Positions 1 to 28,627 of a stretch of DNA of 28,627 nucleotides are shown in pieces. The stretch is from the IMG/VR virus record IMGVR_UViG_3300037054_000174, positions 1-28,627 of that record. The stretch is one strand, 5' to 3'. How positions within the stretch are numbered: the stretch's first letter is position 1; every line of letters begins with the position of its first letter. A program made the translations under genes and the position numbers. Below the pieces are notes generated by a model. That model ran no database searches. It saw only the letters and a list, made by a program, of their open reading frames with translations, and was not told where the DNA came from. The stretch is from a virus.

Positions 1-708
1 CATCTGATCAGCCGGCGATAATGCAATGACCGCCAATTCATCAGGACTCGTCACCAAATGAATTTCATCGCTGTGATAGTTGCCAATCAAATCAACATCG
101 ATGGTCGGGTAGAATTTTATGGTGCGGCTGTCTTTTTTCAAAGCCAGCGGGTGTGGCATCCATGTCCGGCACACGGCATTGTCGCCGTTCTGGAAATAGA
201 CCCTAGACAGTTGTGTGGATCGCCCGCTCGGCCACATGCATTCGTTGGTGATGGGGTGACGCCGCCGCCAGCCCCATTCCGACAACTGCCGACCTGTCGG
301 CCTTAGCGGCAAAACCTGCGCATCCAAAACGCGGGGGGCGTCGCAGCAGATTAGTTTTTTTCCAGCATCGAAGCGGGCCGCACATGCTGCAAAGGCTTCT
401 GCCGACACGACCATGTCGGCTGTCAAAAGCACCACAATGTCGCCTTCGCCTGCAATACGCAGCGCCTCGTGGTGCGCGCGCGACATAGCGTTAAACCACT
501 GATATCCGGCCGCCAATTCTCTGAATTCTATGGGCAACACTTTACTGTGGGCGCCGTGAAATGCGTTACGATTGTCGGTGTGGATGATTAGCCGAATTTC
601 ATCGCTGATCATGCCAGCGGCCACACGCAGCATCGGAATTGAAGCCGCCATAAAGACTTCGACGCATCGTTCGCCCCACACCGGAACCGAGATCAGCCAA
701 CTTCTCAT
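1..708 (-). CDS. Glycosyltransferase-like protein, 3' end cut by window edge
   Basis: The reading frame is open from an ATG at 708 to base 1 (236 codons) with no stop, so the C-terminus lies outside the window. A TAG stands directly before the ATG, which fixes this as the earliest possible start. The N-terminus (LISVPVWGERCVEVF) and the later stretches HTDNRNAF, VVLLTADMVVS, KLICCDAPRVLD, PHPLALK and PTIDVDLIGN resemble a family of putative glycosyltransferases that I associate with rhizobial genomes and prophages. The TADM segment could be a DxD-like nucleotide-sugar/metal site, but that is inference. It starts 20 bases after the MptE-like gene in the same operon, so a shared role in surface or virion decoration is plausible. 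Family assignment by eye only. Confidence 0.6.
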   Translation of the reverse strand, partial: MRSWLISVPVWGERCVEVFMAASIPMLRVAAGMISDEIRLIIHTDNRNAFHGAHSKVLPIEFRELAAGYQWFNAMSRAHHEALRIAGEGDIVVLLTADMVVSAEAFAACAARFDAGKKLICCDAPRVLDAQVLPLRPTGRQLSEWGWRRRHPITNECMWPSGRSTQLSRVYFQNGDNAVCRTWMPHPLALKKDSRTIKFYPTIDVDLIGNYHSDEIHLVTSPDELAVIALSPADQM

Positions 709-727
709 CTACCGCCCCGCCACAAAT

Positions 728-1393
728 TCATATCGTCAATGCCTGTTCGGGCGACATTTTCGGAAAACATTCGATGGCGCTGCGCGGACTAGCGTTGATC
801 ACTTCAATGCCGAGATCGCGGCATTGCGTGGCGGCGGCGTCAAAGGCTTTTGCCCATGTCGACCAGTTCTGATCCTTGACCACGTGCCAAGGATAGGCGT
901 CGTGATAATGATGGTGCCCGTCGATCACCCCGTAGTCGTAGCCCAGCAGCACAATTCGTTTCGCGCGCTTGAGCACCGCCAAATTCAGCGCCGAATAGCC
1001 CGACGTCGAGCCTCGTCGCAGTGTTGTTGGTCGAACCGATAGTCCAGGTTTGAATTCATCCAGCAGATTGATCGCGCCCGGCACAGGATCGAGGATGCGC
1101 CAGAACACGTTGCCCAAACAAAGATAGAGCTGAGTGGTCTTGGCGAATTCCGTGATCTCAACACGGCGTTCTTTGACGAAGCGATGATCAACCGACACGC
1201 CAGCCGCGACCGGAAGCGATAACATGCTCTGATTGACGCCGCAGAGATGACCGAGGCCGCACAGACGCTTGAGATCGAAACCCAACAAAGACGCACCGCC
1301 GCCGATCAGAAAAACCGTCTTGTCACTCCACCAGGGCGCTGTGACTTCGCCGAATTCCGGCGGCGGCTTGAATGGTACGATGGTCGCAGTCAC
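728..1393 (-). CDS. MptE-like (DUF115-type) Rossmann-fold protein
   Basis: 221 residues from a GTG start. The N-terminal part has a Rossmann-type glycine loop (FLIGGGASLLGFDLKRL, about residues 29-45). The middle has RGSTSGYSALNLAVLKRAKRIVLLGYDYG, and the C-terminus has VINASPRSAIECFPKM; both resemble the 6-hydroxymethylpterin pyrophosphokinase MptE-like/DUF115 family, which also occurs next to glycosyltransferases in surface-glycan and flagellin-modification loci. The reaction here is unknown. No good Shine-Dalgarno sequence is visible. The start lies 3 bases after the ParA-like stop, and both codons fall inside a 9-bp hairpin (1392-1412), so translation is probably coupled. A glycosyltransferase-like gene follows. 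The family call is moderately secure; the role is not. Confidence 0.65.
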   Translation of the reverse strand: MTATIVPFKPPPEFGEVTAPWWSDKTVFLIGGGASLLGFDLKRLCGLGHLCGVNQSMLSLPVAAGVSVDHRFVKERRVEITEFAKTTQLYLCLGNVFWRILDPVPGAINLLDEFKPGLSVRPTTLRRGSTSGYSALNLAVLKRAKRIVLLGYDYGVIDGHHHYHDAYPWHVVKDQNWSTWAKAFDAAATQCRDLGIEVINASPRSAIECFPKMSPEQALTI

Positions 1394-1412
1394 TGATCAC
1401 GCGGTGATCAGT
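1392..1412 (-). other. Hairpin spanning ParA-like stop and MptE-like start
   Basis: Perfect 9-bp inverted repeat ACTGATCAC / GTGATCAGT around a 3-base centre (1401-1403). It covers the stop codon of the ParA-like gene (1397-1399) and the GTG start of the next gene (1391-1393). No U-tract follows on the minus strand, so it is more likely a translational-coupling or RNA-stability structure than a terminator. Confidence 0.5.
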
Positions 1413-2104
1413 TTATTGATGCCGACGCGGTCGAATTCCTTCCACACCGTCTCCAGCCAGGTCTTGACGCCGCCGCGCAGCATGCGCGATTGCGGGCCGG
1501 CCGGATGCTTGTCGCCGCAGAAGGTCGCGAATGAGCCGCCGAGCTTTTGCAGTGTCTCGCAGGCGATCTCGCTGAGCTGCGGTACGTCGATGGTGACGTT
1601 GGCCATCTGTTGCCATTCCGCGCGCGGCGCGCCCTGATCCCATTCGAAATATTGCGTCTGGTTAATGTGATTCTTGACGATGAAGTGGTGCGCGGCGCCG
1701 CCGCCGATGCGCTTCGCCGCCTGTGCCACTTCGGCGATCGACGACATGGTCGGGCCGAGCACATGCAACAAGATGAGCTGCATCTTGTTCGCCTTGATCT
1801 CGTCCAACAGCTTGCCGTCCTCGAGCGCCTGCAGCGTGCTCGACAACAGACCGCCGCGCAGATCTAGCACGGTCACGGCATCACTGCCGATGCCGTCGAA
1901 CACCTTCATCTGATCCTGCACGCGGCTGATATCGACCACTTCCGCGTCGGACGCGAAGCGCTTGAGATCGCCGGCCGGGCATTCCGCGTCGAAGGTGCGA
2001 ATGCGGATATTGCGCTCTGCGAGATAATCGAGCAACGCGCGGGTTATCGTGGTCTTGCCGACGCCGCCCTTGTCGGCGCCAACGATGATGATGCTGGGAA
2101 TCAT
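1397..2104 (-). CDS. ParA/MipZ-like P-loop ATPase in the head operon
   Basis: 235 residues from the ATG at 2104. The deviant Walker A motif KGGVGKTT (residues 12-19) that defines ParA/MinD/MipZ-type ATPases directly follows a hydrophobic strand (SIIIVGAD). FDAECPAGD matches the A' region and VTVLDLRGG the Walker B region. Start choice: GGAG lies 7 bases before 2104. The frame stays open up to an ATG at 2254, which would add 50 proline- and arginine-rich residues, but no ribosome site is visible there and a hairpin (2269-2294) sits just upstream. Codons of the first part of that extension look coding-like, so the longer start cannot be excluded. ParA proteins usually segregate plasmids or position cell-division proteins; in a capsid operon the role is unknown. 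No ParB gene is adjacent, though three ParB-fold proteins occur elsewhere in the window. Confidence 0.8.
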   Translation of the reverse strand: MIPSIIIVGADKGGVGKTTITRALLDYLAERNIRIRTFDAECPAGDLKRFASDAEVVDISRVQDQMKVFDGIGSDAVTVLDLRGGLLSSTLQALEDGKLLDEIKANKMQLILLHVLGPTMSSIAEVAQAAKRIGGGAAHHFIVKNHINQTQYFEWDQGAPRAEWQQMANVTIDVPQLSEIACETLQKLGGSFATFCGDKHPAGPQSRMLRGGVKTWLETVWKEFDRVGINKLITA

Positions 2105-2268
2105 ACAACCAGCTCCTATGGATTGATTGAGAATTTTTGGGCGCGGATCATCGCGCGGGATTTCGTGCGGCTTGGCCGGCGGCGGTTGACGCGCGGGCGT
2201 GACCGACCTGAAAGGGCGCTTGGCATCGTCTTCAAAGAGAAGTTTGACGGCCATAGGAATGCATCAAA

Positions 2269-2294
2269 TTCCGTCCGACCGAAGCCGGACGGAA
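2269..2294 (-). terminator. Hairpin after small head gene, possible attenuator
   Basis: Perfect 9-bp stem TTCCGTCCG / CGGACGGAA with an 8-base loop, in the gap between the 106-residue gene and the ParA-like gene. On the minus strand only three U residues follow the stem, so termination is probably weak or partial. Confidence 0.45.
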
Positions 2295-2328
2295 ATATCG
2301 ATTGAACGCTGTAGAATTTGAGCGATGA

Positions 2329-2649
2329 TCAGGCTGCCTTGACCTGCGTATTGTTGCCGATCTCTTTTACGTGGGAGCCTTCGGCCAGAGGCTGAACGGC
2401 CTTGGTCGGGTCGATCAAAAATCCGCGCTCGCGGAGCGATTTGATTTCATCTTCGGTCAATTCGAGTTCGGCGCCTTCGCCGTATTCCAACATCTCGTGG
2501 CTCATCATCGCTTTGCCGTTATCGGGATGAGTGTAGGCAAGCTTTCGTTTGGTTGGGTGCGGCACCATGATGGTGCGGCCACGGGCTACGATTCCCTTGG
2601 CCATTTTCTCTTTCAGCGGCAAGCCGCCCTTCGCGTTCTCGTCAGGCAT
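2329..2649 (-). CDS. Small phage protein in the lambda FI position
   Basis: 106 residues, preceded by a good GGAGAG ribosome site 5 bases upstream of the ATG. It follows the major capsid gene, the slot that gpFI holds in lambda. The C-terminal half (LELTEDEIKSLRERGFLIDP) resembles the short 'exceeds threshold, then rGfl' ending seen in many small head-tail proteins, but I do not recognise a named family. The N-terminal half is basic (KEKMAKGIVARGRTIMVPHP). It is bounded by hairpins at 2690-2727 and 2269-2294, so it may be made from its own processed mRNA. A head-completion or DNA-packaging accessory role is inferred from position only. Confidence 0.6.
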   Translation of the reverse strand: MPDENAKGGLPLKEKMAKGIVARGRTIMVPHPTKRKLAYTHPDNGKAMMSHEMLEYGEGAELELTEDEIKSLRERGFLIDPTKAVQPLAEGSHVKEIGNNTQVKAA

Positions 2650-2689
2650 TGCACTCTCCAGTTACAGTGTGAAAAAATCTACGGACGTG

Positions 2690-2727
2690 ATCTCTAGGGC
2701 TCGCCCGCGTGAGCGAGCCCTAGAGAT
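2690..2727 (-). terminator. Strong hairpin terminator after major capsid gene
   Basis: Perfect 15-bp stem: ATCTCTAGGGCTCGC at 2690-2704 pairs with 2713-2727 around an 8-base loop. It begins 7 bases after the capsid stop codon on the minus strand. A run of six U residues follows, displaced about 10 bases from the stem, so it could terminate partly or protect the 3' end of the capsid message. Confidence 0.7.
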
Positions 2728-2733
2728 AATTCA

Positions 2734-3825
2734 TTAGGTGAACACAGCGGTGCAAACGCTCGCCGCAAAGGCCGCATTGACGCGCGACGGGATCACGATC
2801 GGCGCCGATTGCATCATGAGATAACGCTGCGCGGGATCCTGTTCGACCCAAGTCTTGGGCGCGTAGGCCATCGGCCCATAATTGAACGCCGGGTCCATGA
2901 TCTGCGCGAAGGCCTGCGTCCCCATCATGTCGGGACCGCACATGACAATCATGCCGTCCGTGAGCATCGGGTATTCCTTGTCGGCAGTGCCACCTTCGGT
3001 GCCACTGTCGACATACCAATCGTTGTAGAGCCACAGATCGTATTGGCCCCAACGTCCCTTGTAGACGGCGCCCTTGGTGATCTCGGCGCCGACATTGATG
3101 GAATTGCCGAAATCGCCAAGCTTGGGATAGTAGATCGCGCCTTTGAGCAGCGGATCGCCGATGAAGCCTTCCCATGACGAAGTGGTGAACACGATATCCG
3201 TCACCGTTGCGCCGGATTTCTTGAGGATCTGACGTTGCCAGGCCTCGATGTTGAGCGTCGGGGTTGCCGTGCCGTTGGCGACATAGGTCGGCGTCCAGCA
3301 CGCGGTCGACGTCAGCGCGACCGTCAGAGTCGCATCGCGGCCGAAATCGATCAGCGAGCTTGGGAAGCCATCGCCGGTGATGGTGACGGTTCCGTTCGCC
3401 AGCACTTGGGCCGCCATCCATTCGAGACGGCGGTTGAGCATGTCGACCTGGTCGGCCATCTCGAAGGCGAGATTCGCCATCTCGCGTTCGGCGCCGCTCA
3501 TGTCGCCGCCGATGCGTTCGCCGATCATGCGTCGGACCGGCTTGCGCAGATCGGGCGCTCGCTTGTCCTTGATGTAGGCGGGCTTGAACGTGTTGGTCTG
3601 AATGCGGCGCTGCTCGACCAGTTTGCCTTCCACGAGCGGGGAGACAAAGGGCGAGAGACGACGCTTGCCGACGTCCACGTCAATCGAGACGAATTCGGAA
3701 TCGGCGGTGACAACCGTCGGGAAGAATTTCTTGAGCAAGAAATTCTGCGACGTCTTGAGGTTCGGGACAACCTGCACCAAAGTATTGGTGTCATAGATCA
3801 GGTTCCCGCCGGGAGTTGCAGCCAT
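2734..3825 (-). CDS. Major capsid protein, lambda GpE family
   Basis: 363 residues, close to the usual length (about 340) of lambda gpE-type capsid proteins. GGAGAT lies 6 bases before the ATG. Features typical of this family are an N-terminal segment with KKFFPTVVTADSEFVSIDVDVGKRRLSPFV, the PAYIKDKRAPDLRKP segment, and late motifs TDGMIVMCGPDM and the C-terminal SAPIVIPSRVNAAFAASV. It forms the icosahedral shell. The order protease, scaffold-position protein, decoration protein, capsid matches lambda C, Nu3, D, E. It is flanked by hairpins on both sides (3867-3893 and 2690-2727), consistent with a separately stabilised high-yield message. Confidence 0.92.
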   Translation of the reverse strand: MAATPGGNLIYDTNTLVQVVPNLKTSQNFLLKKFFPTVVTADSEFVSIDVDVGKRRLSPFVSPLVEGKLVEQRRIQTNTFKPAYIKDKRAPDLRKPVRRMIGERIGGDMSGAEREMANLAFEMADQVDMLNRRLEWMAAQVLANGTVTITGDGFPSSLIDFGRDATLTVALTSTACWTPTYVANGTATPTLNIEAWQRQILKKSGATVTDIVFTTSSWEGFIGDPLLKGAIYYPKLGDFGNSINVGAEITKGAVYKGRWGQYDLWLYNDWYVDSGTEGGTADKEYPMLTDGMIVMCGPDMMGTQAFAQIMDPAFNYGPMAYAPKTWVEQDPAQRYLMMQSAPIVIPSRVNAAFAASVCTAVFT

Positions 3826-3866
3826 GGATTATCTCCGTGAGAGATTTGAAAAGAGTGAAGCCCCAA

Positions 3867-3893
3867 GCCATCGCCGCGTAGGGCGGCGATGGC
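3867..3893 (-). terminator. Hairpin between decoration and capsid genes
   Basis: Perfect 11-bp stem GCCATCGCCGC / GCGGCGATGGC with a 5-base loop (GTAGG). On the minus strand it is followed by a pyrimidine-rich stretch (CTTCACTCTTTTC). It is probably a partial terminator or mRNA 3' stabiliser for the decoration-protein message. Confidence 0.55.
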
Positions 3894-3917
3894 CTCAAGG
3901 GCGGCGGAAGCCTGTGA

Positions 3918-4958
3918 TCAGCTCGGATCGTCGGCGGAGACAACGTTCTTGATGAAGATCCCCTTGCCAGCGAATGCGGCTTTGACGGCCGCAAGACTGA
4001 GGCTGGGATCGATATTCAGGACGTTGCCGTTGAATTCACCCATCAGATACACGCCGGCGCTCACATTGCCGGAAGTCGGGTCGGTCTGATCGGCCAGAAT
4101 CGCGGAAGGCACCTCGCTGCCGTCGACCGCACCAGCGGTCGCGAGTTTGTAGAGGCCGGGCGATTGCGGCGACGCCAGAAACACAAACTGATCGGGAACG
4201 GTCGCGGCATCGCAAGCCGTGCCGGATGCAGTGATCGTGAAATTGATCTGTGCATCCTGGAACGGCGTGCCGAACGTCGCGATACCGATCTCTTCGCCGT
4301 TCGGATCGACGACTTGCGCGGTCGTGGCCGTGAGACAGGTTGCCACGTAATTGCCAGCCTGAACCTTGTTGCCGGCCGTCATGGCACTGAGCGTCGCGCC
4401 GCCGACGTTATTGACGCCACCGGAGAGAGTCGAGCCTGACAGCGTGAACGCGGTCGAGTTCGAAGTCGCCAGCGTCAACGCATTGCCGACGGTCGAACCG
4501 ACCACAACGGAGGTCGCCGTGATGACCGCCCCCGACAGCGAATAGGTCATCTTGGAGATGTTGGCGTTGGTCGAATTCTGCAGGAACGCCAAGAGAGCCT
4601 GGGCGGTCGCGGCCGCGGTCGCACCGATATTGACCGTGTTGGCCGGTGGTGCCGTATCGAATACCGCGGCCTGGAACGTGACTACGGTTCCCTGAATGGT
4701 CAGGGTATCGCCAGCCGTCGGATTGACCGCGACGGCGATCGACCCGCTCGCGAAGCCCTTGCCGGCAGTGCCGACAACGCTGCCGAATTTCGTCAGACCC
4801 ATCACACTACCGCGCGGCAAAGCCGCGCTGCCGGTGACGGTGCCGACATCGCTGACGAGCTTGAGACTGCCCGCGATCAGTTGATCGGGGATGAAGGTTT
4901 CGGCGGAAACGCTCGGCTGTTGAGCATTGTCACCGATCGTGCTGGGATTGAGAGCCAT
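3918..4958 (-). CDS. Head decoration protein, gpD-like, with inserted domain
   Basis: 346 residues; AAGGGG lies 8 bases before the ATG. The N-terminus (about 1-70: ETFIPDQLIAGSLKLVSD, LPRGSVMG) and C-terminus (about 280-346: EVPSAILADQTDPTSG, VYLMGEFN, NIDPSLSLAAVKAAFAGKGI) match lambda gpD-family decoration proteins, which sit as trimers on expanded heads and stabilise them. Lambda gpD is only about 110 residues. The extra material is at about residues 73-190, a Thr/Ser/Ala/Gly-rich beta-type segment with NPTAGDTLTIQGTVVTF, then an alpha-helical IGATAAATAQALLAFLQ, reminiscent of small domains inserted in phage and flagellar surface proteins. It may display a surface-binding module on the capsid. 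No cysteine-based or enzymatic motif is evident in the insertion. Confidence 0.85.
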   Translation of the reverse strand: MALNPSTIGDNAQQPSVSAETFIPDQLIAGSLKLVSDVGTVTGSAALPRGSVMGLTKFGSVVGTAGKGFASGSIAVAVNPTAGDTLTIQGTVVTFQAAVFDTAPPANTVNIGATAAATAQALLAFLQNSTNANISKMTYSLSGAVITATSVVVGSTVGNALTLATSNSTAFTLSGSTLSGGVNNVGGATLSAMTAGNKVQAGNYVATCLTATTAQVVDPNGEEIGIATFGTPFQDAQINFTITASGTACDAATVPDQFVFLASPQSPGLYKLATAGAVDGSEVPSAILADQTDPTSGNVSAGVYLMGEFNGNVLNIDPSLSLAAVKAAFAGKGIFIKNVVSADDPS

Positions 4959-5001
4959 TGCGGCGCCCCTTTCGGTTGATGATGTTGAGGAAATTCAGTC
5001 C

Positions 5002-5024
5002 GTAATCGCGGAACCCGCGATTAC
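5002..5024 (-). other. Hairpin over the scaffold-gene stop codon
   Basis: Perfect 10-bp stem GTAATCGCGG / CCGCGATTAC with a 3-base loop. It overlaps the TAA stop (5021-5023) of the scaffold-position gene and lies upstream of the decoration gene. There is no U-tract on the minus strand, so a stability or processing role is more likely than termination. Confidence 0.5.
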
Positions 5025-5695
5025 TTTTCGCCGCGACGCTTCTTGTCGGCAGCGACGATCATTTGAGCAAGATTGCCGGCCGGCTTCTGGTCGCCGTCGC
5101 CGGCGCCGATCTCCGGCTGTCGCTCATTCGACATGCGATCACGCAGCGCGTCTTTGCGGGGCTCCGCAGCCGATGCGGCGGGTCCGACCGCGTGCAGCAT
5201 CGAGATCGCTTCGCTGCGTGACAGCTCGGTCTTGGTCGCAAGCCTGGCCGCCGCCTCCGGGTTGGCCAACCCGGCATCCGACGTCATGATCGAGAGAATG
5301 CGCCCACGTTCGCGCGCGCGGGCTTGCCGCAACTTCGCGTTGGCTTTGTCTTCCTCGTCGCTCTCGTCGTCGCCGTCTTCCGACTTCGGCTTGTCCTTGT
5401 CGTCCTCGGACTTCGGCTTGTCCTTGTCGTCGTCTTCCGACTTCGGCTTGTCCTTGTCGTCCTCGGACTTCGGCTTGTCCTTGTCGTCCTCGGACTTCGG
5501 CTTGTCCTTGTCGTCCTCGGACTTCGGCTTGTCCTTGTCGTCGTCTTCCGACTTGGGCTTGTCCTTGTCGTCTTCCGACTTCGGCTTGTCCTTGTCGTCG
5601 TCCTCGGCTTTGTTGCCCTTCACGGAATTCTTGGCGAGATGGGCAAACGGTGACGCTGCAGGAATTTTTGGAACGCTCGAAGTTGTTGCGCTCAT
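5021..5695 (-). CDS. Putative scaffold/capsid-assembly protein with charged repeats
   Basis: 224 residues from the ATG at 5695, which has GGAGAA 7 bases upstream. A GTG at 5710 overlaps that ribosome site and is the less likely start. Residues 1-31 look like a short head-binding leader. Residues 32-106 are eight copies of DDKDKPKSE (two or three leading D). An acidic linker follows, then a helical Ala/Arg/Glu-rich C-terminal third (LATKTELSRSEAISMLHAVG; ends DKKRRGEK). It lies between the S49 protease and the decoration protein, where lambda encodes the Nu3 scaffold, and its charge and low complexity suit a protein degraded by the protease during head maturation. That role is inferred from position; I see no family motif. 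Confidence 0.65.
   Translation of the reverse strand: MSATTSSVPKIPAASPFAHLAKNSVKGNKAEDDDKDKPKSEDDKDKPKSEDDDKDKPKSEDDKDKPKSEDDKDKPKSEDDKDKPKSEDDDKDKPKSEDDKDKPKSEDGDDESDEEDKANAKLRQARARERGRILSIMTSDAGLANPEAAARLATKTELSRSEAISMLHAVGPAASAAEPRKDALRDRMSNERQPEIGAGDGDQKPAGNLAQMIVAADKKRRGEK
5378..5602 (-). repeat. In-frame coding tandem repeat, 27-30 bp unit, eight copies
   Basis: Eight near-identical units encode DDKDKPKSE. Units are 27 bp, or 30 bp when an extra GAC is present, so copy-number changes never break the frame. Several neighbouring units are identical at the DNA level, which points to recent expansion by slippage or unequal recombination. Confidence 0.9.
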
Positions 5696-5725
5696 TGACG
5701 TGTTCTCCACAGTTTGAAGGTGAAT

Positions 5726-6544
5726 TTAGGAAATCTCTTCGATGAGACTGAGGAAGGCTTCATCAGGCGCCATGACGCCGTCTGCGAGCCCCTGGGCGAC
5801 GCCGGCGGCACCGAGAAAGCATCCCGCCTCAGTCGCTTTTACTTTCTCCGCGGCGATGCCGCGGTTACGCGCTACGAGCTCGACGAACATCTCGCCCATG
5901 ATGTCGATGTCTTTTTGGAATCGGGCGCGGGCCTCTTCCGACAACGGCGTTGTCGGATAGGAATCGCTTTTGTAATTGCCGTATTGGATCGTCGTCACCT
6001 TGATGCCGAATTCCTCAAGTGCCTTGGTGATATCGACGTGCATGGTGATAACACCAACGGACCCGGTCCCACCCGTGCGCGGGACGACAATCTTGTCCGC
6101 CGCACTCGCGAGCGCATAAGCCGCCGAGAACGCGTATTCGTCGAGAATGGCGACGATCGGTTTCAGATCGCGCATCTTGTAGATTTTCTCGGCGAGATCA
6201 AAGCAGCCGGCGACTTCGCCGCCAGGCGAATTCACATGCATGGCGATGGCACGGACTTCCGGGTCATTCACGGCCGCGACAAACATTCGATCGATGCTGG
6301 CGTAATCCGTTTCGTCCCAGCCCCACCCTGTATAGCCATGCACAAGAACGCCCTTGACCGGCACGATGGCGATGCCGTCGACGAGATCGTAAGGGCGCTG
6401 CGCTGATTGTGTGATCGTATCCAGCACCGCCGCATCGAGCATTCGAACACGTGGCGCATCGCGCAGCATGTCCAACACTGGCGCGACGTGACCGGGCCAC
6501 AAAGCAAGCGGCGAGTTGTAGAAGCGATCAAGCAATGCCGTCAT
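5726..6544 (-). CDS. S49-family head maturation protease (SppA/lambda C-like)
   Basis: 272 residues from the ATG at 6544, which overlaps the portal stop as ATGA. The frame extends upstream to 6694, but that part lies in the portal gene and is not credible. Motifs of S49 serine peptidases are present: NSPGGE (105-110, oxyanion region), DEYAFSAAYALAS with the likely nucleophile Ser140, and GNYKSD with the likely catalytic Lys192, the serine/lysine dyad arrangement of SppA-type enzymes. In lambda-like phages this enzyme cleaves portal and scaffold inside the prohead. It sits between portal and scaffold-position genes as expected. The single-domain size is usual for phage members. Confidence 0.92.
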   Translation of the reverse strand: MTALLDRFYNSPLALWPGHVAPVLDMLRDAPRVRMLDAAVLDTITQSAQRPYDLVDGIAIVPVKGVLVHGYTGWGWDETDYASIDRMFVAAVNDPEVRAIAMHVNSPGGEVAGCFDLAEKIYKMRDLKPIVAILDEYAFSAAYALASAADKIVVPRTGGTGSVGVITMHVDITKALEEFGIKVTTIQYGNYKSDSYPTTPLSEEARARFQKDIDIMGEMFVELVARNRGIAAEKVKATEAGCFLGAAGVAQGLADGVMAPDEAFLSLIEEIS

Positions 6545-8199
6545 CAGACCGCCTCCGGCTTTTTCGCTGCTTGCGTGGCTGTAAACATTTGGCCGGCCCA
6601 TTCCGGCGTCGGGATGCCGTATTTTTTGAACAGCTCGATTTCGTATTTGCGCTGTTCGAGCACTTCCTCGAATTCGAGACCTTGTTCGGCGCATTCGTCC
6701 TCGAGCGTCGACAACGCGCCATCCATGCGCATGATCGCAGCACCCGCCTCGTGCACCGGATCGATCCAGCCTTTGCCCGGTCCCATCCAGCGCGCGCGCG
6801 AATAGGCACCGCGGCAGCTAGCGAAATCGGGGGCATTGGTCGGCAACGGCAGATCGTCGATCTCGAAGGACTCTTCCAGCCAACACGCGCGAATGGGAGC
6901 GCAGAAACCTTCCGCGAAATCATGCCGGCGCCGATGCAGAGTCTTCCAGGCTTCGAGCAACGCGCCGCGCGCGCTGCTGTAATTGACATCGCTCCAATCA
7001 TTACTGACTTGCTGTGCCGACAATCCGGTTGCGGCCGCCACGTTGCGCAACATCGCGGCCTCGAACGGCGCAAAATTCTCGGTCGGGCGCGTGGCGTCGA
7101 TCGTCGCCATTTTCTCGCCGGGGAACAGGATCGGAATGCGCGCGCCGCCGAGAGTGAGCGACTTTTCGCCTTCGTGAAAATCCTTGCGGCCCTGCTGATA
7201 GAAGCCAAGCTTCTCGCCGTCGTCGAAGGCCTCCGCGGTCATTTCGTGATCGAACGGGGATTCGATGTAGGCCGCAAAGATCGCGTTGATGATCGCGGCG
7301 TCCAATTCGGAGCCGTCATACTTGATCAGCATCTTGAGACGTTGCAGAACGGCCGTGAAAATCCCCGCGCCGCCGCGATGTTGCGTGGCGCGATCGCCAT
7401 CGTAATCGAGCACGACCTTGGGGCGTCCCCACGCGGTCTCGCGTTCGACGCGCTCCCAGGTCAGCGATTCCATCGCGCTGAACCAATCGCCTTGGTGGGC
7501 TTTGCGAATGTGATAGGCGACTGCCGCGCCGTATTTGTCGATCTCGACGCCGCCGCGCATGATCTTTTGATCGAATTGCATCTGCGGATTAGACAGCCGA
7601 TCAGGATCGACGATTTGAATGGCCGTGCAATAACGCGCCGCGCCGCGGCCGACACGTTCGGGGATCCATTGCATCACCGCCAGCGCATCGCCGTCGATCA
7701 ATTTGTGTCGGAAGCCAAGCCGGGCCATCTGCCCGAAACTCATATTGCGAGACGCATCGCAATAACGGCCGAGATCGGTCACGGCCCAGGTCCGCCAATG
7801 CGCTTCAAGCGCACGGGCAAATTCCTTTGCCCAGACATGATCGAAGGCTTTGTTGCCGGTAAAATGAGCGAGGAAGACGTGATCGGGTTTTGCAATCGGC
7901 CGCAGATTGGCGCCGATGGCATTATCGAGAATGCGCGTGACGGCGCCGGACGCCCAGCCATCGTTGCGCACGGCATCGCGCGCGCGCGACACGATGCGGT
8001 CGCGATAGATATTGAGTTCGGCGTCGGGACTCCCAAGATAGGGCGACCAGCCCGCCATGTGCTGCGAGACGATATCGGCCGCATCGTAAGGCGGCCCGGA
8101 ATAGCGACCATTGCCGCCCGACAGCGCGCGGGCCTTCGACGGGCGACGCTGCATCGGATTTCCGTCAGGGCCGAGAATGGTCACGCTTGATCCGGTCAT
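6544..8199 (-). CDS. Portal protein, lambda family
   Basis: 551 residues from the ATG at 8199, 7 bases after the gpW-like stop; the open frame reaches 8331 but overlaps the gpW-like gene. Conserved-looking blocks include RARDAVRNDGWASGAVTRILDNAIG, the segment LGRYCDASRNMSFGQMARLGFRHKLIDGDALAVM, and ATGLSAQQVSNDWSDVNYSSARGALLEAW, typical of lambda gpB-type portals. It forms the dodecameric DNA channel at one head vertex and binds terminase and the connector. Length fits the family (about 500-550). Neighbours gpW and S49 protease are in the canonical order. The antisense strand carries a long spurious frame. Confidence 0.93.
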   Translation of the reverse strand: MTGSSVTILGPDGNPMQRRPSKARALSGGNGRYSGPPYDAADIVSQHMAGWSPYLGSPDAELNIYRDRIVSRARDAVRNDGWASGAVTRILDNAIGANLRPIAKPDHVFLAHFTGNKAFDHVWAKEFARALEAHWRTWAVTDLGRYCDASRNMSFGQMARLGFRHKLIDGDALAVMQWIPERVGRGAARYCTAIQIVDPDRLSNPQMQFDQKIMRGGVEIDKYGAAVAYHIRKAHQGDWFSAMESLTWERVERETAWGRPKVVLDYDGDRATQHRGGAGIFTAVLQRLKMLIKYDGSELDAAIINAIFAAYIESPFDHEMTAEAFDDGEKLGFYQQGRKDFHEGEKSLTLGGARIPILFPGEKMATIDATRPTENFAPFEAAMLRNVAAATGLSAQQVSNDWSDVNYSSARGALLEAWKTLHRRRHDFAEGFCAPIRACWLEESFEIDDLPLPTNAPDFASCRGAYSRARWMGPGKGWIDPVHEAGAAIMRMDGALSTLEDECAEQGLEFEEVLEQRKYEIELFKKYGIPTPEWAGQMFTATQAAKKPEAV

Positions 8200-8206
8200 T
8201 TCGTTT

Positions 8207-8458
8207 CTACCGGAAATACGGTCGCAGCGCGCGGCGACCGCGATTGACGCCAAGCTGGCGTTGCAGAAGACCGATCCAGGCTTCGAGGTCGCTGCGATTG
8301 GCAGACGAATACGTGACGGCCTTTCCGTCATACGAGACCGAAACTTCGCGGCGACCCGTCATCAATGCAGCAAGCGCCGTCTGCGCATCGCTTAACCATT
8401 GTTGCAGCGTGGCACGCGGCTGACCGGCTACAATCGTGTCATTCGGATTGAAATGCAT
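8207..8458 (-). CDS. gpW-like head-tail joining protein
   Basis: 83 residues with AAGGTAG 5 bases before the ATG. The sequence (ATLQQWLSDAQTALAALMTGRREVSVSYDGKAVTYSSANRSDLEAWIGLLQRQL) has the helix, beta hairpin, helix pattern of gpW: leading helix, TGR turn, VSVSYDGKAVTY hairpin and a closing DLE...I..L helix. Lambda gpW (68 residues) binds beneath the portal after packaging so that gpFII and the tail can attach. Placement between terminase and portal matches lambda exactly. The C-terminus is basic (NRGRRALRPYFR). Confidence 0.85.
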   Translation of the reverse strand: MHFNPNDTIVAGQPRATLQQWLSDAQTALAALMTGRREVSVSYDGKAVTYSSANRSDLEAWIGLLQRQLGVNRGRRALRPYFR

Positions 8459-8462
8459 CGAA

Positions 8463-10499
8463 CTACCTTGCCAGCATGTTCGCGATAGAGCGTTTCTGCT
8501 TTTGCGGCTGCACCGTGACGGTCGCGCCAGGCGCGTTCGGCACCGCCGGCGGACTTGGCGTGGTGCCGATCTCGTATTCGAGATTGTTCAGGATACGGCG
8601 CGGCAGCGAACGTCTAACCGCCAGCGCACCCACAAAGGTATCGAGCGCTTCGTTTCGTTTGCCTTCCGGTAGGACCCACACCGCATAGGGTTGTCCCATG
8701 CGTTTGCGCGTCTCACGATGTTCGGACGTGAGCTGCTCGTAATATTCCGGCCCGAAATTCTCGCCGGTCGAGAAATGAATAAACCCGGGCTTGGGCGCAC
8801 CGTTCGCCGCCGATTGAATTTTCAGACGCCCCATGATTGCGTCCTTGGCCGTGTCGACGCCGACCAGCCAGATCGGATCGTTGGTCTTCGAACGCTGCGA
8901 ACGGCCCGCCCAGATCGAACGCGGACCGGCGATGCCCTTGCAGGCGAATATTCTGCGGCCCCTTCGGCGGCGGCAGAACGCAAATACCTGCGCGCCGTGA
9001 TGACCGCCCATGTCGATGCCGAAGGCACCGATTTTCAATTCGCGGCCCGCCACCGTCTTGAACGTGCGCTTGATCAGCGCGTCGAGCTCCTTCCACGCGG
9101 CGGGCTGCGCCGGGTCCTGGTGAATGATCTCGTAGAGGAACGGCCAGGACTCTTCATCGTGGCCCCACCCGATCAATTGCACTTCGAGCCGATCGCCTTG
9201 CACGTCGGCAAAACCAGTGACGACACGAACTGCGTCCGGCAGATTGTCCGGCCCATAGGGCTCGGCGCGCACCATCAGATCGGCGTCGTTGAAGCTTTCG
9301 CCGAGACGTTGTTTCCAAACCTCGGCCAGCGCCGTGTTGGTGAATTTGCGCAACAGATCAGGATGACCCTGCGCCTCCAGGAATTCACGAACCATCTCCG
9401 GCAGGCGATGACGCTTGGAATAAAGCTTGCTGACATGAAACCCTGCGTGGCCGTCGTAGGGTGCCAGATCGCCGCATTCCGCGCAGCGCGATCGGCCGCG
9501 ATGATCCCAATCCGCGGGCTGTTGTTTCACGCCGCAGCAAGTAAATTCCTTAGTCTGCCGCCAGCCGTAGCCACGTGCGGTCGCCAAGCCATCGAGCGCG
9601 GCGATACGATCACGCTCGCTCCATTCGACGCCGCACAATTCGCAGATGATGGCCGCCGTATCGGGCAGATGAGTTTCGTTTTCATCCTTGTCCCAACGAA
9701 CATGATCCCATCGAAGAATCTGTTCGTGCGAGCAATGCGGGCACGCGACGAAGCATCGGCGCTGATCGCTCGCCTTGTATTCGCGGTCGATGCGGGAAAA
9801 ACCCTCGACCGTCGGCGAGCAGGCGCGGGCGAATTTGGCAAGCCCAAGCGCCCTATAAGTCGATGCGCGTTCTTCCGCGAGTTTGAGCGGGTCGCCTTCG
9901 GCGCCGGCGCTCGGCGGGTATTTGTCGATCTCGTCCTCGAGGACGATGCGCTTGGGCCGCGACGACAGATCGGTCGGCGAATTCGCCCCGACGAAATCAA
10001 GCGAACCGCCAGGGTACGCTTTATGCGAGATCGTGTTTTCGCTATCGCGGGTCTTTGGCACCTGCACGAGATCGCGCAATGCCGGGGTACAGGCGACCGT
10101 GGGCGCAAAGCGTTGCTTGGAGAACGACGCCGCCGCGCTTTGCGACGGCTGCACGAACAGGATCGGCGCCGGGTCCTGGTGAATATAATAGCTGGCGAGA
10201 TTCAGCAGCCATTCGGTCTTGACGACCTGCGTTGCCGCCATCGCCGAAACGGTATGCGTATCGCTGTCCGTGGAAGCCGCCATCAACCCATAGGCAACGG
10301 GCTGCGCCGATGTCTTCCATCGCCCGGGACTCGCCGTCGTACCGGCAGCGACATGACGATAGGTGTCCGCCCATTCGATCAGGTCAAGTTTCGGCGGCGG
10401 CCGCAGCAGGCGTGTCGCGCGCGCCAGCGCTGCCGCCAACATCACCGCCTGCATTGCCACCTGCTCGTTCGGCAATGCGGGATGGTTCGGAGAGTTCAT
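8463..10499 (-). CDS. terL: Terminase large subunit, GpA family
   Basis: 678 residues. The ATPase domain has a Walker-A-like segment AMAATQVVKTE (about 86-96), Walker B VLEDEID (186-192) and the SPTVEGFSRIDREY block (228-241). Zinc-ribbon cysteines follow (CPHC at 253, then CELC, CCGVK and CAEC). The nuclease part has FADVQGDRLEVQ, GIDMGGHH and a late DTFVGALAVRR. It cuts concatemeric DNA and pumps it into the prohead. Oddity: the usual Gly before the Walker Lys (QVGKTE) is Val here. The 5' end overlaps the small-subunit gene by 116 bases; GAGG lies 6 bases before the chosen ATG, and M16 or M20 are later alternatives. Confidence 0.95.
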   Translation of the reverse strand: MNSPNHPALPNEQVAMQAVMLAAALARATRLLRPPPKLDLIEWADTYRHVAAGTTASPGRWKTSAQPVAYGLMAASTDSDTHTVSAMAATQVVKTEWLLNLASYYIHQDPAPILFVQPSQSAAASFSKQRFAPTVACTPALRDLVQVPKTRDSENTISHKAYPGGSLDFVGANSPTDLSSRPKRIVLEDEIDKYPPSAGAEGDPLKLAEERASTYRALGLAKFARACSPTVEGFSRIDREYKASDQRRCFVACPHCSHEQILRWDHVRWDKDENETHLPDTAAIICELCGVEWSERDRIAALDGLATARGYGWRQTKEFTCCGVKQQPADWDHRGRSRCAECGDLAPYDGHAGFHVSKLYSKRHRLPEMVREFLEAQGHPDLLRKFTNTALAEVWKQRLGESFNDADLMVRAEPYGPDNLPDAVRVVTGFADVQGDRLEVQLIGWGHDEESWPFLYEIIHQDPAQPAAWKELDALIKRTFKTVAGRELKIGAFGIDMGGHHGAQVFAFCRRRRGRRIFACKGIAGPRSIWAGRSQRSKTNDPIWLVGVDTAKDAIMGRLKIQSAANGAPKPGFIHFSTGENFGPEYYEQLTSEHRETRKRMGQPYAVWVLPEGKRNEALDTFVGALAVRRSLPRRILNNLEYEIGTTPSPPAVPNAPGATVTVQPQKQKRSIANMLAR

Positions 10500-11130
10500 T
10501 CAACGCCTCGGTAATCTCCTCGAGCAAAGCGGTATTGATCAGTTCGCGGTCGTCTTGGTTGCGCAGCGAGTCCGACATCTTGCCGGGAATCGACAACATC
10601 CGTTGCCGGACCACGACGAACGAACCTTCGACCTGGCGAATGACTTCACCCATCAACACGTATTCGCCGCGCGCGATGGCGTTCTTGAGCGAGATGCCTT
10701 CGGTCTGTTCGCGTGCCAATTTCGCGCGTTCGCCGGCGAGATCGAGTTCGTTGTCCGCGCCGCGACCCGATGCCACTTTGCGCAGATGGCGAATGTAATC
10801 GAGAATGACTTCGTCGAGATCGTAGCCGGCGTCTCGCGCCTTGCGCACGATCACGTTGTCTTCAAGCAATTCAAAGAAGCGTCGCACGCCCATGTCGATC
10901 GCCGCGGCGGCCTCGGCGACGGTTTTACCCGTGCGCAAATTCTGCTTTTGCAGAAACCGAATGTGGCCCTGCACCACATCGACGATGCGATAGCGCCCCT
11001 TGCTGACCGCGGCGAACCAACCAGCCTTGGCGAGCCGCGTGAATTCATCAGGCGTCACCATCAACAACCGCGCCGCGACATCTGGCGCAATCGTGCCGGA
11101 TTCCGCTGTTGGCGCTGGTGTGTCGACCAT
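10384..11130 (-). CDS. Terminase small subunit, Nu1-like
   Basis: 248 residues from the ATG at 11130 (GAGAG 5 bases upstream); a TTG at 11142 is less likely. The N-terminal part (ARLLMVTPDEFTRLAKAGWF...KGRYRIVDVVQGHIRFLQKQ) is the winged-helix DNA-binding and linker pattern of Nu1-type subunits. A helical middle section (ISLKNAIARGEYVLMGEVIRQVEGSFVVVRQRMLSIPGKMS) matches the usual oligomerisation region, and the tail is Gly/Ala-rich. It recognises the packaging site and recruits the large subunit. Its last 38 codons overlap the large-subunit gene in another frame, which may explain the low-complexity tail. Confidence 0.85.
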   Translation of the reverse strand: MVDTPAPTAESGTIAPDVAARLLMVTPDEFTRLAKAGWFAAVSKGRYRIVDVVQGHIRFLQKQNLRTGKTVAEAAAAIDMGVRRFFELLEDNVIVRKARDAGYDLDEVILDYIRHLRKVASGRGADNELDLAGERAKLAREQTEGISLKNAIARGEYVLMGEVIRQVEGSFVVVRQRMLSIPGKMSDSLRNQDDRELINTALLEEITEALNELSEPSRIAERAGGNAGGDVGGSAGARDTPAAAAAET

Positions 11131-11227
11131 TCGATCTCTCAAAGTAACGACAATCGCGAATAGAGACGAAATGAGCGATTTTTGACGTATTCGCAGGAAA
11201 TGCGCGTTCTATCGATAGTAGACGTTG

Positions 11228-11286
11228 ATTACTCTACAGTAATTAGCCCTTGAGTTACTTATAGGCATCCGTCACTTTATTGACAG
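11228..11286 (-). promoter_or_regulatory. Candidate leftward late promoter with operator-like palindrome
   Basis: On the minus strand CTGTCA (11286-11281) is followed after 17 bases by TATAAG (11263-11258), 4/6 and 5/6 matches to the sigma-70 boxes. An imperfect palindrome ATTACT-CTAC-AGTAAT (11228-11243) falls just downstream of the expected start, where a repressor could bind. The small terminase gene starts about 120 bases further on. This is read by eye and is a weak prediction. Confidence 0.35.
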
Positions 11287-11750
11287 ACGCGAACTCCGAG
11301 ACCGACACGTCCACGTTCGCCAAGAAGTCCAAGCCCGCCGCGCAAAAAGGGCATCAAAACGGAACAGAGTTCCGGGCTGTTTGAAAATTGAATCCGCAAA
11401 GTCCCAAAGGGCGCGAAGATACTTGGCTGGCAACGCTTACGAGCCACGCCGCCATTCGCCCCGATCAGATCAGAACGCAATCACAAAGCGCCAGCCGCAC
11501 GTCGATTGCCAACGCAAAACAATCCCGACCGCAGTAGCGAGATCGGCGAACGCTGATTGATTGATCGAACCCCGAAAGACGAGACGGAATTCACCCATAT
11601 TGAGATATCGACCGAACGCGACAACCGACACGCCTGCCCGCATCAACCGATGAAACCGCAGCGCACGTCACCGATGACGCGGAACGTCGAAACGGATCTC
11701 AGACTTGCGGGGCGTGGTGAGAGCCGCCCCGACGGTCTGCGATTACACCA

Positions 11751-11779
11751 GCTCGTTCGCAGCGAGCAACACAAGGAGA
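11751..11779 (+). promoter_or_regulatory. TTCGCAG-loop leader hairpin 1 plus ribosome site
   Basis: Stem GCTCG / CGAGC (11751-11755, 11763-11767) around loop TTCGCAG. Five bases later comes AAGGAGA (11773-11779), the ribosome site of the gene at 11785. Confidence 0.75.
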
Positions 11780-11784
11780 CTACG

Positions 11785-11985
11785 ATGACCATCAAGATTG
11801 ATAGCACACCCTATGAACGCGCCCACGGTCGCAAGCCGCGCGGCCAAGGATATTGGGCGTTCAAGATCGGCGGCGATCCTGACGCCTATTGGTCAAAGCC
11901 CGCGCAAAAATTCGACCAGGCAATCCAAGATGCCGTGAAGCTCGCGGTTTGTCACGAAGCCATCACCGTCACCGTAATGCCCTAA
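11785..11985 (+). CDS. Small basic protein of unknown function
   Basis: 66 residues from the ATG at 11785, chosen because AAGGAGA lies 5 bases upstream; the frame is open back to 11557 but that stretch has no ribosome site and looks non-coding. The N-terminus contains YERAHGRKPRGQGYWAFKIGG, followed by an Ala/Asp helix (AQKFDQAIQDAVKLA) and a short final strand (AITVTVMP). I have an impression of similar small genes preceding ardC in rhizobial mobile elements, but cannot name a family. It is the first gene of the rightward operon and the next leader begins 3 bases after its stop. Confidence 0.7.
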   Translation: MTIKIDSTPYERAHGRKPRGQGYWAFKIGGDPDAYWSKPAQKFDQAIQDAVKLAVCHEAITVTVMP

Positions 11986-11987
11986 CC

Positions 11988-12018
11988 GCTCTTTCGCAGA
12001 GAGCATCACACAAGGAGA
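11988..12018 (+). promoter_or_regulatory. TTCGCAG-loop leader hairpin 2 plus ribosome site
   Basis: Stem GCTCT / AGAGC (11988-11992, 12000-12004) around loop TTCGCAG. AAGGAGA (12012-12018) follows after 7 bases and serves ardC. Compared with hairpin 1, the fifth pair changes from G-C to T-A on both sides, a compensated change. Confidence 0.75.
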
Positions 12019-12024
12019 CCAATC

Positions 12025-12912
12025 ATGAAACGCGATCTCTATGCCGATGTCACCGCGCGCATTTTGTCCGAATTGGAAAAAGGCGCGTTACCCTGGGTGA
12101 AGCCGTGGCGTTCTACGCCAGGCATGAATCATCCTCACAATGCCGGAACGGGCCGCCCCTATAGCGGCTGCAATGTAATTCTGCTTTGGATCGCGGCCGA
12201 TCAAGGCTGGCCGACGCCGCGATTCCTGACCTTCAAACAAGCACTCGATCTTGGCGGCCACGTCCGCAAGGGCGAACATGGCACTAAGGTCTATTTCGTG
12301 AAACGCATGAACGTGCGCGACACGACCGTTTCTGAGACCGACGAAGAGTCCACCCGCAGTTTCACCATGATGCGGGAATTCACCGTGTTCAATGTCGCGC
12401 AATGCGACGAACTACCAGAGAAAATCTTAAAGCCAGCGACCAAACCGCCGATCAATCCCGATGAACGGGACGCCACTATCGACGAATTCCTGCAAGCGAG
12501 CGGCGCCGATCTTCGCGAGGGCCACGGCGAAGCCTACTATCGCCCGAGCGACGATTACGTTTCGCTGCCCGCGTTCGGGGCGTTCAAGAACGCCGATCAT
12601 TTTTATGCGACGGCGTTTCATGAGCTGGGCCATTGGACCGGGCACAAATCGCGACTCGACCGCGATCTCAAGAACCGCTTCGGCGATCGTCAATACGCCG
12701 CCGAGGAATTGATTGCCGAATTATGTGCGGCGTTTATCTGCGCTGAATTCGGATTGAACAATGAATTGCGCCATGCTGGCTATATCGATCACTGGATCGC
12801 GCTGTTGAAACACGACAACCGCGCCTTCATGACCGCTGCCAGCAAGGCGCAAGCCGCCGCCGATCATCTGCGCAACCGTGTGCTTGCCGAATCGCAAGCC
12901 GAAGCCGCGTAG
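12025..12912 (+). CDS. ardC: ArdC-like antirestriction protein
   Basis: 295 residues, the usual ArdC length. The N-terminal ssDNA-binding domain (about 1-130) has the family opening RDLYADVTARILSELEKGALPWVKPW, the GRPYSGCN turn and LGGHVRKGEHGTKVYFVKR. The C-terminal metallopeptidase-like domain carries HELGHW (199-204), an HExxH zinc motif, with EELIAELCAAF (227-237) as the likely third ligand region. ArdC proteins of conjugative plasmids protect incoming DNA from host restriction. Here the gene is second in an operon of small genes and ParB-like proteins, driven by a leader of the TTCGCAG type, which suggests a plasmid-derived module taken up by the phage. Confidence 0.92.
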   Translation: MKRDLYADVTARILSELEKGALPWVKPWRSTPGMNHPHNAGTGRPYSGCNVILLWIAADQGWPTPRFLTFKQALDLGGHVRKGEHGTKVYFVKRMNVRDTTVSETDEESTRSFTMMREFTVFNVAQCDELPEKILKPATKPPINPDERDATIDEFLQASGADLREGHGEAYYRPSDDYVSLPAFGAFKNADHFYATAFHELGHWTGHKSRLDRDLKNRFGDRQYAAEELIAELCAAFICAEFGLNNELRHAGYIDHWIALLKHDNRAFMTAASKAQAAADHLRNRVLAESQAEAA

Positions 12913-12924
12913 GAGCTCAACCCC

Positions 12925-12951
12925 AAGCCCATCGGTCAGAGCGATGGGCTT
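12925..12951 (+). terminator. Hairpin after ardC, possible attenuator
   Basis: Perfect 10-bp stem AAGCCCATCG / CGATGGGCTT with a 7-base loop, 13 bases after the ardC stop. No U-run follows, so full termination is unlikely; it may reduce read-through or protect the ardC 3' end. Confidence 0.45.
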
Positions 12952-12976
12952 GATGGTGCGCTTTCGGCACACCCGC

Positions 12977-13008
12977 CGCGTTCGCAGCGCGACGTTCACT
13001 CAAGGAGA
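12977..13008 (+). promoter_or_regulatory. TTCGCAG-loop leader hairpin 3 plus ribosome site
   Basis: Stem CGCG / CGCG (12977-12980, 12988-12991) around loop TTCGCAG; two further pairs can form beyond one mismatch. AAGGAGA (13002-13008) follows after 10 bases and serves the ParB-like gene at 13015. Confidence 0.7.
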
Positions 13009-13014
13009 CTGACT

Positions 13015-14709
13015 ATGAAGACTCCACAAACCACAACGCATCTGCCGATCTCGCAATTGCGGATCGACGACAAGATCAACGTCCGAAAGATCGGGCGCGG
13101 CGCTGATCCTGAATTCATTGCCTCGATCAAGGCCCACGGCATCCAGCAACCGCTGATCGTGCGCCCCAACGGCAAGGGCCATGTCGTCATTGCCGGCGGC
13201 AAGCGGCTCGAAGCCGCGCAATGGCTCGTTAAGGACGGCGAATGGGCGGAAGACGCGCCCATTCCTGTCAACGTGGTGAACGTGACAGACGCCGAGGCTC
13301 GGGAAATCTCCCTTGTCGAAAACGTCGTGCGCCAAGCCATGCACCCGGTCGATGAATACCGCGCGTTCGCGGCACTCAACGCCGACAAGAGCGAGCCGCT
13401 CGACGTGGATGCGATCGCCGCCCGCTTTGGCGTTGCTCGCAAGCTGGTCGAACAGCGTCTTGCGCTCGGCGCACTCGACGAAACGATCCTCACCGCCTGG
13501 CATAAGGGCGACATCGATGCAGAGATCGCGCAAGCGTTCACGCTCTGCCCGAGCAAGAAGGATCAGACCCGCATCTATGCCAAACTCACGCGCGGCGAAA
13601 ATCGGTTCATCAATCCCTATCGCGTCAAACAGGAATTGAAGATCGACGAGAATAATGTTGGCCGATATCTCAATGTGATCGGCGTCGAAGCCTATGAGGC
13701 GCGCGGCGGAAAAGTGACGCGGGATCTGTTTGGTTCAGATCACGTCGTTTCTGATCCGGCGCTCGTCAAGACGATGGTCGACGAAAAACTGGCCGAGACC
13801 TGCAAGGAGCTCGTCGAGAAAGGCGGCTGGGCGTGGGCCGTGACCGAACTCCCCCATGATCGTTATCGTTATAGGGAATTGCAAAGCCAGTTCAAGCCGA
13901 CGCCTGACGAAAAGAAACAACTCGCCAAATTCGAAGCCGATGGCGAGAACGAAAATATCGACACGGATGCGAACGAGGCGGCATCCGAAGCCTATGACCG
14001 ATTGAAGGGCGACATTCTAGCCCGTTCGATCACGGCGAAACAGCGCGCCAAGGCGGGCTGTTATGTCGGCATCGCGAACGACGGCACATTGTCGATCGCG
14101 ATGGGATTGATCACCCCGAAATTCGGCAAGAACGGCAAGCCGGTTGATCAATTCGAAAACGACGGCGACAAGCGGGCGGCAGCGTCGATTGCCAAAGGCA
14201 AGCAAACGCGCAAGACAACACTGACGAAAGCCCTGGTCGACCGTCTCAAGGAGCAACGCGAAACGGCGATCAAAACCGCACTCGTCGCTCATCCGCATGG
14301 CACCCCGCTCGCCATTATGCTGGCGGGAATCATCGCGGCTCAGATCAACCCGGGACGCTGGAACGCGGCACCGGATCAGATCAAGAGCAAGTTCGACGCC
14401 ATCATTGACGGCATCGCGCCGAAGGTGATGAACGCCGCGATGCGAAAGACTTTCGACGCCAAGGGCTATTTCGAGGGCGCCGGCAAGACGTTCTGTCTCG
14501 CCGCCATCACCGAAGCCGTCAATGCCGACGAGGCCCGCAAGGTCTCGAAAGGCAAGAAGGGCGAGATCGCGAAATTCGCCCTGATCAATGTCGGCAAGAC
14601 CGGCTGGCTGCCGAAAGAACTGCGCACGTCGCACTATGACGGGCCAACCGGCAAAAAGACTGCGCCGAAAAAGACCGTCAAGGCCAAGGCGAAAGGCAAG
14701 CGCTCGTAA
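13015..14709 (+). CDS. ParB/RepB/Spo0J-like protein, large
   Basis: 564 residues. The N-terminal ParB domain (about 10-115) has ISQLRIDDKINVRKIG, IKAHGIQQPLIVRPNG, HVVIAGGKRLEAAQWL (the ParB nucleotide-binding box, here with GGKR in place of the usual GxRR) and LVENVVRQAMHPVDEYRAF. A helix-turn-helix region follows (IAARFGVARKLVEQRLALGAL). The remaining 350 residues are typical of long plasmid ParB-like proteins found near ardC; they include an acidic linker (GENENIDTDANEAASEAYDRL) and end in a lysine-rich tail. ParB proteins are CTP-dependent DNA clamps in segregation; this long class has no proven function. No ParA gene is nearby. It ends at a clear terminator. Confidence 0.88.
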   Translation: MKTPQTTTHLPISQLRIDDKINVRKIGRGADPEFIASIKAHGIQQPLIVRPNGKGHVVIAGGKRLEAAQWLVKDGEWAEDAPIPVNVVNVTDAEAREISLVENVVRQAMHPVDEYRAFAALNADKSEPLDVDAIAARFGVARKLVEQRLALGALDETILTAWHKGDIDAEIAQAFTLCPSKKDQTRIYAKLTRGENRFINPYRVKQELKIDENNVGRYLNVIGVEAYEARGGKVTRDLFGSDHVVSDPALVKTMVDEKLAETCKELVEKGGWAWAVTELPHDRYRYRELQSQFKPTPDEKKQLAKFEADGENENIDTDANEAASEAYDRLKGDILARSITAKQRAKAGCYVGIANDGTLSIAMGLITPKFGKNGKPVDQFENDGDKRAAASIAKGKQTRKTTLTKALVDRLKEQRETAIKTALVAHPHGTPLAIMLAGIIAAQINPGRWNAAPDQIKSKFDAIIDGIAPKVMNAAMRKTFDAKGYFEGAGKTFCLAAITEAVNADEARKVSKGKKGEIAKFALINVGKTGWLPKELRTSHYDGPTGKKTAPKKTVKAKAKGKRS

Positions 14710-14738
14710 TTAGTCTCGCGTTTCGAGCGTTTCAACTG

Positions 14739-14772
14739 AGGGCGGCGACGGTATCGCCGCCCTTTATCTTTT
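14739..14772 (+). terminator. Rho-independent terminator after ParB-like gene
   Basis: Perfect 10-bp GC-rich stem AGGGCGGCGA / TCGCCGCCCT with loop CGGTA, followed by TTTATCTTTT. It is textbook in form and splits the rightward operon into at least two segments. Confidence 0.85.
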
Positions 14773-14790
14773 CATCCAAGGATGATCGAC

Positions 14791-15006
14791 ATGAAATACA
14801 AATTTGATCTTATCTGCCCGCGTTGCATGAAAACATCGGAACACGTTTCCGACAAACGCATGCCGTCGCCAGCGGTAAATTGCGGTGACTGCCTAATGTC
14901 CGACGTTGAGATTGTCGAATTCAAGGTGGTCAAGGTTACGGAAATATGTTCGATCTGCGGCGGTTCGCATCCAATTGGATGCTGCGCTCAAGACGGACAC
15001 GGATAA
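14791..15006 (+). CDS. Small zinc-ribbon protein
   Basis: 71 residues from the ATG at 14791 (AGGA 8 bases upstream); an in-frame ATG at 14782 overlaps the ribosome site. Cysteines are arranged as CPRC, CGDC, then CSIC and CC, enough for one or two zinc ribbons. The core (YKFDLICPRCMKTSEHVSD) looks like a treble-clef or rubredoxin-type knuckle. Such small proteins often bind nucleic acid or protein partners. It begins right after the ParB-like gene's terminator, so it may depend on read-through or on an unseen promoter. Confidence 0.7.
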   Translation: MKYKFDLICPRCMKTSEHVSDKRMPSPAVNCGDCLMSDVEIVEFKVVKVTEICSICGGSHPIGCCAQDGHG

Positions 15007-15014
15007 ATTCACCC

Positions 15015-15041
15015 GGCCTTCGCAGGGCCAATTCAAGGAGA
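15015..15041 (+). promoter_or_regulatory. TTCGCAG-loop leader hairpin 4 plus ribosome site
   Basis: Stem GGCC / GGCC (15015-15018, 15026-15029) around loop TTCGCAG. AAGGAGA (15035-15041) follows after 5 bases and serves the peptide gene at 15047. Confidence 0.7.
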
Positions 15042-15046
15042 CCATC

Positions 15047-15154
15047 ATGTTCTACACGTCACATCGCGCAGCCGTGCGCAATCTCGGACACGTTGTCGCG
15101 CTCGCGCTTGCGTTCTCAATCGTGTTTGCCATCACGCTCGATTTTCTCAAATGA
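15047..15154 (+). CDS. Single-helix membrane peptide
   Basis: 35 residues, too short for ordinary gene calling but with a consensus AAGGAGA leader and a TTCGCAG hairpin in front. A short basic N-terminus (HRAAVRN) is followed by one hydrophobic helix of about 18 residues (VVALALAFSIVFAITLDF), so it should insert in the inner membrane. Its stop overlaps the next ATG as ATGA. Possible roles include a toxin-like peptide, a superinfection or exclusion peptide, or a small regulator; none can be chosen from sequence. Confidence 0.65.
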   Translation: MFYTSHRAAVRNLGHVVALALAFSIVFAITLDFLK

Positions 15155-15345
15155 CCGCGCGTGAGATCGCGCTCGTTTCATTTTGGAGCGAGCGTCCGCT
15201 CGTGCGGCTCTACATCGAACGCACCGGGCGGCACACGTTTTCCCTCGTTCAACTCATCGCGTTTGCAGAGGCATTGCCGAAGCGAACGCTCAATCGGCTG
15301 AAAGGAGACCAACATGCGTTGTATCATGATCACGCTCAGCAATGA
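15151..15345 (+). CDS. Small unknown protein coupled to membrane peptide
   Basis: 64 residues. The ATG overlaps the preceding stop (ATGA), so translation is likely coupled. The sequence (MTAREIALVSFWSERPLVRLYIERTG, LVQLIAFAEALPKRTLNRLKG) is predicted mixed and basic, with codon third positions rich in G and C as in neighbouring genes. The last 11 codons overlap the next gene, whose ribosome site lies inside this frame. I recognise no family. Confidence 0.5.
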   Translation: MTAREIALVSFWSERPLVRLYIERTGRHTFSLVQLIAFAEALPKRTLNRLKGDQHALYHDHAQQ

Positions 15346-15487
15346 AGCTGGCGAATTGGATAATCGGACTGTTGAGGCCACCGACACCGACGAAGGCGCA
15401 GAGATCGTTAGGGCCGCCGTCATCGCACTCGTCGATTCTACCGCCTATTTCCGACCCGGCGATCGCATTACCATTTCGGAAATCTGA
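15314..15487 (+). CDS. Small unknown protein, 57 residues
   Basis: ATG at 15314 with AAAGGAGACC 5 bases upstream, the same ribosome site used across this operon. It translates as an acidic protein opening MRCIMITLSNEAGELD and ending YFRPGDRITISEI, with a central helix (DEGAEIVRAAVIALVD). The pattern strand, helix, strand suggests a small alpha/beta fold. Good codon bias and the shared leader support it as real, although it is shorter than common gene-finder cut-offs. Function unknown. Confidence 0.65.
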   Translation: MRCIMITLSNEAGELDNRTVEATDTDEGAEIVRAAVIALVDSTAYFRPGDRITISEI

Positions 15488-15495
15488 AACGATGC

Positions 15496-15522
15496 GGGGC
15501 GAGCCTTCGCAGGGCTCGCCCC
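15496..15522 (+). promoter_or_regulatory. TTCGCAG-loop leader hairpin 5, longest stem
   Basis: A perfect 10-bp stem GGGGCGAGCC / GGCTCGCCCC (15496-15505, 15513-15522) around loop TTCGCAG, 8 bases after the preceding stop. It is followed by a ribosome-site copy with no gene (15539) and, 70 bases later, by the one used by the gene at 15606. Confidence 0.75.
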
Positions 15523-15538
15523 ATGTCCCCGCGCCGAC

Positions 15539-15592
15539 AAGGAGACCATCCAAAGCGGCGCGAAAACACGAGAACCCTACCAACATTCACTC
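15539..15592 (+). other. Vestigial leader: ribosome site without a gene
   Basis: AAGGAGACCATCC (15539-15551) matches the start region of leader 4 (AAGGAGACCATCATG) but the ATG is missing, and 47 bases later a second CAAGGAGACCA (15592-15602) precedes the gene at 15606. The simplest reading is that a short gene was deleted and left its leader, fusing two units. Confidence 0.45.
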
Positions 15593-15605
15593 AAGGAGAC
15601 CAGCC

Positions 15606-15905
15606 ATGCCTTTCGATCTCTATTTACACCACGGCCGGAAAACGATCGACGAAAGCCTCGACGATTGGGGACCAAACGGGCCGACACTGCACAACGTCAT
15701 TGGCATTCATCAAACCTATGGCGCCGGCCCCAACGTCTATTTCACCGACAAGCCGTCCGCAGACAAAGCGCACGCGCTCACGGCTTGGGAAGAATGGGAC
15801 GACAATGCGTTGACGATGAAATGGCAAGACGGCCTTGTCGTCGTCACGCAAGAAAGCACGACCATGCTCTACGGCGATTGGGGCTTGATCGCCCCATCAG
15901 CCTGA
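15606..15905 (+). CDS. Unknown acidic protein, 99 residues
   Basis: ATG at 15606 with AAGGAGA 6 bases upstream. The protein starts MPFDLYLHHGRKTIDESLDDWGPNGP, is rich in Trp and acidic residues (WEEWDD, MKWQDG, YGDWG) and appears to be a compact alpha/beta domain ending in strands (GLVVVTQESTTMLYG). I recognise no family. The composition resembles small plasmid-borne proteins found beside ardC. It sits between leaders 5 and 6. Confidence 0.65.
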   Translation: MPFDLYLHHGRKTIDESLDDWGPNGPTLHNVIGIHQTYGAGPNVYFTDKPSADKAHALTAWEEWDDNALTMKWQDGLVVVTQESTTMLYGDWGLIAPSA

Positions 15906-15914
15906 TCTTTTCAA

Positions 15915-15945
15915 GACCGTTCGCAGCGGTCACAACACAAGGAGA
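15915..15945 (+). promoter_or_regulatory. TTCGCAG-loop leader hairpin 6 plus ribosome site
   Basis: Stem GACCG / CGGTC (15915-15919, 15927-15931) around loop TTCGCAG. AAGGAGA (15939-15945) follows after 7 bases and serves the GTG-start gene at 15951. Confidence 0.75.
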
Positions 15946-15950
15946 CCAAT

Positions 15951-16208
15951 GTGACCCCACAACAATTCGATCTGTTCACGCCGCCCGTCATCGAACGCCG
16001 TGCGGAAATCCCCGCCGGTGCCGTGTTCATGTACGCGGGCCGCGCGCTGCGCGTCTATCGCGTCTTCGGCTCTGTCGCTGGCGACGTGGTGATCGTCGAA
16101 GAACTTGCCTCGTTCGGCAGGTCTCTCACCGGTCAATACGGCATCTGGAGTGTTGAAGCCGTGTCACGCGCTCTTGCTGGAAGGGAGATCGTATCATGGC
16201 GGGTATGA
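15951..16208 (+). CDS. Small protein with possible beta-clamp-binding motif
   Basis: 85 residues from a GTG 5 bases after AAGGAGA. The first residues read MTPQQFDLFTPP; QFDLF fits the bacterial sliding-clamp-binding consensus (QLxLF/QxDLF type). The rest (AGAVFMYAGRALRVYRVFGSVAGDVVIVEEL) looks like a small beta barrel. The stop overlaps the start of the second ParB-like gene by 13 bases, so the two are translated together. Clamp binding is inference from a five-residue motif. Confidence 0.65.
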   Translation: MTPQQFDLFTPPVIERRAEIPAGAVFMYAGRALRVYRVFGSVAGDVVIVEELASFGRSLTGQYGIWSVEAVSRALAGREIVSWRV

Positions 16209-17068
16209 TCCCACTCTCACTGATCACACGAAACCCGAAACAGCCGCGCGAGACGTTTCCGCAGGAACATATCGAACGGCTGGCGGCATCAATTCAGAAG
16301 CGCGGGTTGATCCAGCCGATCACGCTGCGAGCAATCAAACGCGGCAAATTCCGCTTCGAAATTGTCGCGGGCGAATGCCGTTTCCGCGCGCATCAATATC
16401 TCGAGGCGAAAACCATTCGCGCCGAGATCGTCAAGGTCGATGACGCGGAAATGCAATTGCGCGCTATCGTCGAAAATCTGCAGCGCCAGGACATGAACCC
16501 GATCGAGGAAGCCATGGCGTTTCAGGCGTTGCTCGATCAGGGCTATTCGATCAATCGCGTGGTTGACGAGCTCGGGCTCAAAAGTAGTGCCATCGTCACG
16601 CAACGTCTGACGCTGCTCAATCTCGCGGCTGACATTCAAAAGCTCGTCGCAAGCGGCAATCTCCCCGTAACGATGGCGTGGGGTATCGCGCAGGTCTCGA
16701 AGGAACGGCAATCGCAACTGGTGCGCGACATATCGTCGGGCAAATTGCGTACTGCCGAACAGGTCAAACACGCCGGCATCGCCTTGCGTGAGGCGGAAGA
16801 TCAGTTCGACGCCTTTGCGTCTGCACCAAAGGCGTCAACGAAAGACCTGGCCGCATTGTCGCGGCTTGAAGCCAAGATCATATCGATCGTCGATATGGTC
16901 GCCGCCGGATTTCAGAACGGCGAATGTATCGCGGCGCAACGCGTCTCGTCAGATCGTGTGAAGAAAATGGCGGACCAACTTGTGCTTATCCGCAAGCATG
17001 TGCTGCAGATGGAGCATGATCTGCGGCGCGTGGCGACTCAAACCGAAATTCGTTTCGAGGCCGCGTAG
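16196..17068 (+). CDS. ParB/Spo0J-like protein, second copy
   Basis: 290 residues, close to chromosomal or plasmid ParB length. The N-terminal domain has IPLSLITRNPKQPRETF, LAASIQKRGLIQPITLRAI, FEIVAGECRFRAHQYLE (GECRFRA, the CTP-binding box) and IVENLQRQDMNPIEEAMAFQALL. The HTH region is YSINRVVDELGLKSSAIVTQRLTLLNL, and SGNLPVTMAWGIAQVSKERQ follows. The C-terminal helical part (about 215-290) replaces the usual short dimer domain. It is much closer to canonical ParB than the protein encoded at 13015. There is no adjacent parA; the only ParA-like gene in the window is in the head operon. It could load on phage DNA for partition or act as a transcription regulator. Confidence 0.88.
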   Translation: MAGMIPLSLITRNPKQPRETFPQEHIERLAASIQKRGLIQPITLRAIKRGKFRFEIVAGECRFRAHQYLEAKTIRAEIVKVDDAEMQLRAIVENLQRQDMNPIEEAMAFQALLDQGYSINRVVDELGLKSSAIVTQRLTLLNLAADIQKLVASGNLPVTMAWGIAQVSKERQSQLVRDISSGKLRTAEQVKHAGIALREAEDQFDAFASAPKASTKDLAALSRLEAKIISIVDMVAAGFQNGECIAAQRVSSDRVKKMADQLVLIRKHVLQMEHDLRRVATQTEIRFEAA

Positions 17069-17099
17069 CATTGGCCTCCCCCTACAGGAGCGACCCGTC

Positions 17100-17471
17100 A
17101 TGAACGCCGTTCAACTTCGCAAACCTGCCCTGACAGTGCGACAGCCCTATGCCTCGCTGATCATCGCAGGTCTCAAGCCCATCGAGAACCGTACATGGGC
17201 CACGACCTATCGCGGCCCATTGTTGATTCACGCTGCGGTCAAACTGCACGATCATTCCGTCGTTGAGATCGAACGACGCTATGGCGTGAAAATCGATTCC
17301 GTCGCGCTGCAGTTCGGCGGCATCATCGGTCGCGTCGAGCTCGTCGACGTGGTGACGTCTCATTCGTCGCGTTGGTTCACCGGGCCATTCGGCTGGGTGT
17401 TGACATCGCCCGTTTGGTTGCCATTCCGTTCGATGCGCGGCGCGCAAACGTTGTTCGAGGCCGGTCAATAA
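17100..17471 (+). CDS. ASCH-domain protein
   Basis: 123 residues; AGGAG lies about 9 bases before the ATG. The opening KPALTVRQPYASLIIAGLKPIENRTW and YRGPLLIHAAVK are the diagnostic ASCH motifs (QPYxxLIxxGxKxxExR, RGPLLIH), and the pattern IIGRVELVDVV plus WVL completes the barrel. ASCH domains relate to PUA and EVE domains and are proposed to bind RNA or modified bases; one family member hydrolyses N4-acetylcytidine. It is last in the rightward operon and its stop overlaps the convergent gene by 7 bases. In a phage with predicted base modification it might read or edit a modified base, which is inference. Confidence 0.9.
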   Translation: MNAVQLRKPALTVRQPYASLIIAGLKPIENRTWATTYRGPLLIHAAVKLHDHSVVEIERRYGVKIDSVALQFGGIIGRVELVDVVTSHSSRWFTGPFGWVLTSPVWLPFRSMRGAQTLFEAGQ

Positions 17472-17743
17472 TCGAGCGAAAGTCCTACACCGACGACATC
17501 ACGGCCCCGCATGTTTCGCGGGGCCGTTTTTGTTTGTGCGCGGGCAATCGCCGCGGCCTGGGCGAGATCGACCGAGGGAAATTCCCCGATCCGAACGCCG
17601 CCAATCGAGGCCTGATATTCCAAGCCGATCTTCCCGAACGCGCAATGCGAACGCACTGTCTGCCGCACGAGCAATCGCCGGCCGGCGCAATCGGCATAAA
17701 ACGACGCGCGGCATGCTTCGATTTTTGTCCACGAGATCGTCAT
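17465..17743 (-). CDS. Small unknown protein coupled to ABC-GNAT gene
   Basis: 92 residues. The ATG overlaps the stop of the ABC-GNAT gene (ATGA), a strong sign of coupled translation. The sequence starts MTISWTKIEACRASFYADCAGRRLLVRQT and has a GKIGLEYQASIGGVRIGEF beta-rich middle and an AQAAAIARAQTK helix. I recognise no family. Its 3' part carries the rightward terminator hairpin (17501-17527) in antisense, and its end overlaps the ASCH gene, so the tail may be constrained by RNA structure. It may be an accessory factor of the predicted base-modification enzyme. Confidence 0.65.
   Translation of the reverse strand: MTISWTKIEACRASFYADCAGRRLLVRQTVRSHCAFGKIGLEYQASIGGVRIGEFPSVDLAQAAAIARAQTKTAPRNMRGRDVVGVGLSLDY
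17501..17531 (+). terminator. Strong rho-independent terminator of rightward operon
   Basis: Perfect 10-bp stem ACGGCCCCGC / GCGGGGCCGT with a 7-base loop, followed by TTTTTGTTTG. It ends the rightward operon 30 bases after the ASCH gene and lies inside the coding region of the opposing 92-residue gene. Confidence 0.9.
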
Positions 17744-18906
17744 GCTGCGACCTTGTCGTCGCCAGTGATCAAAGCATTACCACCCGCGCGCGCGATGGCG
17801 TCGCCGCGATATTCAAACACCGCACAGGGCCGCGATCCCATATTCCATTTCTTCCCGTCGTGTTCGCCGTCTTGCGTCCGGTTGGCGTTTTTCAGGCCGG
17901 ACGTTTCACCGAGCGACGGCGAGAACACCCCGGGTTTCTTTTTCAGAACCCATCGCGGCGACCGATCAAACGACCGCACGAGCGAGGGATGCGCGGGATA
18001 AGTCCGGAGTCGTTTGCCGGCCGATTTGTAGGCGGCGCCGAGCGTATCGGACAGGATCATCGCGAGGCCTAGGCCCTGATAGTCGGGCAGCGTCACCAGC
18101 CGCGAAATTCCCTTCACGTCATCGACCTTGGGATGCGGTCTGTGCAATACGCCGGCGAACGACGCCGGATAGCCCTCGACGAACATCACGAAACACGCCG
18201 CCGATTTGTGCAGCTCATTCGTCAGATAATGAAACGGCGCGAATAGTTTCCACGCCGCATGATCGACTCGCGCAATCTCGACATGGAGATCGGGTCGTCG
18301 TCGAAGTGACCTCCATTGGAAAGTCATCGTTGCAGGCTCCAGCATCCAATCGGGCTGGAGCCATTCGACCACGTCGTAGTGACAGGTCACAGCAACGAAT
18401 TTCTTTCCGCTTTTGCGAACGTGTTTCTGAACCGCCTGACAACCGATATGGGCGACCTGCCGATCGACGACAGACGTGAATTCGTCGACCATGATCAGAT
18501 CATCGGCCTCGAGGAGCGCGCGGGCCAACTCGACGCGAAATTTCTCACCCGTCGACAGAACACCGAACGGCTTCATCCAACTTGGAATCGTATTAAACCC
18601 GACAGCCGAACAAATCTCCGCGATCTGCGCGATGGTGTATTTCTTATCGAAATCATCGATGACCGATTTGGCGGACCAAGTGAATTTCTTTTCGGCGCCG
18701 AACAATTGCCGCGACACCGAGGACTTGCCAGCGCCGGATGGCCCGACGATCAATCCCAAATTCCAATCGCGTTCATCGATCGGCAAATCGCCTTTCCAGT
18801 GATGCGAGAGTTTTTCCTGCGCGGGCACGTCGAACATACCGGACAGCTGCTTGACGCGCGGCGTGCGGTCCAGTGCCGTCTCGACTATGAAATCAACGCT
18901 TCGCAC
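17740..18906 (-). CDS. ABC ATPase fused to Mom-like GNAT domain (COG2401-like)
   Basis: 388 residues from a GTG at 18906 (AAGGG upstream); the open frame reaches 19131 but that part overlaps another gene and is Arg-rich noise. The ABC half has GPSGAGKS (Walker A, 55-62), an LSTGE signature (117-121), LIMVDEF (Walker B, 137-143) and the H-loop His176 (VTCHYD). The C-terminal half (about 215-325) has WKLFAPFHYLTNEL, SRLVTLPDYQGLGLA (acyl-CoA loop of GNAT enzymes) and SPRWVLKK, a pattern shared with the Mom family. Mu Mom converts adenine to a carbamoylmethyl form, which blocks restriction. ABC-GNAT fusions of this kind are known but uncharacterised. Neighbours are a broken ParB-tail-like gene and a coupled small gene. 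Confidence 0.85.
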   Translation of the reverse strand: MRSVDFIVETALDRTPRVKQLSGMFDVPAQEKLSHHWKGDLPIDERDWNLGLIVGPSGAGKSSVSRQLFGAEKKFTWSAKSVIDDFDKKYTIAQIAEICSAVGFNTIPSWMKPFGVLSTGEKFRVELARALLEADDLIMVDEFTSVVDRQVAHIGCQAVQKHVRKSGKKFVAVTCHYDVVEWLQPDWMLEPATMTFQWRSLRRRPDLHVEIARVDHAAWKLFAPFHYLTNELHKSAACFVMFVEGYPASFAGVLHRPHPKVDDVKGISRLVTLPDYQGLGLAMILSDTLGAAYKSAGKRLRTYPAHPSLVRSFDRSPRWVLKKKPGVFSPSLGETSGLKNANRTQDGEHDGKKWNMGSRPCAVFEYRGDAIARAGGNALITGDDKVAA

Positions 18907-19191
18907 TTGAGCCCTTCCTTTTCCAATTTTTCCAGAAGCTCGCCCTGATGCGTTTCGTCTGAACAGCGCACCACGATTGAATACGAGAGACCGCCCAATT
19001 GCGGCCCCGCATCGTCCTCGTCGCCTTCGTCGTCGCCGGGCAGAAACTTGATCAATTCCTCTTCCGAGAAACCGAGGCTCGCGAGATCGCCGCCGGCGAT
19101 GGCCCATGTCTCGATCTGATGCGCGGGCCATTTCGCCTTCGCATCATCGGCCTTGGCCTTCGGAAGATCGCCCCCCCCCCTTTCGGCCCAT
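18885..19191 (-). pseudogene. ParB-tail-like small gene, frame broken at a ten-G run
   Basis: From an ATG at 19191 (G-rich ribosome site just upstream) the frame reads MGRKGGG and then hits a ten-base G run on the minus strand (plus 19171-19180). In the present frame it stops after about 15 codons. Removing one G gives an open frame of about 101 codons to a TAG at 18885: DLPKAKADDAKAKWPAHQIETW, DLASLGFSEEELIKFL, an acidic linker and LSYSIVVRCSDETHQGELLEKLEKEG. The last pieces resemble the C-terminus of long phage ParB-like proteins, while the N-terminal nuclease domain is absent. The gene overlaps the ABC-GNAT start by 22 bases. It may be a pseudogene, a phase-variable gene, a frameshifted gene or a sequencing error. 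Confidence 0.6.
19171..19180 (-). repeat. Ten-base G homopolymer near a start codon
   Basis: The run reads C10 on the plus strand and G10 on the minus strand, 10 codons or less downstream of the ATG at 19191. Runs this long are prone to slipped-strand length change, and a loss of one base (or gain of two) would restore the reading frame of the gene it interrupts. Confidence 0.8.
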
Positions 19192-19472
19192 GAGTCCCCC
19201 CTACCCGATACAACCCAAACAAAACACGCCAGGAGTCACAGGGAAGCCCGCTGGCGGCCTGCTCTGGAGGGGATTCACGTCAGATCAGAGAACCGAGGGA
19301 AACGCGTCAGCGAGTCTAAGGATTCCGGCAAGCGCTATGCGCGAAATGCCGTCAAAACCTATGCAAGATGCTGAGTCCCCCTAGAGCAATTCGAGCCTGC
19401 ACATAGCGCACACTCGCGCGTGCCCCGTGAGCGACATCTCTTGGGGAAGGACCCCCCACGATTCCACGCGTC
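19192..19472. other. Intergenic leader upstream of the ABC-GNAT cluster
   Basis: 281 bases with no gene I can support on either strand. It contains a direct repeat TGAGTCCCCCCTA (19191-19203) and TGAGTCCCCCTA (19372-19383), about 180 bases apart. It probably carries the promoter or leader RNA of the leftward cluster, but I find no clear promoter boxes. Confidence 0.4.
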
Positions 19473-20063
19473 TCAACGCGTGCTCATCGCCTTCGCCATC
19501 GCAGCCGGAAACGAGGTGCGCACCTCGTTGGTCATCGCCTCGCGAAAGTCAGCTTCGAATGGCACGTCGGCGGGCTGTTGTGCCGTCGGCGTCAATCCGA
19601 ACTTGAGATGCAGGCGACCACCCAAGCCAACGAAGATACCGCGCGCGGTGATACGCAGCGCACGCTTGGGGGTGGAGGCTATGATGGCCGCTGGTCGTTC
19701 GCTCTTGCGCACGCCGCTCGACGTGCGTGTCACGGATCCTTGTGGCGGAATGGCAAGCCTGCGTCTGCCTGTCTTCGTGCCGCCATCGGCATGAAGTTTT
19801 AGGTGGGCGCGGCCGAGATCATCGAATATCTCAACGCGCAGGCTGTGCTTGGTGGCGAACAGCGTGCGGAGTGCGCGACCGATGAAGCCTGCATTGCGTT
19901 GCTTTACATGCTGCGGCCAGGTGTTTTGCACGAGAACCTGCCGCGTGTTCTTGACGGCATCGTTCATGGCCAACGACAACGCATACGGCACCTGATCCAT
20001 TGCGCCGCCGAGCGCCTTAGCCTGACGCTCCATGTCCACCATGTTGAAATTCAATTCAAACAT
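19473..20063 (-). CDS. Putative minor tail/neck protein (gpZ or HK97 gp10 type)
   Basis: 196 residues. The opening (VDMERQAKALGGAMDQVPYALSLAMNDAVKNTRQVLVQNTWPQHVKQRNAGFIGRAL) follows the helical, basic pattern of lambda gpZ-like tail-completion proteins (an A-rich AMN helix, then a basic arm). The middle is basic and proline-rich, and the end (FREAMTNEVRTSFPAAMAKAM) is helical. The family call is weak. Its position is odd: it is separated from the head operon by the whole rightward island and lies between the NusG-like gene's terminator and the ABC-GNAT cluster. It may be a displaced structural gene. Confidence 0.6.
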   Translation of the reverse strand: MFELNFNMVDMERQAKALGGAMDQVPYALSLAMNDAVKNTRQVLVQNTWPQHVKQRNAGFIGRALRTLFATKHSLRVEIFDDLGRAHLKLHADGGTKTGRRRLAIPPQGSVTRTSSGVRKSERPAAIIASTPKRALRITARGIFVGLGGRLHLKFGLTPTAQQPADVPFEADFREAMTNEVRTSFPAAMAKAMSTR

Positions 20064-20190
20064 CGTGTGAGCCGATCAGGAAAAGTGGCCGTTCACCGAT
20101 CCATGGCAAACGGCCCAAGTTCAATGTTTGGGAGGAAACGCCCGAGGAGGGCAACGATAGCTCTCGCTACCGCATATCCTATGACGCAAA

Positions 20191-20216
20191 AGCCCGGCAC
20201 AATGGCCGGGCTATTT
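20191..20216 (-). terminator. Bidirectional terminator after NusG-like gene
   Basis: Perfect 8-bp stem AGCCCGGC / GCCGGGCT (20191-20198, 20205-20212) with a 6-base loop. On the minus strand the stem is followed by TTTTGCG; on the plus strand by ATTTTCTC. It lies in a 264-base gene-free gap (20064-20327) in which I see nothing else. Confidence 0.75.
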
Positions 20217-20327
20217 TCTCTAGCATCCGCAGAAGCATGGAGTCGGTTTTTGCCGATCCTCGCTCTATGTGACGGGGCTTATCGCCTTGGTCCGTCGGAG
20301 CTGCGTCGTCGGTCTTCTTGCTTCGAC

Positions 20328-20882
20328 CTATGCCGCGACTACCTGAGCTTGATCCAAGGTCGTCTTGACCTCACAGCCCAACAGATTGTGTAAGACCACG
20401 ATTCGATCTCGACTTGCAAGCCTGTCGAATCTTGCAGCGAAGCCGACAAACTTTCCATCGACGATTCTGAGCATGGCGCCGGGCTTAAAGGTAATACGTT
20501 TCTTGGGTTCTGGCGGCATTGCGAAGCGTTCGTGCATTTCCTGTTGAAAGATCGCCTGCACGACGCTGTCTCGTAATGTCGCCCATCGCCCATTGCTGCC
20601 TGTGGCTTCGAGAACACGCATGACGCAGGGCAGATTCGGTATCAGATCGCGCTTGCCGTCCATCGGATCTCCGACAAATAGGTAGTTGCGAAACATGGGT
20701 TCTAATACCGCAGCGGTCTTCCCTCGAGCTCGTCGTTGAATAGCTCTGACGATCGGCACATAGGCGTCCATGCCGCGACCGATAATCCAGTGCATCGCGT
20801 CAAATTCCTTTCGTGGGTGACTGGCAACGATAAACCAGCGTGTTGGGCGGTCATTCCGAGCTTCCTGCATCGTTGCGAGCAT
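20328..20882 (-). CDS. NusG-like transcription antitermination factor
   Basis: 184 residues from the ATG at 20882, 7 bases after the preceding stop; an earlier ATG at 20921 overlaps the upstream gene and would add 13 residues. The NGN domain is RWFIVASHPRKEFDAMHWIIGRGMDAYVP, with EPMFRNYLFVGDP as the RNAP-binding core strand, and the C-terminal KOW domain is FKPGAMLRIVDGKFVGFAARFDRLASRDRIVVLH. Phage- and operon-borne NusG paralogs (RfaH, LoaP types) act on specific operons. It is the last gene of the early operon and is followed directly by a terminator, so it probably lets polymerase read into the ABC-GNAT cluster or the late operon. Confidence 0.88.
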   Translation of the reverse strand: MLATMQEARNDRPTRWFIVASHPRKEFDAMHWIIGRGMDAYVPIVRAIQRRARGKTAAVLEPMFRNYLFVGDPMDGKRDLIPNLPCVMRVLEATGSNGRWATLRDSVVQAIFQQEMHERFAMPPEPKKRITFKPGAMLRIVDGKFVGFAARFDRLASRDRIVVLHNLLGCEVKTTLDQAQVVAA

Positions 20883-20889
20883 GTGGTTT

Positions 20890-22257
20890 TCACCCTGTTT
20901 TTGAGAATTGTTCTGCGTCATCCTCGGTCATCAGCGTGTTCGGTTGTTTGGGTGGCCCGGTGCCGCCGCCTTTGGCGGGCGGCCAATCGAGCGGGACGAG
21001 CAAGGCCTCACGCAATTTCGGGAATTTTAATTCCATCCCGTTGTGCGTTTGGATCGAGATTATCGGCTGGCCTTGCGCGTCGAGCTCTGACACCTTTTCA
21101 AATTCGACCCATCGGCCAGACCAGGTTTTGATTCGTTCACGCCACGCGCCAACCTTCGCTTTGTCAGTGGGGTTATGCGGATCGAGCGAGAGCCAGCGTG
21201 ATCGGTCAACGCTGCCGTCATCACCAGCAAAACGGGCCAATGCCAGGAAATCCGACGACGTCGCGAGCTCTTCCCGAATCTCGATCTCGTCGCCGGTGAA
21301 AACCGTGCGGTCGATCAGCATCTTGAAAACCGTGGCCGCGCTGAAGGCCTCGCTGCCACGCTGAATTTTGATGCGCGTGATCGGTGCGGCCGGCGCAAGC
21401 TTTTCGAACGCCGCCCAGGCGTCGATCTCTCGGATGAAAGTTTGCGCACTCGGCTTGGTGCCGGGTTTTTTCTCACGCGCCCGATAGGCGATTAAGCCCT
21501 TTGCCGCATGCGCTACCCGGTGCCGATGTTCGGTCGTCAACGCTGAAAACAGCGTCTTCGCGATCGACACCCGGATGATCGGGATGCCGTCCGCTTCGAA
21601 CGCTGATTTGAATTCCTGCCAGCCTTCGACGTTGTGATCATCTGCCGCTTCGCTTTGCTCGTCAGCGGAAGCATCGCTCGACCCTCCGTCTTCGGAGGGT
21701 AGGGAGGAAGGTTCAGGGTTGGATTCAGGTTCAGTAGTTAGGCCCTTGCCCGAGTCAGAGGGTCGGCAGGGGGCTGGCGTAGGGCTAACCGGAGGGCCGT
21801 CTGTTTTGTTCTCGGTCTGTTGCCCTTGCTGGGAGCGAGGGTCAGCGCCATCGGAATCATGCTTTGAATGTTCATCAAAAGACCCACTGGCACGGGCCTC
21901 AATCGCTTCCTGGTCGGCCTCTATGAGCAGCCGAATATCGTCAGAAGTCCGACGCCCGAGCCCTTCGCTGTTGACGCGACCGCTCGGATCAATCCAGCGT
22001 GGAAAGCGCGCGATGGCGCCAACGGTTTCGAGCCACGCGAGACGCTTGCGCACTGTGTCAGTCGAAAGTTCGGTATCGTCGGCGATCGTCTCGATACCGA
22101 CATAGCAGCTGCAGACCTCGTTGATGTAGCTGACATAGCCGGTGAGCATCAGCAGCACCATTTTGGCATAGGGGTTCCCTAGCCGCAGATTGCGAGCCCA
22201 GCTATGTGCGGTGTCGCTCGCGATGCGCGCGCGACGTTTGGTTTTCGAGTTAGTCAC
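20890..22257 (-). CDS. Replication-initiator-like winged-helix protein
   Basis: 455 residues. The N-terminal winged-helix domain (about 20-90: YAKMVLLMLTGYVSYINEVCSCYVGIETIADDTELSTDTVRKRLAWLETVGAIARF) is the type found in phage replication initiators and DnaD-like proteins. A long Ser/Pro/Gln/Asp-rich linker (about 120-205) follows, with no obvious fold. The C-terminal 240 residues (WQEFKSAFEADGIP onward) are helical and include TWSGRWVEFEKVSELDAQGQPIIS; the helical pattern fits a replication or helicase-loader role but has no diagnostic motif. It lies between HNH and NusG-like genes at the end of the early operon. Origin sites were not identified inside the gene. Confidence 0.7.
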   Translation of the reverse strand: MTNSKTKRRARIASDTAHSWARNLRLGNPYAKMVLLMLTGYVSYINEVCSCYVGIETIADDTELSTDTVRKRLAWLETVGAIARFPRWIDPSGRVNSEGLGRRTSDDIRLLIEADQEAIEARASGSFDEHSKHDSDGADPRSQQGQQTENKTDGPPVSPTPAPCRPSDSGKGLTTEPESNPEPSSLPSEDGGSSDASADEQSEAADDHNVEGWQEFKSAFEADGIPIIRVSIAKTLFSALTTEHRHRVAHAAKGLIAYRAREKKPGTKPSAQTFIREIDAWAAFEKLAPAAPITRIKIQRGSEAFSAATVFKMLIDRTVFTGDEIEIREELATSSDFLALARFAGDDGSVDRSRWLSLDPHNPTDKAKVGAWRERIKTWSGRWVEFEKVSELDAQGQPIISIQTHNGMELKFPKLREALLVPLDWPPAKGGGTGPPKQPNTLMTEDDAEQFSKTG

Positions 22258-22262
22258 GGTGA

Positions 22263-22658
22263 TTATCGTTCCGCATTGTGCCGAAATAACGCGCCGATAT
22301 GTTGCGGCGACGCGACGATTAAGAAATTATGGTCGGGCCGGACTTCTTGGTCCCCAAAAAATCGGTAGGGCATGCGTCCCGTCCGCAGACCCTTCGACAA
22401 TCGATAGTCGGCGATTGTTTTGTCGCATTTTTCGCCATTGCAGATTTCGCACGCCGGGAAGGCATTCTCGGCTTCGTCAGTTCCGCCGCGCGAGCTCGGC
22501 ATTCCGTGATCGACGTGCATCTGCTTCATTCCTGAATGGAGCGGTGAAAGCCCGGCGAGCGCGACAAAATCATCGGCAATGAGATGCGCTCCGCAATAAA
22601 AACAGCGACCATTTGTCTTGTCCCACGCCTGTTGTCGGCGTTCGGTTTTCATCGTCAT
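22263..22658 (-). CDS. HNH endonuclease
   Basis: 131 residues; GAGAGGGA lies about 6 bases before the ATG, and a second ATG is two codons on. The HNH/treble-clef core is complete: CFYC (19-22), HVDHGMPSSRGGTDEAEN (48-65; DH dyad and Asn) and CEICN (70-74) with a KCDKT end. Family members nick or cut DNA. In phages they serve terminase-linked packaging, recombination or homing; this one is in the early operon rather than beside terminase, so recombination or host-DNA attack is more likely. Its ATG overlaps the stop of a residual duplicated reading frame (22654-22707). Confidence 0.88.
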   Translation of the reverse strand: MTMKTERRQQAWDKTNGRCFYCGAHLIADDFVALAGLSPLHSGMKQMHVDHGMPSSRGGTDEAENAFPACEICNGEKCDKTIADYRLSKGLRTGRMPYRFFGDQEVRPDHNFLIVASPQHIGALFRHNAER

Positions 22659-22707
22659 GCAGCGTCCCTCTCTTGTTCAACCTGGCTGCGGATATGCTCG
22701 GCGGCGT
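22654..22707 (-). repeat. Copy 1 of a 54-bp diverged junction repeat
   Basis: It aligns without gaps to 22978-23031 with about 10 differences in 54 positions. On the minus strand both copies encode AAEHIR-Q-EQERD-A followed by a TGA that overlaps the next ATG. In copy 1 that frame is a fragment, because the DUF4031 gene reads the same bases in another frame. Confidence 0.8.
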
Positions 22708-22982
22708 AAATTGATGGCGTCTTCCGGCGACGGCAAAATGCCGGTCCGACGGCGATGAATCGCCATGCAGCCGAGTTCGCGCATGGAGATTTCCTGCGCG
22801 CCGGCCTCGACCGCCATCTTCCGCTTCGAGAGTGCGATGTCGTAGTGATCGCCCTGGTGCCATTTACGGGCGACGCCGATCTTGTCGGCCATTGCGTGCA
22901 GTTCGGCGTCGGTATCCGCGATCATGTGACACATGACGAGGCGACCATAAGGCGCGCGCATATCGTCGACGAATACGGTCAT
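22677..22982 (-). CDS. DUF4031 phage protein
   Basis: 101 residues. The opening TVFVDDMRAPYGRLVMCHMIADTDAELHAMADKIG, then KWHQGDHYDIALSKRKMAVEAGAQEI and TGILPSPEDA, is the DUF4031 signature, a family common in phage early regions with no proven activity. Conserved acidic and histidine residues (VDDM, CHMIAD, GDHYDI) suggest a metal-dependent enzyme. It overlaps its upstream neighbour as ATGA. Its last 12 codons overlap the residual duplicated frame in the junction repeat. Confidence 0.88.
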   Translation of the reverse strand: MTVFVDDMRAPYGRLVMCHMIADTDAELHAMADKIGVARKWHQGDHYDIALSKRKMAVEAGAQEISMRELGCMAIHRRRTGILPSPEDAINLRRRAYPQPG

Positions 22983-23031
22983 GCAACGTCTCGTTCTTGT
23001 TCGGCTTGGCCGCGAATATGCTCAGCGGCGT
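22978..23031 (-). repeat. Copy 2 of the 54-bp diverged junction repeat
   Basis: This is the intact copy: it encodes the true C-terminus of the 98-residue protein (AAEHIRGQAEQERDVA and stop). It aligns to 22654-22707 at about 80 percent identity. Confidence 0.8.
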
Positions 23032-23275
23032 GATAGAAAATCGGCCCGCAGGATTCGATCCAGTCAGCGATGCGGAAGAGAACCTGCTGTCGTGCAAACG
23101 TAATCGAGCGCGCAAGCTTGGGCGGCTGCACTGGACCTCCGACCGGCAATTTGAGGCAGTAGTAAACCGCCATCTTGCCGCCAAAACCGGACCTGATCTC
23201 AGCGACGACTTGCTTGCCGAGCATCGCCTCGATGCGGCCTGACGGGAAGCTGCAGAACAGGACGGGCGCGATCAT
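22979..23275 (-). CDS. Unknown early protein, 98 residues
   Basis: The ATG and stop overlap both neighbours as ATGA, so the gene is in a translation-coupled chain. The sequence has an N-terminal MLGKQVVAEIRSGFGGKMAVYYCLKLPVG segment and a helical C-terminus ADWIESCGPIFYHAAEHIRGQ. I recognise no family. The C-terminal 16 residues are duplicated, slightly diverged, in the downstream junction repeat. Confidence 0.65.
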   Translation of the reverse strand: MIAPVLFCSFPSGRIEAMLGKQVVAEIRSGFGGKMAVYYCLKLPVGGPVQPPKLARSITFARQQVLFRIADWIESCGPIFYHAAEHIRGQAEQERDVA

Positions 23276-24258
23276 GCGTGCGCCTCGGGAAATTCACGGA
23301 CGCGCATCGCGCCGGGCCATTCCTGAATATCCCCGCCGGCGCGGTCCGCCATCTTGACGTCGACGGTTTTGATGTATTCGCCGTCTGTCGTCGTGACGTT
23401 CTTGCGTGGGCGCGCGCCGAGCTGCTTCATGAAGCATGCGATGTCAGCCTTGCGGCATTGATCGAGAATGTCAGCGGCCCATTCGATCTGCATTGAGCGA
23501 GCGCCAGGTCCACTCTCGCCGCCGACGATGATCCAATCGAGCGGAGGCGTCCAACCTATGCAGCCGCCGATCATGCTGCCTGCTTCACGCGAAAGATCGA
23601 TGCCGTTTTCCTCATGGCCGGTCAGGAAACGCCGAAGATTGATGGCACCGAGCAACGGCTCGGCGCTGATAAACCGCACTGCCGCAGGGGTTTCTAGCAA
23701 TAGCGGAATGCGCTCTTCGGCTTCCTGCTGGCGTTCGGTTGAGACGCCGAGCCAGACGTTAGGCAAAGGCATTTCTAGTGCGCCGCGTCGATTACCCATC
23801 CGCGCAGGAATTTCGTTGATGGCGTCGCAGAGAGCAGAGTTTCCCATTCCGTTGCGCGCGATCAGGTAATCGCGCATCCGATGCGCGCGCTTCGTGAGCA
23901 CCTGGAACGTGTGCTGCGGCGCCAGCGCCATGACGGCGAACACGCGGTCGATCCATTCGTCGGGCGCGTCCTCGTGAAACAGATCGCCCATGCTGTTGAC
24001 GAAAATTCGGCGCGGCTCTTTCCAGCGCAGCGGCGCGAGCAATGTTTTCTCTGGCGCCAGGGCGAGCTTGCCAGTCCAGACTGCGCCTGCTTTCGATGAT
24101 TTCGTGGTGCCGTCATAATGGTGCGCGTTACCCATCGCCTCGATCCGCGCTGCCATTTTCATCGCGTAGCAATTCGTGCAGCCGGGCGAGACGATGCTGC
24201 AGCCGACAATCGGGTTCCACGTCGCGTCGGTCCACTCGATCGAAGATTTATCCGCCAT
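23272..24258 (-). CDS. Phage Gp37/Gp68-family protein (DUF5131)
   Basis: 328 residues with the family opening SSIEWTDATWNPIVGCSIVSPGCTNCYAMKMA. Three cysteines (20, 27, 30; CSIVSPGCTNC) form a CX6CX2C cluster of the kind that binds an iron-sulphur or zinc centre. Further blocks are PRRIFVNSMGDLFHEDAPDEWIDRVFAVM, HTFQVLTKRAHRM, RFISAEPLLG and DWIIVGGESGPGARSM. The fold is thought to be radical-SAM-related; no activity is proven. The ATG overlaps the AAA+ gene. It is common in phages and mobile elements of many hosts. Confidence 0.92.
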   Translation of the reverse strand: MADKSSIEWTDATWNPIVGCSIVSPGCTNCYAMKMAARIEAMGNAHHYDGTTKSSKAGAVWTGKLALAPEKTLLAPLRWKEPRRIFVNSMGDLFHEDAPDEWIDRVFAVMALAPQHTFQVLTKRAHRMRDYLIARNGMGNSALCDAINEIPARMGNRRGALEMPLPNVWLGVSTERQQEAEERIPLLLETPAAVRFISAEPLLGAINLRRFLTGHEENGIDLSREAGSMIGGCIGWTPPLDWIIVGGESGPGARSMQIEWAADILDQCRKADIACFMKQLGARPRKNVTTTDGEYIKTVDVKMADRAGGDIQEWPGAMRVREFPEAHA

Positions 24259-25207
24259 GACGTGTCACATCCAATTTGACTACGTTGTCGCCGGTCGCGG
24301 CAGCGATGCGTGGCTCGTCAATCACATCAGCGGCAAACGGCAATGGCCAAGGTAAATCGCTGATTGCAGGCGTCTTGCCGCCAAGCGCCCACAATGTTGG
24401 CTTACCCATATCAGGATGCGGCTGCACGCTCGTCACCAGCCGATCGATCACGGGCGCTTTGCGCATATCCCATCCGACCTTCGGACCGACAACAATTTGC
24501 CGTTTCAGATTTTCACAAAATTGCCGCATCAAAGCCGGTGACGCTGTATCGAAAGCCTCGGCAAAACGGTTAAGGGCCCGCGACGGCATACCGAATGGCG
24601 CGAGATAGCGTTTTAGAATCTGCTCGCGTTCGAATTGGCCTGGCAAATCAAGTGTGATGTGAATGTCGAAACGGCGCCAAACGGCGGCATCGATGCTCGC
24701 AGCATGATTTGTCGCCGCGATGATAAAACCCTTATGCTGTTCGATTCTTTGCAAGAGTGTATTGACCCAGGAATTCCGCTCTTCCTCCGCTCCGCTGTCC
24801 GCGGCCCTGCGTTTAATCGCGACGGCGTCAAATTCATCCAGAAACAGTAAGATCGGATCGTCATCGATTTTTGAAACGGCATCGAATAGAGCGCCGATAT
24901 TCTTTCCGCTCGACCCGACCCATTTGTCGATTAGTCGGTCCGGCCTCACGGCAAGCATCCGTAGCCCGAGCCGGGCTGCTAAATGGTGAGCGAGTGTCGT
25001 TTTGCCGACGCCGGGTGGCCCATCAAAGATCGCGCGACGACGCTCGCTGATTCCGAGTTTCGCCAATTCATCTTTGGCGAATATCTCCGTCAGCCATTCC
25101 AGCAACGCATTTCGAACCGGCTTGGCCAGGATTGGTTCCTGCGCCTCAGTCGGATCGAATATGTCGCCGAAATCTTGCGGCAGAGTGGGTCCACGGAATC
25201 CAAACAT
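24248..25207 (-). CDS. AAA+ ATPase
   Basis: 319 residues. Classic AAA motifs are GPPGVGKT (Walker A, 63-70), LFLDEFD (Walker B, 121-127), ATN (sensor 1, 165-167) and an arginine-finger-like WRRFD (177-181). The N-terminal 60 residues (FGDIFDPTEAQEPILAKPVRNALLEWLTEI) resemble the linker of SpoVK or FtsH-type AAA modules, but no protease domain is attached. It may remodel a replication or modification complex; the adjacent genes are DUF5131 and the GapR-RMF-like fusion. No specific partner can be named. Confidence 0.9.
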   Translation of the reverse strand: MFGFRGPTLPQDFGDIFDPTEAQEPILAKPVRNALLEWLTEIFAKDELAKLGISERRRAIFDGPPGVGKTTLAHHLAARLGLRMLAVRPDRLIDKWVGSSGKNIGALFDAVSKIDDDPILLFLDEFDAVAIKRRAADSGAEEERNSWVNTLLQRIEQHKGFIIAATNHAASIDAAVWRRFDIHITLDLPGQFEREQILKRYLAPFGMPSRALNRFAEAFDTASPALMRQFCENLKRQIVVGPKVGWDMRKAPVIDRLVTSVQPHPDMGKPTLWALGGKTPAISDLPWPLPFAADVIDEPRIAAATGDNVVKLDVTRHGG

Positions 25208-25213
25208 GGCCAG

Positions 25214-25876
25214 CTAATCCTCGCCGGGCCCCATGCCATCTCCACCATTTTCCTTTCGCCAACCCTCATCGAATCTCGCTCTCCGTGTGTCTCCAAACGG
25301 GAAAGGATTTTCGATGACTGCCTTATTGTCGCGCGCATATTGGCGACCAAGTTCATGGGCGCCAGCGTCGTCGACATCGGGCACTGGCGGTTTTTCCCTT
25401 GACGAAAAACCTGACGGCGGCGCTTTGGGCTCGCTCTTGCGTTCGACGAATGGCTCGACATGCACAGCGCCCGTCTTGTCGCGAAACAAACGGATCGGCT
25501 CTCCGCCCATTCGTAGGATGATGTCGCCTTCCTGTGGCGCGATCTCCTTAAACTTTTCGATCAGCTTTTCACGCCCGGCCGCGTCCTCAAACATCGCGCC
25601 GAGCAGCCGAAACATCGGCGGCTCTTCATCCATTCCAATTGCATGCAAATAGCTGTCACGGATCGCTTCGGCTTCCTGCCGATCGTGCGGCTTCATCTCG
25701 CGCACTTTCACCAGATAGCGGATGCCGGGCGGCGAAAACCCATCCGCCTTTGCCGCCGCCATGATCGCGCTTTCCTGCTCGGACAATTCCTTTTTCTGAG
25801 ATCGCAATCGCTCGACCTCAGTCACGATGCCGAGAAGCTTGGTGCCTTCGATGGTATTCTTTCCGATGCTCATCAT
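25214..25876 (-). CDS. GapR-like (DUF2312) domain fused to RMF-like domain
   Basis: 220 residues from the ATG at 25876 (GGAG 5 bases upstream); a TTG at 25897 would add 7 residues. Residues about 10-83 (LLGIVTEVERLRSQKKELSEQESAIMAAAKADGFSPPGIRYLVKVREMKPHDRQEAEAI) match GapR-like DNA-binding proteins of alphaproteobacteria, which bind overtwisted DNA ahead of forks and polymerases. Residues about 172-213 (AGAHELGRQYARDNKAVIENPFPFGDTRRARFDEGWRK) match the ribosome-modulation-factor-like motif (Gly, Asn-Pro-Phe, Gly-Trp). The middle is acidic and proline-rich. Both halves are assigned by eye; the fusion is unusual to me. Confidence 0.8.
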   Translation of the reverse strand: MMSIGKNTIEGTKLLGIVTEVERLRSQKKELSEQESAIMAAAKADGFSPPGIRYLVKVREMKPHDRQEAEAIRDSYLHAIGMDEEPPMFRLLGAMFEDAAGREKLIEKFKEIAPQEGDIILRMGGEPIRLFRDKTGAVHVEPFVERKSEPKAPPSGFSSREKPPVPDVDDAGAHELGRQYARDNKAVIENPFPFGDTRRARFDEGWRKENGGDGMGPGED

Positions 25877-25962
25877 GGTTGCTCCGATTGCCGACAAATT
25901 CTCACCATGCGCGAAAACTGATTCGCGCGTTGAATTCGAAAACTCACAGGGAGACGCTTACT

Positions 25963-27120
25963 TTACCGCTGCAGGTACGCAGGAATTCGAGACCCTTCGG
26001 CTTCACTCTCAAGCTGATGAGCGTCAAGAAGTTCAGCGTTGTGCTTTTGCTCTGGTGTTTTCGGCTCGATCACGACGCCATCGGCATCGTGCTCAGCCGG
26101 AGATTCCTTGCCCCACGTTTTCCAGTCGTCATCGCCGGCGCGCGCGAACAATTCGATGCCAGGCAGATCGGGAAACAATCCCTTGATGATCGTCTTGAAG
26201 ATGATGGGCTTCTTCGAATGTTCTTTGACCGGGCCATCGATGACGCTGTGCGCCTGAGTGCCTGGCAGTGGCGCCGGGATCTTGCCCTTGACGCCGACAA
26301 GCAGGAGCTCGTGCTTATTGCGGAACCAATAGCCAGTGCCGATGCGGTCCTTATTCCAGATGCAATGCGATTTGTATTCGAAGCCCCAGGCGTCCATGAC
26401 GTCGAGCGCGTCGCGCAGCATCGGTACTGTCGCCCAGAGGAACAGCACGCAATCACGCGCGGCGATCTTCGGCACGTCCATCGCCTTGATCGCGTCGACG
26501 GTCATCGTCGGGTAGTGATTGTCGGCAGCGCGATCCATGCCGGTGTCGAGGCTGTAAGGCTCGAAGGCCCACGGCGGGTCGGCATAGATGACGTTGAACG
26601 TGCCGGCGGCTTTGAGCGAGCCTTCGGCGCCCGCAAGGGCGGCCATGCGTTGTTTACGGCGTTCGGCCTTGTCTTCGGTTTTGGCGAGATCGAGCGAGAC
26701 GCGACCGGAGGCGCGCTGGATTTCCGCCCGCTTGCGAACGACCATTGCCTCGAAAGCACGCTCCGCTATGCCGCCAACCTTCTGTGATCGAGCGGACAGC
26801 CGCTTATCGACGCCAATGTCGTCCAGCGTCAGGCGGGATAATGGTTCGGATGGCGTACCATTATCGGACTTTGTTTTCAGGGTCTTAGGACGGCCAGATA
26901 TCAGCCGCCCTGCGTCTTTTTCAGCCGAAAGCATGATGCCGAGACGGCGCTCAGCCCGCAGTCGAAGCTCAGCGGCGTCGGCCTCGAGCTGCACGTCATT
27001 GGCCATGCGCGCATAGGCCCGCAGGGCTTCCGCCTTGTCGTGGATGTCCTTAACCTCATCGATCGACCGGCATTCAGCCAGGGCGCTCCGGGCGGCTTCG
27101 TAGAGGGCAAGCTGCGTCAT
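25963..27120 (-). CDS. MT-A70-family adenine methyltransferase
   Basis: 385 residues. The catalytic motif DPPW (181-184) is in FNVIYADPPWAFEPYS, followed by DRAADNHYPTMTVDAIKAM, CVLFLWATVPMLRDALDVMDAWGFEYKSH and a typical SAM-binding end. The N-terminal 160 residues are helical (AEALRAYARMANDVQLEADAAELRLRAERRLG...) and are common to phage/plasmid MT-A70 proteins. It should methylate adenine N6 in DNA; target sequence unknown. No cognate restriction enzyme is present, so protection or a regulatory mark is likely. It overlaps the upstream gene as ATGA, and a 7-bp hairpin (25909-25928) lies in the gap downstream. Confidence 0.93.
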   Translation of the reverse strand: MTQLALYEAARSALAECRSIDEVKDIHDKAEALRAYARMANDVQLEADAAELRLRAERRLGIMLSAEKDAGRLISGRPKTLKTKSDNGTPSEPLSRLTLDDIGVDKRLSARSQKVGGIAERAFEAMVVRKRAEIQRASGRVSLDLAKTEDKAERRKQRMAALAGAEGSLKAAGTFNVIYADPPWAFEPYSLDTGMDRAADNHYPTMTVDAIKAMDVPKIAARDCVLFLWATVPMLRDALDVMDAWGFEYKSHCIWNKDRIGTGYWFRNKHELLLVGVKGKIPAPLPGTQAHSVIDGPVKEHSKKPIIFKTIIKGLFPDLPGIELFARAGDDDWKTWGKESPAEHDADGVVIEPKTPEQKHNAELLDAHQLESEAEGSRIPAYLQR

Positions 27121-27374
27121 GCCGCCATCCTCGAAAGCAGTTGACGCAGTTCAAGCGCCGGTGATTCAGGAAATCCATCGACGGGCCGCGCCTGACAAAA
27201 TAGTGGGTTGTCGTCGGCGATCTCGTCGCCCCAGATCCGCTCTATTTCAGCGGGAATGACGCCGATAAATCCCATCTTGCGCATGACGGATGCGATGTCC
27301 GCCGTGCATCCGCGCATGAAGTAGGAGCAGCGGATTAGATAGATACGTCGCTCGCGGGTTTGTGAAGGCGTCAT
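27117..27374 (-). CDS. Small helical early protein, 85 residues
   Basis: Both ends overlap neighbours as ATGA. The core (YLIRCSYFMRGCTADIASVMRKMGFIGVIPAEIERIWGDE) has a helix-turn-helix look, with Ile/Gly turn residues, but I cannot assign a family. It could be a small DNA-binding regulator acting with its neighbours. The C-terminus (SPALELRQLLSRM) is an amphipathic helix. Confidence 0.6.
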   Translation of the reverse strand: MTPSQTRERRIYLIRCSYFMRGCTADIASVMRKMGFIGVIPAEIERIWGDEIADDNPLFCQARPVDGFPESPALELRQLLSRMAA

Positions 27375-28201
27375 GCGGCCGCTCGCGATAATTGTTTGTC
27401 GAGATACTTTGCGATCAGAATTCCAGCCGCACCGCCTTTACCGTCAGACGACGCCTGTTTGATCCGACCAGCTTCACTATAGATCGACGTAAACGGCATC
27501 GCTTGGACAAGCTTCAAAAGCTTGCGCGATTCCGACCATTCCGGAGTGGCCTCGAGCGCAAAACAAAATCCCCTGATAAAGACAGGATTGATCCAGCCGG
27601 CGCCGCCGGCCCGCGCGCACGTCAGCGCGATTTCTGTAAGATCATCGCCGAAGCGCTTGACAGCCGAATAGATCGTTCGCACGGCAGTCGTATCGCCAAT
27701 CTCCATTGCGTCAGTAGAAATCGGATTTCTTAGAATCCTAACGCCGCTGCGTTTGCAGATATTTTCGATCTTTCGCGCTTCCTGGTCGCCACCGGCGACG
27801 GCTGCGCGATGAACCTGCAATGGAGACACGCCGGTCACAACCGCATTAATGGCGACGAACGCCATTGCCTGTCGCGCTTCATCGGCGTCAACGATCATGC
27901 ATGGTATTTTATCGATGCCGCACAGCATCGCTGCGGTTGTGCGATGCTGGCCGTTAATGATGGCAAATCGGTCGCAGCCGATCGGTGCAATCATCGGCGG
28001 CTCGAAACAAGCCCAATTAAAGTGCTCAGCAATGCGCTGGACAGTTTTTCGGCTCTGTTTCGTCATATCGCGCTGATAGGTTTGATCGATCATCAGCATA
28101 TCGATATCGACCCACGCGAATTTAGGCCGTTCACCGAGAGCTGCTGGCGGCTCGATCTTCGAAAATTCTGTGATATCAATTTTTCGAAGGACTGCTCTCA
28201 C
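27371..28201 (-). CDS. ParB-fold protein of the early operon
   Basis: 276 residues. The ParB-like core is FAWVDIDMLMIDQTYQRDMTKQSRKTVQRIAEHF, with FEPPMIAPIGCDRFAIINGQHRTTAAMLCGIDKIPCMIV (NGQHR in the place of the nucleotide-binding box) and VAINAVVTGVSPLQVHRAAV. The NGQHRTTAA form is typical of ParB/Srx-like proteins (including DUF6551-type) in phages, which may act as NTPases or DNA-binding regulators. It differs clearly from the two rightward-operon ParB-like proteins. The rest is helical, ending in basic residues. Overlaps both neighbours as ATGA. Confidence 0.82.
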   Translation of the reverse strand: MRAVLRKIDITEFSKIEPPAALGERPKFAWVDIDMLMIDQTYQRDMTKQSRKTVQRIAEHFNWACFEPPMIAPIGCDRFAIINGQHRTTAAMLCGIDKIPCMIVDADEARQAMAFVAINAVVTGVSPLQVHRAAVAGGDQEARKIENICKRSGVRILRNPISTDAMEIGDTTAVRTIYSAVKRFGDDLTEIALTCARAGGAGWINPVFIRGFCFALEATPEWSESRKLLKLVQAMPFTSIYSEAGRIKQASSDGKGGAAGILIAKYLDKQLSRAAA

Positions 28202-28515
28202 GCCAGCACCCGTTGCTCAAGCGCGCTGAATCCTGGCGGCGGATCGCCGAACGCGCGGCCAGTTTCCGATTGCGTTAGCCGGGCTGCATTGCGCTGCTCA
28301 CGTTCAAGAAACAGATCATCGGGGCATTTTGTATGGCGCGGGTTGGCCGAATGTTTACGCATGCGAAGGCGAACATTGCTGTATTGGGACATGCAGCTCG
28401 ACGCCGAGCGGTTCAGCGCTTTACTGATTGCGCTGTATTCCATTTTCTGAACGTCCCGCATCTCGAACAGGCGTTCGGTATCGGCTTTGCCCCAGACGAT
28501 ATAACCCGCTTTCAT
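28198..28515 (-). CDS. SANT/Myb-like small DNA-binding protein
   Basis: 105 residues; a GGGGAG site lies about 8 bases before the ATG, which also overlaps the preceding stop. Residues about 5-50 (YIVWGKADTERLFEMRDVQKMEYSAISKALNRSASSCMSQYSNVR) fit a SANT/Myb-type trihelix (W, L, Y at helix ends, RS near the recognition helix). The remainder is basic then Pro-rich and ends at a coupled overlap with the ParB-fold gene. A regulator of early transcription is plausible but unproven. Confidence 0.6.
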   Translation of the reverse strand: MKAGYIVWGKADTERLFEMRDVQKMEYSAISKALNRSASSCMSQYSNVRLRMRKHSANPRHTKCPDDLFLEREQRNAARLTQSETGRAFGDPPPGFSALEQRVLA

Positions 28516-28627
28516 ACTCTCGCTCCCCAGGAGCCGTCACCGATGATGCGAGGGTCGCAATCTGATTCCGTGATGATGCGGCGCTGGCGCAAATGACGGG
28601 AATGCGCGCGATAGAGCGGCGTGGAAC
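28512..28627 (-). CDS. Truncated upstream gene at window edge
   Basis: A frame open from the right edge to a TGA at 28512 overlaps the next ATG (sequence GTATGA), the coupling style of this operon. The visible 38 residues include RHLRQRRIITESDCDPRIIG followed by DGSWGARV. Only this C-terminus is in the window, so no function can be assigned. The other frames either contain a stop here or run through the next gene's start. Confidence 0.5.
   Translation of the reverse strand, partial: STPLYRAHSRHLRQRRIITESDCDPRIIGDGSWGARV

Follow-up and report, generated by a model that had tools for sequence, protein, structure and literature searches.

A viral ABC ATPase-GNAT fusion with a truncated ParB-like partner, from a family that trades places with Mom and probably modifies phage DNA

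The window, by which we mean the entire 28,627-base virus record analyzed here, encodes terminase, portal, S49 protease and capsid proteins and, at 17740..18906 on the minus strand, a 388-aa fusion of an ABC ATPase (approximately residues 1-200) with a GNAT acyltransferase (approximately residues 205-388), delineated using Pfam, PHROG and an alignment of relatives. Its start was inferred to be the GTG at 18906 because aligned relatives have an ATG at the same place. The fusion, which had been proposed from the sequence alone, is far beyond chance and was confirmed by matches to Pfam ABC_tran (E=1.5e-8, above the cut-off) and to PHROG_11143, a family annotated as function unknown (5e-95, residues 17-324). 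Pfam Acetyltransf_1 fell just short of its cut-off for the window protein (E=0.0025), but each of the family's 44 GNAT halves matched it (best, 4.4e-11). The GNAT half carries a canonical CoA motif (QGLGLA), every catalytic residue is present in the alignment of relatives and the codon signal is good. AF2 models had a pLDDT of 83.7 for the full-length protein and 87 for the GNAT half (pTM, 0.82), and Foldseek searches with these models recovered only generic ABC domains and only ordinary acyl-CoA GNATs, respectively. PADLOC returned nothing beyond weak generic ATPase matches.

Immediately upstream lies what is either a remnant or a short form of a ParB-like partner gene (18885..19191, minus strand), identified by a tail profile and tblastn and comprising a linker (GFSEEEL) and a 33-aa tail that scores 47.5 bits against the profile. 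Its stop (18885) overlaps the ABC-GNAT start by 22 bases, and the SD-like AGGAAGG of ABC-GNAT sits inside it. This frame has the strongest coding signal among the frames tested, and codons matching the C-terminal part of ParB-like proteins begin at about 19170 and continue as far as the stop. An ATG at 19191, preceded by an SD-like AGGGGGG, is out of frame with the tail because the intervening homopolymer (19171..19180; C on the plus strand, read as G on the minus strand) is 10 bases long, while 9 would restore the frame. The break could be real or could stem from misassembly; in a search for copies with other run lengths, GACTCATGGGCCGAAAGG had no match in viral contigs and no close relatives of the tail were found. 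The ParB_N domain is also missing near ABC-GNAT: with the complete ParB protein of a close relative (L009) as a tblastn query, only residues 122-185 matched, at 49% identity. The original prediction of a broken ParB-tail gene therefore holds, and in place of a coupled gene with both domains the window retains the tail only, out of frame. Three further ParB_N-type genes are found in the window (13015-14709 and 16196-17068 on the plus strand and 27371-28201 on the minus strand), one of them near an MT-A70 gene, and one of these might replace the lost domain.

Downstream, a 92-aa open reading frame (17465..17743, minus strand) overlaps the ABC-GNAT stop by ATGA and has codon usage compatible with coding. 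It also overlaps a strong plus-strand intrinsic terminator (17501..17527; 10-bp stem with T-rich tail) and lacks relatives among the phages, viral contigs and family loci searched, so that of the small coupled gene originally proposed the open, overlapping frame stands and support from any relative is lacking. The terminator belongs to an ASCH-domain gene of the ASC-1/TRIP4 type (17100..17471, plus strand; Pfam ASCH, 1.1e-5), which is convergent to ABC-GNAT. Elsewhere in the window, Pfam bore out the MT-A70 (25963-27120) and ArdC (12025-12912) genes noted earlier. A GapR-like DNA-binding protein (25214-25897, minus strand), of a kind characteristic of Alphaproteobacteria, gives a hint of the host group, and a NusG-like phage antiterminator (20328-20921, minus strand) adjoins a replication-initiator-like gene.

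The ABC-GNAT protein belongs to a large family, with tblastn relatives in 58 deposited phages and pattern-plus-tblastn scans revealing at least 596 viral contigs and at least 430 contigs from bacterial genomes; the best 80 of the latter come largely from Planctomycetes, Nonomuraea and Endozoicomonas. Across 177 full-length members, the Walker A G/K, signature L-S-G, Walker B D-E, D-loop D and H-loop H are invariant; all are present in the window protein, upholding the claim that its ABC half is catalytically complete. GNAT residues H226/Y227, R269, P274 and Q277-G278-x-G280 are 94-100% conserved in the same set, and this near-invariance of catalytic residues argues that both halves are under selection. 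Fusion of the two domains is seen in 183 of 187 loci, whereas they occupy separate genes in Lactococcus P335, Streptococcus MismyG and Tenacibaculum phage pT24, the last of which encodes a pair homologous to the window protein (tblastn, 6e-50 over 90%). With its domain pair, intact ABC motifs and GNAT CoA motif, the window protein has the hallmarks of the GNAT-ABC ATPase family.

The GNAT half had been likened to Mu Mom on the basis of family residues, and this part of the original prediction failed. Pfam Mom (PF25680), which recognizes Mu Mom itself at 2.4e-75, gives no hit with the window protein at thresholds up to E=1, and comparison of a GNAT profile (44 sequences) with a Mom profile (28 sequences) by hhalign gave a probability of 0.35%. 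The Mom invariants HYS, ELxR and FAD (SFAD) are missing from the GNAT half, leaving only HY in common (as HYL, which 50 aligned hhalign columns place on the HYS of Mom), and the acyl-CoA motif QGxG[AG] occurs in ABC-GNAT and not in Mom. Nor did the proposed structural comparison recover a relationship, with the Mom structure (8bv8, identified by sequence) falling outside the top 50 fold matches of the GNAT model. A true but divergent Mom, making Mom's own product (modified N6-adenine), would account for the HY motif at the start of both folds, for the weak Pfam Mom matches of 2 of 44 family members (best E=0.0033) and for the replacement of ABC-GNAT by Mom at the same loci (below), but given the Pfam, hhalign, motif and fold results we consider it improbable. 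Membership of the Mom family was accordingly rejected, leaving ABC-GNAT as a proposed analogue of Mu Mom in function, from a different enzyme family.

We then examined gene neighborhoods. Among 137 non-redundant ABC-GNAT loci with room upstream, a gene encoding ParB_N plus the 33-aa tail directly adjoins ABC-GNAT in 126, usually with a 22-nt overlap. ParB_N occurs without the tail in two loci, neither is directly upstream in six, and the tail occurs without ParB_N in three: the window, Porphyromonas phage 008a (42 aa) and a Planctomycete locus, L124 (54 aa). In the last two, the stand-alone tail protein is coupled to ABC-GNAT, at L029:3831-3959 (Porphyromonas, 42 aa; annotated only as 'acr candidate') and at about L124:2960-3122 (54 aa). 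Since these two loci also have the tail only, a missing ParB_N does not disqualify the window protein from the family.

The loss of ParB_N from the partner gene does imply either that its ABC-GNAT may work without this domain or that the module is decaying. That the module is non-functional in this particular phage, which would be compatible with a DNA-modification role for the family, has a substantial minority chance in our estimation: the domain is gone and the tail is out of frame at the 10-G run, yet ABC-GNAT is intact, with its own start, SD-like sequence, coding signal and full catalytic complement, similar tail-only partners exist in Porphyromonas and L124, and the indel in the G run may be an assembly error.

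The tail itself contains too little conserved sequence for a profile scan, and we instead surveyed ParB_N. Homologous ParB_N genes precede Mom in 14 of 84 loci, nearly all of them divergent members, with the remaining Mom loci mostly close relatives of Mu. Of 80 viral ParB_N genes sampled independently, one was followed by ABC-GNAT and carried the tail, 8 were followed by Mom and 71 were in other settings, many of them fused to a DNA methyltransferase. Because the tail is found in none of the 79 ParB_N genes that do not precede ABC-GNAT and in none of the 84 Mom loci, it is tied to ABC-GNAT. Many of the sampled genes (L274-L353) end in a methyltransferase, a zinc-ribbon-like or another C-terminal module. 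Judged from these arrangements, ParB_N is a module common to phage DNA-modifying enzymes, and viral ParB_N proteins look like a general adaptor with exchangeable C-termini.

Pairs of related phages and a ParB_N tree show that Mom and ABC-GNAT repeatedly replace each other behind the ParB gene. The order gp73/gp69-ParB-[ABC-GNAT or Mom]-HTH-clamp is common to Arthrobacter phages EastWest and StevieBAY; identity is 46-83% for the neighbors in this order and 30-83% for flanking genes. Between Porphyromonas phages 008a and 012a, the DNA matches at 88% identity for 3.1 kb, breaks off where ABC-GNAT stands in one and Mom in the other, and matches again on the far side. A tree of 98 ParB_N domains shows 8 switches of label between Mom and ABC-GNAT, at least 5 of them forced by well-supported branches, and rejects a single clade for Mom (p=3e-45), although single forks are weak because the alignment has only 125 columns. 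The two enzymes are not strictly exclusive, since Aeromonas phage PX29 (GU396103.1/NC_023688.1) carries a gene for each at separate places. Given this exchange of places, the earlier description of a Mom-like enzyme survives with respect to role, having failed with respect to family.

These neighborhoods also bear on whether the enzyme acts on protein, with ABC-GNAT acetylating a host or phage target such as RNA polymerase or the ribosome under regulation by its ABC half. Phages do encode protein acetylators, such as Rac of phiKMV, the nearest solved folds of the GNAT half are ordinary protein or amine GNATs, and the best sequence match of the ABC half is EttA, a ribosome-bound ABC protein. 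However, the EttA match is generic, and linkage to a ParB_N module whose other partners are DNA methyltransferases and Mom, together with repeated swapping with Mom, makes a protein target unlikely.

The ASCH gene adjacent to ABC-GNAT recurs across the family. ASCH domains are PUA-like and bind nucleic acids. Within 1.5 kb downstream of ABC-GNAT, a search of 218 kb found them at 27 of 146 non-redundant loci, 24 of them convergent, compared with 3 matches in 996 kb of remaining flanks, an approximately 40-fold enrichment; none was found near Mom in 80 loci with 3-kb flanks. One ASCH protein, YqfB, is an RNA-nucleoside amidohydrolase that strips acyl groups from N4-acylcytidine using a Thr-Lys-Glu catalytic triad (PMC6972931), and other ASCH domains are predicted readers of modified bases (PMC11037411). 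The best structure matches of the window ASCH were ASC-1 ASCH domains, with the YqfB structure not among the matches, and comparison with the YqfB triad by eye indicated that the Lys is kept and the Thr position is Glu (GLKPIENR). With an ASC-1-type ASCH in the window, both reader and eraser roles are possible. Because the family of this neighbor includes YqfB, ABC-GNAT might modify tRNA or mRNA rather than DNA, which we consider very improbable given the ASC-1-type matches and a ParB_N context shared with DNA methyltransferases and Mom.

Together, the ParB_N context and the swaps with Mom make modification of phage DNA, as originally suggested, the best-supported role. Selection on both halves, the ASCH enrichment and an independent published prediction of base acylation (PMC7824862) point the same way. 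Specifically, we propose with a probability of roughly 0.6 that ABC-GNAT is an ATP-driven, CoA-dependent acyltransferase acting on an exocyclic base amine of the phage's own DNA and thereby protecting it from restriction. What was observed is the gene content, conservation, neighborhoods and swaps; the DNA substrate, product, tail docking, ATP step and protection follow by inference. In intact relatives, the coupled ParB-like protein would bind DNA through ParB_N, and its C-terminal tail (beta-alpha-beta as read from sequence) would dock on the ABC half; ATP-driven ABC dimerization might then clamp or open the DNA so that the GNAT half reaches a base and moves an acyl group from CoA onto its amine, with the resulting mark blocking restriction. 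The window copy may act with the tail alone, an arrangement seen in a few relatives, or with a different ParB of the phage, or it may be decaying. Speaking against DNA acylation are fold matches mostly to acyl-CoA GNATs acting on proteins or small amines, the six of 137 loci with neither ParB_N nor tail and the broken partner in the window. More tentatively, the acylation may differ from that of Mom, with the exchangeable ParB_N adaptor made specific for ABC-GNAT by its tail and ASCH reading or removing the mark.

In a Gordonia phage (L008:1826-2473), a metagenomic virus (L025:1482-2207) and a Porphyromonas phage (L029:5086-5559), the gene immediately after ABC-GNAT encodes a formyltransferase fold (HPSLLPLHRGR motif). 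Its product could formylate the mark; with only 3 of 188 loci carrying it, we rejected it as a general part of the system.

If the more tentative adaptor model holds, a single ParB adaptor would serve methyltransferase, Mom or ABC-acyltransferase effectors in a modular phage system. Confirmation of the predicted DNA modification would explain the need for an ABC motor in an acyltransferase, in an enzyme spread over hundreds of phages and prophages in hosts of many phyla. The swaps with Mom, the ABC-GNAT-specific tail and the ASCH link provide concrete handles with which to test a modification that has so far been predicted only.

The domain pair and its role have been proposed before. An earlier prediction of a GNAT-ABC ATPase DNA-modification family was reportedly made by Iyer et al. 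in 2013. To our knowledge no member has been characterized biochemically, and the literature searched yielded no experimental account of ABC-GNAT function. Nor did it yield a description of the tail domain or its confinement to ABC-GNAT, of the repeated exchange with Mom, or of the link to ASCH, although the 2013 work may cover some of these. COG2401, an ABC-type ATPase with a predicted acetyltransferase, presumably has the same domain order as the window protein, a likeness we draw from its description only. More recently, Aravind's group (Iyer et al. 2021) predicted that the GNAT-ABC ATPase family acyl-modifies DNA bases and named pT24 as an example, in a passage that does not mention ParB (PMC7824862). 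The neighborhood evidence described above supports that prediction.

The module in the window is thus a partly degraded further member of a predicted family. Its ABC-GNAT shares the domain pair and predicted base acylation with that family (pT24; PHROG_11143), but the halves occupy two genes in pT24 and are fused in the window, beside a truncated ParB-tail partner. Mu Mom (PF25680, PDB 8bv8) resembles ABC-GNAT in its GNAT fold, HY motif and slot behind homologous ParB_N genes, and differs from it in lacking both an ABC domain and the QGxG CoA motif, in its invariant residues and in its ParB partner, which has no tail. Phage ParB_N-DNA methyltransferase fusions, in turn, share a homologous ParB_N domain with the partner of ABC-GNAT but carry the methyltransferase in the same polypeptide and have no tail.
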